Shown: in pieces, positions 1 to 55,641 of the stretch
How positions within the stretch are numbered: the first letter of the stretch is position 1
Layout of the letters: each line of letters begins with the position of its first letter
From: a virus
Strand: one strand, 5' to 3'
Length of the DNA: 55,641 nucleotides
Virus record (IMG/VR): IMGVR_UViG_3300010885_060050
Coordinates: 1 to 55,641 of that record
The notes under the pieces: generated by a model
Told to the model about the DNA's origin: nothing
Seen by the model: only the letters and a program-made list of their open reading frames with translations
Databases searched by the model: none
Position numbers and translations under genes: made by a program

Positions 1-38
1 GATAAGTGGATATCTGCCTGGGTGTAATTAGAGGTTTG

Positions 39-46
39 TATAAATA
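39..46 (+). promoter_or_regulatory. T4-type late promoter octamer (TATAAATA)
   Basis: An exact TATAAATA octamer ends 5 nt before the ATG of the homing endonuclease gene at 52. T4 late promoters recognised by gp55 polymerase start a few nucleotides downstream of this octamer, so this transcript would begin at or next to the start codon. Confidence 0.7.
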
Positions 47-51
47 ACTTT

Positions 52-927
52 ATGTTAATACCAGTACAAAACATAAAGAATTTCTTAATAAGTAAATTAG
101 GAGAACCTGATAATGAAGAAGCATTAGATCAATATATTACCTTTATCATAGAAAATGAAGTAAATTATGATACCGATCTGTATTGTGAAAATCATCATAT
201 ATTACCACAGTGTATTGAACCAAATGATATTACAGTTAAACTAAAATATAATGATCATTGTGATGCACACCTATATTTGTTTTTAGCATATAATAGAAAT
301 GATTTTCACCGACCATTAAATTTTATGAAACCTGATACTAATATTAGAGGCAAAGAATACAGCGAAAGTTTAAGCATCGCTAAAAAACAAGCTATGGAAA
401 AATTTAAAAATTCTGATAAGTATGAAGAATACATTGAACAATGTAAAATTAAAACTTCGCTAAGAATGAAAGGTGGTTTTGCATCAGAATTAGCTAAGCG
501 TAGATTTGATAATAATGCAAAAGCAAAAGCCGAAATAAGTGAACACTTTAAACAATTATGGGCTGACCCTGAGTATAAAAAACGAGTTAAAGAATCAATG
601 ATAGCTGAAAGGAATACCCCTGAGGGAAAATTACGAATGAAGCGAGCTGCTCGAGAATATTGGGATTACAGGTCGATTGAAGAGCGTGAAGAGTTTTCAT
701 TAAAAATGCAGGATGTTAATAGTAATGTAGATAAAAGACTAAAGGCCGGTATATCAATCAAAGAAAAGTGGACAGACCCTAATTTTAGAGATAAAATGAA
801 AAACCGCAAACATGGGTCAAATTCAACTTCACTTAAAGAAAAGTGGGCTGATCCAGAATGGAGAGCTATGATGTTGGCAAATAGAAAATTAGCAAAAGAA
901 AGAAAAACACAAAATGAAACCAGATGA
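52..927 (+). CDS. HNH-type homing endonuclease inserted in uvsW
   Basis: A 291-aa protein with an HNH-like start (ENHHILPQC near residues 46-54, then NDHCDAHLYLFLAY). Three imperfect copies of a K.W.DP..R...... unit follow in the C-terminal half, resembling the DNA-binding modular repeats (NUMOD-like) of phage homing endonucleases. It would cut an intronless or unoccupied allele and spread the gene. It lies directly before, and overlaps by 14 nt, a fragment encoding the C-terminus of UvsW, so it has probably split uvsW. It has its own late promoter. The family call rests on motifs only; the exact endonuclease subclass is uncertain. Confidence 0.75.
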   Translation: MLIPVQNIKNFLISKLGEPDNEEALDQYITFIIENEVNYDTDLYCENHHILPQCIEPNDITVKLKYNDHCDAHLYLFLAYNRNDFHRPLNFMKPDTNIRGKEYSESLSIAKKQAMEKFKNSDKYEEYIEQCKIKTSLRMKGGFASELAKRRFDNNAKAKAEISEHFKQLWADPEYKKRVKESMIAERNTPEGKLRMKRAAREYWDYRSIEEREEFSLKMQDVNSNVDKRLKAGISIKEKWTDPNFRDKMKNRKHGSNSTSLKEKWADPEWRAMMLANRKLAKERKTQNETR

Positions 928-1237
928 AGTTAATGTTGGGGAAAGTGGCGTTGTTATTGTTGCATCAAGCGGGTGCTTCAGCACAGGGATAAATATTAAA
1001 AACCTACATCAGATTATCTTTGCCTCACCAACAAAGAGTCAAATACGAGTGCTTCAAAGCATTGGTCGTGGACTGCGAAAATCAGATAATGGTAACAGAA
1101 CAACTGTCTATGATATTTCAGATAACTTCTCATGGAAAAAGAAGAAAAACTACACAATGACCCATGCAATAGAGCGTATTAAAATATATGCTAAAGAGCA
1201 GTTTGACTATAAAATATACGAAATAAACTTACAATGA
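914..1237 (+). pseudogene. uvsW: UvsW helicase, C-terminal part (split gene)
   Basis: 107 codons matching the last part of UvsW, the T4 superfamily 2 DNA/RNA helicase of recombination and origin R-loop removal. Visible are the motif V segment VVIVASSGCFSTGINIKN and motif VI SIGRGLRK, then the conserved YDI...SWKKKKNY tail. The helicase N-terminus is not in the window before the HNH gene, so the gene is interrupted. Translation could restart at this ATG (MKPDEVNVGESG) to give a separate C-terminal polypeptide, or the two halves could be joined at RNA level if an intron surrounds the HNH gene. I see no clear group I core in the 51 nt available upstream. Confidence 0.85.
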
Positions 1238-1629
1238 TTGATAAACTATTTGAGATTGCGCCACAGCTTGATATTCGAATCCTAACATTAACGAGTGGTA
1301 AGACTGTTATTGGAGAATATTGTCTAATAGGCGCAGAAAATGATGCAATACGACTTCATTGTCCAATGCAAATTAAACAGATATGCTCAAGTAGTTCAAT
1401 CTTTTCAGAGATATTTGTTCCACTCATATCAAACAGTGATGATGAATCATGCATTGTATATCATGCAGCAATTGAAAGTATGATGAATGCATCACTCGAT
1501 ATTAAGAATAGGTATATTGAATCTCTAATAATTAATAGAGCAAATGCATTTATGATGCTATATGAATCAGAATGTTCTGATAATTTATTTGATCCCTCAC
1601 TTGAACTTGTTAAACAGTTATCATTGTAA
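1234..1629 (+). CDS. Hypothetical protein downstream of uvsW
   Basis: 131 aa, overlapping the uvsW stop by 4 nt, so co-translated with it. The N-terminal segment (LTSGKTVIGEYCLIGAENDA then CPMQI) resembles small phage proteins with a 'sGe.iIaev....d..l.nP..i' pattern that have been compared to Sm-like beta barrels. That comparison is from memory of family shape, not a search. The rest is unremarkable, with no signal peptide or membrane segment. No function is assigned. Confidence 0.7.
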   Translation: MIDKLFEIAPQLDIRILTLTSGKTVIGEYCLIGAENDAIRLHCPMQIKQICSSSSIFSEIFVPLISNSDDESCIVYHAAIESMMNASLDIKNRYIESLIINRANAFMMLYESECSDNLFDPSLELVKQLSL

Positions 1630-1737
1630 TAACATTTGTTTACGGTTTATTTGATTAGCATTCATTGAATCATAGATTATTATACACAACTCCTGTGGGG
1701 ATGTAAATAAGAAAATGCACTACACATAAAATAAATG

Positions 1738-1765
1738 TGTACAAATACTGAAAACTGTTTATAAT
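1738..1765 (+). promoter_or_regulatory. Sigma70-like promoter for gp55
   Basis: TGTACA at 1738-1743 and TATAAT at 1760-1765 with 16 nt between. The -10 ends 6 nt before the gp55 ATG at 1772, so the predicted transcript is leaderless or has a 1-2 nt leader. Confidence 0.7.
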
Positions 1766-1771
1766 AAAGAC

Positions 1772-2365
1772 ATGCAGCAAGAAAAAGTAAAGCGACGATC
1801 CCGAGGTGAAGACTATGTAAACAACAAAGAGTTTTCTCAACTAATTAGTGAACATGTTGAAGGTGTACGTTCTGACCTCGCGGAAGGTAGAGAGCCACGA
1901 CCACTAACTAATCATATTGGAGAATGTTTTCTTAAAATTGCCAATGGTCTATCGCGGAGTCCCAACTTTATGAATTACAGCTATCGTGAAGACATGGTTA
2001 TGGATGCTGTTGAGAATTGCATTAAAGCTGTAAACAACTACAACTATGATGCACCAACACGAAGTGGCAATGCAAATGCTTTCTCTTATTTTACTCAAAT
2101 CTCTTATTTTGCATTTTTACGTCGAATTGCTAAAGAGAAAAAACATGTTGATATTAAAAAGCTGCTAATTGAAAAAGGCAATGTTGGTAACTTTGCTGAA
2201 TTTGGTGATGGCGAAGAAAACTATAGTGAGTCTCTTATTGAAAAGGTTCGGCAGAAAAATGATGCCTTCTATAAGGATGAAAATGCTCAACCAAAACCAA
2301 GTGCTAAAAGAAAAAGCAGAACAACGGTCGATAAGGCTGGAGCGCTTGATGATTTTATGTTATGA
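1772..2365 (+). CDS. 55: Late transcription sigma factor gp55
   Basis: 197 aa resembling T4 gp55, the small sigma-family protein that directs host RNA polymerase to TATAAATA late promoters in concert with the gp45 clamp. Family features are the N-terminal YVNNKEFSQLI, the helix IANGLSRSPNF, and the sigma region 2-like stretch with YTYF-type residues (NANAFSYFTQISYFAFLRRIAKEKK). The C-terminus ends in an acidic/hydrophobic DDFML, like the gp55 clamp-binding tail. It overlaps gp47 by 4 nt. The matching late promoters found across the window support the assignment. The promoter lies directly before the ATG. Confidence 0.92.
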   Translation: MQQEKVKRRSRGEDYVNNKEFSQLISEHVEGVRSDLAEGREPRPLTNHIGECFLKIANGLSRSPNFMNYSYREDMVMDAVENCIKAVNNYNYDAPTRSGNANAFSYFTQISYFAFLRRIAKEKKHVDIKKLLIEKGNVGNFAEFGDGEENYSESLIEKVRQKNDAFYKDENAQPKPSAKRKSRTTVDKAGALDDFML

Positions 2366-3426
2366 AAATTGCGGTATTAACAGACACCCACACTGGGGTA
2401 AAAAATGGTAACGATATCTTTCTTGACTATACAGAAAGATTTTATTCTGAGTTGTTTTTTCCATATTGTCTCAAACATGGAATAAAAAAGATAATTCATC
2501 TTGGTGACTATTTTGATCATCGTAAATATTTAAACTACAAAGTCTTATCTCGTAATAAAGAGATGTTTTTAGATAAATTGGAGGAGTATGACATGACAAT
2601 GGATATTATTCCAGGCAATCATGACACATTTTTCCGAAACACAAACTCACTCTGTAGTCTTACTGAATGCTTACAGCATCAAAGCTCACGTGTTGATGTG
2701 ATTATGTCACCAACAGTTCGCGAATATGGTGGAATGCGCATTGCGTTGCTGCCCTGGATTACGGTTGAAAACTATGCAGAGTCAGTAGCCTTTATTGAAA
2801 AAGCAAATGCACCAATTATTGGAGCTCACCTTGAACTTGAAGGATTTGAAATGATGAAGGGTGCACCGGCTGTAAGTCACGGCATGTCTGCTGGTCTTTT
2901 TTCTAGATATGAAATGGTGCTCTCTGGTCACTATCATACAAAGAGTTCACGTGACAACATTCATTATTTAGGTGTGCCTTATGAAATTACATGGGCAGAC
3001 TGTAATGATCCTAAATATTTCCATGTTCTTGACGCTACAACTCGTGAGCTAATTGAAGTTAGAAATCCAATTACACTATTCAATCGTTTGGTGTATGATG
3101 ACTCAGTTCAAGTACCGCAACCAATAGTAGGTACTGAGCTCACTGGAACATACGTTAAGGTTGTAGTTACATCTAAAAAAGACCCATACGCCTTTGACAA
3201 ATATATTGATTCAATTAATGCAGCAGATCCATTTGATCTTAAAATTGTAGAGTCATTTGTAGAATATTCTGCAGACAATATTGACGATGAATCAATTGAG
3301 GTATCAGACACACCATCTCTACTAAACAGTTATGTTAATGCAATTGAAACTGACCTTGATAAAGAGAGAATAAAAAGAAAATTGCAAGAACTATACGTAG
3401 AATCACAACTAACTGACAACATATGA
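2362..3426 (+). CDS. 47: Recombination endonuclease subunit gp47 (Mre11/SbcD-like)
   Basis: 354 aa. The calcineurin-like metallophosphoesterase motifs of the Mre11/SbcD family are present in order: DTH at residues 8-10, GD at 48-49 (HLGDYFD), GNHD at 85-88, H156 in GAHLELEG, and GHYH at 189-192. With gp46 it forms the nuclease that resects ends for recombination-dependent replication. The length is close to T4 gp47 (339 aa). The start overlaps gp55 and the stop overlaps gp46 by 4 nt, so 55-47-46 is a translationally coupled operon. Confidence 0.95.
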   Translation: MKIAVLTDTHTGVKNGNDIFLDYTERFYSELFFPYCLKHGIKKIIHLGDYFDHRKYLNYKVLSRNKEMFLDKLEEYDMTMDIIPGNHDTFFRNTNSLCSLTECLQHQSSRVDVIMSPTVREYGGMRIALLPWITVENYAESVAFIEKANAPIIGAHLELEGFEMMKGAPAVSHGMSAGLFSRYEMVLSGHYHTKSSRDNIHYLGVPYEITWADCNDPKYFHVLDATTRELIEVRNPITLFNRLVYDDSVQVPQPIVGTELTGTYVKVVVTSKKDPYAFDKYIDSINAADPFDLKIVESFVEYSADNIDDESIEVSDTPSLLNSYVNAIETDLDKERIKRKLQELYVESQLTDNI

Positions 3427-5150
3427 TTATTTTTACAAAGTTAAGTTATAAAAACTTTTTGAGCGTTGGCGACAACGAGATCTCGATAGATTTGAATGAT
3501 TCAAAATCTACTCTTATTGTAGGACACAACGGATCAGGAAAGTCTCTTATGCTCGATGCTCTTTCTTTTGCGCTCTTTGGCAAACCTCATCGTAATATCA
3601 ACAAGCCACAATTGGTCAATAGCATCAATGGTAAAAACTGTCTGGTAACAATCCACTTTAAACTTAATAGTTCTGAATACAAAATTATTCGTGGTTTAAA
3701 ACCAAATATTTTTGAAATTTGGCAAAATGGAATATTGGTTAATCAAGAGTCTCATTCACGTGACTATCAAAAACTACTTGAGACTAATATCTTAAAACTC
3801 AATCATAAGAGTTTTCATCAGGTTGTTGTGCTTGGAAGCAGTAACTTTATTCCATTTATGCAACTTAGTACGCATCATCGACGGGAAGTTATTGAAGACC
3901 TGCTTGATATTAGCGTCTTTAGTAAGATGAATGGACTTTTAAAAGAGAGTTCCACAAAATTGCGTGATCAAATACGAGACTCTGAAAATCATATTTCCAC
4001 AATAAAGGAAAAGATAAGTCTTCAACTTGCACACATAACAAGCCTACAACAATTGAGTGAAACAAACAACTCACAATATTTAGAAGAGATTAATAGCCTA
4101 AATAAAAACATAAAGGATATGTTGACTGAAAATACTGCACTCACTTTGGAGTACAGCAATTATTATGGCAAAAACTCTCAGCAACTAAAAAGAAATGAGA
4201 AGACAAAATCTACACTTGTCTCATATCAACGACAAATTAAGGACAATATTACAAAACTTGTAAATGATGCAAAGTTTTATGAGACCAATGACAGTTGCCC
4301 TACATGCAGTCAAAATATCGACACTGATTTTAGACAGACTAAAATAGATGGGTGTAAGCACAGTGCTAAAGAATTAAATGCTGGCTACACACAATTAAAA
4401 GATTCTTTAGATGAAGTTGAGCGTGCATTAAAGACAACAACCGATGAAATAAGTCGCCTAAATCAACTAAACAATAAAGTACAAAGCAATCAAACTATAA
4501 TTGAAGGCCTAGAAAAGCGAATCCAAAAACTAGTTGAGTTGACGCACACTCATCATGAAGCTTCTGAAGTGACTGATGCACAGACAACCTTAAATGTGTT
4601 ACACGTTGAAAAAGATAGTTTAGAAGACTATCGTGCACAGCAACTTGAGGAGAGAATGTACAATGAAGTTATTGCTGAGCTCTTAAAAGACACTGGTATA
4701 AAGACAAAAATTATTCGTCAATATCTTCCAGTTATGAACAAGCTTATTAATCAATACTTGCAAATTCTTGACTTTTTTGTCCTCTTTAACCTTGATGAAA
4801 ACTTTACCGAAACAATCCGCTCTCGCCACCGCGATGATTTTACCTATAGTTCATTTAGTGAGGGGGAACGTACTAGAATTGATTTGAGCCTACTATTTGC
4901 ATGGAGGCAAATTGCCAAAATGAAAAATAGCAGCAACACTAACATTTTAATTCTTGATGAAATTTTTGATAGCTCGCTTGATTCTGATGGAGTAGATTAT
5001 CTGCTGAGTATAATGCAATCACTTGGCAATGAAACTAAAGTGTATGTCATAACACATAAACCAGAGTCATTTGAAAGATCTTTTGACAGAAAAATTATTG
5101 CAAGTAAAAAAGGAAATTACACCACATATGATGTCGAGTACTTGAAGTAG
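3423..5150 (+). CDS. 46: Recombination endonuclease subunit gp46 (Rad50/SbcC-like)
   Basis: 575 aa SMC-type ATPase. Walker A GHNGSGKS sits at residues 34-41. A zinc hook CPTC is at 292-295 in the middle of long coiled coils. The ABC signature SFSEGERTR is near 478 and Walker B NILILDEIFD near 512. It partners gp47 in DNA end processing. The length matches T4 gp46 (560 aa). The ATPase lobes are separated by about 400 coiled-coil residues as in the family. No frame damage is seen. Confidence 0.95.
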   Translation: MIIFTKLSYKNFLSVGDNEISIDLNDSKSTLIVGHNGSGKSLMLDALSFALFGKPHRNINKPQLVNSINGKNCLVTIHFKLNSSEYKIIRGLKPNIFEIWQNGILVNQESHSRDYQKLLETNILKLNHKSFHQVVVLGSSNFIPFMQLSTHHRREVIEDLLDISVFSKMNGLLKESSTKLRDQIRDSENHISTIKEKISLQLAHITSLQQLSETNNSQYLEEINSLNKNIKDMLTENTALTLEYSNYYGKNSQQLKRNEKTKSTLVSYQRQIKDNITKLVNDAKFYETNDSCPTCSQNIDTDFRQTKIDGCKHSAKELNAGYTQLKDSLDEVERALKTTTDEISRLNQLNNKVQSNQTIIEGLEKRIQKLVELTHTHHEASEVTDAQTTLNVLHVEKDSLEDYRAQQLEERMYNEVIAELLKDTGIKTKIIRQYLPVMNKLINQYLQILDFFVLFNLDENFTETIRSRHRDDFTYSSFSEGERTRIDLSLLFAWRQIAKMKNSSNTNILILDEIFDSSLDSDGVDYLLSIMQSLGNETKVYVITHKPESFERSFDRKIIASKKGNYTTYDVEYLK

Positions 5151-5157
5151 ATGATTT

Positions 5158-5165
5158 TATAAATA
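5158..5165 (+). promoter_or_regulatory. T4-type late promoter octamer
   Basis: Exact TATAAATA 20 nt before the GIY-YIG gene start at 5186. It gives the mobile gene its own late transcription. Confidence 0.7.
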
Positions 5166-5185
5166 GATCTATACACTACTTCTAT

Positions 5186-5890
5186 ATGTACTGCGTCTAT
5201 TTAACTACATACTCTGGAAATAAACTTCCACCATATTATATTGGTTCAACATCACTTGAGAATATTAAGAATGGATATAAAGGAAGCGTATCCTCATTAG
5301 AATTTAAGAAACTATGGGATGATGAAATTCGAGATAATTTAGAATTTTTTACAGTAAAAATACTATCAGAACACTCAACACGCAAAGAAGCAATGGTTGC
5401 TGAGTTGAATTATCAGATTCAATATGACGTAGTAAAAAGTTCTGAATATATTAATAAGTCATTGGCACAACCAGATGGATTTTTTGGTATGGACGTATCC
5501 GGTTCTAAAAACCCAATGTATGGTAAAAACAGAACTGGAGAAAAACATAAGGGAGGTGAAAACATTTCAAGTGCATTAAAAGCTCGATATGCTTCTGGTG
5601 CACTCGATCACGTTAAAGATATTGCGCGCAATAGATGTATTGAAAATAATCCAATGAAATCTGCTGAAGCTATGGTTAAGGCTAAGATTAGTTGGAAAAA
5701 AAATAATAGGAATATTGGCGAAAAAAATCCAATGTTTGGGAAAAAATCACCTATGGCTGGAAAAAAACTTTACACTGATGGCAAAATTACCCGCAGTTTT
5801 ATTGAAAACGAGCAGCCTGATGGCTGGATATTAGGAAGACATTCTTCTCAAAAGGTTAAAAACTTCACAGAAATTAAAGAAATGTCCTAA
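5186..5890 (+). CDS. GIY-YIG homing endonuclease with NUMOD3-type repeats
   Basis: 234 aa. The N-terminus carries a GIY-YIG signature in the form VYLTTY ... YYIGSTS (residues 3-23). The conserved Arg/Glu region is in STRKEAMVAELNYQ. The C-terminal half has the repeated NPMYGK / NPMFGKKSPMAGKK segments typical of NUMOD3 DNA-binding modules of phage free-standing endonucleases (Seg-like). It sits between gp46 and the VWA gene without breaking either, and has its own late promoter. Target specificity cannot be inferred. Confidence 0.88.
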   Translation: MYCVYLTTYSGNKLPPYYIGSTSLENIKNGYKGSVSSLEFKKLWDDEIRDNLEFFTVKILSEHSTRKEAMVAELNYQIQYDVVKSSEYINKSLAQPDGFFGMDVSGSKNPMYGKNRTGEKHKGGENISSALKARYASGALDHVKDIARNRCIENNPMKSAEAMVKAKISWKKNNRNIGEKNPMFGKKSPMAGKKLYTDGKITRSFIENEQPDGWILGRHSSQKVKNFTEIKEMS

Positions 5891-5966
5891 TCCAGTCATT
5901 TTTTGCTCGAAAATAGGTTGCCAAGTCATTGGTACCAAATAGACGTCACTTTTTTTCACTTTTTTA

Positions 5967-5995
5967 TTTACAGTGGGCAAAATTTGTGGTATTAT
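5967..5995 (+). promoter_or_regulatory. Sigma70-like promoter for the VWA gene
   Basis: TTTACA at 5967-5972, a 17-nt spacer, TATTAT at 5990-5995 (TATAAT also reads at 5993-5998). The ATG at 6005 is only 7-10 nt downstream. This promoter decides the start: the longer reading frame from 5903 would place its first 34 codons upstream of transcription. Confidence 0.75.
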
Positions 5996-6004
5996 AATAC
6001 CATA

Positions 6005-8326
6005 ATGACGGCAACAGTTAATCGAGAGTCTCAAACTAAACTAGCTAAGCTCTTAGCTAAAGAGAATATTCAAGTTGCAATTGGTAATTACACCACTGCA
6101 TTCTTCGATGTCAAAAACAGAATTTTAGGTTTGCCATCATGGAACACTGCAAATAAATATGTGTCTGACCTTCTTATTGGTCATGAAGTTGGACATGCAC
6201 TTCATACTCCTGAAGATGGCATCAGTCGGTTTAAAGCAGAATTGCCTGGAGTTCCTTTTGACATTGGAAACATTGTGGAAGACATTCGAATTGAACGTCT
6301 CATCAAATCTAATTATCCAGGTCTTGTGTACTCCTTCAAAGAAGGTTATAGTCACTTTGTGAAAAATGACTTTTTTAAAATTAACGGTGTCGACCTTGCA
6401 ACATTTGGTTTTGCAGATCGACTTAATATTCATGCAAAAATTGGTGAATTTGTCGATGTGCCACTAAATACTGCCGAACGTGACATCTATAATAGGTGTT
6501 ATGCTGCAGTAACTTTTGAAGATGTTTTGGATATTTGTAAGGACATTGCCAAGATGATCAAAAATGAGTCGCAACCACAGCAAAAACAAAAGGGCAAATC
6601 AGATCCAAATGGTGAGAAGAGTCCATCTGCTGGCAATGACTCTATAGATCAAGAGTCTGAAGGTGATCAAGAGTCTGAAGATGATGCACAAAGCTCTGAA
6701 AAGAAAAATAGCTCAGATTCTGAAGACGATTCAAGTAGCGACACCTCATCATTAAACGGTGAAGATTGGACAGGTGGTGCATCTGCTACTGAGTCTGAAC
6801 AACAGTCCTTTGAAGAGACTGAAAAAAAATCTGCTATTGAGAGTAAAGATGATGGCGGTGATATTGCCAACAATGAAACACTCTCCAAAGAACTTGAATC
6901 TCACACAATGAAGTCTGTTGATGAAAACATCAAAGCATTGCAGGACGATGACAATATAAGTCATGTCGCAAATTCTCCATATTTGAAAGACTTGCTCTCA
7001 ACTATAATTCCTATTGAAGAAGTTATGCGTGATCGTCGTGAGACAAATCCAGTTAACTATAATGCAATTTTAAATTCTGAAGTGTTTACGACCGAGTGGA
7101 AAACATTCAAAAGTCATACTGAAAAGAGTATTTCATCCCTTGTTAAAGAGTTTGAGAGACGCAAAGCAGCATATCAATATTCACGTTCTAAACAATCAAG
7201 AACTGGATCAATTGATGTCAATCGGCTCTACTCATACAAATATGAGGATCAAATTTTCAAGAGTGTTACATCATTGGCTGATGCAAAATCACATGGTATG
7301 ATTTTCTTCATCGACTATTCTGGTTCAATGCAAGGTACAATTGGTCGAGTTATTGATCAGACCTTGCAACTAGTGTACTTTTGTAAAGCTGTTGCAATTC
7401 CATTTGAAGTCTATGGATTTACCACTACTGATGAGTTTTATGGCACTGATCCGGTTCGTGCAGTAGAATGTAAACTTCCAGGTTATAACATGTGTTTTAA
7501 TGACGTAAAAATTATTAACGTATTGAGCTCAAAACTGAATAAAAACAATTTTGACTTGGCATGCCGTGAACTTAAAGCGCAATGCCCGCAATATGCCAAA
7601 CTCGGTACTCAATCATGGCCAAGTGGACGTTTTCCACTTGGTGGAATGCATGAAAGATTTTCTGGTACACCACTTGTTGAAACTGTTATTGTTGCACATG
7701 AAATTGTAAAGAAATTCAAGCGTGAATATCCAATTCAAAAATTGAATGTCATCTTTTTGACTGATGGTGAAGAGCGTCCAGTCCAGTTTTCTAAAAACTC
7801 AGTCGGCGAAAAATATGAAAAGCCAGTCAAGGCCGAAAATGCCAATAACATCAAAATCACGATTGAAGGAAAGACCTTAGAATTTAAACGTAGAATGTCA
7901 CGCAATATGTATGCTGAGGTTATTAATAATCTCAAAACTACACTTGGAGTTACTACGATTGGATTTTTCATTGCAAACTATAAGTCTGACTATTCTAAAC
8001 ATTGTATTGCTGCTATTCAAAATAGTGGTAAACACAAAGACATTACGTGGACCGATGCATGTGCAAAGTTTAAAACCATTCAACGCGCATCTAAAAAAGA
8101 CAAGTGCGTCTCTATTGACAATGGATTTAATTTTGATTCATACTTTGTATTTGAATCCAAAAACGATTTGAACATTGATGATGACAGTGAATTTGAAATT
8201 GGTGACTTTGAAGACTCCACCGCAACGTCTTCACAAAACAAAATTGCACGCGCATTTACTAAATACACCTCTGAAAAGCGACTCTCCAGAGTGTTTCTCA
8301 ACAAATTCACACAAACCATCGCGTAA
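6005..8326 (+). CDS. VWA-domain protein with HEVGH metalloprotease motif (CobT-like)
   Basis: 773 aa from the promoter-supported ATG. Residues 60-64 read HEVGH, followed by ALHTPEDG and then NIVEDIRIERL, the HExxH plus downstream acidic motif of zinc proteases. Residues about 190-330 are a low-complexity acidic Ser/Glu/Asp linker. A von Willebrand A domain follows with a complete MIDAS start DYSGS at 437-441 and a later FLTDGEE near 585. The next gene is a MoxR/CobS-type AAA+ ATPase, the usual partner of such VWA proteins. Cobaltochelatase names (CobT) for phage homologues are misleading; a chaperone, maturation or proteolytic role is inferred, not shown. Confidence 0.85.
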   Translation: MTATVNRESQTKLAKLLAKENIQVAIGNYTTAFFDVKNRILGLPSWNTANKYVSDLLIGHEVGHALHTPEDGISRFKAELPGVPFDIGNIVEDIRIERLIKSNYPGLVYSFKEGYSHFVKNDFFKINGVDLATFGFADRLNIHAKIGEFVDVPLNTAERDIYNRCYAAVTFEDVLDICKDIAKMIKNESQPQQKQKGKSDPNGEKSPSAGNDSIDQESEGDQESEDDAQSSEKKNSSDSEDDSSSDTSSLNGEDWTGGASATESEQQSFEETEKKSAIESKDDGGDIANNETLSKELESHTMKSVDENIKALQDDDNISHVANSPYLKDLLSTIIPIEEVMRDRRETNPVNYNAILNSEVFTTEWKTFKSHTEKSISSLVKEFERRKAAYQYSRSKQSRTGSIDVNRLYSYKYEDQIFKSVTSLADAKSHGMIFFIDYSGSMQGTIGRVIDQTLQLVYFCKAVAIPFEVYGFTTTDEFYGTDPVRAVECKLPGYNMCFNDVKIINVLSSKLNKNNFDLACRELKAQCPQYAKLGTQSWPSGRFPLGGMHERFSGTPLVETVIVAHEIVKKFKREYPIQKLNVIFLTDGEERPVQFSKNSVGEKYEKPVKAENANNIKITIEGKTLEFKRRMSRNMYAEVINNLKTTLGVTTIGFFIANYKSDYSKHCIAAIQNSGKHKDITWTDACAKFKTIQRASKKDKCVSIDNGFNFDSYFVFESKNDLNIDDDSEFEIGDFEDSTATSSQNKIARAFTKYTSEKRLSRVFLNKFTQTIA

Positions 8327-8329
8327 AAT

Positions 8330-8354
8330 GTGAAAAAAGTGAGTTTTTTATCAC
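8330..8354 (+). terminator. Hairpin with A/T tracts, possible terminator
   Basis: GTGAAAAAAG and TTTTTTATCAC form an imperfect inverted repeat between the VWA gene and the AAA+ gene promoter. The stem is mostly A-U, so as a terminator it would be weak; the same A/T inverted motif recurs before several other promoters. Confidence 0.4.
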
Positions 8355-8361
8355 TTTCTTA

Positions 8362-8390
8362 TGTACAAATCCTAAGTTTTTGTGTATAAT
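8362..8390 (+). promoter_or_regulatory. Sigma70-like promoter for the AAA+ gene
   Basis: TGTACA 8362-8367, a 17-nt spacer, TATAAT 8385-8390. The leader has the recurrent TGTAAG start, followed by a CACACA-rich stretch, about 35 nt in all. Confidence 0.8.
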
Positions 8391-8431
8391 GACTCTGTAA
8401 GCAATACAACACACCCCACACACACACTAAT

Positions 8432-9634
8432 ATGCTAGACAAAGTAAAAATAGAAACCGTCCTCAACGAGCTCCTCACGGCTCATAAAGGTTCAACGCAA
8501 CTTCTTTCGTCAAAAACGGTTTTTGAAGTTGGTCGTTCTCATGGTCTTAAGTTCAGAGAAATTGATGAAAACCTAATTAAGCGTGCTCGCAAAGTTGGTC
8601 GTGGAAAACTCGATCTATCTGCAATCTCTGGAAAACCCCAGGAGTCCAGCCAAGTCATGACGAAAAGTCCGGAACCCGAAAAATTTAATTTGGCATGTAC
8701 TGTCTCTTCAGTTACAAATGATGATGTCTTTATTCCAACCATCGATCAAACGTTTGTAAAATGGGGAGAGTATAAAAACATCCAACAAATTATTCAATCT
8801 CGCACTTTCTTTCCGGTCTATATTTCTGGAATGTCTGGAAATGGTAAGACCTTTATGGTTGAACAAGCATGCGCTAAACTAAAGCGTGAATATGTGCGAG
8901 TTCAAATCTCTCCTGAAACTGATGAAGATGATCTTATTGGCGGTTTTCGGCTTGTAAATGGCGAAACCGTTTTCCACAAAGGTCCAGTCATCAAGGCAAT
9001 GGAACGCGGTTGCATTCTTCTTATTGACGAACTTGACCGTGGCTCAAACAAAATTATGTGTCTTCAAGGTGTTCTTGAAGGTAAGCCTGTAATGATCAAG
9101 AAAATTGGTGAAGTAGTTCACCCTGCCCCAGGATTTAACGTCATCGCCACTGCAAACACAAAGGGTCGTGGCTCTGAAGACGGCCGATATAGCGCGGCAA
9201 ACATTATTGATGAAGCCTTTATTGAGCGATTTGTAGCCACGATCGATCAGCCATATCCTCCATTTAAAATTGAACACAGCATTGTGGCAAAACACATGGA
9301 GTCTATGAGTGTTAACGATCCAGAGTTTACTGATAAGCTTGTTGCATGGAGCAACGTGATTCGCAAAACCTATGATGCGGATGGTGTTGATGAACTAATC
9401 TCTACTCGTCGTCTATGTCACATTGTCAAAGCATACAGTATCTTCAATGATCGCCTTACCGCAATCAGTATGTGTATTGCCCGCTTTGAACAAGAGACAC
9501 GCGAAGCTTTCCTTGATCTTTACACGAAAATCGATGTAAACTCAATTAAAGTCAATGAAGATGGTACAGTTGTGACAGACTCAGACTCTCCACAATTGAC
9601 CGCAGCATCTACTGACAACGACGTCCCATTCTAA
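8432..9634 (+). CDS. MoxR/CobS-like AAA+ ATPase
   Basis: 400 aa. Walker A GMSGNGKT lies near residues 132-139, Walker B ILLIDELDRG about 60 residues later, and the sensor region VIATANTKGRG after it. The sequence resembles the CobS-named ATPases of T4-like cyanophages. It probably remodels a substrate together with the upstream VWA/HEVGH protein. Residues 1-65 form a separate N-terminal domain (TVFEVGRSHGLKFREIDENL ... GRGKLDLS) that also occurs as a stand-alone gene at 23378. The C-terminus is acidic, and a 76-nt gap precedes the next gene. Confidence 0.9.
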   Translation: MLDKVKIETVLNELLTAHKGSTQLLSSKTVFEVGRSHGLKFREIDENLIKRARKVGRGKLDLSAISGKPQESSQVMTKSPEPEKFNLACTVSSVTNDDVFIPTIDQTFVKWGEYKNIQQIIQSRTFFPVYISGMSGNGKTFMVEQACAKLKREYVRVQISPETDEDDLIGGFRLVNGETVFHKGPVIKAMERGCILLIDELDRGSNKIMCLQGVLEGKPVMIKKIGEVVHPAPGFNVIATANTKGRGSEDGRYSAANIIDEAFIERFVATIDQPYPPFKIEHSIVAKHMESMSVNDPEFTDKLVAWSNVIRKTYDADGVDELISTRRLCHIVKAYSIFNDRLTAISMCIARFEQETREAFLDLYTKIDVNSIKVNEDGTVVTDSDSPQLTAASTDNDVPF

Positions 9635-9710
9635 ACCCTTTGATGTGTGGTCCTACATCAAACATAAAAACTGGCCAAAACAAAAAAAAGAAAAACAAAA
9701 ATAAACGTAT

Positions 9711-9965
9711 ATGACTAAGAAACAAACACAGAGACTGACCCGCCTTGCTAACGCCATGACACAGGCAGATGCAATTTATTCTTTCCTTCAAGAGGGAAAT
9801 GAATTTTCTGCAGCTGAAGCAAAGCAGAGCGGTATTGCTGATCCTTCGCGCGTGATCAGCAAACTTCGTGCAGAAGGTTTTGCAATCTACCTTAATGATC
9901 GCAAGACCCGTACTGGTGATAAGGTTCGCCGTTATCGCCTTGGAACTCCACGTGCTAATGCGTAA
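9711..9965 (+). CDS. Small helix-turn-helix-like protein
   Basis: 84 aa, basic. The stretch ADAIYSFLQEGNEFSAAEAK followed by GIADPSRVISKLRAEGFAIY and NDRKTRTGDKVRRYRLG has the shape of a winged-helix DNA-binding domain of the kind found in small proteins of T4-like marine phages. It is the last gene before a strong terminator. Regulatory function is an inference from fold shape. Confidence 0.7.
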   Translation: MTKKQTQRLTRLANAMTQADAIYSFLQEGNEFSAAEAKQSGIADPSRVISKLRAEGFAIYLNDRKTRTGDKVRRYRLGTPRANA

Positions 9966-9973
9966 TTCAAATC

Positions 9974-10009
9974 GGCGGGTAGACTCATGTAGAGTCTACC
10001 CGCCTTTTT
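9974..10009 (+). terminator. Rho-independent terminator
   Basis: A perfect 13-bp inverted repeat, GGCGGGTAGACTC / GAGTCTACCCGCC, with loop ATGTA, then five T. It separates the AAA+/HTH unit from the replication operon. Confidence 0.95.
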
Positions 10010-10036
10010 ATGCTTAAATTTTAAAATAAAAATCAC

Positions 10037-10058
10037 TATCAGCTCACAAAAGCTGATA
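10037..10058 (+). promoter_or_regulatory. Inverted repeat upstream of gp45
   Basis: TATCAGCT-cacaaa-AGCTGATA, a perfect 8-bp inverted repeat ending 15 nt before the gp45 ATG and running into an AT-rich TATATAAAAT box. It could be an operator or an RNA hairpin in the leader of the replication operon. Confidence 0.45.
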
Positions 10059-10073
10059 TATAAAATAGCAAAT

Positions 10074-10751
10074 ATGATTAAACTATCCTCACAAACACTT
10101 GACATTCTGAAGAACTTTTCAGGTATCAATTCAAATCTAGTCATTAAGGCTGGAGAACCGCTTGCCACAATTTCTGAAGCAAAAAATATTATGGCAATTG
10201 CCAATATTTCTGAACAGTTTAACAGCAATTTTGGTATTTATGACCTCAACGAATTTATCAGCATGTTTTCACTTATGCAAGATCCTGAACTTGATGTCAC
10301 TGAAAGCAGCATCCTTTTTAAATCTGGAAGAAGCAAAGCATCCTATCGTTTTGCAGATGAGAGTATCTTAACTTCTCCTAAGAGTAAAATTACAATGCCT
10401 CAAACTGATTTGACTGTAAAAATTAGTGGTGAAATGCTGTCACAAGTTCGCAAAGCAGCTGGTGTGCTTGGACACTCTATTCTCGCTATCTCTGGAGAAA
10501 ATGGTGTTGTAACTCTTAATATTGTAGATCCTAAAAACTCTTCAGCAAATAGTTTCTCACTTGTAATTGATGAAGCAAATGCACAAACCGAAACTTTTGA
10601 TCTGCAGTTTATGATTGCAAACCTTAAGGTACTTCCCGGTGACTACACCGTTGATATTGCCTATTCTTCTAAGCTTATTAGTCATTGGAAAAACACATCA
10701 CAAGACGTACAATACTATATTGCTCTCGAAAAAACATCCTCAAATAACTAA
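10074..10751 (+). CDS. 45: Sliding clamp gp45
   Basis: 225 aa, close to T4 gp45 (228 aa). Shared features are the start MIKLSSQTLDILKNFSGINSN, the central IYDLNEFISMFSLM (T4: IYDLNGFLGILSL) and the C-terminal LKVLPGDYTVDIAYSSK ... YYIALE. It forms the trimeric processivity ring for gp43 and, in T4, activates late transcription through gp55. It heads the order 45-orf-dsbA-44-62-orf-regA. Confidence 0.93.
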   Translation: MIKLSSQTLDILKNFSGINSNLVIKAGEPLATISEAKNIMAIANISEQFNSNFGIYDLNEFISMFSLMQDPELDVTESSILFKSGRSKASYRFADESILTSPKSKITMPQTDLTVKISGEMLSQVRKAAGVLGHSILAISGENGVVTLNIVDPKNSSANSFSLVIDEANAQTETFDLQFMIANLKVLPGDYTVDIAYSSKLISHWKNTSQDVQYYIALEKTSSNN

Positions 10752-10757
10752 AAAAAT

Positions 10758-11024
10758 ATGGAAACAACAACAACAGATACACAACTAAAACTAACGCTAA
10801 ACGATGTTATTCTTATGAGTAACATCATCAATGTCGCCTCTCGTCGTGGAGCATTTGAAGCAAATGAATTTACCATTGTTGGTAATCTACACGAAAAACT
10901 AGTAGCTCTTATTCCAAAAGAAGAGCCGGTTGAAGAGTCTACTGCAGAATCTACAAACACCTCTGCAGATGATGACGGACAAATTCAATTTGAATTTGTC
11001 CAAGGCGTTGATGCCACAAACTAA
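10758..11024 (+). CDS. Conserved small protein of the replication operon
   Basis: 88 aa, located 6 nt after gp45. The core LTLNDVILMSNIINVASRRG followed by AFEANEFTIVGNLHEKLVALI resembles a small protein found beside gp45/gp44 in T4-like aquatic phages. The C-terminus is an acidic Ser/Thr/Glu tail. Function unknown; position suggests a replication accessory role. Confidence 0.75.
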   Translation: METTTTDTQLKLTLNDVILMSNIINVASRRGAFEANEFTIVGNLHEKLVALIPKEEPVEESTAESTNTSADDDGQIQFEFVQGVDATN

Positions 11025-11042
11025 ACCTCACACAAATATATT

Positions 11043-11297
11043 ATGATTGACTTGACAGACCCTAAAACACAAAAAGAACTGCGTGATGCAGTAAAAGAAA
11101 TTAGCATTCAACTTGCACAAATGGATGATTGCCGAGATCAAATTAAAGAAATTATTAATGCATCAGCTGATGCCTTTAATTTGCCAAAGCCATTGATTCG
11201 CAAAGTGTCAAGACTATACCATAAGAAAAACGCAGCACAATTCGAAAATGAAGCGGCTGAGATTAAAAATGTGTACAAGCATATTACTTTGGTATAA
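11043..11297 (+). CDS. dsbA: Double-stranded DNA binding protein DsbA
   Basis: 84 aa versus 89 aa in T4. The C-terminal SRLYHKKNAAQFENEAAEIKNVY aligns with T4 DsbA ALYHKDNRDVFEAETEEVVELY, and the N-terminal region has the same LAQMDDCRDQIKEI helix. T4 DsbA binds double-stranded DNA and stimulates late transcription. Assignment is by remembered alignment. Confidence 0.75.
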   Translation: MIDLTDPKTQKELRDAVKEISIQLAQMDDCRDQIKEIINASADAFNLPKPLIRKVSRLYHKKNAAQFENEAAEIKNVYKHITLV

Positions 11298-11306
11298 GAT
11301 TGACCT

Positions 11307-12254
11307 ATGAAGACAGACGAATATTTGTGGTGCGAAAAATACCGCCCCCGCACAATTGATGAATGCATCTTGCCAAGTGAGTTAAAGTCTACCTTTAACG
11401 AGCTTGTGCAGGGTGGGCAACTTCCAAACTTGTTGCTCTCAGGAACAGCAGGACTTGGAAAAACTACGGTTGCAAAGGCGTTATGCAATATGCTGGGACT
11501 TGATTATATCCTAATCAACGGTTCTGAAGAGAGTGGAATCGATGTATTGCGAAATAAGATTAAGCAGTTTGCAAGCACAGTATCGCTGTCTGGTGGTTAT
11601 AAGGTAGTCATTCTTGATGAGGCTGACTACCTTAATCCACAAAGTACACAACCTGCGCTGCGTGGTTTTATTGAAGAGTTTAGCAACAACTGCCGATTTA
11701 TTCTTACATGCAATTTCAAGAATCGTATTATTAGTCCATTGCATTCACGATGTTCAGTAATTGAATTTAATACGACTAAAAAATCTTTGGCATCTCTTGC
11801 TGGAGACTTTATGAAACGTCTGACCTTTATTCTTAAAACTGAAGGAATTAAATACACTGATAAAACTATTGCTGAATTAATTATTCGTTATGCTCCTGAC
11901 TGGAGACGAGTCATCAATGAATGTCAACGTTACAGCACGAGTGGAGAAATTCCAACAGCAATTCTTGTTGGCATGAGCGATGAAAACATTGCAGAACTTG
12001 CAAACTATTTAAAGTCAAAAGATTTTAAGAGTATGCGAAATTGGGTTGTCAATAATAGTAGTCTTGACAGCAGTGTTGTATTTAGAAAAATCTATGACAG
12101 TCTCTATGACATTGCATTGCCAGCATCTATTCCTTCTGCAGTTCTTATTCTTGCAGACTATAGTTATAAAGCAGCATTTGTAAGTGACAGAGAACTTAAT
12201 ATGGTTGCATGTTTAACTGAACTTATGGGAAATGTCGAATGGACGAAAAAGTAA
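11307..12254 (+). CDS. 44: Clamp loader ATPase gp44
   Basis: 315 aa AAA+ protein. It opens with YLWCEKYRPRTIDECILP, has Walker A SGTAGLGKT at 45-53, a DEAD box at 104-107 and the SRC motif at 147-149. The arginine finger and lid are family-like. It loads gp45 with gp62, whose gene overlaps by 16 nt. The length matches T4 gp44 (319 aa). Confidence 0.95.
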   Translation: MKTDEYLWCEKYRPRTIDECILPSELKSTFNELVQGGQLPNLLLSGTAGLGKTTVAKALCNMLGLDYILINGSEESGIDVLRNKIKQFASTVSLSGGYKVVILDEADYLNPQSTQPALRGFIEEFSNNCRFILTCNFKNRIISPLHSRCSVIEFNTTKKSLASLAGDFMKRLTFILKTEGIKYTDKTIAELIIRYAPDWRRVINECQRYSTSGEIPTAILVGMSDENIAELANYLKSKDFKSMRNWVVNNSSLDSSVVFRKIYDSLYDIALPASIPSAVLILADYSYKAAFVSDRELNMVACLTELMGNVEWTKK

Positions 12255-12679
12255 AAAAATTATCGCCATTTGATTTTATCAACTCCATTAACAGTGGAGC
12301 CGTTGGTGAAAATTTAATGGAAGACTGCACTGCTGATACGAGTGAATCACTTCCAGATCAAGGTCGTGCTGATAAACAATATGTCCCATTTATCGTTAAT
12401 CGTGGATTGTCATATTTTCAAGACACTGTCTTGTTTGCAAATGAAATGAATATACATTGCAGTCTACCTGCTAAAATGCAATATGACTTTTTAAAATTGG
12501 CGATTCGACCTCGTAAACGCTTTAGTAAATGGGGTAAACGACAAGATGATGGAGAACACATCTCGTATATTATGAAGGAGTATCAATACAGTTCAGAGGC
12601 AGCACGAAATGTGTTGCATCTGTTTTCTCAACAACAATTACAAACATTAAAGAAAAAATATGACACAGGAGGAAAATAA
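12239..12679 (+). CDS. 62: Clamp loader small subunit gp62
   Basis: 146 aa. The conserved elements are SPFDFINSINSG at the start, YVPFIVNRGLSYFQDTVLFANEMN, and the basic RPRKRFSKWGKRQDD. The form is closer to gp62 of T4-like aquatic phages than to the longer T4 protein (187 aa). It is the stator subunit of the gp44/62 loader. It overlaps gp44 by 16 nt and the next ORF by 20 nt. Confidence 0.92.
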   Translation: MDEKVKKLSPFDFINSINSGAVGENLMEDCTADTSESLPDQGRADKQYVPFIVNRGLSYFQDTVLFANEMNIHCSLPAKMQYDFLKLAIRPRKRFSKWGKRQDDGEHISYIMKEYQYSSEAARNVLHLFSQQQLQTLKKKYDTGGK

Positions 12680-12872
12680 CATAATTGAGGCTGAAGTAGT
12701 TGAATCTAGTGTAATTGATCCAATGAAAATTACAATTGATCCACGAAAAGTTTTGATGCGAATGTTGGCTCGTGGATGGAGAACACAATCTACAAAGAAA
12801 AACTTGTCTCCAAATCGCGTTGAGAAGCGTAGAAAACGCAACAAACAGACAAAGAAGAGTCGCCGGCGATAG
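12660..12872 (+). CDS. Small basic protein between gp62 and regA
   Basis: 70 aa with an acidic N-terminus and a very basic C-terminus (NRVEKRRKRNKQTKKSRRR), overlapping the end of gp62. The basic tail suggests nucleic-acid binding. No family recognised. Confidence 0.6.
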   Translation: MTQEENNIIEAEVVESSVIDPMKITIDPRKVLMRMLARGWRTQSTKKNLSPNRVEKRRKRNKQTKKSRRR

Positions 12873-12891
12873 ACGCGTAATGTTGGTATAT

Positions 12892-12899
12892 TATAAATA
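12892..12899 (+). promoter_or_regulatory. T4-type late promoter octamer
   Basis: TATAAATA 17 nt upstream of the regA ATG, giving a possible late start for regA and the following gene. Confidence 0.6.
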
Positions 12900-12916
12900 C
12901 ATAGTATATCAATATT

Positions 12917-13354
12917 ATGAGCAACTTATATTTGGACAATGACATTGTCGATTGGACACCATCTCAAATGCTTGAGGTGTATCTTGCCGACCCCGATGAT
13001 TTTTTAAAGGTTAAAGAGACACTTTCTCGCATTGGTGTGTGTTCAAAACGCGATGGCAATACTCTTTTCCAAAGTTGTCATATTCTTCATAAACAAGGGC
13101 GTTACTTTATAGTTCATTTTAAAGAACTCTTTATGTTAGATGGAAAACCATCTACATTTACATATGAAGATCAGTGCAGACGTAACACAATTGCAACCCT
13201 ACTTTCAGATTGGAATTTACTTTCACTTGCAAATCGAGCAGCTATAAACGGCACGTCTTCACTAAAACAAATAAAAATTATTTCTCATAGTGATAAACCG
13301 AATTGGAATTTACAGTCAAAATATAGCATTGGAAATGTAAATAAAAAAGCATGA
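12917..13354 (+). CDS. regA: Translational repressor RegA
   Basis: 145 aa (T4: 122). The segment DFLKVKETLSRIGVCSKRDG then LFQSCHILHKQGRYFIVHFKE is nearly the T4 RegA sequence, and WNLLSL ... WNLQSKYSIGN matches its end. RegA binds around the start codons of early mRNAs and blocks initiation, controlling itself and replication genes. The N-terminus is about 20 residues longer than T4. It overlaps the next gene by 4 nt. Confidence 0.93.
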   Translation: MSNLYLDNDIVDWTPSQMLEVYLADPDDFLKVKETLSRIGVCSKRDGNTLFQSCHILHKQGRYFIVHFKELFMLDGKPSTFTYEDQCRRNTIATLLSDWNLLSLANRAAINGTSSLKQIKIISHSDKPNWNLQSKYSIGNVNKKA

Positions 13355-14037
13355 AATCCTATATAGAATACAATCAAGATTCCCTGCAAGAAGAGGCTGA
13401 TTATTATTCAGCACTCCAAATTATTGAGTCTGGATATGCTCTAAATGAAGGAATCTTGGATAGACTCACGTCTGGAGTAAAGTCTAAACTTGACTTTATA
13501 AAGTCTATTGCAAGTTATGCACAGATGAAGCTTGAGGATATAGTCACACTCTTTAAAGACAGCCGAGTATTTAAGTTTTTCAATGCTATACGTTTTAATT
13601 TGGCAAACTTATGGAAGTTTGTAAAAACCGGTTTGGATGCATACACAAAGATTCAAAGAGCAATTGCTGAATATATTTCAAAAACAAAAGTAGGAAAGTG
13701 GACAACTGAAGCACTTGCTGGTCTGGATAAATTTCTACAATCACATCCTGTAGTTGGCCGTATTGGAGGAGTTGCTGTAGCTGGTATGCTACTCTATATT
13801 TGGATGAATATGTCATTTACTGGAGACTTTAATTATGACTTTGATTTTGCTGATATTTTAGCTGCAATAGGTGGTAAATATTCCCTTGCAACTCTATTTG
13901 GTGGAGCTGATGGCACACGAATGCTGTTACTCTTTGCAACTGGTATGATTGGTTTAACCTTCCCATGGCCTGGGCCTACACACGTAAAGTTTGTAGTTGC
14001 ACTCATAAATGGTTTACGTAAACTAGTAAAACAATAA
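13351..14037 (+). CDS. Predicted membrane protein, late unit
   Basis: 228 aa. The N-terminal 30 residues are acidic (SYIEYNQDSLQEEADYYSAL). Amphipathic helices follow, then a transmembrane segment VGRIGGVAVAGMLLYIWMNM (about 135-155) and a second hydrophobic stretch LLLFATGMIGLTFPWPG near 195. The acidic N-terminus faintly recalls T4 head-targeting leaders. It is coupled to regA by a 4-nt overlap. Function unknown. Confidence 0.75.
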   Translation: MKSYIEYNQDSLQEEADYYSALQIIESGYALNEGILDRLTSGVKSKLDFIKSIASYAQMKLEDIVTLFKDSRVFKFFNAIRFNLANLWKFVKTGLDAYTKIQRAIAEYISKTKVGKWTTEALAGLDKFLQSHPVVGRIGGVAVAGMLLYIWMNMSFTGDFNYDFDFADILAAIGGKYSLATLFGGADGTRMLLLFATGMIGLTFPWPGPTHVKFVVALINGLRKLVKQ

Positions 14038-14073
14038 ACTCCGCAATATTTCTCATTTTGAGAAATGAATCTA

Positions 14074-14081
14074 TATAAATA
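14074..14081 (+). promoter_or_regulatory. T4-type late promoter octamer
   Basis: TATAAATA ending 6 nt before the ATG of the Ntn-hydrolase gene (14088). Predicted transcript start is at or within 1-2 nt of the start codon. Confidence 0.75.
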
Positions 14082-14087
14082 TATTAT

Positions 14088-15002
14088 ATGTGTGTAGTCG
14101 CAGTCAAGTACATCAAAAAATATGGTTGGGTCGGTGCAAAAAACCGAGATCGCAATTATTCTACCTCAATTAAGGTAGTAAACTCAAACCGTGATGGCAT
14201 ACAACGCCTCTTTATTGATGATCAAACAACACGCTGGACTGAAGGTGTTAATGAATATGGCCTGTCAATTATCTCTGCATCTTTTAGTGTAAAGAGCGAT
14301 GAGAAAGAAGGCGAAAAGGTGATGTCAAAAGACAAGAAAAAGAAAGCAATTGTAAGTCCAGACGGGCTCGCAATTCGTAATGCACTTCGTCGCAAAACTC
14401 CAAAAGAGGCTGCGCAATATCTTATTGAAAAAGAACTTGCTGGGGCAACATTTATCTTTAATCCTGAAAAGTGTTACCTTCTTGAAGGTGGATTTACTGT
14501 TAAAAAGGATGATGCTACAGTTGAAAACCCACGTAAGTACATCTACAACCTTAAAGAAATAACACAAGACGAAGATCACTGTGTTCGTACAAATCATGGC
14601 ATTGACTTAAAGATGCTTGGATATAGCGCAAAGGCATCTGATCCGCATCTTCAAGCTGCACGCAAAAGTTCAGAGACGCGTTGGGAAATTGTAAACAACT
14701 ATCTTCGCGATAATGTAATTAATGACCCACATGAATTTCTTGAGGCTATGTCTCAAAAACCAAACAAGGATAAGTTTATGAATCCAATTCGTACTGGAGA
14801 CATTAAAAAAGCTGAGATGGTTACAACAGGCCAACTCTTACTTGTTGCAAAAGAGCGTACACTTCATTATCGTCCTATATATTCCGCTGTAGAGTTTGAC
14901 TATAAAAAATTAAACTCTGAAGAGGCCAAAACATTCTTTGAAATTATTTCTAGTAGAAAATTACTTTCTTTCAAAGAATATGTGCTGCCCGAATATAAAT
15001 AA
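14088..15002 (+). CDS. Ntn-hydrolase / acyltransferase-like protein (C45 or choloylglycine-hydrolase type)
   Basis: 304 aa. It begins Met-Cys (MCVVAVKY), so removal of Met would expose a Cys nucleophile. It then has GAKNRDRNY (N19-R20-D21), the pattern seen in N-terminal nucleophile hydrolases such as penicillin V acylase and acyl-CoA:IPN acyltransferase-like proteins. Later family-like elements are GLSIISASF, the NALRRKTPKEAAQYL helix, and RTNHGID. A late promoter places synthesis late in infection. The substrate is unknown; peptide or amide hydrolysis, perhaps of cell-wall or signal molecules, is inference. Confidence 0.75.
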   Translation: MCVVAVKYIKKYGWVGAKNRDRNYSTSIKVVNSNRDGIQRLFIDDQTTRWTEGVNEYGLSIISASFSVKSDEKEGEKVMSKDKKKKAIVSPDGLAIRNALRRKTPKEAAQYLIEKELAGATFIFNPEKCYLLEGGFTVKKDDATVENPRKYIYNLKEITQDEDHCVRTNHGIDLKMLGYSAKASDPHLQAARKSSETRWEIVNNYLRDNVINDPHEFLEAMSQKPNKDKFMNPIRTGDIKKAEMVTTGQLLLVAKERTLHYRPIYSAVEFDYKKLNSEEAKTFFEIISSRKLLSFKEYVLPEYK

Positions 15003-15090
15003 ATTTGTGTAGCCATGGTGGTTGCACCAACAGATGCCAGAATTGGGTCTGTTGTATACAAATAAAACTCGCTTAATAGGAGAAACGAAA

Positions 15091-15492
15091 ATGAAAATAA
15101 ATACATACACGCCGTTTGGCATTGGGTTTGATCAACTCTTTAATGAGTTTGATCTGCGTCATAAAGAAAACAGTAATGTTTATCCACCACATAACGTGGT
15201 AAAACTAACAGATGACTCATATGTTATTGAGCTTGCTGTTGCCGGGTTCTGTCAGTCAGAGCTAAACATTGAAACAGTAGAGCATTCGTTGGTAATTACC
15301 GGCGAAAAAGCTGAAAAGGATGAACGAGAATATTCTCATAAGGGAATTAGTGCTCGCAAATTCACACGACGCTTTACATTGGCAGAGTATGTCCATGTAA
15401 GTGAGGCTTCTCTACAAAATGGAATCTTGAGTATTTCACTCGATAGAATAATTCCTGAAGAGAAAAAACCTCGCACAATTGCGATAAAATAA
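15091..15492 (+). CDS. hsp20: Small heat-shock protein Hsp20
   Basis: 133 aa alpha-crystallin domain protein. It opens FGIGFDQLFNEF, has the beta-sandwich with YVIELAVAGFCQSELNIE, LVITGEKAE and ISARKFTRRFTL, and ends with the conserved A-x-x-x-G-I-L form SLQNGILSISL. It is typical of T4-like phages of aquatic bacteria, where it sits near the polymerase and is thought to assist folding or assembly. The start at 15091 is chosen because AGGAG lies 8 nt upstream, a rare Shine-Dalgarno in this window; a longer frame from 15022 lacks one. Confidence 0.93.
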   Translation: MKINTYTPFGIGFDQLFNEFDLRHKENSNVYPPHNVVKLTDDSYVIELAVAGFCQSELNIETVEHSLVITGEKAEKDEREYSHKGISARKFTRRFTLAEYVHVSEASLQNGILSISLDRIIPEEKKPRTIAIK

Positions 15493-15520
15493 TACCCGCA
15501 ATTTAAAAAACTAAATCAAA

Positions 15521-15550
15521 CTGGTAAAGATTTGTGTACATCTTTACCAG
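15521..15550 (+). promoter_or_regulatory. Perfect 10-bp inverted repeat over the gp43 promoter
   Basis: CTGGTAAAGA (15521-15530) and TCTTTACCAG (15541-15550) enclose a 10-nt loop that contains the -35 hexamer TGTACA. As RNA it is a strong hairpin that could end hsp20 transcription; as DNA it is a symmetrical operator. Confidence 0.65.
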
Positions 15551-15563
15551 TTTGTGTTATAAT
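15535..15563 (+). promoter_or_regulatory. Sigma70-like promoter for gp43
   Basis: TGTACA 15535-15540, a 17-nt spacer, TATAAT 15558-15563. The gp43 ATG at 15572 follows after 8 nt, so the mRNA should be leaderless or nearly so. Confidence 0.8.
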
Positions 15564-15571
15564 ATGCTAAC

Positions 15572-18133
15572 ATGATTGAAGGATTCTATACTTGCATTGA
15601 CAGAAAAATGAATACCTTGCTCTACCGCGGGTATGACGCAGATGGACAAAAAGTCTATAACACCTATAAGTTTAGACCGGTCATGTATCTAGAGAGCAAG
15701 GATAAAAACGCAAAATGGAAGTCTCTTGATGGCCTTCCACTTGAGCCATTGCGATTTGACAGTATGTCAGATTGCCGTGCATTTGTCAAGAGCTATGAAG
15801 ATGTTGATGGCTTTAAAGTCTATGGAAATGATCGTCATATTCCGGCGTTTATTCAAGCAGAGTTTCCAAACGAAATTTCTTACAACTCAAAGAAAATTGA
15901 TGTTGTCTCTCTTGACATTGAGTGCCGATCAGACAATGGTTTCCCTGAACCGTCTGTAGCGGACCAAGAAATTACTGCAATTGGTCTTAAGAGTAGTCGC
16001 CTCGACTATTACATAATCTGGGGGCTAAAGGAGTATAACTCTTCACAATCAAAGGTACCACATCTTAAAAAAGAGTTTCGTAGATTTGAAACTGAAGCAG
16101 AATTGCTACATGACTTTATTTCTTGGTGGTTTGATACACTCAACACTCCCGATGTAGTTACAGGTTGGAACATTCGCCTATTCGATATTCCATATCTTGT
16201 AAATCGACTCTCACGTGTACTTGGAACTGATGCAGCTAAAAAGATGTCTCCATGGAATTATGTAGAACAAAAATCGGTTGTGATTAAAGGCAAAGAAAAC
16301 TTTCTCTATAACCTCTATGGCATTCAGCAACTTGACTATCTTGATCTCTTTAAAAAGTTTGCAGCAAACACGTATGGTGCACAAGAGTCATATCGTCTAG
16401 ACTTTATTGCTGAAGTTGTGCTTGGTCAAAATAAACTTGACTATAGTGAATATGGCACACTTACTGAACTTTACGAACGCGACTATCAAACGTTTATTGA
16501 CTACAACATTGTTGACATTGAACTTATTGAACGACTTGAGGCAAAACTAGGGCTGATCAATCTTGTCTTTACACTTTCATATTTTGGTGGTGTAAACTAT
16601 GGTGACACGCTTGGCACAGTTGCAATTTGGGACAGCATTATTTTCCGCAAACTTGCAAGTCGAAAAATTGCAATTCCACCAAACACTCACTCGTTTAAAA
16701 CAGACTATGCTGGTGGATTTGTTAAAGAGCCACAAGTCGGTCGTCATGAATGGGTTATGAGCTTTGACCTTAACAGTCTCTATCCAAACCTTATTGTACA
16801 ATACAACATGAGTCCAGAGACAATACTTCCACACTCAAAGGTTGCGGCATTGCAATCGAATGGTGTAGATAAAATCCTAAACTCAGATCAGCAGTGGTCG
16901 CCATCAGAAAATGTCGCAGTTGCTGCAAATGGTGCAGCATTTAAATGTGATAAGCAAGGCATTCTTCCAGAGATTATTGAAGAACTATATAACCAACGTG
17001 TTGCAGTAAAACGCAAAATGCTTGACTTTGAGTCAGAAGCTGAGCTCCTCGATAAAGGTTCACGCCGATACAAAGAACTACAAATTGAAATTGACCGATC
17101 AAGTAACAAACAAATGTGTTTAAAGATTCTACTAAACAGTTTGTATGGTGCTGCGGCAAATAAATATTTCCGATACTTTAACATTGATATTGCTGAAGGC
17201 ATTACACTATCAGGTCAGTTGGCTATTCACACTGCAGAAAAGGCGGTAAACGAGTATCTGTCGAAGGCTCTTAAAGACAAGACTCCTAAAGATCGTATTA
17301 CTGCATCTGACACAGACTCTATTTACATTAACTTATGTGACGTTATTGACACATGCAAGCCTAAAGATCCTCATGAGTTTTTAATCAAGTTTGGTAAAGA
17401 AGCACTCGAGCCGGTTATTAAATCTGCATATGAGTCTCTTGCACAAAAAACTGGTGTCTATAAAAACACAATGGTTATGAAGGTAGAAAAGATTAGCAGT
17501 GTAGCAATCTTTACCGCCAAAAAACGATACATCTTAAATGTGCTCTCGAGTGAAGGCGTACGCTATGCAGAGCCTAAAATTGTGATGAAAGGCATCGAAG
17601 CTATCAAGAGTAGTACTCCAAAGATTTGTCGCGATGAGTTTAAGAAAATATTTAAAATTCTTGTTACTGAGCGTGAGCGTGACATTCAAGCCGAAGTCGC
17701 CAAATTCAGAGACGTGTTTGATGCCTATGATGTAGAAAAAATGGCGTTTCCTCGAGGTGTCACAGATATTGCAAAATGGTCACAACGAGTGGGTGCTGGT
17801 GACAATAAAGTACCATACAAGAAGGGCACTCCTATGAATAGTCGTGCAGCAATTATGTACAATCATTTGCTTAAACAACAAGGTCTTACGCAAAAATATC
17901 ACCTTATCAAAGGTGGCGATAAAATCAAATACACGTTCTTGCGTAAAAATAACCCCACTCGTGAAAACGTAATTGGCTTTTTGGATGTTCTTCCACCAGA
18001 GTTTAACCTACATCAGTGGGTTGATCGTGATCACCTTTTTGAAAAAACATTTTTAGAGCCGCTTCAACTTGTCCTGAACGCAGTTCATTGGAAAGCAATA
18101 CCGGTTGCAACACTTGAAGATTTCTTTAGTTGA
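15572..18133 (+). CDS. 43: DNA polymerase gp43 (family B)
   Basis: 853 aa (T4: 898). The exonuclease motif I DIE is at 115-117 and Exo III YNIVDIELIERL near 320. Polymerase motif A is FDLNSLYPNL with D399, motif B KILLNSLYGAA, and motif C SDTDSIY with D580/D582. All catalytic acids are present, so proofreading and synthesis should both work. It has its own promoter overlain by an inverted repeat. In T4, gp43 represses its own translation through a leader hairpin; here the leader is too short for that, so any control would have to act differently. Confidence 0.97.
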   Translation: MIEGFYTCIDRKMNTLLYRGYDADGQKVYNTYKFRPVMYLESKDKNAKWKSLDGLPLEPLRFDSMSDCRAFVKSYEDVDGFKVYGNDRHIPAFIQAEFPNEISYNSKKIDVVSLDIECRSDNGFPEPSVADQEITAIGLKSSRLDYYIIWGLKEYNSSQSKVPHLKKEFRRFETEAELLHDFISWWFDTLNTPDVVTGWNIRLFDIPYLVNRLSRVLGTDAAKKMSPWNYVEQKSVVIKGKENFLYNLYGIQQLDYLDLFKKFAANTYGAQESYRLDFIAEVVLGQNKLDYSEYGTLTELYERDYQTFIDYNIVDIELIERLEAKLGLINLVFTLSYFGGVNYGDTLGTVAIWDSIIFRKLASRKIAIPPNTHSFKTDYAGGFVKEPQVGRHEWVMSFDLNSLYPNLIVQYNMSPETILPHSKVAALQSNGVDKILNSDQQWSPSENVAVAANGAAFKCDKQGILPEIIEELYNQRVAVKRKMLDFESEAELLDKGSRRYKELQIEIDRSSNKQMCLKILLNSLYGAAANKYFRYFNIDIAEGITLSGQLAIHTAEKAVNEYLSKALKDKTPKDRITASDTDSIYINLCDVIDTCKPKDPHEFLIKFGKEALEPVIKSAYESLAQKTGVYKNTMVMKVEKISSVAIFTAKKRYILNVLSSEGVRYAEPKIVMKGIEAIKSSTPKICRDEFKKIFKILVTERERDIQAEVAKFRDVFDAYDVEKMAFPRGVTDIAKWSQRVGAGDNKVPYKKGTPMNSRAAIMYNHLLKQQGLTQKYHLIKGGDKIKYTFLRKNNPTRENVIGFLDVLPPEFNLHQWVDRDHLFEKTFLEPLQLVLNAVHWKAIPVATLEDFFS

Positions 18134-18150
18134 AACAAAATATATAAGAT

Positions 18151-18585
18151 ATGAATACAAATTGGGTAAAAGACATATATGATATGCATACAAAATATGG
18201 TGTGCACGATGTGATTAAAACATTTGATGCTGAAAAGCTAAGACAGTTTTTGCAGTTTAGATTGAGTTTTCTTGAAGAGGAACTCAATGAAACTCAAGCG
18301 GCTGTAAGTGCATTTGACGCCGAAGAGGTTGTTGATGGACTTATTGACTTGTGCGTTGTAGCAATTGGTACACTTGACGCATTTGGAGTAAATGCCTACT
18401 CTGCATGGAAAACTGTCTATGATGCAAATATGAATAAAGAGGTTGGCATCAAAGAAGGTCGGCCAAACCCACTTGGACTTCCGGACCTTATTAAACCAAC
18501 AATGGAAACACACGGATATGATTGGGTTGCACCATCTCATGCTGGCAATCACGGACTGCTAAAAAAGTGTTTTACATCTGAGTAA
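18151..18585 (+). CDS. MazG-like nucleotide pyrophosphohydrolase
   Basis: 144 aa. It shows the all-alpha NTP-PPase metal motif: E44-x-x-E47 in EEELNE, then E59-x-x-D62 and D66 in EEVVDGLIDLCVV. The C-terminal KEGRPNPLGLPDLIKP extends beyond the minimal domain, a form seen in phage proteins. It would hydrolyse a nucleoside triphosphate or ppGpp-like substrate. It follows gp43 closely (17 nt) and its end overlaps the next promoter. Confidence 0.85.
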   Translation: MNTNWVKDIYDMHTKYGVHDVIKTFDAEKLRQFLQFRLSFLEEELNETQAAVSAFDAEEVVDGLIDLCVVAIGTLDAFGVNAYSAWKTVYDANMNKEVGIKEGRPNPLGLPDLIKPTMETHGYDWVAPSHAGNHGLLKKCFTSE

Positions 18586-18599
18586 GTTTGTGTTATAAT
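18571..18599 (+). promoter_or_regulatory. Sigma70-like promoter inside the end of the MazG-like gene
   Basis: TTTACA 18571-18576, a 17-nt spacer, TATAAT 18594-18599. The ATG of the primase-like gene at 18610 follows after 10 nt, giving a leader of only a few nucleotides. Confidence 0.8.
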
Positions 18600-18609
18600 A
18601 GTCTTACGC

Positions 18610-19551
18610 ATGAAATACAGTCTCACAATTTTTAATAGCATCTTTGATAATAAAACACATCGAAGAATGACGTTTGAATCATTTGATGGACTAGAAGAGC
18701 TGCTCTACAATTTAAGTGCACAACCTGGATATAAACCAAAAAAGGGTGAATTTAAAAAGGGCTCTCCTCTAATCTCTCCAGCAATATTTAAAAACGGAGA
18801 AACTCGAAAAAATGTCAATGTGCTGTCATGGGGTGGTTGGGCTGCACTTGATGTAGATGACTATGAAGGTTCATTCTCCTCTGCTGTAGAGGCATTTAAA
18901 GATGTTCGTCATGTGTGTTATTCCTCTGCAAGTAGTACGGTTGAAAAACCTAAATTTAGAATAATTTTTCCACTGTCTTCCGAAGTGCCGGCAGATAAGA
19001 TAAGACATTTTTGGTATGCACTAAACAAAAAATACAATTCACTTGGAGATCCACAAACAAAGGATCTTTCCCGTATGTACTATGTTCCAGCGCAATATCC
19101 ACAGTCAAATCATTTTATATGGTCTCATAAAGACGCACCTCTATTAGATGCAGATGAGCTTATGTCGCAATATGAGTATGCAGAAAAATCTACAAATCTT
19201 AAGTTGTTTGACAAATTGCCGGATGAGATGAAAAAAAAGATACAGGAACATCGACTTAAAAATCTCAACAACACTACATACAGTTGGAACTCATATCGTG
19301 ACTGCCCATTCATCAATCAAAATATGGTTGTCGAATACAAAGCAATTCAAAACAGTGGATGGTATCTTAAAATGTACCAAATTATGGTTAGCATTGCCAG
19401 TAATGCAATGCGGCGTGGCTATCCAATCTCGGCAAGTGAGATTGTTACACTGTGTAAAGAGATTGATCTTGAAACTGGATCGTGGTACAGTAAAAGAGAC
19501 ATGGCAACAGAAGCATCACGCGCAATCGAATATTCAATCAAAGGTTTATGA
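18610..19551 (+). CDS. Primase-polymerase-like (AEP) protein
   Basis: 313 aa. WAALDVDDYE (D81, D83, D84) matches the DxD motif of archaeo-eukaryotic primases. About 25 residues later CYSSASSTVEKPKFRIIFPL has the 'S.S....RfRiifPL' strand pattern of plasmid and phage AEP domains. GDPQTKDLSRMYYVPAQYP (D147, D152, R155) fits the third motif. The C-terminal part (ISASEIVTLCKEID) looks like a small helical domain of the PriCT kind. It may make primers beside gp43; a T4 gp61-type primase is not seen in this window. Family call by motif pattern only. Confidence 0.72.
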   Translation: MKYSLTIFNSIFDNKTHRRMTFESFDGLEELLYNLSAQPGYKPKKGEFKKGSPLISPAIFKNGETRKNVNVLSWGGWAALDVDDYEGSFSSAVEAFKDVRHVCYSSASSTVEKPKFRIIFPLSSEVPADKIRHFWYALNKKYNSLGDPQTKDLSRMYYVPAQYPQSNHFIWSHKDAPLLDADELMSQYEYAEKSTNLKLFDKLPDEMKKKIQEHRLKNLNNTTYSWNSYRDCPFINQNMVVEYKAIQNSGWYLKMYQIMVSIASNAMRRGYPISASEIVTLCKEIDLETGSWYSKRDMATEASRAIEYSIKGL

Positions 19552-19739
19552 AAATACTAGTATCAGGGAAAAACGGCAAACCAAGGACACGCACCGAGGC
19601 TTGTAGCTGCGGGTGTATGTTTGTATTTGAGACATCAGAGGCGCAATACGTACTTGACTCACGAGATGGAGACGCATATGTCATAAAATGCCCAGAATGT
19701 GACGCATCTATATGGGTAAATGCTAAATTTTTCAAATAA
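19548..19739 (+). CDS. Small zinc-ribbon protein
   Basis: 63 aa, overlapping the upstream gene by 4 nt. Four cysteines in CSCGC and CPEC arrangement (about residues 19-23 and 48-51) suggest one zinc ribbon. Function unknown; coupling to the primase-like gene suggests a shared role. Confidence 0.75.
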   Translation: MKILVSGKNGKPRTRTEACSCGCMFVFETSEAQYVLDSRDGDAYVIKCPECDASIWVNAKFFK

Positions 19740-19743
19740 TTTT

Positions 19744-19792
19744 CTATACCAGGTATATGCCAGGCAACTTTTTTCACCTTTTATGAAAAAAG
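19744..19792 (+). promoter_or_regulatory. Conserved pre-promoter element, copy 1
   Basis: The element CTATACCAGGTATATGCCAGG is followed by an inverted repeat CTTTTTTCA / TGAAAAAAG. Similar blocks precede promoters at 23022, 41128 and 45910. It begins with the palindrome TATACC-A-GGTATA. It may be a terminator plus activator or anti-repressor site. Confidence 0.6.
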
Positions 19793-19795
19793 TGT

Positions 19796-19824
19796 TGTAC
19801 TTTTGCTGAGAAATAGCTTATAAT
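19796..19824 (+). promoter_or_regulatory. Sigma70-like promoter
   Basis: TGTACT 19796-19801, a 17-nt spacer, TATAAT 19819-19824, followed by the recurrent leader start TGTAAGCCAACCACACCAT before the ATG at 19849. Confidence 0.85.
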
Positions 19825-19848
19825 AAACATGTAAGCCAACCACACCAT

Positions 19849-20280
19849 ATGACTAACACCACTCTATCATCTCACATCGCCAGTCTCAATGCCGCAACTC
19901 TCGCTTGGGTTGCGGAAGATCCTACAAACCGCGGTGCGTGCACCTACACTGAGGACATGTCTTATTGGAATGAAATTGGTGTTTTTACGGTTGAAGACTT
20001 TCAACGCAACGAGCTGGAATCGACGATTTGGGATTTGTACAAAAGTGTACATGGGATTCGCCCTCGCTGGGTAAACTTCAAGGAAATGTCAGTCGCGGAT
20101 CTTGAGGCGACTATTGCAAGTCTTCATGATACAGCCGCATGGCATGCCGAAATGGAGGAGAAATATGCGGCTCAGCAAAAGATTGAGGACGCATGGCGTG
20201 CCGAAGTGGATGCACATGAAGCCACTCTTTGCATCGCAGGTGAATTGCAATTCGTCCGTGGAACCTGGGCAGTTGCCTAA
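19849..20280 (+). CDS. Hypothetical protein with YKxVxGxRPR motif
   Basis: 143 aa. WDLYKSVHGIRPRWVNFKEM followed by SVADLEATIASL is a motif found in many small proteins of large phages, usually ahead of a charged helix as here (AEMEEKYAAQQKIEDAWRAE). Function unknown. It is the first gene of an early accessory operon. Confidence 0.82.
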   Translation: MTNTTLSSHIASLNAATLAWVAEDPTNRGACTYTEDMSYWNEIGVFTVEDFQRNELESTIWDLYKSVHGIRPRWVNFKEMSVADLEATIASLHDTAAWHAEMEEKYAAQQKIEDAWRAEVDAHEATLCIAGELQFVRGTWAVA

Positions 20281-20313
20281 TATTTAAATCTAATACTAAG
20301 GAAACACCACGCC

Positions 20314-20673
20314 ATGATTACAAACACACCAACCTCCGCTCCGCGGGGTTACCACCGGGACATCGTTGCTGAACATGTCGAAACGCAAATAAAGACCACG
20401 CAAGGCGATACCTTTTTTCAACACACTTTGAAAGAAGACATTACCGTTCAATATACCTACACAAAACAGGAATATGCTGCTGGCACTACGCTTCCCGTCC
20501 GAAAAGATGAAAAAGGATTTTATATGCTTGACGGTTACAAGTGCCACGAGATTGAAGGTTACATTTTGGACGGTATAGAAGAAAAAACAAATTACCTTCC
20601 GCTGGAACTGTTTGAAACAAAACAATATGTCATTGTGAAAGAATTCAAAACCACAGCTTGGGAAATTAAATAA
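20314..20673 (+). CDS. Hypothetical protein
   Basis: 119 aa, beta-rich by appearance (DTFFQHTLKEDITVQYTYTK; TTLPVRKDEKGFYMLDGYK). An AAGGAAACACCAC leader precedes the ATG. No family recognised. Confidence 0.7.
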   Translation: MITNTPTSAPRGYHRDIVAEHVETQIKTTQGDTFFQHTLKEDITVQYTYTKQEYAAGTTLPVRKDEKGFYMLDGYKCHEIEGYILDGIEEKTNYLPLELFETKQYVIVKEFKTTAWEIK

Positions 20674-20710
20674 AAATACTCTGGTAATTAAAACACTTAA
20701 ATCTAACATT

Positions 20711-21094
20711 ATGAAAACAATCGCACAACAACTAAACGTAACCACATTTCCATTCGTCATCAATGATAAGGATGGCAAAAGAATCTATTACGAAGACTCA
20801 AATGATTATTGGATCAAAAGAGAATATGATGCGCATGGCCGTGAAATCTATTACGAAACCTCCAATGGCTATTGGTGGAAAAGTGAATACGATGCGCATG
20901 GCAATGAAATCCGTTTTGAATACTCTGATGGTCTTTGGATCAAAAGAGAATATGATGCGCATGGCAATCTAATCTGTCACGAAGACTCCGCTGGAACAGT
21001 CATTGACAAACGCCCAAAACATGTGGAGCTGACATTGCAACAAATCGCTGATAAGATGGGAATCAAAGTGGAACAATTAAGAATCAAAGACTAA
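20711..21094 (+). CDS. YDAHG-repeat protein 1
   Basis: 127 aa made of a short leader (IAQQLNVTTFPFVI), four imperfect units of about 21 residues (consensus EYDAHGNEIYYENSxGYWxKR), and a C-terminal module VELTLQQIADKMGIKVEQLRIKD. The units resemble RHS/YD-type beta repeats. Two paralogues follow immediately. Function unknown; the C-terminal module looks like a small helix-turn-helix. Confidence 0.8.
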   Translation: MKTIAQQLNVTTFPFVINDKDGKRIYYEDSNDYWIKREYDAHGREIYYETSNGYWWKSEYDAHGNEIRFEYSDGLWIKREYDAHGNLICHEDSAGTVIDKRPKHVELTLQQIADKMGIKVEQLRIKD

Positions 21095-21095
21095 T

Positions 21096-21356
21096 ATGAA
21101 AACAACAATCGCACAACAATTAAAAATCAAAGACTTTCCATTCGTCATCAATGATAAGGATGGCAATGAAATCTATCACGAATACTCCACTGGTTTTTGG
21201 AGTAAAAGAGAATATGATGCGCATGGCAATGAAATCGGTTTCGAAAATTCCGCTGGAACAGTCATTGACAAACGACCAAAAGTGGTGGAAGTAACATTGC
21301 AACAAATCGCAGATAAGATGGGAATCAAAGTGGAACAGCTGCGCATTAAAGACTAA
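21096..21356 (+). CDS. YDAHG-repeat protein 2
   Basis: 86 aa paralogue of its neighbours with only two repeat units between the same leader (IAQQLKIKDFPFVIND) and the same C-terminal module. It starts 1 nt after the previous stop. The near-identical flanks indicate recent tandem duplication with loss or gain of repeat units. Confidence 0.8.
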   Translation: MKTTIAQQLKIKDFPFVINDKDGNEIYHEYSTGFWSKREYDAHGNEIGFENSAGTVIDKRPKVVEVTLQQIADKMGIKVEQLRIKD

Positions 21357-21357
21357 T

Positions 21358-21681
21358 ATGAAAACAACAATCGCACAACAATTAAAGATCAAAGACTTTC
21401 CATTTGTAATTAAAGATAAAAATGGTAACGTAATCTATTACGAAACCTCCAATGGCTATTGGTGGAAAAGTGAATACGATGCGCATGGCAATGAAATCCA
21501 TTACGAAAACTCCACTGGTTTTTGGAGTAAAAGAGAATATGATGCGCATGGCAAAGAAATTTATTACGAAAATTCCGCTGGAACAGTCATTGACAAACGC
21601 CCAAAACATGTGGAGCTGACATTGCAACAAATCGCTGATAAGATGGGAATCAAAGTGGAACAATTACGAATTAAAGACTAA
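21358..21681 (+). CDS. YDAHG-repeat protein 3
   Basis: 107 aa, third paralogue, with three repeat units. The leader and C-terminal module are almost identical to copies 1 and 2. It starts 1 nt after the previous stop, so the three form one translational unit. Confidence 0.8.
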   Translation: MKTTIAQQLKIKDFPFVIKDKNGNVIYYETSNGYWWKSEYDAHGNEIHYENSTGFWSKREYDAHGKEIYYENSAGTVIDKRPKHVELTLQQIADKMGIKVEQLRIKD

Positions 21682-21682
21682 T

Positions 21683-22018
21683 ATGAAAAAACAAAAAGTT
21701 AAAAAAACATTGGACAGCAATTGTCTGTATGAATTAGACGGTCTTACTCTTCGTGAAGCCGCAGCTGCGATGCTGCAGCGTGCTGCTGAATATGAAGCAG
21801 AAGGCTATACTGACGTTGCGTTTGATACTGACACGGATTATGATGGCGATACCGTCTTGATGATCAATGGCTCTCGCTCTGAAACCGATGATGAGGCGAT
21901 TGCACGAGCAGTAAAAGAAGTTCGAAGAGAAAAAGAAACTCGCGAACACGATCTGCGAGTCTTTAAACAGACAGCAGAACGTCTTGGAATTAACATTGAA
22001 AACATTGAAGCACAATAA
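21683..22018 (+). CDS. Hypothetical protein
   Basis: 111 aa, starting 1 nt after repeat protein 3. An acidic centre (DVAFDTDTDYDGDTVLMINGSR) is followed by a charged helix (AVKEVRREKETREHDLRVFKQ). It resembles phage proteins with an 'EYGDvaf..d.dyd...l.v.g.R.Etd.E' pattern. Function unknown. Confidence 0.72.
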   Translation: MKKQKVKKTLDSNCLYELDGLTLREAAAAMLQRAAEYEAEGYTDVAFDTDTDYDGDTVLMINGSRSETDDEAIARAVKEVRREKETREHDLRVFKQTAERLGINIENIEAQ

Positions 22019-22023
22019 AAAAT

Positions 22024-22296
22024 ATGAGTACAAGCAAAATGGTTATGAAAGGTGATAAGGAGTACACAATCCTAGATAAGGGCGGAAAAGAAGTAATTGT
22101 GCGTGGTCGCAATGCAATTGAAGCACTTGGCGTCTTTTTGAAACGAGGTCGGTTTGGCTTAGGCGCTGCATGGAGCATGACTAGACAAAAGAACGGTTGG
22201 ATTTTTGCATATAATACAAATATAAAAAAAATGGAACGCACATACTACAAATTTCGTGAAACTGAATGGGATCCTTCTATGACAAAATCATTTTAA
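22024..22296 (+). CDS. Hypothetical protein
   Basis: 90 aa, basic, beta-rich (YTILDKGGKEVIVRGRNAIEAL). No family recognised. Tightly spaced in the operon. Confidence 0.65.
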   Translation: MSTSKMVMKGDKEYTILDKGGKEVIVRGRNAIEALGVFLKRGRFGLGAAWSMTRQKNGWIFAYNTNIKKMERTYYKFRETEWDPSMTKSF

Positions 22297-22300
22297 TATT

Positions 22301-22450
22301 ATGGACACATCAACAATTGTATGTTTGGGAATTGCTGTGACAGTAGTTGTTGCATCAATATTGTGGATACTGCGAATTCTTTCTCAGGTATCAGATCATG
22401 ACGATCAAATGCGAGAATTATTTAAAAACAAAAAGGAAGATCATGAGTAA
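22301..22450 (+). CDS. Small single-pass membrane protein
   Basis: 49 aa. One transmembrane helix (TIVCLGIAVTVVVASILWIL, residues 4-23), then a charged C-terminus ending KNKKEDHE. It starts 4 nt after the previous stop and overlaps the next gene by 8 nt. Function unknown. Confidence 0.65.
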   Translation: MDTSTIVCLGIAVTVVVASILWILRILSQVSDHDDQMRELFKNKKEDHE

Positions 22451-23015
22451 ATTATTTCTTATACGCCACGCGGAAAGCGAAGGTAACGTTAATAAAAGCG
22501 TGTATTATGAAAAACACGACAGTGAAATTTGCATTACCGAGAATGGCCACGCGCAAGCGCAGGAATGTGCAGCGACACTGTTAAGTTTAACAAACGAAAA
22601 TACAATTGACTTACATGTCAGCTCATACGTCCGAGCAATACAAACTGCAAACTATATTGGAGAAAAATTTATTGTTGCTGGAAAGACTGTAAAGTTTCAT
22701 GAAAACCCACTATTGCGCGAACGTGATTGGGGAAGCTTACGTGATATTGTCGACAATCGTCACCTTAAAAAAGAAGCTCATTTTAATTTTTACTATCGAC
22801 CTGATCACGGTGAAAGCTATGCAGATGCATATCACAGAGTGGTTACGTTTTTCACGCATTTGCGACAAACACGATGTGAAGGAGACATTGTGATTGTCTC
22901 ACATGGAGAATGGATTCGACTTGCACTTATGTATCTTGATGGATTTGGTGTACAACATTTTGCCGAGCACCGCAAAAATCCTAAAAATGCGAGTATAATT
23001 GAAAGAAATTTTTAA
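22443..23015 (+). CDS. Histidine phosphatase (phosphoglycerate mutase-like)
   Basis: 190 aa. LIRHAESEGN (R8-H9) is the catalytic RHG-type motif and IVIVSHGEWIRLAL carries the second histidine. RAIQTANYIGEKF is the usual 'R..QTA' element and RERDWG the substrate loop. The start at 22443 is chosen because the motif must be N-terminal; the frame from 22347 adds 32 residues in front. It removes phosphate from an unknown small molecule or protein. Confidence 0.88.
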   Translation: MSKLFLIRHAESEGNVNKSVYYEKHDSEICITENGHAQAQECAATLLSLTNENTIDLHVSSYVRAIQTANYIGEKFIVAGKTVKFHENPLLRERDWGSLRDIVDNRHLKKEAHFNFYYRPDHGESYADAYHRVVTFFTHLRQTRCEGDIVIVSHGEWIRLALMYLDGFGVQHFAEHRKNPKNASIIERNF

Positions 23016-23021
23016 AATTTT

Positions 23022-23070
23022 TCTATGACCGGTATACGTCCGGAAACTTTTTTCATTTTTATGTAAAAAG
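23022..23070 (+). promoter_or_regulatory. Conserved pre-promoter element, copy 2
   Basis: CTATGACCGGTATACGTCCGGAAAC followed by a TTTTTTCA ... TGTAAAAAG inverted motif, aligned with the blocks at 19744, 41128 and 45910. Confidence 0.6.
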
Positions 23071-23073
23071 TAT

Positions 23074-23102
23074 TGTACAAATGGCGGGTTTCTTGCTATA
23101 AT
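23074..23102 (+). promoter_or_regulatory. Sigma70-like promoter
   Basis: TGTACA 23074-23079, a 17-nt spacer, TATAAT 23097-23102, then a TGTAAGCAACAAT leader to the ATG at 23121. Confidence 0.85.
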
Positions 23103-23120
23103 AAGCATGTAAGCAACAAT

Positions 23121-23363
23121 ATGACCAAACTCCAATTTCTCGAAGAAGACATTAAATCCATGGAAAATTCAATCGCCTTTCATGAATCGCGCATTGAAAA
23201 TTTTGGCAAGCCTCATCCTAAAGGTCGCATCCGGCCATTTGATGATGTCAATCCTGAACATCTTCTTCCGCAACTTCGTAAAATGTTAAAAGAAATGAAG
23301 CAAGACGCCAAGCGTCTCAAGGCAGCCAAACGCGCTAAAAAGAAAAACGTCGCTAAATCCTAA
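23121..23363 (+). CDS. Small basic coiled-coil protein
   Basis: 80 aa. A coiled-coil N-terminus (LQFLEEDIKSMENSIAFHE) is followed by a Lys/Arg/Ala-rich tail (KRLKAAKRAKKKNVAKS). The start is set by the promoter at 23074. Function unknown. Confidence 0.72.
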   Translation: MTKLQFLEEDIKSMENSIAFHESRIENFGKPHPKGRIRPFDDVNPEHLLPQLRKMLKEMKQDAKRLKAAKRAKKKNVAKS

Positions 23364-23377
23364 ACGTCACACCACAC

Positions 23378-23782
23378 ATGAAACTAGACACACAAGCACA
23401 AAAAACATTGGACGCACTGTTCGCCAGCGGCGATGGTAAATATTCAGCCGGCGGCGTTGTATTTGGAACAATCGTAATTTTTGAAACTGGTCGCGAGAAC
23501 GGAATGAAATATCGTGTCATTAAAGAAACCTTTATGACTGATGATCTTCGCGTTGGCTATGGTAAATATGATTTGCAACGTCTCAAAAATAAAGACAATG
23601 TAGAACCAGTCCCATTGGCTAAAGCGGCAAAAAAAGCCGCAAAAAAATCTAAGCCTTCTAAGAAAGAGTTGACTGAAGAAGAAAAGCTCGAGAGAATGAT
23701 TAAAGCTTCCAAGAATTGGGAAGTGGTTTATTGCGCCGAAACGGAACGCGCACTTGAAGAATCCGAAAAAATGTTTAAATAA
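23378..23782 (+). CDS. Stand-alone copy of the AAA+ protein N-terminal domain
   Basis: 134 aa. FETGRENGMKYRVIKETFMT and GYGKYDLQRL match in order the N-terminal domain of the MoxR/CobS-like ATPase at 8432 (FEVGRSHGLKFREIDENL ... GRGKLDLS). It is followed by an Ala/Lys-rich linker and a Glu-rich helix. It may dock onto the same partner as the ATPase. No other family recognised. Confidence 0.72.
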   Translation: MKLDTQAQKTLDALFASGDGKYSAGGVVFGTIVIFETGRENGMKYRVIKETFMTDDLRVGYGKYDLQRLKNKDNVEPVPLAKAAKKAAKKSKPSKKELTEEEKLERMIKASKNWEVVYCAETERALEESEKMFK

Positions 23783-24046
23783 ATGTCCAAAACTTACAAA
23801 GCAACATACACGCCTGCGCCGGTTACGGTTGAACTTTCAGCACAAGAAGCAAATAACATTGCACTTCAACGAATTCGCGATGTTTATGGATGGAAATGTG
23901 ATTGGAGAATTGAATTTGACCAGGTCGTCAAAACAGTAGATGCAAACACATCGCATTCTTTTCAATATGTAGAAAAGGTACGACCAGCATCTGATGCAGA
24001 TATTGTAATTTTTAACATTATTCAAAAACTAAAAGCCTCAATTTAA
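23783..24046 (+). CDS. Hypothetical protein
   Basis: 87 aa, beginning directly after the preceding stop. The core ALQRIRDVYGWKCDWRIEFD is followed by a polar C-terminal half. No family recognised. Confidence 0.68.
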   Translation: MSKTYKATYTPAPVTVELSAQEANNIALQRIRDVYGWKCDWRIEFDQVVKTVDANTSHSFQYVEKVRPASDADIVIFNIIQKLKASI

Positions 24047-24052
24047 AAACCT

Positions 24053-24526
24053 ATGATCCAAAAAATAAAAGACGCATTGTCACCATTGTACTATGTTTTC
24101 AATCCCCAGCAACGGTGGCTGACAAAACAATTCCGCCGCACATGGATGGACAAAGATGAAATTATTTTTCAAACATTGTTTGGGTGTGTCGTTCATTGGG
24201 TAGAAGTTGAAGGCGTTGAAAGTCGAAGTATTTGTTGGGATGAAGATCTTAAGGCTGGATATGTAACACAACAATATGTTGATGAAAGACAAAAAATTGA
24301 AGATAAGATTACGGAAATTTATTTGTGGCATACAAATGGCCGCAAATCAATGAAAGCAGATGCCGAAAAATTGCTGGTTGATTCAGTTGATCTATTGTAC
24401 ACCAATTCTAGTGTATACAGATCTAAATTTTATAAAAACTTTCGTAAAATGAATGATAAAATTGAAAAACAAGATCAAATGTATATGAAAGAAATTATAG
24501 GATTAGCGGACTACTTATGGACATAA
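24053..24526 (+). CDS. Hypothetical protein
   Basis: 157 aa, rich in aromatic residues and Lys/Asp/Glu (RWLTKQFRRTWMDKDEIIF; VDERQKIEDKITEIYLWHT). The layout 'P.QkWlt..ip..w.DK..ii' is seen in uncharacterised proteins of large phages. It ends one base into the next ATG. Confidence 0.7.
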   Translation: MIQKIKDALSPLYYVFNPQQRWLTKQFRRTWMDKDEIIFQTLFGCVVHWVEVEGVESRSICWDEDLKAGYVTQQYVDERQKIEDKITEIYLWHTNGRKSMKADAEKLLVDSVDLLYTNSSVYRSKFYKNFRKMNDKIEKQDQMYMKEIIGLADYLWT

Positions 24527-24786
24527 TGAATTTAGCTGTTGTAATACAGCACCCTGATCAATGTTCTGTTGTTTGGCACGAGCCTCGGTGGGGAGTTGAT
24601 GAAACTGGTGCAGACATTACAGTGAATGTGCGCAACAGTGTTTCAGTTGAAGGTGCAATCGCGATGCAACGAGAACTCATATCCAAGACCAATTCCGAAT
24701 ATTTGACAACCGCAACGTCTCTGGATGTATTGCGTGACTTTATGGCAACAAATTGGGCGTTGATTGCGCCAAAGGAAACCGATTAA
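24526..24786 (+). CDS. Hypothetical protein
   Basis: 86 aa from the ATG that overlaps the upstream stop (TAATG); an alternative ATG is at 24517. Sequence MNLAVVIQHPDQCSVVWHEP. No family recognised. Confidence 0.65.
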   Translation: MNLAVVIQHPDQCSVVWHEPRWGVDETGADITVNVRNSVSVEGAIAMQRELISKTNSEYLTTATSLDVLRDFMATNWALIAPKETD

Positions 24787-24791
24787 ACACT

Positions 24792-24971
24792 ATGTATGAC
24801 GACTATAAAAATGACATATTGCTCCAGCAAAAAGAAGACCTAAATGAAAAAGTCTGCTCAAACTGCAATAACTTACGATACATTCAAGATGCGGGATTTG
24901 CTTGTTGCGAATCTTGCAATCCTGACAATTCATTTTATACAGAAAATTGCACCAATAATAAGAAAATATGA
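24792..24971 (+). CDS. Small cysteine-rich protein
   Basis: 59 aa. CSNC and CCESC pairs about 17 residues apart suggest a zinc-binding ribbon. Start taken at 24792; the ORF extends upstream inside the preceding gene. Function unknown. Confidence 0.65.
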   Translation: MYDDYKNDILLQQKEDLNEKVCSNCNNLRYIQDAGFACCESCNPDNSFYTENCTNNKKI

Positions 24972-25210
24972 ATGTTAAGAGATATAATTTGACCAACCCA
25001 TATGACAGCGGTATGGAAAAGCATCCAACTGGAGAATATGTACTCTTTGAAGACTATAAGTGGATGAGCGATTATGCCGACCGTCTTGTAGAACACAAAG
25101 ACATGGTTTGTTTGCCTGCCGATCTTAAAAACTTGAGAGATGCAAATGCCGCACTAGCACAAGAAAATTTTGAACTGAAACAACTATTAAAACAACTATT
25201 AAAACCATGA
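24968..25210 (+). CDS. Hypothetical protein with C-terminal coiled coil
   Basis: 80 aa. Its C-terminus ALAQENFELKQLLKQLLKP forms a leucine-zipper-like helix. The DNA for this end (about 25155-25206) is repeated in the tiny gene at 25742. It overlaps neighbours by 4 nt on each side. Confidence 0.68.
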   Translation: MNVKRYNLTNPYDSGMEKHPTGEYVLFEDYKWMSDYADRLVEHKDMVCLPADLKNLRDANAALAQENFELKQLLKQLLKP

Positions 25211-25470
25211 AACTTTGTGCCTTTTTCTACAAACAACTACAACGCAAATATGATTGGTGGATCTATCGGCGAGCAGTTCACAGCCTACGCCGTATGACAA
25301 TTGAAGATCCAGGCATGGCCTATTTAATGGAACTTCAAATGCATGAATGGAATGAAACGCTAAATATTTCTCCAAATCTTAAATACGCGACAGAACAGTT
25401 TCATGAAGCGATGTGTAATCAAGGAAAAAATCAAACTCAAATCAATGAACAACATACAAACATTAAATGA
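25207..25470 (+). CDS. Hypothetical protein
   Basis: 87 aa, N-terminus basic and aromatic (FFYKQLQRKYDWWIYRRAVH), C-terminus polar. No family recognised. Confidence 0.62.
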   Translation: MKLCAFFYKQLQRKYDWWIYRRAVHSLRRMTIEDPGMAYLMELQMHEWNETLNISPNLKYATEQFHEAMCNQGKNQTQINEQHTNIK

Positions 25471-25735
25471 ATTTAACGCATGGCGCCGAGGTGACGACAT
25501 GATTAAACAACCAGATCCGACGGTGATTGGAGATGCAATTGATTGCGCGACAAATATTCTGACGCGTTTGGAAGATTGGCGCAACATGAGCAGCGCACAA
25601 ATGCGATTGCAATGCGGTGAATTAACCGCTGAACAAATTAGAATTGTTCGCTCTATTCTCAATGTAATAGCTCCGCCAAGCATTTCAAAAAACTTAGAAT
25701 ACAACGCAGCAGAACACGAAAGCAACTACCCTTAA
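25445..25735 (+). CDS. Hypothetical protein with FNAWRRG motif
   Basis: 96 aa from ATG 25445, overlapping the previous gene by 26 nt. LNEFNAWRRGDD...PDPTVIGDAID is a motif known from small uncharacterised phage proteins. The start is chosen to begin with that motif. Confidence 0.7.
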   Translation: MNNIQTLNEFNAWRRGDDMIKQPDPTVIGDAIDCATNILTRLEDWRNMSSAQMRLQCGELTAEQIRIVRSILNVIAPPSISKNLEYNAAEHESNYP

Positions 25736-25741
25736 AAATAT

Positions 25742-25843
25742 ATGAAAAATTTAGCAGAACATAAAGACAAAATTGATAATGCACGACTAGCACAAGAAAA
25801 TTTTGAACTGAAACAACTATTAAAACAACTATTAAAAAAATGA
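25742..25843 (+). CDS. 33-residue ORF from a partial duplication
   Basis: Begins NLAEHKDKIDNARLAQENFELK and ends like the C-terminus of the protein at 24968. The shared DNA stretch is over 50 nt and nearly identical. The stop overlaps the ATG of the next gene (ATGA). It could be a real micro-protein (an isolated leucine zipper) or a translated relic of duplication. Confidence 0.5.
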   Translation: MKNLAEHKDKIDNARLAQENFELKQLLKQLLKK

Positions 25844-26115
25844 GTGGAGGATATTTTGATTACCAACAGTATAGGATACATGATATTGTAACCTTAATTC
25901 AAGAATTGATTGACAACAATGTACCTGGACAAGATGAATATGGATATGAAAGAAGTGTCTATTCACCTCAAACAATTGAAGAATTTAAAAAAGGAATTGC
26001 CACTTTAAAATTGGCCGAAGTGTATGCACAACGAATTGATTGGCTTGTTTCAGGTGATGATGGTGAAGAATGCTTTCATGCAAGGTTGACTGAAAACATT
26101 AAAAAATTAGATTGA
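25840..26115 (+). CDS. Conserved phage protein (MSGGYFDYxQY family)
   Basis: 91 aa. It has the start SGGYFDYQQYRIHDIVTLIQ and the end AEVYAQRIDWLVSGDDGEECFHARL, both features of a small uncharacterised protein widespread in phages and some bacteria. Function unknown. Confidence 0.85.
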   Translation: MSGGYFDYQQYRIHDIVTLIQELIDNNVPGQDEYGYERSVYSPQTIEEFKKGIATLKLAEVYAQRIDWLVSGDDGEECFHARLTENIKKLD

Positions 26116-26126
26116 TATATAAGACT

Positions 26127-26396
26127 ATGAAAAAAATTGTAATTAATACCTGTTATGGTGGATTTAATATTTCTGAAGAGGCAATTAAACATTTAAATTA
26201 TGATGGTCCTATTTCAGCATGGGACATTCCGCGAGATGACGCACGCCTAATTGCAACTGTTGAAGAGCTTGGTCATCTCGCAAATGGACAATATGCAGAA
26301 CTTAAAATTGTTGAAATACCAGATGACGTAGATTGGCAAATTATTGAAGACTATGGAGTAGAACACATTGCGGAAAAACACCGCACTTGGGACTAA
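26127..26396 (+). CDS. Conserved phage protein (MKKIVINTCYGGF family)
   Basis: 89 aa. It starts KKIVINTCYGGFNISEEA and ends DDVDWQIIEDYGVEHIAEKHRTW, the conserved ends of a small phage protein family of unknown function. Start taken at ATG 26127 because the family begins there; an ATG 15 nt upstream is in frame. Confidence 0.85.
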   Translation: MKKIVINTCYGGFNISEEAIKHLNYDGPISAWDIPRDDARLIATVEELGHLANGQYAELKIVEIPDDVDWQIIEDYGVEHIAEKHRTWD

Positions 26397-26416
26397 TACT
26401 ACTCAATAAATACAAC

Positions 26417-26492
26417 AGGCCCGTAGCTTAGCGGTGAAAGCGTTCGACTCATAATCGAAGGATCCTCGGTTCGAATCCGAGCGGGCCTACCA
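26417..26492 (+). tRNA. tRNA-Met (CAU anticodon)
   Basis: Acceptor AGGCCCG/CGGGCCT with A73 and encoded CCA, D stem GCUU/AAGC, anticodon loop CUCAUAA, T arm CTCGG-TTCGAAT-CCGAG. It could be elongator Met or, if lysidine-modified, Ile. It lies 7 kb before the main cluster. Confidence 0.92.
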
Positions 26493-26510
26493 CTTTAAGA
26501 TAAAATAAGA

Positions 26511-26539
26511 TGTACAAATGAGTGCATCAGTGTTATAAT
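26511..26539 (+). promoter_or_regulatory. Sigma70-like promoter
   Basis: TGTACA 26511-26516, a 17-nt spacer, TATAAT 26534-26539. The ATG at 26549 follows after 9 nt, so the leader is very short. Confidence 0.8.
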
Positions 26540-26548
26540 TAAACATAC

Positions 26549-26992
26549 ATGAAAGTCCTAGCTATAATTCTAAGTATGGTGTTAACGGTTACACCAACAA
26601 ATCAACTAACAATTATAGACCAGTCGACAAAACAAACCGTAGAAAAAACAGAACAAAAAGCACAACACTATAAGGCTCGAATTACATACTACAATCCTGA
26701 TCCTAAATGGGGATCCAAAGTTTCTTGGCAAAAAACTAAAAAAGCAATTAAAGGAGTTACAATTGCAGCTCATCCTGACTTTAAATATGGAACAAAGGTA
26801 TCAATACCAGGCCTCGCAGGAGTTGTTGGAGATGGCACCTTTGTTGTACAGGATCGAGGACCATCTGTAACAAAAAAGAAAGCTGCAGATGGACAGGGGT
26901 ATGTGTTTGATGTCTATGTTGACAACACAAAAATATCAACTATTACAAAACGCGTTCCAATGTGGATGGATGTCTATGTTTTAACCAACTAA
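26549..26992 (+). CDS. Secreted 3D-domain protein (RlpA/MltA-like beta barrel)
   Basis: 147 aa. An N-terminal signal sequence (KVLAIILSMVLTVTP) is followed by a linker and a 3D domain with its three aspartates: GDG (D95), VVQDRG (D102) and FDVYV (D121). Such domains occur in peptidoglycan-active proteins. Exported to the periplasm or wall, it may alter peptidoglycan or block entry of other phages. Enzymatic activity is not proven by motifs. Confidence 0.8.
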   Translation: MKVLAIILSMVLTVTPTNQLTIIDQSTKQTVEKTEQKAQHYKARITYYNPDPKWGSKVSWQKTKKAIKGVTIAAHPDFKYGTKVSIPGLAGVVGDGTFVVQDRGPSVTKKKAADGQGYVFDVYVDNTKISTITKRVPMWMDVYVLTN

Positions 26993-26999
26993 ATTTATT

Positions 27000-27962
27000 A
27001 TGAAAAATCAATTAGCTTCAATCGAAAAAATTGACAGTGTATTACCGCATACAAATGCAGATTCATTGGAAATTGTTGTAGTACGAAACTGCAATGTCAT
27101 TGTCCCAAAAGGCAAACACGTTGCAGACGAGCACATCATTTTCCTGTGGCCTGATGGCATCTTACCTGATGTAGCATGGTCACAATTTTATCGTGCCAGA
27201 AGCTCACGTGTAAAAGCGTGTAAGTTGCGAGGACAATGGTCTTTTGGTATTGTTGAAACTCCAGCTGCTGTAGGTTACACAGGCCCTATGACACTTGGAC
27301 TTGATATTTCTGAAGTTCTTGGAATAACAAAATATGAACCGCCAATGCCTCAAGATCTTTCAGCACTTGGGTATTTACCGCATGGCATTCCAAAGACTGA
27401 TGAAGAAAATCATTATCATCTCGATGGTCTACCATATGGCAAAGTGTGTATTGTAACGCGCAAACGCGACGGCAGCAGCTGCAGTTTTTATTACAATCAC
27501 CAAACAGATACCTTTGGAATCCTATCTCGATCAATGGAACTTAAACCTGAATGTGTCAATGATTGGACTGTCCACGTTGAAAAATACAACATTGAAAACA
27601 AATTGCGTCAATATTGTAAACTTCATGAGGTGTCCTTGTGCCTAAGAGGTGAAGCCTTTGGGTCAGGACGCAATGGTCACTGTGCCAATGTTGATGCAAA
27701 AGAAACACGATCATGGGAGATGTTTTCAGTCTATGATATTGCCAAACATAAGTATATTAGCATTCGCGACACTCATGGATCAATGGTGCTGTCAGCCGAG
27801 TTTGAACTTCCTCATGTACCAATTCTAGAATATTGTGTAGACTTGACGCCTGAAACCATTCGACACTACTCAGAAGATTCTATCGGATATGAAGGTGTTG
27901 TAATTCACTGTGAAGGCAACACATTTAAAGTTATCAATAAGCCATACGACTCAAAAAAATAA
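27000..27962 (+). CDS. RNA ligase, Rnl5/DraRnl-like
   Basis: 320 aa. An N-terminal OB-like domain (LASIEKIDSVLPHTNADSLE) is followed by nucleotidyltransferase motif I KRDGSS with K155 as the predicted AMP-accepting lysine. Motif IIIa-like LRGEAFG, motif IV EGVVIH and motif V FKVINKPY follow. The N-terminal OB domain before the ligase domain is the arrangement of Deinococcus-type RNA ligase. It probably seals nicked RNA, such as cleaved tRNA. A HAD phosphatase gene lies two genes downstream. Confidence 0.87.
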   Translation: MKNQLASIEKIDSVLPHTNADSLEIVVVRNCNVIVPKGKHVADEHIIFLWPDGILPDVAWSQFYRARSSRVKACKLRGQWSFGIVETPAAVGYTGPMTLGLDISEVLGITKYEPPMPQDLSALGYLPHGIPKTDEENHYHLDGLPYGKVCIVTRKRDGSSCSFYYNHQTDTFGILSRSMELKPECVNDWTVHVEKYNIENKLRQYCKLHEVSLCLRGEAFGSGRNGHCANVDAKETRSWEMFSVYDIAKHKYISIRDTHGSMVLSAEFELPHVPILEYCVDLTPETIRHYSEDSIGYEGVVIHCEGNTFKVINKPYDSKK

Positions 27963-27966
27963 AACC

Positions 27967-28623
27967 ATGGGACTGTACAATACACTAACACTCGACTCAT
28001 CATTAGAATTGCCAAACTTGGATGTCAAAATTGATTCATGGCAAACTAAAGATTTAATTGATGATCTTGAAATTTTGTCGGATGTTCATCTCAATGCAGA
28101 TAGGCAACTTGAAATGATTGTCTATGAAAATGAATGGGTTGATGACGCCGATTCATTTTTTGGCCGTGTATTAAAAACGACAAACATATCATATAAACCA
28201 CTAATTTACACTGGCTACATAACTTTTTACAATTCGTACACTCATCCTGAATATGCACTAGATTCTGATCACGATTTTGTTCGTGGTTGGTATGAGTATC
28301 GTGCTCACTTTGTCGATGGATTGTTAACAGGTGGCGTAGACCGCATTGGATATACCGAAGCAAAGAAACTTACTCTCGAGGAAACCGTGGTTGCACGACA
28401 AACAGCAGAGGACAATAGAACAAAAATTCAAAATGAACAACGTGAACGTAGAAAAAATAAACCTTCGCCAGTTGAAAGGTTGATAGATACCATTGATGGT
28501 CTTGCTGACAAACGTAACAATTTCACAATGCCTGAGATGAGTGACTATGCAGAGACACTTAGATGCATTTCCGAAGAGATACAAACATACAGAGAAAAAT
28601 ATGATCTGTGGTACACAAAATAA
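27967..28623 (+). CDS. Hypothetical protein
   Basis: 218 aa, from ATG 27967, 4 nt after the ligase stop. An acidic N-terminal half contains EWVDDADSFFGRVLK and a beta segment (YTGYITFYNSYTH); the C-terminal half is a charged coiled coil (TAEDNRTKIQNEQRERRKNK). No family recognised. Confidence 0.7.
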   Translation: MGLYNTLTLDSSLELPNLDVKIDSWQTKDLIDDLEILSDVHLNADRQLEMIVYENEWVDDADSFFGRVLKTTNISYKPLIYTGYITFYNSYTHPEYALDSDHDFVRGWYEYRAHFVDGLLTGGVDRIGYTEAKKLTLEETVVARQTAEDNRTKIQNEQRERRKNKPSPVERLIDTIDGLADKRNNFTMPEMSDYAETLRCISEEIQTYREKYDLWYTK

Positions 28624-28627
28624 AAAA

Positions 28628-29155
28628 ATGATTAAAAATATATTTTTAGATATTGACGAAACATTGATCTATACATATTCGTATAAATTTAATGAGGACT
28701 TTAGAACTGATGAGATTACGCTAGTATTTTCTAACAGTCCTGATTTGTACACATATATTCGCCCATGTGCAAGTAAAGTTATAGACGCGGCCCGTGCGCT
28801 TGTAGGATTTGATAATGTCTATATTTTAACGACATCAACTCGAGAATATGCTGAACAAGTAAATAGTCGTGCTGGTTGGGGTTTTAAAAATGAATCAATC
28901 TTTACACGAGAAAATTTGCGAGATGCGCTTCAACATGGAATTGTAACTCCTCACCCCACATTGGCTAATCCTAATAATGTGATTGTTGATAACTTGCCTC
29001 CACGATACAACGATACAAAAATGTCATATATTGGAATTGATCAGACTCGATATTTACACGTTCGTGACTATTACGGAACACTCGATCCTGAGACGGAGAA
29101 TGCATTTTATGAGCAGGTTATTGGGTTTTTACAACAAAAATACCAAGAAAGCTAA
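28628..29155 (+). CDS. HAD-superfamily phosphatase
   Basis: 175 aa from ATG 28628. The DxDxT nucleophile motif is NIFLDIDETLIY (D8, D10). The motif II region is VYILTTSTREYA and a late acidic motif is NVIVDNLPPRYND. The small capless form resembles FCP/NIF-like and polynucleotide 3'-phosphatase HADs. Beside an RNA ligase it may heal RNA 3' ends, but this substrate is inferred. Confidence 0.82.
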   Translation: MIKNIFLDIDETLIYTYSYKFNEDFRTDEITLVFSNSPDLYTYIRPCASKVIDAARALVGFDNVYILTTSTREYAEQVNSRAGWGFKNESIFTRENLRDALQHGIVTPHPTLANPNNVIVDNLPPRYNDTKMSYIGIDQTRYLHVRDYYGTLDPETENAFYEQVIGFLQQKYQES

Positions 29156-29183
29156 CAATTCGACACATTTATGAAAAAAGTGT

Positions 29184-29212
29184 TGTACATTCCATGAGTT
29201 TCTTGCTATAAT
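29184..29212 (+). promoter_or_regulatory. Sigma70-like promoter
   Basis: TGTACA 29184-29189, a 17-nt spacer, TATAAT 29207-29212, then CCTGTAAGCACAT to the ATG at 29229. It is preceded by the ATGAAAAAAG motif seen at other promoters. Confidence 0.85.
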
Positions 29213-29228
29213 AAGCCTGTAAGCACAT

Positions 29229-30344
29229 ATGAAATTACCTACACTATACAGCCGAACATCCACGGGTGCAGTCCAAGAATGGACTGTTGAATGCAACGAA
29301 GGTTGTTACAGAACTCATCACGGACAAGTTGGTGGAAAAATTGTAACCACCGAATGGTCAACTACTGTCTCTACAAATGTAGGCCGTAGTAACGAACGAG
29401 ACGAGACTGCACAAGCACTCTTTGAGGCTCAAGCACTTTGGAAAAAGAAAGTGGACAGTGGATGTTTCCAGGATCAATCAAAAATTGATACCTTTACATA
29501 CATCGAGCCTATGCTTGCCAAAAAATGGGAAGATCGTAGGAGCAAAGTTGCGTTTCCAGTATTTTGTCAACCCAAGCTGGACGGCATGCGCGCAATTATT
29601 ACACGTCATGGTGCAAAGAGCCGCAACGGCAAGCCATGGGTTACCATTCCACATATTTTGCAAGCGCTAAAACCAGTATTCGCGAAATACCCAGATTTGA
29701 TTCTTGACGGCGAATTGTATTGCCACGGACTGCATGATGACTTTAACAAGATCAGCAGTCTTATCAAAAAGACCAAACCTACTGCAGCCGATCTGCAGGA
29801 AAGCGCTGCGATTATTGAATATCATTGGTATGACATTGCGGACAGCAAGATGAAGTTTCTTGATCGCAACATGAAGATTGGCAGCATTTGTGCTGAATAT
29901 AATTTTACTCCAAAGACTCCAGTTGTTCCTGTTGCAACATATGTCGCAAATGACGAACAAACTCTTGATGAACAGTATGGCACTCTTCTTGAAGATGGTT
30001 ATGAAGGTCAAATGGTCCGCACCAATGATCCTTACGAGTTCAAACGTAGCAACACACTCCTAAAGCGCAAGGAATTTCAAGATGATGAATATCTTATTGT
30101 GGAAATTTGCGAAGGCAACGGCAACAAGAGTGGAATGGCGGGTTATGCAATATTAGAACGAGAAGACGGTGTACGTTTTCGCTCAAACATCAAAGGTAAC
30201 CACACGTTTCTAAAGACATTGCTCATAGACGCACCGTCATATGTTGGAAAATATGCTACATGCAAATATTTCAACTTAACACCTGATGGAATTCCACGAT
30301 TTCCATATGTCATTGGGTTTCGTGATGGAAAAGGAATAGACTAA
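29229..30344 (+). CDS. ATP-dependent DNA ligase with WGR-like N-terminus
   Basis: 371 aa. Residues 1-90 (YSRTSTGAVQEWTVECNEGC ... TGRSNERDETAQA-like) resemble a WGR-type domain. The adenylation domain has motif I QPKLDGMR with K116, motif III LILDGELYCHG, motif IV EGQMVR and motif V LLKRKEF. A C-terminal OB domain follows (GVRFRSNIKGNHTF). It seals nicks during replication. It is not closely T4 gp30-like. Confidence 0.9.
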   Translation: MKLPTLYSRTSTGAVQEWTVECNEGCYRTHHGQVGGKIVTTEWSTTVSTNVGRSNERDETAQALFEAQALWKKKVDSGCFQDQSKIDTFTYIEPMLAKKWEDRRSKVAFPVFCQPKLDGMRAIITRHGAKSRNGKPWVTIPHILQALKPVFAKYPDLILDGELYCHGLHDDFNKISSLIKKTKPTAADLQESAAIIEYHWYDIADSKMKFLDRNMKIGSICAEYNFTPKTPVVPVATYVANDEQTLDEQYGTLLEDGYEGQMVRTNDPYEFKRSNTLLKRKEFQDDEYLIVEICEGNGNKSGMAGYAILEREDGVRFRSNIKGNHTFLKTLLIDAPSYVGKYATCKYFNLTPDGIPRFPYVIGFRDGKGID

Positions 30345-30352
30345 ATAATAAC

Positions 30353-31033
30353 ATGAATAAACCTGTTTACATTGTAGGAGATTTGCATGGCACATTTGGT
30401 GCCATCAAACTGAGCATTTTGCACTACAACATACGCGACTGCTATCTAATTTGTGTTGGTGACTTGGGTGTTGGTTTTCATGGGATAAAAACGGAAAAGT
30501 CAATTTGGAAAATGCTTAATGCTTTTTTTGCCGAACACAACATTATGTTTTTCAGCATACGAGGCAATCATGATGATCCAAAATATTTTACTGGACCAGA
30601 TCGGATTGTTCTCAGCAATTTAGAATTGTTGCCAGACTACACGCTCAGAAATATCAATGGAGAGGACTTTTTGTTTGTTGGTGGTGCAATTAGTGTTGAT
30701 AGAATAAATCGTATTCCTGACAGATCATATTGGCATGATGAAGGTTTTGTGTTGCACCCCGAACTTGTGGCACACTGTGATGTATTAATCACTCACAGTG
30801 CACCGCTATGGAACGGCCCTACAGATAAAGGTGGAATTTCTGGTTGGTGCAATATTGACAAGCTGCTGTGGGATGAATGTGTCCAGGAGCGTCATGATCA
30901 TTCAACGTTGTTGCAACTTTGCACACCAAAGAAACATTATTGTGGACATTTTCACATGTCATCTGTAGCTGAAAACAATGGGTGTGTGTCAACAATACTA
31001 GACATTGACGAAATTAAAGAACACATACAATGA
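30353..31033 (+). CDS. Calcineurin-like metallophosphoesterase 1
   Basis: 226 aa. Motifs in order: GDLHG (9-13), GDLGVGFHG, RGNHDDP, THSAP, and CGHFHMS near the C-terminus. This is the metal-binding set of a Ser/Thr phosphatase or phosphodiesterase. It is the first of three such enzymes in the window (also 31673 and 43717). Substrate unknown. Confidence 0.9.
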   Translation: MNKPVYIVGDLHGTFGAIKLSILHYNIRDCYLICVGDLGVGFHGIKTEKSIWKMLNAFFAEHNIMFFSIRGNHDDPKYFTGPDRIVLSNLELLPDYTLRNINGEDFLFVGGAISVDRINRIPDRSYWHDEGFVLHPELVAHCDVLITHSAPLWNGPTDKGGISGWCNIDKLLWDECVQERHDHSTLLQLCTPKKHYCGHFHMSSVAENNGCVSTILDIDEIKEHIQ

Positions 31034-31239
31034 CATCCGATTTAACCATACCATCCGTTGCAATTCTTATTGCATTGGTAATATTTTTCTTGCCTACCGT
31101 TATCGCCTTTGTCAAAAACCGTAAATATCGATGGGTAGTTTTATTTGTCAATGTGGTTGCTGGCTTTACACTCATAGGATGGTTTGGAGCATTAATCTGG
31201 AGCATTGCTGAAGACACCTTTATAAAAAATGAAAGATGA
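31030..31239 (+). CDS. Superinfection immunity-like membrane protein
   Basis: 69 aa. Two transmembrane helices (ILIALVIFFLPTVIAFV and VVLFVNVVAGFTLIGWFGAL) with the family pattern 'fLPtiiAf...N.vaG.tliGWfgALiWsi' of the T4 Imm-type superinfection immunity family. It should sit in the inner membrane and block DNA injection by later phages. It overlaps the phosphoesterase by 4 nt. Confidence 0.85.
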   Translation: MTSDLTIPSVAILIALVIFFLPTVIAFVKNRKYRWVVLFVNVVAGFTLIGWFGALIWSIAEDTFIKNER

Positions 31240-31453
31240 CACACAAAAATTAATTCAAGCCTGTTTGGCCCTAGGTGAAAACCTTAAGACCGAAGATGGT
31301 GTCCTAAACACACTGCTACTTGGAGTTGCCATGAGACTGTCCGAACTAGCATCAGAAAACTCGACACTTGTATCTCTATTAGTCCAACATGGAATATCTG
31401 AAAAGATTGAATCAAAACCAGACAATATTATACCTTTTCCTCGAAAAAAGTGA
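31229..31453 (+). CDS. Small hypothetical protein
   Basis: 74 aa, overlapping the immunity gene by 11 nt. Amphipathic helices (LIQACLALGENLKTEDG; LSELASENSTLVSLLVQHG). No family recognised. Confidence 0.65.
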   Translation: MKDDTQKLIQACLALGENLKTEDGVLNTLLLGVAMRLSELASENSTLVSLLVQHGISEKIESKPDNIIPFPRKK

Positions 31454-31462
31454 AAAAGGTGT

Positions 31463-31491
31463 TGTACATTTACTAAGAAATAGTGTAGAAT
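31463..31491 (+). promoter_or_regulatory. Sigma70-like promoter
   Basis: TGTACA 31463-31468, a 17-nt spacer, TAGAAT 31486-31491. The ATG at 31498 is where transcription would begin, so the mRNA is predicted leaderless. Confidence 0.8.
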
Positions 31492-31497
31492 ATTGAT

Positions 31498-31668
31498 ATG
31501 AAAGCAACTTATGCAATATTTAAAACTGGAGTGTCGAGTCCCATTTTCATAGGGAGTCAACTCGTCGTAGAAAGAGCGCTTGAAGCACTGCGCTCCTCAT
31601 TCTACTTTGTCGCTGGCACGGCAAAGCCACGCACTGATAAGTTTCCATATTCTATTTCTGAAATCTAA
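31498..31668 (+). CDS. Small hypothetical protein
   Basis: 56 aa (starts KATYAIFKTGVSSPIFIGSQ) placed exactly at the predicted transcript start. No family recognised. Confidence 0.6.
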   Translation: MKATYAIFKTGVSSPIFIGSQLVVERALEALRSSFYFVAGTAKPRTDKFPYSISEI

Positions 31669-31672
31669 TAAT

Positions 31673-32188
31673 ATGAGCGTATATTTTTGCGGAGACCCAC
31701 ACCTAGGACATCGAAACATCTCAAAATTTCGGTCATTTGTAACTTCTACAGAACACAACACCGCGCTGTTTCTGGAAAGCTGGCGTAAAACAGTTAAGAA
31801 AAATGACATTGTTTATTTTATGGGCGATGTTGCATTTGACAAAGAATCACTTGACGTGATTGGAAACTTGAATGCACGAAAGATCTTGATTAAAGGTAAC
31901 CATGATGACATGGTATCATCTGTAGATCAAGCTGCAGTTTTTCAGGAAATCTATGGAATGCTTAAATACAAAGGTATGTGGTTGACACATTGCCCGATAC
32001 ATCCTGATGAAATGCGTGGTCGTAAAGCCAACATTCATGGACATGTGCACAACAAAAGTATTATGAAAGGTTGGGGTCCATGGCGTAAACTTGATCCTAA
32101 GTATATTAATACTTGTGTAGACGTAATTTATCCAAAGTATGGCACTATGTTTCTAAACTTGGAAGAAGTTAAAAAGATTGTTGGCTAA
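31673..32188 (+). CDS. Calcineurin-like metallophosphoesterase 2
   Basis: 171 aa. Compact enzyme of the YfcE/phage type: CGDPHLGH at the start, FMGDVAFD, IKGNHDD, LTHCPIHP and HGHVH. The start at 31673 places the first motif at residues 5-11. All metal ligands are present. Function unknown. Confidence 0.9.
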   Translation: MSVYFCGDPHLGHRNISKFRSFVTSTEHNTALFLESWRKTVKKNDIVYFMGDVAFDKESLDVIGNLNARKILIKGNHDDMVSSVDQAAVFQEIYGMLKYKGMWLTHCPIHPDEMRGRKANIHGHVHNKSIMKGWGPWRKLDPKYINTCVDVIYPKYGTMFLNLEEVKKIVG

Positions 32189-32199
32189 AGCGTGTCCTG

Positions 32200-32207
32200 T
32201 ATAAATA
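32200..32207 (+). promoter_or_regulatory. T4-type late promoter octamer
   Basis: TATAAATA 44 nt before the holin-like gene, consistent with late expression of lysis genes. Confidence 0.65.
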
Positions 32208-32251
32208 CTTTTGATGATGCTAATTTGGTATCAGCAACAACATAAAAAAAT

Positions 32252-32443
32252 ATGGACACAATACTAAATCTAATCTCTGATCAACCATGGTTTGGCGTAA
32301 TTACAGCAGCTATTACACTTGCTTCTGCAATTGCAGCAGTTACACCTACACCAAAATCAGGAACAACTTTGGCAAAACTTTATTCAATTATCGACTTTCT
32401 TGCCCTTAATGTTGGCAAGGCTAAAGACGACGGTAAAAAGTAA
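32252..32443 (+). CDS. Holin-like small membrane protein
   Basis: 63 aa with one clear transmembrane segment (WFGVITAAITLASAIAAVTP) and a charged C-terminus (NVGKAKDDGKK). Similar small proteins with 'TPTPK' after the helix occur next to lysis genes in phages. Downstream are two overlapping spanin-like genes, supporting a lysis role. Holin activity is inferred. Confidence 0.62.
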   Translation: MDTILNLISDQPWFGVITAAITLASAIAAVTPTPKSGTTLAKLYSIIDFLALNVGKAKDDGKK

Positions 32444-32676
32444 TGACCACTGCCCGTGCATTTTTCATTGCTTTGACTGTATTGATGACTCAATATGGTG
32501 AATATTTGAAGAGTAAGAGAGAAAATGAAATTGACAAAATTGAAGATGAAATTGATGCTCTTGCCGCTGATGGCAGTCCTGCTAGCAAATTGCGGATTGA
32601 ACGGCTCGCAAAAAGACTCAAACGAAAGACTGAACAACTCGCAGCTGTACACTCCAGAAACAGTGACGTTGCTTGA
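32443..32676 (+). CDS. Putative inner-membrane spanin
   Basis: 77 aa. An N-terminal signal anchor (ARAFFIALTVLMTQY) is followed by a long charged coiled coil (KSKRENEIDKIEDEIDALAA ... RIERLAKRLKRKTEQ), the layout of an i-spanin. It overlaps the holin-like gene by 1 nt, and a lipoprotein gene is embedded in another frame, as in Rz/Rz1 pairs. Confidence 0.68.
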   Translation: MTTARAFFIALTVLMTQYGEYLKSKRENEIDKIEDEIDALAADGSPASKLRIERLAKRLKRKTEQLAAVHSRNSDVA

Positions 32677-32782
32677 AGGTGAGACTTATCGTTTTCAAGA
32701 AGGAGTGTTAATTGGACGTGGAGAGAAATACCACAACGATTATAGTTACCGTAGAGCAATAATTATCGGTTCATACAAATAA
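32525..32782 (+). CDS. Putative outer-membrane spanin lipoprotein
   Basis: 85 aa starting inside the i-spanin gene in the +1 frame. Signal peptide with lipobox LLPLMAVLLANC-G (Cys about 23). The mature part (SQKDSNERLNNSQLYTPETV) would reach across the periplasm. It overlaps 152 nt with the upstream gene and continues past it. It lacks the usual proline richness of o-spanins. Confidence 0.7.
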   Translation: MKLTKLKMKLMLLPLMAVLLANCGLNGSQKDSNERLNNSQLYTPETVTLLEGETYRFQEGVLIGRGEKYHNDYSYRRAIIIGSYK

Positions 32783-32801
32783 CAATAACTCTACAAATCA
32801 A

Positions 32802-32837
32802 AACCAAGAGGTGTACCCCGCGCCTCTTGGTTTTTTT
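32802..32837 (+). terminator. Rho-independent terminator
   Basis: AACCAAGAGG / CCTCTTGGTT, a perfect 10-bp stem with an 11-nt loop followed by a T tract, ending the lysis unit. Confidence 0.92.
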
Positions 32838-32850
32838 ATGCAAAAATGTA

Positions 32851-32879
32851 TTTACATGTTGCAATAAATACTGTATAAT
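32851..32879 (+). promoter_or_regulatory. Sigma70-like promoter
   Basis: TTTACA 32851-32856, a 17-nt spacer, TATAAT 32874-32879, upstream of the gene at 32897. Confidence 0.8.
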
Positions 32880-32896
32880 ATTCACACACATAAATT

Positions 32897-33154
32897 ATGT
32901 CAACAAAAAATGATATTACAGGAGATCTAATAGCATCTAAAACATTGTCCAAACAAGGACGTGACAATTGGGACAATATTTTTAAGCCTAAAAAGACCGC
33001 AAACGAATGGGCATCACATAAAAATTTAAATGTGAAAATTTTAAATGCAAATGGATGGTCTCAAGGCGATGGCGTGACACTCGATACACCTATCTCCGAA
33101 GCAGATTTTAACATGCGGCTAAGTCTTTCTACAATTTTGGGTGCAACAATATAA
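32897..33154 (+). CDS. Hypothetical protein
   Basis: 85 aa, polar (NDITGDLIASKTLSKQGRDN). It ends 1 nt before the HNH gene ATG. No family recognised. Confidence 0.68.
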   Translation: MSTKNDITGDLIASKTLSKQGRDNWDNIFKPKKTANEWASHKNLNVKILNANGWSQGDGVTLDTPISEADFNMRLSLSTILGATI

Positions 33155-33155
33155 T

Positions 33156-33776
33156 ATGAAACCGATTAGCCCAACAACAAAAACCACACTAGTCCTTTCT
33201 GGTGGATTTGAACCTCTTGGATTTTTTAATGCACGATCAGCAATGCGCAACCTTGTTGTTGGTGCTGTAAAAGCATATGATCCGCATGGTAACATTCACG
33301 ATTGGAGCTCATGGATTGGAAATGATACTGGCCTTCCAGATGATTATCCCTGTATGCGCACCGCCGATGTGGCGTATGCCGTTCCTACAATTGTTGTAAT
33401 TCCAGGATATTTCAATAGTAAAAGATTTATGAAACGCCGGCGCAAAACAATCAAATTGCGCCAGCTCTATAACATTTATGACCGTAAATGCCAATATTGT
33501 TTAAAGGAGATCCCATATTCAGTTGCAACACGAGATCATGTAGTTCCAAGAAGTAAAGGTGGTGACAATTGTGATTCAAACATTGTGCTGTCATGCAAAA
33601 AATGTAACCTACGCAAAGGATCAAAGTTTCCATATTCAAATGTGTTCGGATCATCCGTTGTTCCAAAGATCCTGTCTGATGTTGAATTTTCTGCATTGAG
33701 CGATAGCGTAAGTCATCGTGCCGAATGGAATATTTTTGTTGGCAATCCAAGAGAACATACAGCAACACTTTCGTAA
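33156..33776 (+). CDS. HNH endonuclease (McrA-like zinc type)
   Basis: 206 aa. The C-terminal half holds CQYC, then RDHVVPRSKGGDNCDSNIV (the HNH core DH...N), then CKKCN, giving the two zinc cysteine pairs of McrA-like HNH domains. The N-terminal 100 residues are a separate beta-rich region (TLVLSGGFEPLGFFNARSAM). This two-part form is common for phage and bacterial HNH proteins of unknown target. Start at ATG 33156. Confidence 0.87.
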   Translation: MKPISPTTKTTLVLSGGFEPLGFFNARSAMRNLVVGAVKAYDPHGNIHDWSSWIGNDTGLPDDYPCMRTADVAYAVPTIVVIPGYFNSKRFMKRRRKTIKLRQLYNIYDRKCQYCLKEIPYSVATRDHVVPRSKGGDNCDSNIVLSCKKCNLRKGSKFPYSNVFGSSVVPKILSDVEFSALSDSVSHRAEWNIFVGNPREHTATLS

Positions 33777-33814
33777 AAAATATGCAAATAATCTTAATTT
33801 GAGACGCGAATCCT

Positions 33815-33822
33815 TATAAATA
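33815..33822 (+). promoter_or_regulatory. T4-type late promoter octamer
   Basis: TATAAATA 11 nt before the 42-codon ORF at 33834. Confidence 0.6.
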
Positions 33823-33833
33823 ACTTTACGATT

Positions 33834-33962
33834 ATGAATCACCAATTAGAGTCCAAACAAATACCAAATCGCACAGTCGAGTGCGGGGCGGGCGTATGGT
33901 CACACATTAGTGATATGTATCTTGCCCCTAGAACATCAAACTTTAATCAAAGGGGCAGCTAA
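33834..33962 (+). CDS. Short late ORF
   Basis: 42 aa (starts NHQLESKQIPNRTVECGAGV). It lies between a late promoter and a strong terminator, so it is a self-contained late transcript of about 190 nt. Codon content is unremarkable. It may be a small late protein or the transcript may act as RNA. Confidence 0.45.
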   Translation: MNHQLESKQIPNRTVECGAGVWSHISDMYLAPRTSNFNQRGS

Positions 33963-33996
33963 GGTAGAGAATAATCCGACAAATCATATTTGAAAG

Positions 33997-34023
33997 ACCC
34001 TCTGCCAAAACAGAGGGTTTTTT
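33997..34023 (+). terminator. Rho-independent terminator
   Basis: ACCCTCTG / CAGAGGGT stem with CCAAAA loop and a run of six T. Confidence 0.92.
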
Positions 34024-34089
34024 GTTTGTGAAAAAAGCCTTTAAGAATATACGAAAGTCAAAAAAAGTCAAAAAATATGTAAAAAGTAG

Positions 34090-34118
34090 TGTACAAGCTG
34101 CTGAAAATATGTTAGAAT
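34090..34118 (+). promoter_or_regulatory. Sigma70-like promoter 1 of the tRNA region
   Basis: TGTACA 34090-34095, a 17-nt spacer, TAGAAT 34113-34118. Confidence 0.75.
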
Positions 34119-34186
34119 ATGTACATGCAGCGGCAAAAGAAGATTAAAAACCTTCTGCCAAAGCAAAAAAGATTTTAAAAAAGATG

Positions 34187-34215
34187 TGTACAAACCACTG
34201 AAAATGTGGTATAAT
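34187..34215 (+). promoter_or_regulatory. Sigma70-like promoter 2 of the tRNA region
   Basis: TGTACA 34187-34192, a 17-nt spacer, TATAAT 34210-34215. The two promoters in tandem head the tRNA array; no ORF follows. Confidence 0.8.
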
Positions 34216-34524
34216 AACAACATCAACGAGCCGCTGAATGAGTGCGTGAAACTCAAAACGACCGTGGTTGAACGGCATGGAACACAAAGATGTTGCGTTG
34301 ACAATTGATTGAAAAAACAATGTGGCCATCAAGTCCGCAACAGATTGGTAGATCCAATCAACTTGAAGAACCACGTTGTGTGTTCGAACGGCAACTCTAC
34401 TTCATGAGTTTTAAAGATTATGTTGTAATCGCCGACAAATTTTAAATAGCACGTTTATAAGACTGAGTTTGGTGTAATATAACACGCAGTCAATGGTAAA
34501 AGGAATTGGTGTAAAACTTTTAAT
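34216..34524 (+). other. Non-coding transcribed stretch, unassigned
   Basis: No credible ORF. The sequence around 34375-34398 (GTTGTGTGTTCGAACGGCAAC) looks like a T arm, but I could not complete a tRNA. It may hold degenerate tRNAs or a leader RNA processed from the array. Confidence 0.5.
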
Positions 34525-34599
34525 CGCGGGAAATTCGAATGGCTCAGAAGAATGTCTCATAAGCATTATAAGTCGGTTCGACTCCGGCTCCCGCAACCA
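34525..34599 (+). tRNA. tRNA-Met (CAU), initiator-like acceptor
   Basis: CGCGGGA pairs with TCCCGCA except for a C1-A72 mismatch, the hallmark of bacterial initiator tRNA; ACCA follows. Anticodon stem AAUGU/GCAUU with loop CUCAUAA, T arm GTCGG-TTCGACT-CCGGC. The three G-C pairs typical of initiator anticodon stems are absent and the D stem is weak (UUCG/AGAA). Confidence 0.75.
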
Positions 34600-34707
34600 A
34601 TTTGCAACCGCACTCAGGAACAGTAGCGATGCTCTCGGCGTGGATTAAGTTCCAATCTTCGGATTGCCGTGGTTGTATGCTTGTCAAAGCTGTTTGTATT
34701 TTTTAAT
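34600..34707 (+). other. Spacer with UUCG hairpin
   Basis: No gene. CAATC-TTCG-GATTG (34653-34666) is a compact tetraloop hairpin of the very stable UUCG type, inside an otherwise unassigned spacer. Confidence 0.4.
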
Positions 34708-34782
34708 GCGTTCGGATAGTGTAATGGTAAGCACAGCTTCCTTCAGGAAGAGAGTGTTGGTTCGATTCCAACGAAGCGCACA
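34708..34782 (+). tRNA. tRNA-like sequence, anticodon arm abnormal
   Basis: D arm GTGT-AATGGTAA-GCAC and T arm GTTGG-TTCGATT-CCAAC are good, and the ends GCG/CGC pair. The anticodon region folds best as CUUCC-UUCA-GGAAG with a four-base loop, so no normal 7-nt anticodon loop exists. It could be a tRNA-Glu (UUC) that lost loop bases, a pseudogene, or a processed form. Confidence 0.5.
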
Positions 34783-34847
34783 ATTTTATAAAATCTGGGA
34801 GTTTCCTCGACTCCAATGCAAGCTGAAAAGCATCGAGGTTAATTTTC

Positions 34848-34916
34848 GCGGACGGAAAGCTGGTGGCTCCAGCAGTAAGACTGTAAATCTTATCCTTAAC
34901 AGGGAGTGGATCGAAA
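34848..34916 (+). tRNA. tRNA-Tyr (GUA), 5' part, interrupted by homing endonuclease insertion
   Basis: Begins GCGGACG, anticodon stem UAAGA/UCUUA with loop CUGUAAA (GUA), a longer variable region and T-arm start GGAGTGGATCGAAA. The matching 3' end (CCAC ... GGCCGC-ACCA) is found at 35891-35906, behind a second copy of the same 14 nt. The pieces together make a tRNA-Tyr with one acceptor mismatch. As it stands this copy has no acceptor 3' strand. Confidence 0.7.
34903..34916 (+). repeat. 14-bp direct repeat, left copy
   Basis: GGAGTGGATCGAAA, identical to 35877-35890. The two copies bracket the homing endonuclease gene and a complete tRNA-Tyr. Confidence 0.85.
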
Positions 34917-34928
34917 GTTTCACATTTG

Positions 34929-34936
34929 TATAAATA
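34929..34936 (+). promoter_or_regulatory. T4-type late promoter octamer
   Basis: TATAAATA ending 5 nt before the ATG at 34942; a transcript from it would be leaderless or nearly so. Confidence 0.75.
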
Positions 34937-34941
34937 CATCT

Positions 34942-35790
34942 ATGAACTACCAGCGCATCTACAATAATTTAATTTCTTATCGTCAAAATAATCCAGCAAC
35001 GGGTTATACCGAAAAACATCACATAGTGATGAAATCAATGGGCGGATCCAATGACCCTTCCAATCTGGTAGTTCTAACAGGAAGAGAACATTGGATCGCC
35101 CACCTCTTATTGTATAAAATACATAAGAACAATAAAACTGTGCATGCATGCCGAATGATGGGATTTAAGTCAAAAACAAATTTTGAAAGAACATCTGTTA
35201 AAAATTCCAGAATGTATGCGCATGTTCGCGAATATTGTTATGCGGCTTTATCCCTTTCACAAAGGGGAAAAAATAATTCACAATACGGTAAAATTTGGAT
35301 ATACAACATTGATCTCAAAAAATCTAAACGTATAAAAAACGGAGATGACATTCCGAATGGTTGGCGAGTTGGTTATAAATTATTTGATAGAAAAATCCAT
35401 TATCAAAAATGTCATAAATGTGAATCGACATATGAGAGCGAAAATTTACGTAGAAAATATTGCCAAACTTGTTTAGAATCAAAGAGTCAGACCACTATTA
35501 AAATTAAACCTAAATTTATATGGATGACAAATGGTTTTCTAAATCTTAGAATAAGAGAAGATAAAAAAAATGAAAATTCGAATTTAAGATTGGGTAAATC
35601 AACCGATGAAGAAATAGCTTTTCTTTATATTTTTCTATATAAAGAATTCAAAACATCAAATTGCTCATTACGAGCTTTTGTGAAAGATAAGAAACTTCCA
35701 ATATCTTTTATGACACTAAAAAACAATTTCATAAAATATACAGAATATTTTGCAAATAAAACAAAGCATTCTAAATATAAAAGTACGTGA
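34942..35790 (+). CDS. HNH homing endonuclease inside a tRNA gene
   Basis: 282 aa from ATG 34942. The HNH core is TEKHHIVMKSMGGSNDPSNL followed by VVLTGREHWIAHLLLYKIHK, the form found in phage free-standing endonucleases (Mob/I-type HNH). The middle contains CHKC ... CQTC, a zinc ribbon, and the end looks DNA-binding. The stop codon lies 8 nt inside the next tRNA-Tyr. The late octamer sits just upstream. The gene probably spreads by cutting unoccupied tRNA-Tyr genes. Confidence 0.85.
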   Translation: MNYQRIYNNLISYRQNNPATGYTEKHHIVMKSMGGSNDPSNLVVLTGREHWIAHLLLYKIHKNNKTVHACRMMGFKSKTNFERTSVKNSRMYAHVREYCYAALSLSQRGKNNSQYGKIWIYNIDLKKSKRIKNGDDIPNGWRVGYKLFDRKIHYQKCHKCESTYESENLRRKYCQTCLESKSQTTIKIKPKFIWMTNGFLNLRIREDKKNENSNLRLGKSTDEEIAFLYIFLYKEFKTSNCSLRAFVKDKKLPISFMTLKNNFIKYTEYFANKTKHSKYKST

Positions 35791-35871
35791 GGCTACTGTT
35801 GGTTGTGTAGCGGCAGACTGTAACCCTGCTCATTAGTAACATCGTCCGTTCGATTCGGACCGCGTACACCA
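35783..35871 (+). tRNA. tRNA-Tyr (GUA), complete
   Basis: Acceptor GTACGTG/CGCGTAC with ACCA, D stem GCUAC/GUAGC, anticodon loop CUGUAAC, long variable region of about 14 nt, T arm GTCCG-TTCGATT-CGGAC. The endonuclease ORF stop lies in its 5' strand. Confidence 0.85.
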
Positions 35872-35876
35872 ATTTA

Positions 35877-35906
35877 GGAGTGGATCGAAACCACACGGCC
35901 GCACCA
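35877..35906 (+). tRNA. tRNA-Tyr 3' fragment (T arm, acceptor, CCA)
   Basis: GGAGTGGATCGAAA repeats the end of the tRNA at 34848-34916, followed by CCACACGGCCGCACCA, which completes its T stem and acceptor. It is the displaced or duplicated 3' end of the interrupted tR-Tyr gene. Confidence 0.7.
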
Positions 35907-35910
35907 ATTT

Positions 35911-36010
35911 TAATACATAGTGTAATGGTAGCACGCCCCAAGCAAAGGGTTTCTTGTCCGATAGGATAGGCAAACATGCCGCGGTGAAGGTTCGATTCCT
36001 TCTGTATTAT
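35911..36010 (+). tRNA. tRNA-like gene with about 27 nt extra, anticodon unresolved
   Basis: A perfect acceptor TAATACA/TGTATTA, D stem GTGT/GCAC after TA at 8-9, and T arm GAAGG-TTCGATT-CCTTC. Between D and T arms lie about 50 nt with small hairpins (CCC/GGG, TCC/GGA, GGCA/TGCC) and no clear anticodon loop. CCA is not encoded. It may be a long-variable-arm tRNA or carry an insertion. Confidence 0.5.
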
Positions 36011-36013
36011 TCA

Positions 36014-36202
36014 TTTTAAGGTAAATGCTCCAATTGTAAGGGTCTGCAGCCCGAGAAAATAAAAACGATTAAAGACTCAGCTGAGCGCGAGTCGCCGTTT
36101 TGACCAATAGGATGATCCATGGGCTCGTAAGAGAAGTAAGTGAATCCGAAGCTAGGAGGTGGTGGTCAAATAGAGTTTGCGTAACCTCCAAGATTTCAAA
36201 AT
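36014..36202 (+). ncRNA. Structured spacer with CCA-ended minihelix
   Basis: At 36062-36106, AAAACG pairs with CGUUUU and encloses GACTC/GAGTC; the strand ends GACCA like a tRNA 3' end, but the RNA is only about 45 nt. Farther on, GGAGGT/ACCTCC forms another stem. No tRNA or ORF could be completed here. Confidence 0.35.
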
Positions 36203-36277
36203 GCTGCCATCGTCTATCGGTTAGGACAAATGGTTTTCAACCATTAGAGCGGGGTTCAACTCCCCGTGGCAGTACCA
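36203..36277 (+). tRNA. tRNA-Glu (UUC)
   Basis: GCTGCCA/TGGCAGT acceptor with G1-U72, ACCA encoded, anticodon stem AAUGG/CCAUU with loop UUUUCAA, T arm CGGGG-TTCAACT-CCCCG. Confidence 0.92.
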
Positions 36278-36282
36278 ATTTT

Positions 36283-36356
36283 GCGGGATTAGTTTAATGG
36301 TAAAACCCCTTCCTTCCAAGTAGGTGACATCAGTTCGATTCTGATATTCCGCTCCA
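36283..36356 (+). tRNA. tRNA-Gly (UCC)
   Basis: GCGGGAT/ATTCCGC acceptor, U73 and CCA, anticodon loop CUUCCAA, T arm ATCAG-TTCGATT-CTGAT. Confidence 0.92.
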
Positions 36357-36787
36357 ATTTTTGCAATGACAATCGGTGAGTTAGGCGCACAACGTTGTGT
36401 GTACAGGCTTGAGATTCCGTGTGGGTTAATAACCATACATTGTAAATACTAAAAAGCAATACGAAGGTTATGCTTCCTTCACAATTTTTAACAGGTATGT
36501 CGGCTTAGAAGTAGCCATCATATAAGAAGTGGAACTAGACGTGGAGAAGAGGTAATTCGTATGTATACAATTCAACCAAGACATACATCCTTGCAAGAAG
36601 AAATGTGAGTGAATTCTCTCATTACACTGTTGCAAAGGTGCTGCGATACTCGTGAATTGCGTTTCATAGGATGCGACTTTAGGACGCTAAACAAGCATAA
36701 CTCCTTTGGTGTAGCAACAACACCTGTTAAGCCCTGAGCATGGCATAAAAATAAAGGCTCTAATTTTCGTATAATTTTTTTAACATC
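36357..36787 (+). other. 430-nt non-coding interval, unassigned
   Basis: No convincing ORF on either strand. Possible RNA elements: TGCAATG/CATTGTA closing a segment with TGTGG/CCATA at its 3' side (tRNA-like, no anticodon found), and ATACGAA (about 36461) with TTCGTAT (about 36558) closing about 100 nt with a GGCT/AGCC hairpin. It may hold degenerate or intervening RNAs of the array. Confidence 0.4.
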
Positions 36788-36863
36788 GGGGATGTAGCTC
36801 AATTGGTAGAGCGCCTGCTTTGCAAGCATGATGTTGCAGATTCGAGTTCTGTCATCTCCACCA
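36788..36863 (+). tRNA. tRNA-Ala (UGC)
   Basis: GGGGATG/CATCTCC acceptor with ACCA, D arm TAGCTCAATTGGTAGAGC, anticodon loop UUUGCAA. One mismatch in the anticodon stem. Confidence 0.92.
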
Positions 36864-36869
36864 TTTTAT

Positions 36870-36944
36870 GCCACAATAGCTCAGAGGCAGAGCAGATTCT
36901 TCATACGGATCAGGTCGAGATTTCAAAATTCTCTTGTGGTACCA
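36870..36944 (+). tRNA. tRNA-Met or Ile2 (CAU)
   Basis: GCCACAA/TTGTGGT acceptor, anticodon stem GAUUC/GGAUC with loop UUCAUAC, T arm GAGAT/ATTCTC-like, ACCA encoded. The CAU anticodon may be lysidine-modified to read AUA. Confidence 0.88.
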
Positions 36945-36951
36945 ATTTTAT

Positions 36952-37025
36952 GTCACGTTGGCCGATCGACTAGGCAGTTGGCTGCAACCCTTCTCAGGTA
37001 GGTTTGATTCCTACACGTGACTCCA
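36952..37025 (+). tRNA. tRNA-Cys (GCA)
   Basis: GTCACGT/ACGTGAC perfect acceptor with U73 and CCA, D stem GCC/GGC, anticodon loop CUGCAAC, T arm GTAGG-TTTGATT-CCTAC. The anticodon stem has two mismatches. Confidence 0.85.
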
Positions 37026-37036
37026 CTTTTTATAAT

Positions 37037-37111
37037 GCCTCAATAGCTCAACGGTAGAGCTCTTAATTTGTAATTAAGGGGTTGTTGGTTCGAATCCGAC
37101 TTGAGGCTCCA
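37037..37111 (+). tRNA. tRNA-Thr (UGU)
   Basis: GCCTCAA/TTGAGGC acceptor, U73 CCA, anticodon stem CUUAA/UUAAG with loop UUUGUAA, T arm GTTGG-TTCGAAT-CCGAC. Confidence 0.95.
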
Positions 37112-37121
37112 ATTTTATAAT

Positions 37122-37244
37122 GCGGTATAGTCAAAAGAAACCCGAAACAAAAGACAGTAAAGCTCGGACTGTCCTAGAAGAAGGAGATCACGGGGTATTT
37201 CGGAGTCCCTAGCAAGGCAGTATTGACGCGCTGCCGCCGCTCCA
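37122..37244 (+). ncRNA. Unidentified structured RNA ending in CCA
   Basis: Lies exactly where a tRNA would, with the same TTTTATAA spacer before and TCCAATTTT after, but is 123 nt. GCGG at the 5' end can pair with CCGC at the 3' end. CCGAAA (about 37142) pairs with TTTCGG (about 37198), and inside it GACAGT/ACTGTC makes a perfect hairpin. GGCAG/CTGCC stands where a T stem would be. No anticodon arm recognised; neither a tRNA nor a known RNA family by eye. Confidence 0.45.
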
Positions 37245-37256
37245 ATTTTCATATAT

Positions 37257-37331
37257 GCGCTTCAAGCTTTAACAGTGAAGCACCTGGCTTTTAACCAGAC
37301 TAACACGGGGCAGTACCGTGGAGGCGCACCA
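37257..37331 (+). tRNA. tRNA-Lys (UUU)
   Basis: GCGCTTC/GAGGCGC acceptor with ACCA, anticodon stem CCUGG/CCAGA with loop CUUUUAA. The T loop is GGCAGTA instead of the usual TTCRANN. Confidence 0.85.
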
Positions 37332-37340
37332 ATTTTCAAA

Positions 37341-37416
37341 TCCCAAGTAGCTCAGTTGGTAGAGCGCCGAGCTGTTAACTCGGATGTCGTTGGATCGTGA
37401 CCAACCTTGGGAGCCA
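37341..37416 (+). tRNA. tRNA-Asn (GUU)
   Basis: TCCCAAG/CTTGGGA perfect acceptor with G73 CCA, D arm TAGCTCAGTTGGTAGAGC, anticodon stem CCGAG/CUCGG with loop CUGUUAA, T arm GTTGG/CCAAC. Confidence 0.95.
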
Positions 37417-37425
37417 TTTTATATA

Positions 37426-37501
37426 CGGACGTTAGTCTCGGGGTGAGACGCTTGGTTTGGGACCAAGAATCGGTGGATTCGACTTCCACACGTCCGACCA
37501 C
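37426..37501 (+). tRNA. tRNA-Pro (UGG)
   Basis: CGGACGT/ACGTCCG perfect acceptor with ACCA, anticodon stem CUUGG/CCAAG with loop UUUGGGA. Confidence 0.95.
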
Positions 37502-37748
37502 TTTTGCGGTCATTGAGGGGTATTCGTCAACTAAGACGTTTGTGCATGGTAGTCAACATAAAACGCACGATTCAGAAATGAATCTCAATGCAGTTGATAT
37601 AAATCGGGTCTTTCGAGGCGATTAGCCGGTTGGGAACACAATGCACGATATAGCGACCTGAGCCGCAAATCACTTTCCAATTGCCTGACTGTAAGCGGCT
37701 ATACCTGATAAAGTAGTGCGCAGCAGGTCAGGAATTGGTCAATTTTCA
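37502..37748 (+). ncRNA. Non-coding interval with strong long hairpin
   Basis: CCAATT-G-CCTGAC (37677-37689) pairs with GTCAGG-AATTGG (37727-37738), a 12-bp stem with one bulged G around a 37-nt loop. Upstream, GCGGTC (about 37506) and GACCTGAGCCGC (about 37656) can pair. No ORF or tRNA fits. Confidence 0.4.
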
Positions 37749-37823
37749 CGCCGCGTAGCTGAGTGGTTTTAGCAGATGGTTGATAACCGTCAGACGTAAG
37801 TTCAATTCTTACCGTGGCGACCA
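37749..37823 (+). tRNA. tRNA-Ile (GAU)
   Basis: CGCCGCG/CGTGGCG acceptor with ACCA, anticodon loop UUGAUAA, T arm GTAAG-TTCAATT-CTTAC. Confidence 0.93.
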
Positions 37824-37831
37824 CTTTCAAA

Positions 37832-37907
37832 GAGTTGTTAGTAGAATGAACATCACGCTACGCGGAAAAACGTAGAGATCCAGTTTCGATTACTGGGCGA
37901 CTCACCA
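37832..37907 (+). tRNA. tRNA-like, 8-nt anticodon loop (GAA?)
   Basis: GAGTTGT/GCGACTC acceptor with ACCA and T arm CCAGT-TTCGATT-ACTGG are good. The anticodon stem CUACG/CGUAG closes an eight-base loop CGGAAAAA with no U33. If GAA is the anticodon it would be Phe, but a normal tRNA-Phe is at 40207. Confidence 0.6.
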
Positions 37908-37915
37908 ATTTCAAT

Positions 37916-37989
37916 AGGGGATTAGCATAATAGAAGTGCTCCTGACTTTGACTCAGGCCGTATGTGTGCGACTCACATATCCCCCACCA
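37916..37989 (+). tRNA. tRNA-Gln (UUG)
   Basis: AGGGGAT/ATCCCCC with an unpaired A1-C72 end, ACCA, D stem GCAU/GUGC, anticodon stem CCUGA/UCAGG with loop CUUUGAC, T arm ATGTG-TGCGACT-CACAT. A weak first pair suits glutaminyl-tRNA synthetase. Confidence 0.9.
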
Positions 37990-37995
37990 TTTTTA

Positions 37996-38326
37996 GGGGA
38001 TGTTTTTGGTTTCGACATGATTGGAAAAACAGCATCTGCAATCAAAGGTCTGCACGACCTTAAGTGCGCAACAACAAAAGGCATTAATAACCTAGCTCTC
38101 GCTGCTTAAGTGGCGATCATTTATCATTGACTCCTCTATTTGATAAATGACGACAGAGGATATTCTCATAATGAAAATATGATACGAAGTGTGCAAGAGA
38201 TGATACACTCGGGCGCCGTTCCGTATGCGGCTCGTCAGTTGGCGGACAATAAATGCCAAATATGATTGTAGAGTGATGCTGATGCACCAATCGTGGACGC
38301 GGGTTCAACTCCCGCCATCTCCACCA
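37996..38326 (+). ncRNA. ssrA: tmRNA (transfer-messenger RNA)
   Basis: 331 nt. The 5' GGGGATG pairs with 3' CATCTCC-ACCA. The 5' end has the tmRNA signature TTTTGGTTTCGACATGATTGG and the 3' end a T arm GCGGG-TTCAACT-CCCGC. A tag frame opens at the resume codon GCA (38068) and encodes ATTKGINNLALAA then TAA (38107-38109). The LALAA end is the protease-recognition form of bacterial tags. It rescues stalled ribosomes and marks the peptide for degradation; here it would act with host SmpB. It sits inside the tRNA array with normal spacers. Confidence 0.95.
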
Positions 38327-38333
38327 TTTTAAC

Positions 38334-38407
38334 GCGCCATTCGTCTAATGATAAGACATATGTTTTACATGCATATAACATAGGTTTGATTCCTATATGG
38401 TGTACCA
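38334..38407 (+). tRNA. tRNA-Val (UAC)
   Basis: GCGCCAT/ATGGTGT acceptor with G1-U72, ACCA, anticodon stem UAUGU/GCAUA with loop UUUACAU. Confidence 0.92.
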
Positions 38408-38415
38408 TTTTCACT

Positions 38416-38490
38416 GGCCCGTTAGCTCAATGGAAGAGCAAGATGTTTCTACCGTCTAGGTTGGGGATTCGAGTTCCTCACGGGTCACCA
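38416..38490 (+). tRNA. tRNA-Arg (UCU)
   Basis: GGCCCGT/ACGGGTC acceptor with ACCA, anticodon stem AGAUG/CGUCU with loop UUUCUAC, T loop TTCGAGT. Confidence 0.93.
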
Positions 38491-38494
38491 ATAT

Positions 38495-38570
38495 GCACGT
38501 GTACTTTCAATGGCAGATGGGAACATTGTCAATGTTTCGGACGCAGGATCAGTACCTGTCACGTGCGCCA
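38495..38570 (+). tRNA. tRNA-Asp (GUC)
   Basis: GCACGTG/CACGTGC perfect acceptor with G73 CCA, anticodon stem GAACA/UGUUU with loop UUGUCAA, T stem GCAGG/CCTGT with an atypical loop ATCAGTA. Confidence 0.88.
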
Positions 38571-38608
38571 TTTTAGCAATAAATTTTTAAAGTATAAACA
38601 CTCAATCA

Positions 38609-38616
38609 TATAAATA
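38609..38616 (+). promoter_or_regulatory. T4-type late promoter octamer
   Basis: TATAAATA 8 nt before the ATG at 38625, so the transcript would have almost no leader. Confidence 0.75.
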
Positions 38617-38624
38617 ACATTACT

Positions 38625-39515
38625 ATGACAAATGGATATTTTAACAGCAAACCAGATAGTATATTTGAAGCCGCAACCAAAGTGCTTTCAGAAGGCAAAT
38701 ATGTAGTTTCAACTGACAACTTGAAGAAAGTTTTTAAAGCGCTTTCAACGGCTCAAAACGGTTTAGATGTGGCAATAAAAGACTATGATTCAATTGAAGG
38801 CCCTGGTGGTCATGGTTCAGGTCATTATCAAGCTGCAATGGTCGTTGAATATTATCGCAAAAAAGTTAAAGAACATATCAGTGCGATGATTGAAATTCAA
38901 GAAGGTTTAATGGAGAGCGGCGAAATGACAAAGCTATTACAACAGGCTTTCATTGATGAATTAGAGGATAATGTTGAATCATTGCAAAAACAAATTGAAT
39001 CTCGTGATGATAATAATTATGTTCTTAAGACTCAATTACGTGAACGTAAAGCAATACTCGCTAAAGCAAAAGCAGATCTTAAGACTTTAAAAGAATCATA
39101 TTGCGATGATGAAGAATCAAATATTAATGAAGCAAGCGGACAATCTGATCCAGATATTACCGTTTGGACTAAAAAGGGCAAACATAATTATGATAGCTTT
39201 TTAGCCGCAAATGAAGATCGAATCGGAAAGCCAATGATCGACGGTGGCCTTAAAGCAAACTATAAAGATGCTGATCAAGTAAACGGACAGCCTAATGAAG
39301 ATGTAATCTATTGCGGTGCCGGATGCGTTGCATACATGGATGGTGATACAAAAATTTTCATCAAACTTCCATCCAAGTACTTAAACGATGCTGACGGTAC
39401 ACTCCCCTGGTCAAAATGGCGTTCTTATGACAGTGAACGTGTCATTGTTAAAGGCAAAACTTCTGCAGAATTTAGAGCTTATGCAGCCGCGCTGGCTGTT
39501 GCCACAAAAGCATAA
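38625..39515 (+). CDS. Late protein, probably virion-associated
   Basis: 296 aa, inserted in the tRNA array under a late promoter. The N-terminus DSIFEAATKVLSEGKY resembles those of the late proteins at 39537 and 40534. The middle is a long coiled coil (ELEDNVESLQKQIESRDDNN ... AKADLKTLKE). The C-terminal domain has YCGAGCVAYMDGDTKIFIKL. The acidic 'AA..vL.E' start recalls capsid-targeting leaders of T4 internal proteins, so a head protein is possible. No family recognised. Confidence 0.75.
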   Translation: MTNGYFNSKPDSIFEAATKVLSEGKYVVSTDNLKKVFKALSTAQNGLDVAIKDYDSIEGPGGHGSGHYQAAMVVEYYRKKVKEHISAMIEIQEGLMESGEMTKLLQQAFIDELEDNVESLQKQIESRDDNNYVLKTQLRERKAILAKAKADLKTLKESYCDDEESNINEASGQSDPDITVWTKKGKHNYDSFLAANEDRIGKPMIDGGLKANYKDADQVNGQPNEDVIYCGAGCVAYMDGDTKIFIKLPSKYLNDADGTLPWSKWRSYDSERVIVKGKTSAEFRAYAAALAVATKA

Positions 39516-39520
39516 ACTAT

Positions 39521-39528
39521 TATAAATA
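39521..39528 (+). promoter_or_regulatory. T4-type late promoter octamer
   Basis: TATAAATA 8 nt before the ATG at 39537. Confidence 0.75.
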
Positions 39529-39536
39529 ACAATAGT

Positions 39537-39818
39537 ATGAATAACATTAAAACATCAGATGAAACGTATATTGCCGCAAAAGCAATTTTAGAAGGACTAA
39601 CATTAAGCGAAATTAAAATTCCCACTAGAATTGTTGTAAGAAAGGCATACGATATGGTTGTCGATTTTAATGCAGAAGACATGGAACAATTTCTAGGTGT
39701 TTTATCTGCATATTTTATGTATGAAGGCGGTGACGTCTATACAAAATCTGATTTTCAGAATACCGGTGTTCTTCTAAAAAGAGCGTATGAATCCTGGAAA
39801 AACAGATCCAACAAATAA
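39537..39818 (+). CDS. Small late protein
   Basis: 93 aa with the same kind of start as its neighbours (TSDETYIAAKAILEGLTLSE). Mostly helical. Function unknown; late promoter suggests a structural or packaged protein. Confidence 0.7.
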   Translation: MNNIKTSDETYIAAKAILEGLTLSEIKIPTRIVVRKAYDMVVDFNAEDMEQFLGVLSAYFMYEGGDVYTKSDFQNTGVLLKRAYESWKNRSNK

Positions 39819-39847
39819 TCATACAGCTGTCAAATATTTTTGTTTTT

Positions 39848-39922
39848 GCGTGCATAGCTCAATGGAAGAGCGTCTGTCTTCGAAACAGAATGTTGGAGGT
39901 TCGAGTCCTTCTGCGCGCACCA
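39848..39922 (+). tRNA. tRNA-Arg (UCG)
   Basis: GCGTGCA/TGCGCGC acceptor with ACCA, anticodon stem UCUGU/ACAGA with loop CUUCGAA. Confidence 0.93.
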
Positions 39923-39934
39923 AATTTTCTTAAT

Positions 39935-40011
39935 GCCCTCGTAGCCCAATTGGCAGAGGCGCTTGCCTTAGAAGCAAGATGTTGTCAGTTCGACTCTGAC
40001 CGAGGGTACCA
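39935..40011 (+). tRNA. tRNA-Leu (UAG), short variable arm
   Basis: GCCCTCG/CGAGGGT acceptor with ACCA, anticodon stem CUUGC/GCAAG with loop CUUAGAA, variable loop only AUGUU, T arm GTCAG-TTCGACT-CTGAC. Bacterial tRNA-Leu normally has a long variable arm. Confidence 0.88.
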
Positions 40012-40039
40012 TTTTTGTGAGAGGGTGTCTAAACCGCTT

Positions 40040-40100
40040 GGCCCGTCGGTTGAACTCACAACGCAATGATTCCAAATCATTTGTTGTTAACGGGCCGCCA
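40040..40100 (+). tRNA. 61-nt tRNA-like RNA with CCA anticodon-type loop, no T arm
   Basis: A perfect 7-bp acceptor GGCCCGT/ACGGGCC with G73 CCA. Stem AAUGA/UCAUU has loop UUCCAAA, which is either a Trp-type anticodon loop or a T-type loop. Only 8 nt separate this stem from the acceptor 3' strand, so one arm is missing. ACAAC/GUUGU can extend the stem into a rod. A normal tRNA-Trp is at 40291. Confidence 0.5.
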
Positions 40101-40109
40101 ATTTTCTAT

Positions 40110-40198
40110 GGAAGCTAGCGTCAAGGTGACAAACCAGATTTGAACTCTGGGCTATGCGTTTGTAGCGGGTAGGGGTTCGATTCCTCTAGCTTCCTCCA
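40110..40198 (+). tRNA. tRNA-Ser (UGA)
   Basis: GGAAGCT/AGCTTCC perfect acceptor with U73 CCA, anticodon stem CCAGA/UCUGG with loop UUUGAAC, long variable arm GCUA/UAGC, T loop TTCGATT. Confidence 0.94.
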
Positions 40199-40206
40199 TT
40201 TTCAAT

Positions 40207-40281
40207 CCACACTTAGCTTATGCGGTAAAGCGTTCGCCTGAAGAGCGAAACAAGACGATTCGGACACGTCAGTGTGGACCA
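40207..40281 (+). tRNA. tRNA-Phe (GAA)
   Basis: CCACACT/AGTGTGG perfect acceptor with ACCA, anticodon stem UUCGC/GCGAA with loop CUGAAGA. The T stem GACG/CGTC has an A-A mismatch next to the loop. Confidence 0.9.
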
Positions 40282-40290
40282 TTTTCTAAA

Positions 40291-40364
40291 ACACCTCTGA
40301 TGTAAAGGCAGCATAATGGTCTCCAAAACCATTCGTGAGATTTCGAAATTCTCGGGGTGTGCCA
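40291..40364 (+). tRNA. tRNA-Trp (CCA)
   Basis: ACACCTC/GGGGTGT acceptor with G73 CCA, D stem AUGU/GCAU, anticodon stem AUGGU/ACCAU with loop CUCCAAA, T arm GAGAT/ATTCTC-like. Confidence 0.92.
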
Positions 40365-40391
40365 TTTTATGAAAAAAAGTGAAAAAAGTTG

Positions 40392-40420
40392 TTTACAACT
40401 GCCGTTTTTTATGGTAGAAT
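40392..40420 (+). promoter_or_regulatory. Sigma70-like promoter inside the tRNA array
   Basis: TTTACA 40392-40397, a 17-nt spacer, TAGAAT 40415-40420, 15 nt before the tRNA at 40435. Confidence 0.8.
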
Positions 40421-40434
40421 ATTCATACAACAAC

Positions 40435-40511
40435 ACCCTTGTAGCTCAGCTGGTTAGAGCATTCGACTCATAATCGACAGGTCCTTGGTTCAAGTCCAAG
40501 CGGGGGTACCA
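40435..40511 (+). tRNA. tRNA-Met or Ile2 (CAU)
   Basis: ACCCTTG/CGGGGGT acceptor with ACCA, D arm TAGCTCAGCTGGTTAGAGC, anticodon loop CUCAUAA, T arm CTTGG-TTCAAGT-CCAAG. Fourth CAU tRNA of the window, with its own promoter. Confidence 0.92.
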
Positions 40512-40517
40512 ATTTTT

Positions 40518-40525
40518 TATAAATA
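40518..40525 (+). promoter_or_regulatory. T4-type late promoter octamer
   Basis: TATAAATA 8 nt before the ATG at 40534. Confidence 0.75.
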
Positions 40526-40533
40526 ACAATACT

Positions 40534-40803
40534 ATGAACAAACATTTTTCAAACTCAAACAATGATCCGCTTGTTGCTGCTGCAACAGAAGTTCTCAATG
40601 AAAATATTACTGCGACAGATAATACATTTGTTATACTCAAGGATAATACTTTGGCGTTTATTGATAAATCAATAAATCAAACCCAAACTATAGTTTGGGT
40701 TCCACGTGGATGGGGCAGTAAAGAAGTCAAAACCGAAACTTTAAATAAATCAATTAAAGCTGTAGTCGGTAAAGTTTCAAGCGTATACGGCCCTGGAAAA
40801 TAA
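40534..40803 (+). CDS. Small late protein
   Basis: 89 aa. N-terminus SNNDPLVAAATEVLNENITA shares the 'AA..vL.E' pattern with the late proteins at 38625 and 39537. The C-terminus is basic (KEVKTETLNKSIKAVVGK). Function unknown. Confidence 0.7.
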   Translation: MNKHFSNSNNDPLVAAATEVLNENITATDNTFVILKDNTLAFIDKSINQTQTIVWVPRGWGSKEVKTETLNKSIKAVVGKVSSVYGPGK

Positions 40804-40814
40804 AATATATTTAA

Positions 40815-40905
40815 GGAACGTGACTGGACGGACGAAGACTACACTTGGAAAGTGTAGAACACTCCTATAAGAGTGTCGCAGGTTCGAATCCTGCACGTTC
40901 CGCCA
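40815..40905 (+). tRNA. tRNA-Ser (GGA)
   Basis: GGAACGT/ACGTTCC perfect acceptor with G73 CCA, anticodon stem UACAC/GUGUA with loop UUGGAAA, long variable arm ACACUC/GAGUGU, T arm GCAGG-TTCGAAT-CCTGC. Confidence 0.95.
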
Positions 40906-40907
40906 AT

Positions 40908-40984
40908 GCACCGGTGGGCTAATTGGTAAAGCCTCCAGATTTAAGCTCTGGCGATTGTGCGTTCGAGTCGCACTCGGTGTACCA
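40908..40984 (+). tRNA. tRNA-Leu (UAA), short variable arm
   Basis: GCACCGG/TCGGTGT acceptor with ACCA, D stem GGCU/AGCC, anticodon stem CCAGA/UCUGG with loop UUUAAGC, variable loop CGAUU only, T arm GTGCG-TTCGAGT-CGCAC. Confidence 0.9.
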
Positions 40985-40990
40985 TTTTAT

Positions 40991-41078
40991 GGATGATGAA
41001 TCAGCGAAGCGCTGAAACTGATTGCTAATCAGTATGAGCTGGAAACAGCTTTGGGGGCAGGACCTACTTCATCCGCCA
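40991..41078 (+). tRNA. tRNA-Ser (GCU)
   Basis: GGATGA/TTCATCC acceptor with G73 CCA, anticodon stem ACUGA/UCAGU with loop UUGCUAA, long variable arm AGCUG/CAGCU. The T arm is degenerate (GGGGGCAGGACCTAC). It ends the array. Confidence 0.85.
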
Positions 41079-41127
41079 TTCTTTTTCAATCAATTGTCAA
41101 CTTCCAATGTGTGAAGATTAGGCTTTT

Positions 41128-41176
41128 CCTATATCCGGTATATGCCCAGAGACTTTTTTCATTTTATTGAAAAAAG
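41128..41176 (+). promoter_or_regulatory. Conserved pre-promoter element, copy 3
   Basis: CCTATATCCGGTATATGCCC, then the CTTTTTTCA ... TGAAAAAAG inverted repeat, aligned with the blocks at 19744, 23022 and 45910. Confidence 0.6.
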
Positions 41177-41179
41177 TTG

Positions 41180-41208
41180 TTTACAAACCCTGCTTTTTAT
41201 GGTAGAAT
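41180..41208 (+). promoter_or_regulatory. Sigma70-like promoter
   Basis: TTTACA 41180-41185, a 17-nt spacer, TAGAAT 41203-41208, then TATGTAAGGAAACACCACAT to the ATG at 41233. Confidence 0.85.
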
Positions 41209-41232
41209 AACTATGTAAGGAAACACCACATT

Positions 41233-41553
41233 ATGACAAATCAAATCACCTACACCGCCAAAGTATCTCGTCGTTATCGTACCGGAGACCAATTTGGTCG
41301 GATTTGGGAAGGGTCCAAAGTTCATCGTGATACAGAGGTTGTTGCATCCGATGGTTCTGAAGTTCCGAGCTATTTGTACACCAGTTTGGAACTGGTATCG
41401 GCCGCAAAACTTTTGTGTGCGTGCTTAAACGCCGGCATGACTTTTGCTCAAGCTAATACAGTTGATTTTGACTGGGCTGCTCGTTGTAAGGAAACGGTTG
41501 AAGAAATTTTGACCAGAAAATCGGTGGTTGCGGTTCGTGAGTCCGGAAACTGA
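41233..41553 (+). CDS. Hypothetical early protein
   Basis: 106 aa. AAGGA 14 nt before the ATG. N-terminal beta segment (TYTAKVSRRYRTGDQFGRIW), C-terminal helix (TFAQANTVDFDWAARCKETV). No family recognised. Confidence 0.72.
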   Translation: MTNQITYTAKVSRRYRTGDQFGRIWEGSKVHRDTEVVASDGSEVPSYLYTSLELVSAAKLLCACLNAGMTFAQANTVDFDWAARCKETVEEILTRKSVVAVRESGN

Positions 41554-41583
41554 ATATTGTTTGCACGAGTTTGAAAAATGTTG

Positions 41584-41612
41584 TTTACATTGTTCAAAAA
41601 ATATATTAGAAT
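41584..41612 (+). promoter_or_regulatory. Sigma70-like promoter
   Basis: TTTACA 41584-41589, a 17-nt spacer, TAGAAT 41607-41612. The -10 and leader (41598-41634) are repeated exactly at 42122-42158. Confidence 0.82.
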
Positions 41613-41634
41613 AGTCCTGTAAGGAAACACCACA
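41598..41634 (+). repeat. 37-bp direct repeat, copy 1 (promoter -10 plus leader)
   Basis: Runs from AAAATATATTAGAATAGTCC through GTAAGGAAACACCACA; identical to 42122-42158. Confidence 0.9.
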
Positions 41635-41636
41635 CC

Positions 41637-41924
41637 ATGAAAAAACCAACACTCGCTACACTCAAATCGTTCATCAATAAAAACCAATCCTCTCTCTGCG
41701 TCAAAGTACAAAGCGTATTTGACGGCATGATTGATGGCGTACAACAATATGTCAATTCACAATTTGTTCCAGCCACGAAGAGTGATGGCTACAAAAACAC
41801 TCTTGGAATTAATGGAGTGTGGGTTGTCGGTGGAGACTACATCCGCCCATTCAATGAAAACGGATTTACTGGATATTCCGTAAGCAATTGCTGCGGAAGC
41901 TTTGTTGTTGCAATTCCTACTTAA
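41637..41924 (+). CDS. Conserved hypothetical phage protein
   Basis: 95 aa. The C-terminal half LGINGVWVVGGDYIRPFNEN then YSVSNCCGSFVVAI is a pattern of small proteins in large phages. Function unknown. Confidence 0.78.
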   Translation: MKKPTLATLKSFINKNQSSLCVKVQSVFDGMIDGVQQYVNSQFVPATKSDGYKNTLGINGVWVVGGDYIRPFNENGFTGYSVSNCCGSFVVAIPT

Positions 41925-41949
41925 TCAAACACTAATACACAATAACATT

Positions 41950-42111
41950 ATGACAAATGAACAAATCAAACAACGGATCATCGCGATCATCGACAACTAT
42001 ACCACTGAAATGGAAGGCTATAGTTACTATAGTTCTAATCCTGGTGTGAGTAAAAATGACTATGAAGATATTGCCAACGATATTCTCAAGGAATTTGAGG
42101 TTATAGGCTAA
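41950..42111 (+). CDS. Small hypothetical protein
   Basis: 53 aa, acidic (IDNYTTEMEGYSYYSSNPGV), starting at ATG 41950, 25 nt after the previous stop. No family recognised. Confidence 0.6.
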   Translation: MTNEQIKQRIIAIIDNYTTEMEGYSYYSSNPGVSKNDYEDIANDILKEFEVIG

Positions 42112-42121
42112 AACTTAAAAC

Positions 42122-42158
42122 AAAATATATTAGAATAGTCCTGTAAGGAAACACCACA
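42122..42158 (+). repeat. 37-bp direct repeat, copy 2 (promoter -10 plus leader)
   Basis: Exact copy of 41598-41634, but the -35 region upstream is not TTTACA, so this copy may supply a leader and weak -10 only. Confidence 0.9.
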
Positions 42159-42160
42159 AT

Positions 42161-42394
42161 ATGAACATTCTCTCTATAAAAGAAATCGAAAATCGCATCT
42201 TTTTTCCGTATGGTTCAAGCGGCCGTTATATTCAAACATTATTCGATCCTATTCAAACACACGCTCTCTATGGAATCACGACTGATGAGTTGCCAAAATT
42301 TAAAGAGAAACTAAAAAAGCTCGGAGCAAGCAAGTTCCGCACTTGCGGCCGCAAAGGCTTCAAGATTCTCTGCTTTAACATAAACAAAATTTAA
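42161..42394 (+). CDS. Small hypothetical protein
   Basis: 77 aa, basic C-terminus (KLKKLGASKFRTCGRKGFKI). The leader is the duplicated promoter/leader block. No family recognised. Confidence 0.65.
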   Translation: MNILSIKEIENRIFFPYGSSGRYIQTLFDPIQTHALYGITTDELPKFKEKLKKLGASKFRTCGRKGFKILCFNINKI

Positions 42395-42400
42395 TACACC

Positions 42401-42595
42401 GTGAAACCTGAAAATAAGATGGTAACTGCTGACATGTTTTACCGACTGCGATTCGATCGTGGATTTATAGTAAATCCGAATGCAGAATTCTCAAGCCCAA
42501 GGCTAAAAGAAATTGCGGCGGAACAAACCGAGCTTTTTGATCGTTTGGGTTCTCTTGATAAAGAAATTGCAGAACTGAAAGAAATTGAACTTTAA
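42401..42595 (+). CDS. Small hypothetical protein (GTG start)
   Basis: 64 aa from GTG 42401, or 58 aa from ATG 42419. Ends in a coiled coil (AAEQTELFDRLGSLDKEIAE). No family recognised. Confidence 0.6.
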   Translation: MKPENKMVTADMFYRLRFDRGFIVNPNAEFSSPRLKEIAAEQTELFDRLGSLDKEIAELKEIEL

Positions 42596-42601
42596 TATAT
42601 T

Positions 42602-43720
42602 ATGCATAAATCTTACAAAGATCTCAACACTGAAGAATTTAACATCAAGCCTGTTCGTATTGGAAGTGTTGATGAAGATTTTTTTCTGATTACTCCAACC
42701 GACATGGGTACGCATTGGGATGACACCAACGCTCGCTATCGCAGTGCGCTTGTGCGTGCCGAGGATGGCGCCGTTGTTTCTCAAGGCTTTGGTAAGTTTG
42801 TAAATTTTGGTGAAAAGCCAGACTTTCAACCATGGGATACGTCATGGCCAGTGCAAGCGCGTCACAAGATGGACGGCAGTTTGCTTATTGTTTCAAAATA
42901 CAAAGGACAAACAATTGTGCGAACTCGTGGAACTGTTGACGCGCGTGCATTACAAAACGGTCATGAGATTGACTTTCTCATTGGAAAGTATCCAAAGGCA
43001 TTTGATTGCTGGGCACTTGACAAAAACTATTCAATGTTGTACGAATGGACAACTCCAACAAATATTATTGTGCTGCGTGAACACACCGAGCCAACACTGA
43101 CTTTGATTGGAATGGTCTATAATCCAACTTGTGAATATGAATCACAAACTACGCTTGACACGATTGCGCAATACATTGATGTAGGTCGTCCGCAAAAGTA
43201 TGAATATTCTTGTGTTGAAGAATGCATTGCTGATGTGTCCGCATGGGTTGGCAAAGAAGGTGTTGTACTATATTCACCTGATGGTCAAACACTCAAAAAG
43301 ATCAAAGCTGAAGCATATCTTATGTTACATCGTGTTGCAACTGGAGTGAAGGGCGTTAAAAATGTTCTTGACTTGTGGCTTGCTGCGCCTGAAAAGTTTG
43401 ACACCATTGAAGCCTTTTACGCTTATGTTGAGTCTACTCTTGACTATGAAATTGCCGAAAAGATCAGCGACGAAATGCATGCAGTGATTGCCGCATGGCA
43501 TGAGTTTGATGCAAATATTCAAGAGTTGCGCCGATTTGTCTCTGCATATAAATCAACTCACGATTCCTCTGCAACCGACTATCGTAAATCCTTTGCACTG
43601 CTTGTGCAAGCGAATTATACTGATTGGCGCAGCGGGCTGGCTTTTACACTCTTCATTGGCAAAGAGGTTGAAGAACGTCAACTTAAAAATGCCATGTTAA
43701 CTCTACTTGAAAAACTATGA
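42602..43720 (+). CDS. rnlA: RNA ligase, T4 Rnl1-like
   Basis: 372 aa (T4 Rnl1: 374). Motif I is ARHKMDGSLL with K89 as the predicted adenylated lysine, a motif IIIa-like segment is SMLYEWTTP, motif IV KEGVVLY and motif V LKKIKAEAYL. The C-terminal helical half is as in Rnl1, where it recognises tRNA. It repairs tRNA cut in the anticodon loop by host nucleases. A kinase gene lies two genes downstream. It is the second RNA ligase of the window. Confidence 0.9.
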   Translation: MHKSYKDLNTEEFNIKPVRIGSVDEDFFLITPTDMGTHWDDTNARYRSALVRAEDGAVVSQGFGKFVNFGEKPDFQPWDTSWPVQARHKMDGSLLIVSKYKGQTIVRTRGTVDARALQNGHEIDFLIGKYPKAFDCWALDKNYSMLYEWTTPTNIIVLREHTEPTLTLIGMVYNPTCEYESQTTLDTIAQYIDVGRPQKYEYSCVEECIADVSAWVGKEGVVLYSPDGQTLKKIKAEAYLMLHRVATGVKGVKNVLDLWLAAPEKFDTIEAFYAYVESTLDYEIAEKISDEMHAVIAAWHEFDANIQELRRFVSAYKSTHDSSATDYRKSFALLVQANYTDWRSGLAFTLFIGKEVEERQLKNAMLTLLEKL

Positions 43721-44373
43721 TTCGCATTAAGAAAAATCGTAAAGACTATCACAACATCAAGTTTTGTAGTGATCTGCACTATGGCCATGACAAAGATTTC
43801 CTATATGGCAAACGTGGATTCTCAAATTCAGCTGATCATTCGGTTTGGATTGAAGAACAATTGGATTCATGTCATCATAATGACTTGCTTATAATTCTCG
43901 GTGATGTAGGATTGAGCGTTGGACCTGATGCTATTGGCCGATTAATTCGCAATATAAAGTGCGAAACACTTATGGTCTGGGGCAATCACAACAGTGGAGT
44001 GAAGCAACTCTATGATGCCGCATTGCCTGATGACTACAAGGCTTGTGAAATTTATCCGCTGCACATCACACACAATGTGACTATGCTTGGTGACGTTGCA
44101 ATGCTAAAGGTTGATCACAAACTTTACTACTTGACTCATATGTGTCCACTTGTATGGCCTGAGCTGAGCCGTGGAGCTGTAACACTCTGTGGGCACAGTC
44201 ATGGTTCGCTCGCGGGTATTAATGCACACAAGAGTCCAGCTGATGTCTATGGTCAAATCTTGGATTGTGGTGTAGAAAATGCAATTGACTACAACAAGAG
44301 CGCATTTTTTACAATTGAAGAGGTAGACTCTATTTTGTCCGTTAGAAAAAAGTCCGCACTTGATCATCATTAA
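43717..44373 (+). CDS. Calcineurin-like metallophosphoesterase 3
   Basis: 218 aa, overlapping the ligase stop by 4 nt. SDLHYGHDKDF, ILGDVGLS, VWGNHNSG, LTHMCP and CGHSHGS are the metal ligands in order. It is placed between an RNA ligase and a kinase, so a 2',3'-cyclic phosphate or 2'-phosphate substrate is possible but unproven. Confidence 0.88.
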   Translation: MIRIKKNRKDYHNIKFCSDLHYGHDKDFLYGKRGFSNSADHSVWIEEQLDSCHHNDLLIILGDVGLSVGPDAIGRLIRNIKCETLMVWGNHNSGVKQLYDAALPDDYKACEIYPLHITHNVTMLGDVAMLKVDHKLYYLTHMCPLVWPELSRGAVTLCGHSHGSLAGINAHKSPADVYGQILDCGVENAIDYNKSAFFTIEEVDSILSVRKKSALDHH

Positions 44374-44388
44374 TGCTGCACTTTTTTG

Positions 44389-44417
44389 TTTACATTTGTA
44401 CGAAAATGTGGTAGAAT
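44389..44417 (+). promoter_or_regulatory. Sigma70-like promoter
   Basis: TTTACA 44389-44394, a 17-nt spacer, TAGAAT 44412-44417, then TTTGTAAGGAAAC leader to the ATG at 44440. Confidence 0.85.
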
Positions 44418-44439
44418 AACTTTGTAAGGAAACTATATT

Positions 44440-44853
44440 ATGGAAAAAAATGTAATTATACTACGCGGAGTTAGTGGCAGTGGCAAAACCACCTTTGCAT
44501 CAATGCTTGCACGTCATAACAGTGGTGCAGTGGTTGTAACTGCTGATGACTATTTTACTAAAAGTAATGGTCATTATGAGTTTGAAGCAAGCATGCTAGG
44601 TGCGGCTCACTTTCAATGCTATAATCGCTTTAATGACGCACTATATAATCCAAGTGTGAATACAATCATTGTTGCAAATACCAATACATCTCCACGTGAC
44701 TTTAAGAATTATGTGGATGCTGCAGAGTCTTATGGAGCAACTGTAACCTATGTGGTTCTTGAAAATCGACATGGCAACACCGATGTGCACGGATGTCCTG
44801 ATGCTGTTAAAGAACGTCAATGTAACAATCTCAAAAACTCTTTATGTCTATAA
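44440..44853 (+). CDS. P-loop polynucleotide/RNA kinase
   Basis: 137 aa. Walker A RGVSGSGKTT at residues 9-18. VVTADDYFTK is the substrate Asp region, and IIVANTNTSPRDFKNY and VHGCPDAVKERQ follow as in the N4BP2/Pnk kinase group. It has no phosphatase domain, unlike T4 Pnkp. It would phosphorylate RNA or DNA 5' ends, supplying the ligases. It overlaps the next ORF by 10 nt. Confidence 0.85.
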   Translation: MEKNVIILRGVSGSGKTTFASMLARHNSGAVVVTADDYFTKSNGHYEFEASMLGAAHFQCYNRFNDALYNPSVNTIIVANTNTSPRDFKNYVDAAESYGATVTYVVLENRHGNTDVHGCPDAVKERQCNNLKNSLCL

Positions 44854-45134
44854 ACAATAATCAGCCAGAAAACTCTGTCACATTGCCTCCCACACCCCGC
44901 CCGTCTGATCCCTTCTTGGAGGAAATCAGCGACAAAATCCGGCGCGGGGAACCTGTCGGAATCATGGAAGCTCTTGCCGCGATTGAATACCAATCCGCGA
45001 GGAAGATGCTGCCATGGTGGCGCAAGGATGCGCTTGGATGGCCGATTGAAACCTTTAATGGTAAGCCTGTGAAGTCCGCACTCCGCATCATTTGTCAGAA
45101 TATCCGAAAAATTATTTTCAAGTCAAACGTATGA
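44844..45134 (+). CDS. Hypothetical protein
   Basis: 96 aa, visibly more GC-rich than neighbours in its first half (SVTLPPTPRPSDPFLEEISD). MEALAAIEYQSARKMLPWWR is an amphipathic helix. The base composition may mark recent transfer. No family recognised. Confidence 0.65.
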   Translation: MSINNNQPENSVTLPPTPRPSDPFLEEISDKIRRGEPVGIMEALAAIEYQSARKMLPWWRKDALGWPIETFNGKPVKSALRIICQNIRKIIFKSNV

Positions 45135-45274
45135 CACGCCACCATCAAAATATGGTCATCGCTGAAGCATGCGGCATTGTAAGCAAAGATCAGTGGGGAC
45201 CTCTGTATAAAACACCTCAAGGGATAGTCAGAGGTTGCCCCGACTATATGCCCCGACTATATGCACGACCATAA
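45131..45274 (+). CDS. Small hypothetical protein
   Basis: 47 aa from the ATG overlapping the previous stop (ATGA). Contains a 13-bp tandem repeat near its 3' end (CCCCGACTATATG twice), giving DYMPRLYARP. No family recognised. Confidence 0.5.
   Translation: MTRHHQNMVIAEACGIVSKDQWGPLYKTPQGIVRGCPDYMPRLYARP
45239..45264 (+). repeat. 13-bp tandem duplication
   Basis: CCCCGACTATATG occurs twice in succession. The duplication spans the end of the ORF at 45131 and creates the ATG of the ORF at 45261. Confidence 0.85.
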
Positions 45275-45446
45275 TGCGATGCACGAGGCAAAACTAAGTC
45301 TATCTCCAGAAGATCTTGGAACATTTACGTGCATCCTTATTCAAATGGGAGTAGATCGTGACTTTCATTTTATGGTGGCAACAGCAGCAGAACAGGCTGA
45401 AGCCTTTTTAGAAACACTAAACCTTCGTAAAAAAATAACAAAATGA
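45261..45446 (+). CDS. Small hypothetical protein
   Basis: 61 aa, or 55 aa from ATG 45279. LSLSPEDLGTFTCILIQMGV then a helix rich in Ala/Glu. Start uncertain. No family recognised. Confidence 0.55.
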   Translation: MHDHNAMHEAKLSLSPEDLGTFTCILIQMGVDRDFHFMVATAAEQAEAFLETLNLRKKITK

Positions 45447-45622
45447 ACTTGAATTTCTTACATTGGTGTTGGATGGCGCCAGTTGCATTCTTACTATCCC
45501 CATTTGGAACAGTTATATTTACAACTCTATTAGAATTAAATGCTATTCAATGTTGTTGTCTTATTTTAACGCAACTTATTATATATTGTCTAGTGGGCGT
45601 TATTAGCAACTTTGGAGAATAA
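45443..45622 (+). CDS. Small two-pass membrane protein
   Basis: 59 aa, starting in an ATGA overlap. Hydrophobic throughout: FLHWCWMAPVAFLLSPFGTV and CCCLILTQLIIYCLVGVIS, suggesting two transmembrane helices with a Cys triplet. Function unknown. Confidence 0.6.
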   Translation: MNLNFLHWCWMAPVAFLLSPFGTVIFTTLLELNAIQCCCLILTQLIIYCLVGVISNFGE

Positions 45623-45632
45623 ATTAAATAAT

Positions 45633-45875
45633 ATGAAAGAAAAACTAACAAATGTATTTTGTGACAAATTTATCATGGAACCGCATGATGTAGTGTTTGA
45701 CAAGCCATTTAAGGAATATGACATTGACTCTTTGGATTTTACTGAATTTTTATTATTTGTTGAGGATGAATTTGACGTTGAAATTAATGATAACGATGCC
45801 AATAATTTAAAAACTTTAAATGATGTTATGGAATATTTGAAAAAAGATGCTTATTGTAGTAGAATGTTCCCATAA
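45633..45875 (+). CDS. Acyl carrier protein
   Basis: 80 aa. The conserved DSL motif (YDIDSLDFTEFLLFVEDEF, Ser33) is the 4'-phosphopantetheine attachment site; the flanking acidic helix II and DNLKTLNDV-like helix IV are as in ACP. Residues 1-30 are helix I. It would be charged by host phosphopantetheinyl transferase and could divert lipid or other acyl-transfer chemistry. Start at ATG 45633; a TTG 21 nt upstream is in frame. No synthase gene lies nearby. Confidence 0.82.
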   Translation: MKEKLTNVFCDKFIMEPHDVVFDKPFKEYDIDSLDFTEFLLFVEDEFDVEINDNDANNLKTLNDVMEYLKKDAYCSRMFP

Positions 45876-45909
45876 GACACACAAATTTGCCTTTTCTCAA
45901 ACCTTTGTT

Positions 45910-45957
45910 CTATACCACGGTTATGTCTGGAAACTTTTTTCACTTTTTTGAAAAAAG
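45910..45957 (+). promoter_or_regulatory. Conserved pre-promoter element, copy 4
   Basis: CTATACCACGGTTATGTCTGG, then ACTTTTTTCACTTTTTTG and AAAAAAG, aligned with the blocks at 19744, 23022 and 41128. Confidence 0.6.
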
Positions 45958-45960
45958 ATG

Positions 45961-45989
45961 TGTACTTTTGCTGAGAAATAGCTTATAAT
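45961..45989 (+). promoter_or_regulatory. Sigma70-like promoter
   Basis: TGTACT 45961-45966, a 17-nt spacer, TATAAT 45984-45989, leader ATGTAAGCCAACCAT. Spacer and -10 nearly identical to the promoter at 19796. Confidence 0.85.
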
Positions 45990-46015
45990 GATCATGTAAG
46001 CCAACCATATCAATT

Positions 46016-46174
46016 ATGAAAAATACCACAGAACAAATCTACACCGTTGAATTTTATGACAGCTTTCAGGGTTCTTGCCTAATGGATGTCCAAGCCAAAT
46101 CGGCTGCGGGTGCAATGCAAATTGTAAATCGACTTTTAAAACGCAAATGTGCAATCGAGGCTTACCTCTACTGA
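46016..46174 (+). CDS. Small early protein
   Basis: 52 aa (KNTTEQIYTVEFYDSFQGSC ...), directly behind a strong promoter. The mix of beta strand then helix (VQAKSAAGAMQIVNRLLKRK) suggests a folded domain. No family recognised. Confidence 0.6.
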   Translation: MKNTTEQIYTVEFYDSFQGSCLMDVQAKSAAGAMQIVNRLLKRKCAIEAYLY

Positions 46175-46203
46175 AAATAATCTGCCAGTTATAAAAAAAC
46201 TGA

Positions 46204-46232
46204 TGTACTTTTGCTGAGAAATAGTGTATAAT
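46204..46232 (+). promoter_or_regulatory. Sigma70-like promoter
   Basis: TGTACT 46204-46209, a 17-nt spacer, TATAAT 46227-46232, leader TTGTAAGAAACAAT to the ATG at 46251. Confidence 0.82.
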
Positions 46233-46250
46233 AAACTTGTAAGAAACAAT

Positions 46251-46367
46251 ATGGACAACATCACCACCCTCTCCCACATGGATTCGCTAGAACTTCTAAT
46301 TGCTTTCGAAACCTTAGCAACAATTGCTGCAGAAGAATGGAAAGATCAAGAAGCTTCTGAGGAATAA
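46251..46367 (+). CDS. 38-residue early protein
   Basis: Acidic, helical (DSLELLIAFETLATIAAEEW). Short but with its own promoter, which supports expression. No family recognised. Confidence 0.55.
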   Translation: MDNITTLSHMDSLELLIAFETLATIAAEEWKDQEASEE

Positions 46368-46394
46368 ATGCGTTGACACCAATCTTAATGACAC

Positions 46395-46520
46395 ATGAAA
46401 ATCTTATTTACAATTACCCTCCCACCTGCAAAGGTTCGTAAACATTTTGCTCCAGGCAAACAAACACACGTTGCAAAAAAAGGTAAAGGATCATACAATC
46501 GCAAAAAATCTTATGAATAA
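46395..46520 (+). CDS. 41-residue basic protein
   Basis: KILFTITLPPAKVRKHFAPG followed by a Lys-rich tail. It overlaps the next ATG by 8 nt (TATGAATAA), which supports coupling. No family recognised. Confidence 0.55.
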   Translation: MKILFTITLPPAKVRKHFAPGKQTHVAKKGKGSYNRKKSYE

Positions 46521-46713
46521 TACACTACACTGTGAACCAGTAAAATTGAAACTTGTCGGATTGGATGGAAATGCATGGAGTCTTATGGGCGCATTTTCAC
46601 AGGCCGCGAAAAAACAAGGGAGAAGCAAAGAAGAAATAAAAGCTGTTATGGACGACTGCATGAGCAGTGACTACAACCATCTTCTAAATGTTCTCGCGAA
46701 TCACACAAAATAA
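46513..46713 (+). CDS. Conserved small phage protein (LDGNAWSLMGAF family)
   Basis: 66 aa. KLKLVGLDGNAWSLMGAFSQ then AAKKQGRSKEEIKAVMDDC and YNHLLNVL match a small protein widespread in phages and mobile elements. Function unknown. Confidence 0.8.
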   Translation: MNNTLHCEPVKLKLVGLDGNAWSLMGAFSQAAKKQGRSKEEIKAVMDDCMSSDYNHLLNVLANHTK

Positions 46714-46717
46714 AAAT

Positions 46718-46975
46718 ATGGAAGTAGAATATAAATGTACTGAAGATGGAATGATCCAATTTCATTGCACTGACTCTGATGGCGCAGTGTATGGAATTGC
46801 TGATAGCATTGAAGATGGTATGATTGTTGACACGCTCGTCATTGATATGGAAACATATGATGAAGTTGAAGACAGTGAGTTGTTTAAACGTATTGTATCT
46901 GCACGAGCAATTTATGCACATGAAAACTATATTGTGCAAGAAGCTCTAAATGAACTATCAACATATGACGCATAA
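46718..46975 (+). CDS. Hypothetical acidic protein
   Basis: 85 aa, strongly acidic (DSIEDGMIVDTLVIDMETYD). The net charge is DNA-mimic-like, but no family is recognised. It overlaps thyX by 11 nt. Confidence 0.65.
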   Translation: MEVEYKCTEDGMIQFHCTDSDGAVYGIADSIEDGMIVDTLVIDMETYDEVEDSELFKRIVSARAIYAHENYIVQEALNELSTYDA

Positions 46976-47624
46976 AAATAAAGTTGAACTTATTGGCCAC
47001 TATGGCTCGGATGAAGTAATTGCTTGCAGTGCATGGACAAGCACATCTCGTGATTTAAATGACGATAAAAAGTCTCGTATTCCAAAGTTGATTAATATGC
47101 TTTGGAACGATGGGCACGAAACTCCATTCGAAAAAGGAATGGTGCACTTTCTCGTTGATACTGATATTGCTTCGCACATTCATTTGCTAAAACACCGCAT
47201 TTCTTCTATGAATGCAGAGAGTGCGCGTTACAAAGAATTGAAGGAAGACAAGTATTATGTTCCAGAAGATTGGCAGAATATTCTGGTTGAAGGTCGTGAA
47301 AATACTACTTGGGCTGATTCGCTTATTGATTTTACTCACATGAGTAATATTCTTTACCATCGATCTTTGGAACAACTTACACCAATTCTTGGTCGTAAGC
47401 GAGCAAAGGAAAGCGCCCGTTTCTTCAAAACATATAATTCTAAAATCCAGGCAGATGTTTCTTTTAACATGAGAACCTTTGCCAATTTTTTGAAACTTCG
47501 CAACAGCGAACACGCGCAAAAAGAAATTAGAGAAATTGCTGCGGAAATGCTTAAACTTGTATCTGAAATTCCAGGCAATCCGTTTGAACACACACTCGCG
47601 GCATGGAGTCTGTCACACGCTTAA
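46965..47624 (+). CDS. thyX: FAD-dependent thymidylate synthase ThyX
   Basis: 219 aa. The ThyX signature appears as KHRISSMNAESARY at residues 76-89 (canonical RHRxxSxNExSxRY; one Glu is Ala here with Glu next to it), followed by FKTYNSKIQADVSFNMRTFA and LKLRNSEHAQKEIRE, the flavin and dUMP region. It makes dTMP from dUMP with folate and NADPH. ATG 46965 is chosen over 46950 because it begins the conserved domain sooner. Present beside a gp42 hydroxymethylase. Confidence 0.93.
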   Translation: MTHKNKVELIGHYGSDEVIACSAWTSTSRDLNDDKKSRIPKLINMLWNDGHETPFEKGMVHFLVDTDIASHIHLLKHRISSMNAESARYKELKEDKYYVPEDWQNILVEGRENTTWADSLIDFTHMSNILYHRSLEQLTPILGRKRAKESARFFKTYNSKIQADVSFNMRTFANFLKLRNSEHAQKEIREIAAEMLKLVSEIPGNPFEHTLAAWSLSHA

Positions 47625-47631
47625 TACAATT

Positions 47632-47862
47632 ATGAATGTACATCGTCATTTTAAAACAATTGATGACGCTGTTTTTCTTTTCAATATTTCATATGAGGCT
47701 GAAGAAAATCAAGTAAATCTAATTATTCTAAAAAATTTTACAATACATCCTATTGTAGATGGTGTTGTAGGTCCAGATTGTGTTAAAAAAGAATTGGGTG
47801 ACTACACTGAGTATGCCCTAAGTAATATTTTGCAAATATTGCATAACGACGGAATACTATAA
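47632..47862 (+). CDS. Hypothetical protein
   Basis: 76 aa from ATG 47632, 7 nt after thyX. Acidic beta-rich N-terminus (TIDDAVFLFNISYEAEENQV). No family recognised. Confidence 0.65.
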   Translation: MNVHRHFKTIDDAVFLFNISYEAEENQVNLIILKNFTIHPIVDGVVGPDCVKKELGDYTEYALSNILQILHNDGIL

Positions 47863-47865
47863 TAG

Positions 47866-47873
47866 CATAAATA
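47866..47873 (+). promoter_or_regulatory. T4-type late promoter (CATAAATA variant)
   Basis: CATAAATA ends 5 nt before the ATG at 47879; same spacing as the near-leaderless late promoters elsewhere. Confidence 0.55.
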
Positions 47874-47878
47874 GAAAT

Positions 47879-48484
47879 ATGAATTTTACAAAATACATAA
47901 GTGAAACCTATAACAATTTTATAGGCTCATCTGACAGCACACTTGAGAATAAGAAAAAATGGGCAGATCGTGTATGGGACATGCTTCAGCGTGCATATGA
48001 AGATATTGGAGGTATCAAAGGATCTGGGTTTAGTGACAAAGAGGACATGATAGTCAACATTCCTTTTTGGAAAATTTTCCATAGAGGCGAACATTTGATT
48101 GCTGTCGTGATGTATAAAGACACTCGTGGCAGAAAACTTGTTGCAATTGGTACTGATCAATCGCAGCAGTCAAAAAAGATACTATCAAATATTTTTAAAG
48201 AGGCACTCAAGGTGTCCTACGGAGAATATTCTGGTAAACTTTTGAGTGCCATAGCAAAAAATGTGTCATATGAAAAATTAGAGCCATATCTACTTGATCC
48301 TCTCCATGTACAAAAACTGTTGGACAAAGAAATATATCCTCCAGACCCAGAAAAACTAAATCTCATTGATTTGGAAACATACAACAAATTTCCAAAACTA
48401 CACAAATATTTCTATATGAGAGATTTTAATGGTAAATCATATTTGAAAATTTGCCTTGGAACACCCGGACTCTTTATCAAATAG
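47879..48484 (+). CDS. Late protein, uncharacterised T4-like family
   Basis: 201 aa. NKKKWADRVWDMLQRAYEDI, GGIKGSGFSDKEDM, then WKIFHRGEHLIAVVMYKDTR and GRKLVAIGTD have the outline of a GNAT-like fold found in uncharacterised T4-type phage proteins. The N-terminus (NFTKYISETYNNFI) is like T4 internal-protein leaders. Late promoter just upstream. Enzymatic role unproven. Confidence 0.72.
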   Translation: MNFTKYISETYNNFIGSSDSTLENKKKWADRVWDMLQRAYEDIGGIKGSGFSDKEDMIVNIPFWKIFHRGEHLIAVVMYKDTRGRKLVAIGTDQSQQSKKILSNIFKEALKVSYGEYSGKLLSAIAKNVSYEKLEPYLLDPLHVQKLLDKEIYPPDPEKLNLIDLETYNKFPKLHKYFYMRDFNGKSYLKICLGTPGLFIK

Positions 48485-48525
48485 AGCCCAACTGCTATAT
48501 TCTTAGCATATTTTGTAAAAAGTAT

Positions 48526-48554
48526 TGTACAAACTATAAAAAATAGTGTATAAT
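48526..48554 (+). promoter_or_regulatory. Sigma70-like promoter
   Basis: TGTACA 48526-48531, a 17-nt spacer, TATAAT 48549-48554, ATG at 48569. Confidence 0.8.
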
Positions 48555-48568
48555 TCTATTGTAACCAC

Positions 48569-49165
48569 ATGATTGTTTATCTACACGGCTTTAACAGCGC
48601 ATTCAATCCGGCCTCGGATAAGGTGCGGGCCTTATCAAAAATTGATGAGGTGCATGCAGTATCATACAATTCTTTTGACACACATAAGAATATTTTAGAT
48701 GACCTTTTAAGTAAAACTCGACATCTTAGCAATCCTATTTTTGTCGGAACATCACTTGGTGGATTCTATGCCGCTGCGCTCGCATCTGCGTTTGGATCAC
48801 CTTGTGTGCTTATAAATCCTGTGGTTTCAGGATCCTTTTTTAGAACTGCTGGAGCGGTGATAAAAGATGTCCCTATGACAAACTATGTGACAAGAGAAAA
48901 ATCAACGCTGACGCAAGCTGTGCTCGATTCATACAATGATTTGGAAATTGCTGGTTTGCACTATGAGTACAAGCCGCTGCTGTTGCTTGACATGGGTGAT
49001 GAATTGCTTGATTCATATGAAACACGTGAAACACTAAAAGACGTTGTTTCAAACTCGTCGGTGTATTATCCAGGTGGCAGTCACAGGTTTGATCACATTG
49101 ATTTGGCACTGCCGTCAATTCGCAGTTATTTAAACAATTGTTCTTACGTCAGTCACCTTGACTAA
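48569..49165 (+). CDS. YqiA-like alpha/beta-hydrolase (esterase)
   Basis: 198 aa. The oxyanion motif HGFNS is at 6-10, nucleophile GTSLGG with S62, an acid in LLDMGDELLD near 144, and GGSHRF with the catalytic His near 172. This is the UPF0227/YqiA esterase set. Acyl thioester or short ester substrates are possible. An acyl carrier protein gene lies 3 kb upstream, but a link is speculative. Confidence 0.88.
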   Translation: MIVYLHGFNSAFNPASDKVRALSKIDEVHAVSYNSFDTHKNILDDLLSKTRHLSNPIFVGTSLGGFYAAALASAFGSPCVLINPVVSGSFFRTAGAVIKDVPMTNYVTREKSTLTQAVLDSYNDLEIAGLHYEYKPLLLLDMGDELLDSYETRETLKDVVSNSSVYYPGGSHRFDHIDLALPSIRSYLNNCSYVSHLD

Positions 49166-49193
49166 TATATAAGACAAGCTGTTAAATTTTATT

Positions 49194-49742
49194 ATGAAAA
49201 AAATTATTGGTATTTCTGGAAACGCCCGTAGCGGCAAAGACACTGTTGGACGCTTTATAAAAGATACCGTTGAAAAGAAAGGACACACTGTTGAGGTTGT
49301 AAGTTTTGCGGCAAAATTGCGAGAAGAGGTTGATGAATTTTGCCTTGATAAATTAGGCATCTCTGCATTTACCACAGACGATGTTGAGAAAAAACTTATT
49401 CGACCATTTCTTGTTTGCTGGGGAACCGAAATACGTCGTAACATTGATGAGTCACATTGGATTAATGCACTAGATCGCAGTATGACAAATGAGCATGCTC
49501 TCTATATAGTTACAGACTTAAGGTTTGAAAATGAGTATCAGTGGATTAAAGACAATGGTGGAATTACTGTGTACCTTGAGCGCAGTGCAATTGCTCCAGC
49601 AAATGAATATGAATCGTTTAATAATGCGATTCTAAAGAGGTGTGTTGACTACGTATGGGAAATGCCAACAACTCGAGACATGAATGTGTTAAGAGAATAT
49701 ACTGAAAAAATATGTTTACATTCCTTTAAAAATTTTGTATAA
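49194..49742 (+). CDS. 1: Deoxynucleoside monophosphate kinase gp1-like
   Basis: 182 aa (T4 gp1: 241). P-loop SGNARSGKDT at residues 8-17 and the lid-like DLRFENEYQWIKDNGGITVY. T4 gp1 phosphorylates dTMP, dGMP and hydroxymethyl-dCMP. Being close to gp42 supports the same job here. The C-terminus overlaps the next promoter. Confidence 0.85.
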   Translation: MKKIIGISGNARSGKDTVGRFIKDTVEKKGHTVEVVSFAAKLREEVDEFCLDKLGISAFTTDDVEKKLIRPFLVCWGTEIRRNIDESHWINALDRSMTNEHALYIVTDLRFENEYQWIKDNGGITVYLERSAIAPANEYESFNNAILKRCVDYVWEMPTTRDMNVLREYTEKICLHSFKNFV

Positions 49743-49743
49743 T
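49715..49743 (+). promoter_or_regulatory. Sigma70-like promoter in the end of gp1
   Basis: TTTACA 49715-49720, a 17-nt spacer, TATAAT 49738-49743. It lies across the gp1 stop and serves the gene starting at 49759. Confidence 0.8.
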
Positions 49744-49758
49744 AAACTAACACAATAT

Positions 49759-50139
49759 ATGAAAGATACACTACCAATTATAGATCGAATTAAATCGATG
49801 ATACAATCCACACAGCCACTAGAGTATGATTCAGATCCAGTGTTTAATAAGTTATACTCTCAGGTAATCAAATGTGTTGAGGCTGATAAATGCTTTGAAA
49901 CTGTTCCATGGTCTTCAATCGAAGATGGAATAACTATTCGAGACATTATTTCAGACTTATATGTCTATATTAAAAATGATCGTCCACTTCAAATAAATAA
50001 AATTATTGCTTGTGAAGTTTTAGAAAAATATGAGGAAGTGGCACAGCATAGAGAAAAGTTGGAAGAGCAAGACAACTATTACCTTAAACTTATTGTAGAA
50101 AACCGCAAATTTATCTTTTCCAACTATGACAATAACTGA
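49759..50139 (+). CDS. Hypothetical protein upstream of gp42
   Basis: 126 aa from ATG 49759, which is set by the promoter (the ORF is open from 49735). Helical and acidic (IDRIKSMIQSTQPLEYDSDP). It overlaps gp42 by 14 nt. No family recognised. Confidence 0.68.
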   Translation: MKDTLPIIDRIKSMIQSTQPLEYDSDPVFNKLYSQVIKCVEADKCFETVPWSSIEDGITIRDIISDLYVYIKNDRPLQINKIIACEVLEKYEEVAQHREKLEEQDNYYLKLIVENRKFIFSNYDNN

Positions 50140-50794
50140 ACTGCGCAACTACTTTGTAAATGAGTATAAAAGCCAAAACTTTGTAACTGATAAGACTGGT
50201 GTGTCAACACTTGAACTTGTAGGTGCAAGCTTTGAGGCAAATGAACCATCAATTTTTGGTGAACTTAATGATGACTATATTGATCGTGAACTGCAATGGT
50301 ATCTCTCTCAAAGTCTCTATGTAAAGGACATTCCAGGAGTCACACCTAAAATTTGGAAACAGGTTGCCTCTAAAGCAGGTAAAATTAATTCAAACTATGG
50401 ATATTTAATCTACCACAAAGATAATTTTTGCCAATACAAAAATGTAAAAGCAGAGCTACTGAAAAACCCATGGTCACGTCGTGCAATTATGATATACACG
50501 CGTCCAACTATGCACACTGAGTATAACTTTGATGGCATGTCAGATTTTATCTGCACAAATGCAGTGCAATATTTGCAACGTAATGGTGCACTCCATGCAA
50601 TTGTACAGATGCGTTCAAATGATCTTGTGTTTGGATATCGTAATGACTATGCATGGCAAAAGTATGTTCAAGAGTCGCTTGCTGCTGAGTTAGGTTTTGA
50701 TTGTGGTAAAATCTATTGGCAAGTTGGCAGTCTCCACATCTATGAGCGTCACTACTCGATGATTGAAAACTATATTCAGCAGCACTCACTTTAA
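50126..50794 (+). CDS. 42: dCMP hydroxymethylase gp42
   Basis: 222 aa (T4: 246). Long segments match T4 gp42: DKTGVSTLELVGASFEANEP, IFGELNDDYIDRELQWYLSQ, VKDIPGVTPKIWKQVAS and GKINSNYGYL. The catalytic Cys is C143 (CTNAVQYL). D174 in YRNDYAW equals the T4 D179 that marks hydroxymethylase rather than thymidylate synthase. It makes 5-hydroxymethyl-dCMP for modified DNA. Stop and start overlap links it to the upstream gene. Confidence 0.95.
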   Translation: MTITELRNYFVNEYKSQNFVTDKTGVSTLELVGASFEANEPSIFGELNDDYIDRELQWYLSQSLYVKDIPGVTPKIWKQVASKAGKINSNYGYLIYHKDNFCQYKNVKAELLKNPWSRRAIMIYTRPTMHTEYNFDGMSDFICTNAVQYLQRNGALHAIVQMRSNDLVFGYRNDYAWQKYVQESLAAELGFDCGKIYWQVGSLHIYERHYSMIENYIQQHSL

Positions 50795-50796
50795 TG

Positions 50797-50825
50797 TTTA
50801 CAAATAGATAAAAGCAATATATAAT
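50797..50825 (+). promoter_or_regulatory. Sigma70-like promoter
   Basis: TTTACA 50797-50802, a 17-nt spacer, TATAAT 50820-50825. The ATG at 50833 is at the predicted transcript start. Confidence 0.82.
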
Positions 50826-50832
50826 AACACAT

Positions 50833-50958
50833 ATGAAAAACACGGGAACAAAGACGGTACGCAAAAAAATTAAGCGAAAAGGTATTCATGCCAAGAGTAA
50901 AACATCGCAGCTAAAACAATCCAAAAATTACAAAAAGCTTTCACGCGGTCAAGGTTAA
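50833..50958 (+). CDS. Small basic protein conserved in T4-like phages
   Basis: 41 aa: KNTGTKTVRKKIKRKGIHAK then SKTSQLKQSKNYKKLSRGQG. The 'RKG.HsK.K.S..K.SK.Y.K.yrGQG' pattern is found in tiny proteins of T4-like marine phages. Likely nucleic-acid binding; predicted leaderless mRNA. Confidence 0.78.
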   Translation: MKNTGTKTVRKKIKRKGIHAKSKTSQLKQSKNYKKLSRGQG

Positions 50959-50962
50959 TGCT

Positions 50963-51301
50963 ATGAAAAAAGAATCAATTAAAGTTCTTGAAGAATGTGC
51001 AGAATTGCAACTCGCAAAGTCGCGAGACTATCAAAACCCACACAGTCGTATACGTCAAGCTGACTATTACCCACGTGGTGTAGCGACTATTCTTGATGTC
51101 ATCTATGCAAAAACGCTGCGTATGTACAGTGTGCTTGAAGCTATGGAAAATGATCCAAACTATGTTCCTAATTTTGAAAGCATTGAAGACAGTGGCAAAG
51201 ACCTAATCAACTATGGAAGTTTTCTAGTTTCTTGGTGCCGTGGTGGTATTGATGGCCAAGACACAAATCGCGATTTTTTAAATAGACCAAAAGACAAATG
51301 A
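50963..51301 (+). CDS. Nucleotide-modification-associated domain (Nmad1/DUF1599-like) protein
   Basis: 112 aa. ECAELQLAKSRDYQNPHSRI, the ATILDVIYAKTLRMYSVLEA helix, then SIEDSGKDLINYGSFLVSW follow the Nmad1 pattern. This family occurs near base-modification enzymes. The context between gp42 and a glycosyltransferase-like gene fits a role in handling modified nucleotides. Confidence 0.75.
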   Translation: MKKESIKVLEECAELQLAKSRDYQNPHSRIRQADYYPRGVATILDVIYAKTLRMYSVLEAMENDPNYVPNFESIEDSGKDLINYGSFLVSWCRGGIDGQDTNRDFLNRPKDK

Positions 51302-52323
51302 AAATACTAATTACCGGATGTAACAAGGCGCAGTGCACATATGACTTTTATTTGCAACAGCAATTAAAGGTGGCAATGTGTCAATATGGTTTTCCTCGAG
51401 CTCTAAGAGACATGGGTCATGAAGTTGACATGCGCCCAGTTGTAATTGGAGAGTCACTTCAAGAGTATGATAAAGTTTTTGTATTTTTGCACAATCCAGC
51501 AGGATTTGCTGGTTATGTCTATAATGCACTATGGGCAATTAGTCAACGGCCAGACTGCATCTTTTCTTTTGATGATTGGCAAACCGATAGCATCTATGCA
51601 GGCTTGACTGCACTCGATGACCGCGAAAAGCTTTTTAGAAAATTTGTACGTGACAGCCATAACATGATTCCAGAAAATGTTGAAGCATACGGAGATTCTT
51701 TTATGTCTGCTATACAGACTCTTAAAGCAAAAACCAATCGGATGGTTATTCCAGCATTTGCTGGTGGTGATTTAAGTCTGCTGCTAGACTGGCCAAAAGA
51801 CCTGTTATACAGTTACAATCCAAATCCATACCATCTCAATCGTCTTCCAATGACATCATTGATGCCTGATCCAAAACAGAGGGTGTTTAATTTTGCTGGC
51901 CTCGTTCAAGGTAAGACTAAAAAATGGTTAACTAAACAACAAGTACACACTACAACATGGCCGCTTAAACAATATGGTTCACGTAAAGACGGCCAGGATC
52001 GTGTTGTTGAAAGCGAAATGATTACCATCTACAGCCAACAATGGGGCATCTTAATGCCTGGTTATTTCCATGCTGGATCTGGTTGGTGGAGAGCACGCCC
52101 ACTGCAAGTTGCAGACGCTGAGTCAATCTTAATTGGCGAACCAGCAGAGATGATGTTGTACTATAAAGACGAGTCACTCGCAAATGTAAAGGCAGTTGAT
52201 ATTGTTGACTACAGCGACTCACAACTTGAAGAGTTGGCACAGGCACAGCGTGCAGCAATATACAAAAACCACCCACTCAATAAAGAAGTAACACGACAAG
52301 AACTAAACACCGTTTTAAAATAA
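51298..52323 (+). CDS. Glycosyltransferase-like protein (possible DNA glucosyltransferase)
   Basis: 341 aa, overlapping the Nmad1-like gene by 4 nt. It has an N-terminal Rossmann-like start (MKILITGC), ALRDMGHEVDMRPVVIGESL, YDKVFVFLHNPAGF and a C-terminal YSDSQLEELAQAQRAAIYKN helix, laid out like the GT-B fold of T4 beta-glucosyltransferase. No convincing sequence identity with T4 enzymes. Its site next to gp42 suggests it modifies hydroxymethylcytosine, an inference. Confidence 0.65.
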   Translation: MKILITGCNKAQCTYDFYLQQQLKVAMCQYGFPRALRDMGHEVDMRPVVIGESLQEYDKVFVFLHNPAGFAGYVYNALWAISQRPDCIFSFDDWQTDSIYAGLTALDDREKLFRKFVRDSHNMIPENVEAYGDSFMSAIQTLKAKTNRMVIPAFAGGDLSLLLDWPKDLLYSYNPNPYHLNRLPMTSLMPDPKQRVFNFAGLVQGKTKKWLTKQQVHTTTWPLKQYGSRKDGQDRVVESEMITIYSQQWGILMPGYFHAGSGWWRARPLQVADAESILIGEPAEMMLYYKDESLANVKAVDIVDYSDSQLEELAQAQRAAIYKNHPLNKEVTRQELNTVLK

Positions 52324-52327
52324 AAAT

Positions 52328-52552
52328 ATGACACAAGAACAAATACAAAAAATTGAGGAATGTAAAACACGCATTGGGCATCTATCAACAGTTCAAAACG
52401 CATTATTTGATGACTTGATTGACACTTTAGAATTGGATGGTACTACATTATACGACCATGTGTTTGACTACGTTTACAATGACGATAAAGAAACATTCCA
52501 ACAATATGTAGATCAATATGCACAGCACGGCCATGACATTCTCAAAAGCTAG
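52328..52552 (+). CDS. Hypothetical acidic protein
   Basis: 74 aa, acidic (DDLIDTLELDGTTLYDHVFD). It resembles small phage proteins with 'D.l..tL..dg..L.DyvF.Y..N.'. Function unknown. Confidence 0.68.
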   Translation: MTQEQIQKIEECKTRIGHLSTVQNALFDDLIDTLELDGTTLYDHVFDYVYNDDKETFQQYVDQYAQHGHDILKS

Positions 52553-52556
52553 TCTT

Positions 52557-52730
52557 ATGCAAGGTGCAATTAAAATAACAGTGGAAACAAATGATGGGAC
52601 TTCAATGGTGCTGTCATTACCCGATTCTCTTACAATAGACGAGCTTGCCGTGTATTTGAAAATGATTCCAAAGTTTCTAACATATGCAGACTCATCCATT
52701 GATGAAATATTTAGTACGGATGAACTTTGA
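52557..52730 (+). CDS. Small hypothetical protein
   Basis: 57 aa from ATG 52557, 4 nt after the previous stop; the ORF is open from 52518. Beta strands (AIKITVETNDGTSMVLSLPD) then a helix. No family recognised. Confidence 0.62.
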   Translation: MQGAIKITVETNDGTSMVLSLPDSLTIDELAVYLKMIPKFLTYADSSIDEIFSTDEL

Positions 52731-52872
52731 ATCATATGTAATTGGCGCGGCATTTTTGTTGTATTTTACTGTCGCGATAAGTTTTGCATGCAAAAGTAAT
52801 TGGCCCTGGACACTTGTCTATATGAGTTATGCAATGTCAAATTTAGGACTTATGATTGTTGCAGGAAAATAA
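52720..52872 (+). CDS. Small two-pass membrane protein
   Basis: 50 aa. Two hydrophobic segments (VIGAAFLLYFTVAISFAC and WTLVYMSYAMSNLGLMIV). It overlaps the previous gene by 11 nt. Function unknown. Confidence 0.62.
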   Translation: MNFESYVIGAAFLLYFTVAISFACKSNWPWTLVYMSYAMSNLGLMIVAGK

Positions 52873-52873
52873 T

Positions 52874-53206
52874 ATGAAAAGCTATTACCTTTATGAAACG
52901 CCAGAGGCGTTGACTGCACTTGGTGCACAAAATGTCATTACTGATATTGGCTCACTTTCAGCGCTCGTGTCGGCCGATCTATCGGATGATCAATGTAAAA
53001 CATTAATTCCTTCGGGAAACTATTGTTATGGTGAAAACGGTGTCTGTCCATTTTTAGATGTCATAAATCATTTTCCGAAACAAGACAACGGTTATTGCCA
53101 TTATTTAAAAAGTGGAGATTTTCAACACCGTGGTTTAGGTTTACTTTGGGACCAGTGTAAGGAGTGTGGAGTAAACGAATACAGAAGCGACTATGATGAA
53201 CAATAA
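52874..53206 (+). CDS. Cysteine-rich conserved phage protein
   Basis: 110 aa from ATG 52874. CYGENGVCPF, DNGYCHYL and LLWDQCKECGVNEY give five regularly spaced Cys and a His, probably a zinc site. This layout occurs in uncharacterised phage proteins. It overlaps the next gene by 14 nt. Confidence 0.75.
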   Translation: MKSYYLYETPEALTALGAQNVITDIGSLSALVSADLSDDQCKTLIPSGNYCYGENGVCPFLDVINHFPKQDNGYCHYLKSGDFQHRGLGLLWDQCKECGVNEYRSDYDEQ

Positions 53207-53630
53207 TATCACACAGCGCAGAAAGTTAGGAGCACTTGGAGAGGATCTATTTTGCTTATTAGAAAACTGTGTACGATCAACCGATCCGTTTGACAGTGTA
53301 AAAGATGCTGTTGATGCAAATGGTAAAAATGTTGAGGTAAAAACTCAGGCACGCTATGCAAGTAAAAACCTCTTTACGATACGAGCTGATAAGGCTACAA
53401 ATCTAAATAAGTGTATGACTGTCGATCGTCTGATCTTTATTGAATTTGATCAGAGCAATACAATTGGCGTCTTTGAGTGTACTGACCGTGCAAAGTTTGT
53501 GCAATACACAACAGCAAATGGCACGCGCATGTTAGGATGGCCAATTGACGGGATGTTGCAATTACACTCGATAAAAGATACACGACTCGCTGAATGGATG
53601 AGGTCTCTATCAACATCAAAATATTATTAA
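53193..53630 (+). CDS. PD-(D/E)xK-type endonuclease
   Basis: 145 aa. RRKLGALGEDLFCLL (E17), D41, then VEVKTQ (E48-x-K50) form the restriction-endonuclease-like active site. The C-terminal half VDRLIFIEFDQSNTIGVFEC completes the core sheet. It lies upstream of uvsX. A role in host DNA breakdown or recombination is inferred. Confidence 0.78.
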   Translation: MMNNNITQRRKLGALGEDLFCLLENCVRSTDPFDSVKDAVDANGKNVEVKTQARYASKNLFTIRADKATNLNKCMTVDRLIFIEFDQSNTIGVFECTDRAKFVQYTTANGTRMLGWPIDGMLQLHSIKDTRLAEWMRSLSTSKYY

Positions 53631-53637
53631 AAATATA

Positions 53638-53666
53638 TGTACAAGTCTTTGGAAAAATGTTATAAT
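53638..53666 (+). promoter_or_regulatory. Sigma70-like promoter for uvsX
   Basis: TGTACA 53638-53643, a 17-nt spacer, TATAAT 53661-53666, ATG at 53687. Confidence 0.85.
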
Positions 53667-53686
53667 ACAAAAACAATAAATTAATT

Positions 53687-54766
53687 ATGTCAACAATACT
53701 AGAAAAACTAAAAAAGAACTGCCGTATCAAAGAAGCCGATGTGCTTTCTGAGAGTGAATTTTATGCCGAAAAGGATATTACATCAACAAGCGTGCCTATG
53801 ATCAACGTTGCGTTGAGTGGTAGCATTGATGGTGGACTGACTAGTGGACTTACAGTTCTTGCCGGACCAAGTAAACACTTTAAAACAAGCTTTGCCTTGC
53901 TTATGGCAAGTGCATATCTTAAAAAGCATAAGGAGGCTGTTCTTATGTTTTATGATAGCGAATTTGGAAGCCCGCAAAGTTATTTTGAAAGCTTTGGAAT
54001 TGACACAACTCGAGTGTTGCACGTTCCAATTAAAAATATTGAAGAGCTTAAATTTGACATTGTGCATCAACTTGAAACAATTGAGCGTAAGGACAAGGTT
54101 ATAATTGTAATTGACAGTGTTGGTAACCTCGCAAGTAAAAAAGAACTTGAGGATGCTCTTAATGAAAAGAGTGTTGCGGACATGACTCGCGCCAAATCGT
54201 TAAAAGGATTGTTCCGAATGGTAACACCATATCTTACAATGAAAAACATTCCATTGCTTGCTATTAACCACACCTATCAAACTCAGGAAATGTTCAGTAA
54301 GGCAGTTGTTTCAGGTGGTACGGGAATTACATATTCAGCCGACAACATTTGGATTCTTGGTCGTCAACAAGACAAAGATGGCACCGAAATTCAAGGCTAT
54401 CATTTCATTATTAACGTCGAAAAATCTCGATTTGTAAAAGAAAAGAGCAAAATTCCAATTAGTGTAAGTTGGAAAGGTGGTATTGAAAAATGGAGTGGAC
54501 TCCTTGATGTTGCACTTGACGGTGGTTATGTGATTAAACCTAAAAATGGTTGGTACACTGCAATCAATCCTGTGACAAAGGCCGAACTTTCAAAAAGTGT
54601 TCGTGAGGCAGGAACAATGAATAAAGAATTCTGGGAAGCTGTCTTTAAGGGCACCGATTTTGCAACATACATCAAAAACAAATACACAATTGGACTTCGT
54701 GATATGATTGATGGTTCAAGTGATGACTTTGATTGTGATCAAGAGGAGACACCAGGTGTTGAATAA
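53687..54766 (+). CDS. uvsX: Recombinase UvsX
   Basis: 359 aa (T4: 391). Walker A GPSKHFKT at 60-67 is the UvsX form of the RecA P-loop, Walker B KVIIVIDSVGNLAS, the DNA-binding loop 1 region with SLKGLFRMVTPYL, and AINHTYQTQEM. The acidic C-terminus SSDDFDCDQEETPGVE matches the family. It catalyses strand exchange in recombination-dependent replication with gp46/47 and gp41. Confidence 0.96.
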   Translation: MSTILEKLKKNCRIKEADVLSESEFYAEKDITSTSVPMINVALSGSIDGGLTSGLTVLAGPSKHFKTSFALLMASAYLKKHKEAVLMFYDSEFGSPQSYFESFGIDTTRVLHVPIKNIEELKFDIVHQLETIERKDKVIIVIDSVGNLASKKELEDALNEKSVADMTRAKSLKGLFRMVTPYLTMKNIPLLAINHTYQTQEMFSKAVVSGGTGITYSADNIWILGRQQDKDGTEIQGYHFIINVEKSRFVKEKSKIPISVSWKGGIEKWSGLLDVALDGGYVIKPKNGWYTAINPVTKAELSKSVREAGTMNKEFWEAVFKGTDFATYIKNKYTIGLRDMIDGSSDDFDCDQEETPGVE

Positions 54767-54767
54767 C

Positions 54768-55073
54768 ATGAAGGAGAACAGAGACTATGTGTTTCTTGAA
54801 AACACTGAATCAAATCTGTGCTCCATAAAATTACTAACCGGAAAATATGCCGGAGTAGTATACACCTATGGTAGGGTCTCCATTGTAGAGGATAAAAGCG
54901 CTGACCGTGCTCGACTTCAATTTCAATTTGAAGTTAAAATTTGTCCAAATAATTTTAATAAACGGCACCTGTCGGAAGATAAATTATTTATGAACTACAT
55001 TGGAGACCTCTTATCACACATATTAGAAAAAAACGAATTTAAAATTGGTAAAAAAAGTGGAAGCGCAACTTGA
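54768..55073 (+). CDS. Conserved protein between uvsX and gp41
   Basis: 101 aa from ATG 54768, 1 nt after the uvsX stop. Beta-rich core LLTGKYAGVVYTYGRVSIVE then LQFQFEVKICPNNFNKRHLS and FMNYIGDLLSHIL. A protein of this kind sits here in T4-like aquatic phages. Function unknown; the end overlaps gp41. Confidence 0.78.
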   Translation: MKENRDYVFLENTESNLCSIKLLTGKYAGVVYTYGRVSIVEDKSADRARLQFQFEVKICPNNFNKRHLSEDKLFMNYIGDLLSHILEKNEFKIGKKSGSAT

Positions 55074-55641
55074 AGACATTATAATTAAAAACCTCGTTCA
55101 AAATGAAACCTTTTGTAGAAAAGCATTACCGCATTTAAAGCCTGAATATTTTGATGGCTCTTACCGATCAGTGTATGGACTTATTTTAAGTTTTATTGGT
55201 AAATACAATAAACTTCCAAATGCTAGTGTTCTTGACATTGAATTTCGTAATAGTGAATATGCAGGGCGAAATGATAGTGTTGACGTCTTAAAATGCATTT
55301 CTGAAATTAACATTCCATGCGAAGTAGAATTGGATTGGTTGGTTGACAGCACCGAAAAATGGTGTAAAGATCGAGCAGTCTATCTTGCTGTAATGGAAGC
55401 AATCTCTATTATTGATGGAAAAGATCAGACAAAGGGAGAAGGGCTTATTCCCGAGATCCTATCAAAGGCATTGAGTGTCACATTTGATACAAATGTTGGT
55501 CACGACTATATTGGCAATTCAGAACAACGCTATGATTATTATCATAAGACTGAAGATAAAATTCCCTTTGACCTTGAGATGTTTAACACCATTACTGGTG
55601 GTGGAATTCCAAGAAAGACATTAAACATTATTTTGGCTGGA
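55057..55641 (+). CDS. 41: Replicative helicase gp41 (DnaB-like), N-terminal part, cut by window end
   Basis: 195 codons are visible from GTG 55057 to the window edge. The order and spacing match T4 gp41: LVQNETFCRKALPHLKPEYF at the start, WLVDSTEKWCKDRAVYLAVM, LIPEILSKALSVTFDTNVGH and PRKTLNIILAG running into the Walker A. GTG is chosen because no ATG is in frame; it overlaps the upstream gene by 17 nt. It unwinds the fork for gp43. Confidence 0.93.
   Translation, partial: MEAQLEDIIIKNLVQNETFCRKALPHLKPEYFDGSYRSVYGLILSFIGKYNKLPNASVLDIEFRNSEYAGRNDSVDVLKCISEINIPCEVELDWLVDSTEKWCKDRAVYLAVMEAISIIDGKDQTKGEGLIPEILSKALSVTFDTNVGHDYIGNSEQRYDYYHKTEDKIPFDLEMFNTITGGGIPRKTLNIILAG

Follow-up and report, generated by a model that had tools for sequence, protein, structure and literature searches.

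Genes for tmRNA were listed earlier for mycobacteriophages and Bacillus phage G (PMC4131195), and a 2021 collection held them in 402 of 18,146 phage genomes (PMC9004378). Cellulophaga phage Calle is reported to carry 20 tRNAs and a tmRNA (PMC8776804), and T4-like viruses of marine Bacteroidetes are an earlier proposal (PMC7198788). In the E. coli tmRNA, experiments place the resume codon 12 nt downstream of pseudoknot 1, and the frame is determined chiefly by the A at position -4 (PMC2481249).

The tmRNA described here lies on a viral contig of 55,641 bases, which is called the window below. An earlier note, made from the bare sequence, considered phage tmRNAs uncommon, a statement that needs qualifying in view of the 402 genomes and of at least 119 IMG/VR stretches with the pattern of a tmRNA plus an ALAA tag, many of which are permuted-gene tmRNAs. 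Phage tmRNA is already known; new here are a clade that hangs together in T4-like phages, the correction of its tag, and a caution on tags called automatically. In our assessment, the window tmRNA is likely a one-piece tmRNA that functions in a T4-like phage, probably infecting Bacteroidota, and adds the tag GINNLALAA with the help of host SmpB.

The tmRNA gene and its surroundings

ARAGORN and Rfam place a complete one-piece (ssrA-type) tmRNA with encoded CCA at identical coordinates (Table 1). The RF00023 score of 118.1 bits (gathering score, 47; E = 1.4e-45) comes from a match over the full model (positions 1-374 of 374), and the RNA folds with a z-score of -3.9, none of 100 shuffled sequences being equally stable. 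With the permuted two-piece model (RF04321) the score is 26.8 bits (cut-off, 47), and the contiguous one-piece structure is inconsistent with it.

The tRNA-like domain is complete, comprising a 7-bp acceptor stem, a T-arm, the sequence UUCGAC in a reduced D-arm, and CCA. The third acceptor pair is G.U (G3.U70, the alanine identity), and A73 is present. The gene is, as the earlier note stated, a full tmRNA with paired ends, CCA, and the tmRNA signature, set among tRNAs: the ARAGORN list for the plus strand contains 24 small-RNA genes, 23 for tRNAs and one for the tmRNA. Pseudoknot 1 was located by a simple H-type finder run without regard to the tag, which returned nothing for the relative L007 and implausible knots in a few controls of other architecture (Acinetobacter-type and Erysipelotrichaceae). 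The second stem of the probable pseudoknot 2, whose pairing was read by eye, takes the form UCCUAU:AUAGGA in the relatives L007 and L271 and UCCGA:UCGGA in L148.

Table 1. Features of the window tmRNA and its immediate neighborhood
Feature	Position	Strand	Evidence
tmRNA gene, 331 nt	37996..38326	+	RF00023, ARAGORN, identical copy L021:5311-5641
tRNA-Gln(UUG), 6 nt upstream of tmRNA	37916..37989	+	ARAGORN, Rfam
tRNA-Val(UAC), 7 nt downstream of tmRNA	38334..38407	+	ARAGORN, Rfam
Same-strand tRNA array enclosing tmRNA (22 of 23 ARAGORN tRNA genes)	34525..40984	+	ARAGORN
Acceptor stem 5' strand GGGGAUG, pairing with CAUCUCC 38316-38322	37996..38002	+	Sequence
ACCA after acceptor stem	38323-38326	+	Sequence
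T-arm GCGGG-UUCAACU-CCCGC	38299..38315	+	Fold, Rfam alignment
Pseudoknot 1	38045..38068	+	Best H-type pseudoknot, search blind to tag
Pseudoknot 1, stem 1 AAGGUC:GACCUU	38045-38050:38056-38061	+	H-type search
Pseudoknot 1, stem 2 UGCAC:GUGCG	38051-38055:38064-38068	+	H-type search
11-nt spacer CAACAACAAAA; A at -4 of resume codon is 38076	38069..38079	+	Sequence comparison
Tag frame GGC ATT AAT AAC CTA GCT CTC GCT GCT TAA (GINNLALAA-stop)	38080..38109	+	
Stem-loop UCGCUGC-UUAA-GUGGCGA, stop codon in loop (helix-5 type)	38099..38116	+	Fold
Probable pseudoknot 2	38117..38160	+	Fold; second stem by eye in relatives
Pseudoknot 2, first stem, long and A+U-rich	38117-38126:38141-38150	+	Fold
Pseudoknot 2, second stem UCCUCU:AGAGGA	38132-38137:38155-38160	+	Pairing read by eye

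Further elements lie in the array and elsewhere in the window. Three tRNA-like genes missed by ARAGORN (35911-36010, 38495-38567, and 34717-34772) match RF00005 with 42.5, 37.4, and 29.9 bits, and the segment at 37835-37911, which shares 76% identity with a tRNA-Arg(ACG) from contig L004, is by this resemblance probably a degenerate tRNA. Between tRNA-Pro and tRNA-Ile lies a 248-nt stretch without an Rfam match (37501-37748, plus strand), with 95% identity to L021:4896-5140 and 92% identity to L004:17797-18038, where its position in the array differs. It folds only modestly better than shuffled sequences (z = -1.7), shows slight covariation (2 pairs), and may be either a non-coding RNA or a mobile element. 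Genes for homing or HNH endonucleases occur at 52-927, 33141-33776, and 34906-35790; two of these lie where the array begins, and they are possible agents of its shuffling. The T4-late-like sequence TATAAATA is found at 11 sites of the window, several directly upstream of ORF starts (e.g., 38609, 39521, and 40518), and a promoter-like repeat, TTTACA-17-TAGAAT, at 40392, 41180, and 41584, in and after the array; two copies have TG before the second hexamer, and related repeats are present near other genes and in L021.

The resume codon and the peptide tag

The frame of the tag was established by comparison, and its most likely product, on this comparative reading, is the nine-residue peptide GINNLALAA, starting at GGC 38080. 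This codon is assigned because it follows pseudoknot 1 after an 11-nt spacer and has A at -4, as expected from the controls: in most tmRNAs with a clear pseudoknot 1, E. coli type included, the resume codon lies 11-12 nt past it, a rule that rests on controls other than the Acinetobacter-type and Erysipelotrichaceae ones. The AAAA run before GGC 38080 could cause some misreading in other frames.

The earlier note had proposed a longer tag of 13 codons, ATTKGINNLALAA, with GCA 38068 as resume codon. Its frame and stop are identical to those of GINNLALAA, so that the intact frame before TAA and the degradation-type C terminus LALAA, which is kept in relatives, were correctly recognized, and proteobacterial controls resume at GCA too. 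However, GCA 38068 shares bases with the 3' side of stem 2 in pseudoknot 1 (GUGCG, 38064-38068), which would make the spacer -1 nt; it has G, not A, at -4; and it is not conserved, its counterpart being AAA in L145 and L219. Moreover, a stop a few codons upstream closes the LALAA frame in the L148 group, against a longer tag of the ATTKGINNLALAA type. The 13-residue version is therefore very improbable, and the covariance search that the note had suggested as a check returned the strong match; the tag start expected at 38068 lies inside pseudoknot 1.

A further candidate is the tag that ARAGORN prints, AQQQKALIT from GCG 38066, which would make the molecule a release or decoy RNA with no degradation tag. 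GCG 38066 does have A at -4 in the sequence, but it lies inside pseudoknot 1, with a spacer of -3 nt, and its frame, which is other than the LALAA frame, is not conserved: it reads AKTQKAKIP in the L219 phage (L269) and runs for 32 residues in L163. LALAA, by contrast, persists through synonymous changes. We give AQQQKALIT hardly any credence and retain GINNLALAA as the tag.

The wrong tags that ARAGORN prints for the window, L021, L269, L163, and L242 arise because a start inside pseudoknot 1 is accepted, and cataloguing phage tags from such output would lead to the false conclusion that these RNAs encode no degradation tags. Among other predictions, the tag of L138 is unusually long (30 residues). 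Cellulophaga phage phi38:1 (L318), an isolated Bacteroidota phage of the same genus as Calle, was examined for a possible tmRNA; the ARAGORN call at 26805-27164, with tag AQIEANMEAVNAILNLEVAVGV, is probably false, as the GGTTTCGAC signature usual for tmRNAs is missing from it. Published tmRNA counts from ARAGORN may include false calls of this type.

Conservation, origin, and probable host

The gene and its structure are conserved in related phages. Related contigs were found via a neighboring protein, the RNA ligase, the tmRNA 5' end, and the tmRNA-plus-ALAA pattern, and their whole records were also searched with RF00023, which scored above its cut-off in 7 of the 14 related or tmRNA-bearing viral records searched in this way. 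The comparison set consists of nine distinct phage tmRNA sequences, whose stems were compared individually by script because plain MAFFT alignments misplaced pseudoknot 1 of L007 and L271. All nine keep seven of seven acceptor pairs, G3.U70, and ACCA, and the pairs other than G3.U70 vary (GUGCCUG/CAGGUAC in L274 and GGGUGUG/CACAUCC in L148). Stem 2 of pseudoknot 1 shows compensated changes, to UGCAC:GUGCA in L145, L219, and L148, UGCUC:GAGCA in L274, UGAC:GUCA in L271, and GCCA:UGGC in L007. The spacer measures 11 nt in tags that start with G (12 in L007, counting paired bases only) and 10 nt in the L148/EKDT group.

Every one of the nine also has A at -4 and ends its tag in x-LALAA-stop, the tags being GINNLALAA, GENTLALAA, GKNTLALAA, and EKDTLALAA. 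The LALAA residues are constant while their codons vary (CTA, CTC, CTT, and TTA for leucine; GCT, GCA, and GCG for alanine), and such synonymous change beneath a constant peptide is the pattern expected from selection on the peptide in that frame. Contig L021, which belongs to the same group of phages, carries all 331 nt of the window tmRNA unchanged, while most alignable flanks nearby are 87-97% identical; this identity could also stem from local recombination.

A tree of 69 tmRNAs unites the window sequence and eight relatives in a single clade (ultrafast bootstrap 97, SH-aLRT 93). Proteobacteria lie farther from this clade than do some Bacillota and the Bacteroidota that have GE-type tags, a placement without firm support. 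A blastn search of the tmRNA and the tRNA array against annotated phages returned only common T-arm and tRNA-sized matches. Temperate elements often adjoin ssrA, and Acinetobacter phage MD-2021a has an ssrA-integrase pair, so the window gene might be a host ssrA that was acquired not long ago, perhaps next to an integration site, and plays no part in infection. The chance of this appears very slim, since no close bacterial gene was found, the clade of the window tmRNA consists of phage sequences alone and has long internal branches, the gene sits within the tRNA array of a T4-like phage, and it is invariant between two contigs whose flanks have diverged. One tRNA-rich, phage-like contig, C438 (L285), is binned in a Flavobacteriales MAG and has a tmRNA with the tag ANDAIYDQAVAA; this tmRNA differs from that of the window, and the contig is only distantly related.

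The window encodes T4-type proteins (DNA polymerase, clamp loader, SbcC/SbcD, UvsX-like recombinase, RNA ligase, and thymidylate synthase). Its nearest annotated DNA polymerase, at 45.5% identity, is that of Phage C48C1, with cyanophages next. The host is probably a member of the Bacteroidota, as judged from two independent signs, the resemblance of the tag to Bacteroidota tags and the lack of a Shine-Dalgarno signal. Sampled Bacteroidota genomes have the tags GENNYALAA, GEYNYALAA, GESNYALAA, and GENNFALAA, with resumption at GGC and A-rich spacers, and seven of the nine residues of GINNLALAA agree with GENNYALAA; different tags (DNNYSYRLAA and ANDYSYAMAA) occur in further sampled Bacteroidota. 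A Shine-Dalgarno motif precedes 1 of 47 window ORFs, where shuffling predicts 3%. The corresponding counts are 3/38, 3/47, and 1/51 in the Bacteroidota phages phi14:2, phi38:1, and Colly_1 and 17/35, 10/29, and 14/51 in T4, Syn19, and Phage C48C1.

The tag does differ from that of E. coli, as the earlier note observed, but in light of GENNYALAA and GEYNYALAA the difference probably reflects a Bacteroidota host and not a peculiarity of the phage. The Bacteroidota-like tag is also a usable host clue. The exact tag names no host, because the pattern G-x-N-x-(F/L)-A-(F/L)-A-A, searched genome-wide, matched eight bacterial contigs that come mostly from Bacillota MAGs, with one from the Flavobacteriales MAG in which C438 is binned.

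Proposed function and comparison with known systems

The host, like expression, charging, SmpB use, proteolysis, and benefit to the phage, is among the points that we infer. The tmRNA would be transcribed along with the tRNA array, cut to size by host enzymes, charged with alanine by the host alanyl-tRNA synthetase through G3.U70, and used together with host SmpB and host ribosomes. At ribosomes stalled on the 3' end of a broken or stop-less mRNA, it would add alanine and then GINNLALAA, as translation switches to GGC 38080 and proceeds to UAA 38107-38109, where termination would release the ribosome. The tagged peptide would be degraded by a host ClpXP-type protease reading the C-terminal ALAA. 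The likely benefit would be that ribosomes do not stay trapped while infection, nucleases, or tRNA-cutting defenses produce many truncated messages and the supply of host ssrA has ceased. The T4-type RNA ligase and the large tRNA array of the contig are consistent with a rationale based on mRNA decay and tRNA-cutting defenses. The authors of the Melnitz study suggested that a phage tmRNA helps to maintain the machinery that the phage has hijacked or to recycle proteins of the host (PMC9004378).

SmpB (PF01668) was found neither in the 55.6-kb window contig nor in 20 other viral records, all possibly fragments, and the SmpB serving the tmRNA is presumably that of the host. The same result would also suit a regulator or decoy that mainly ties up host SmpB or acts as a competitor of the host tmRNA, a role suggested for mycobacteriophage DS6A, whose tag-less tRNA-like RNA provides the precedent (PMC4131195; PMC11915505). 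This role is improbable for the window RNA, which conserves a tag frame, a stop, pseudoknot 1, and LALAA, features that a decoy would not need, and tagging with GINNLALAA remains the preferred function. It is conceivable, if rather unlikely, that T4-like Bacteroidota phages keep their own tmRNA lineage with a host-like tag in which leucine replaces the aromatic residue before ALAA (GINNLALAA versus GENNYALAA), so that peptides from stalled ribosomes would be steered away from the protease or adaptor that receives peptides with the host tag and toward another, in the phage's favor during infection.

The window RNA resembles bacterial one-piece tmRNAs (RF00023) in its full-length match, tRNA-like ends, G3.U70, CCA, pseudoknot 1, 11-nt spacer, A at -4, tag ending in ALAA, and stop in a hairpin loop. 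It differs from them in being short (331 nt) and phage-borne and in having the tag GINNLALAA, and its pseudoknot 1 spans 24 nt, as opposed to 30 in E. coli. With the chromosomal tmRNAs of Bacteroidota it shares the GGC resume codon, a nine-residue tag ending in ALAA, an A-rich spacer, and A at -4 and -3. Unlike in these, position 5 of the phage tag is L in place of Y, and C, not U, occupies position -5; the chromosomal RNAs are about 350-395 nt long, and the phage clade is not placed firmly inside them in the tree.

Among phages, a tmRNA apart from host ssrA is also carried by the mycobacteriophages Bxz1, Wildcat, and others, by Bacillus phage G, and by Melnitz and its marine kin. In Melnitz and many marine phages the tmRNA is permuted and in two pieces, whereas that of the window family is in one piece, with tags that start with G or E and end in LALAA. 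Other one-piece phage tmRNAs, with the tags GNNQLALAA, GNYNLALAA, ANENFALAA, and ANTNFALAA, likewise specify nine residues, and several lie in tRNA-rich contigs, but they form separate clades with a pseudoknot 1 unlike that of the window family. To these known systems the present family adds a conserved tmRNA clade of T4-like phages with large tRNA arrays, its tag drawn from comparative evidence.
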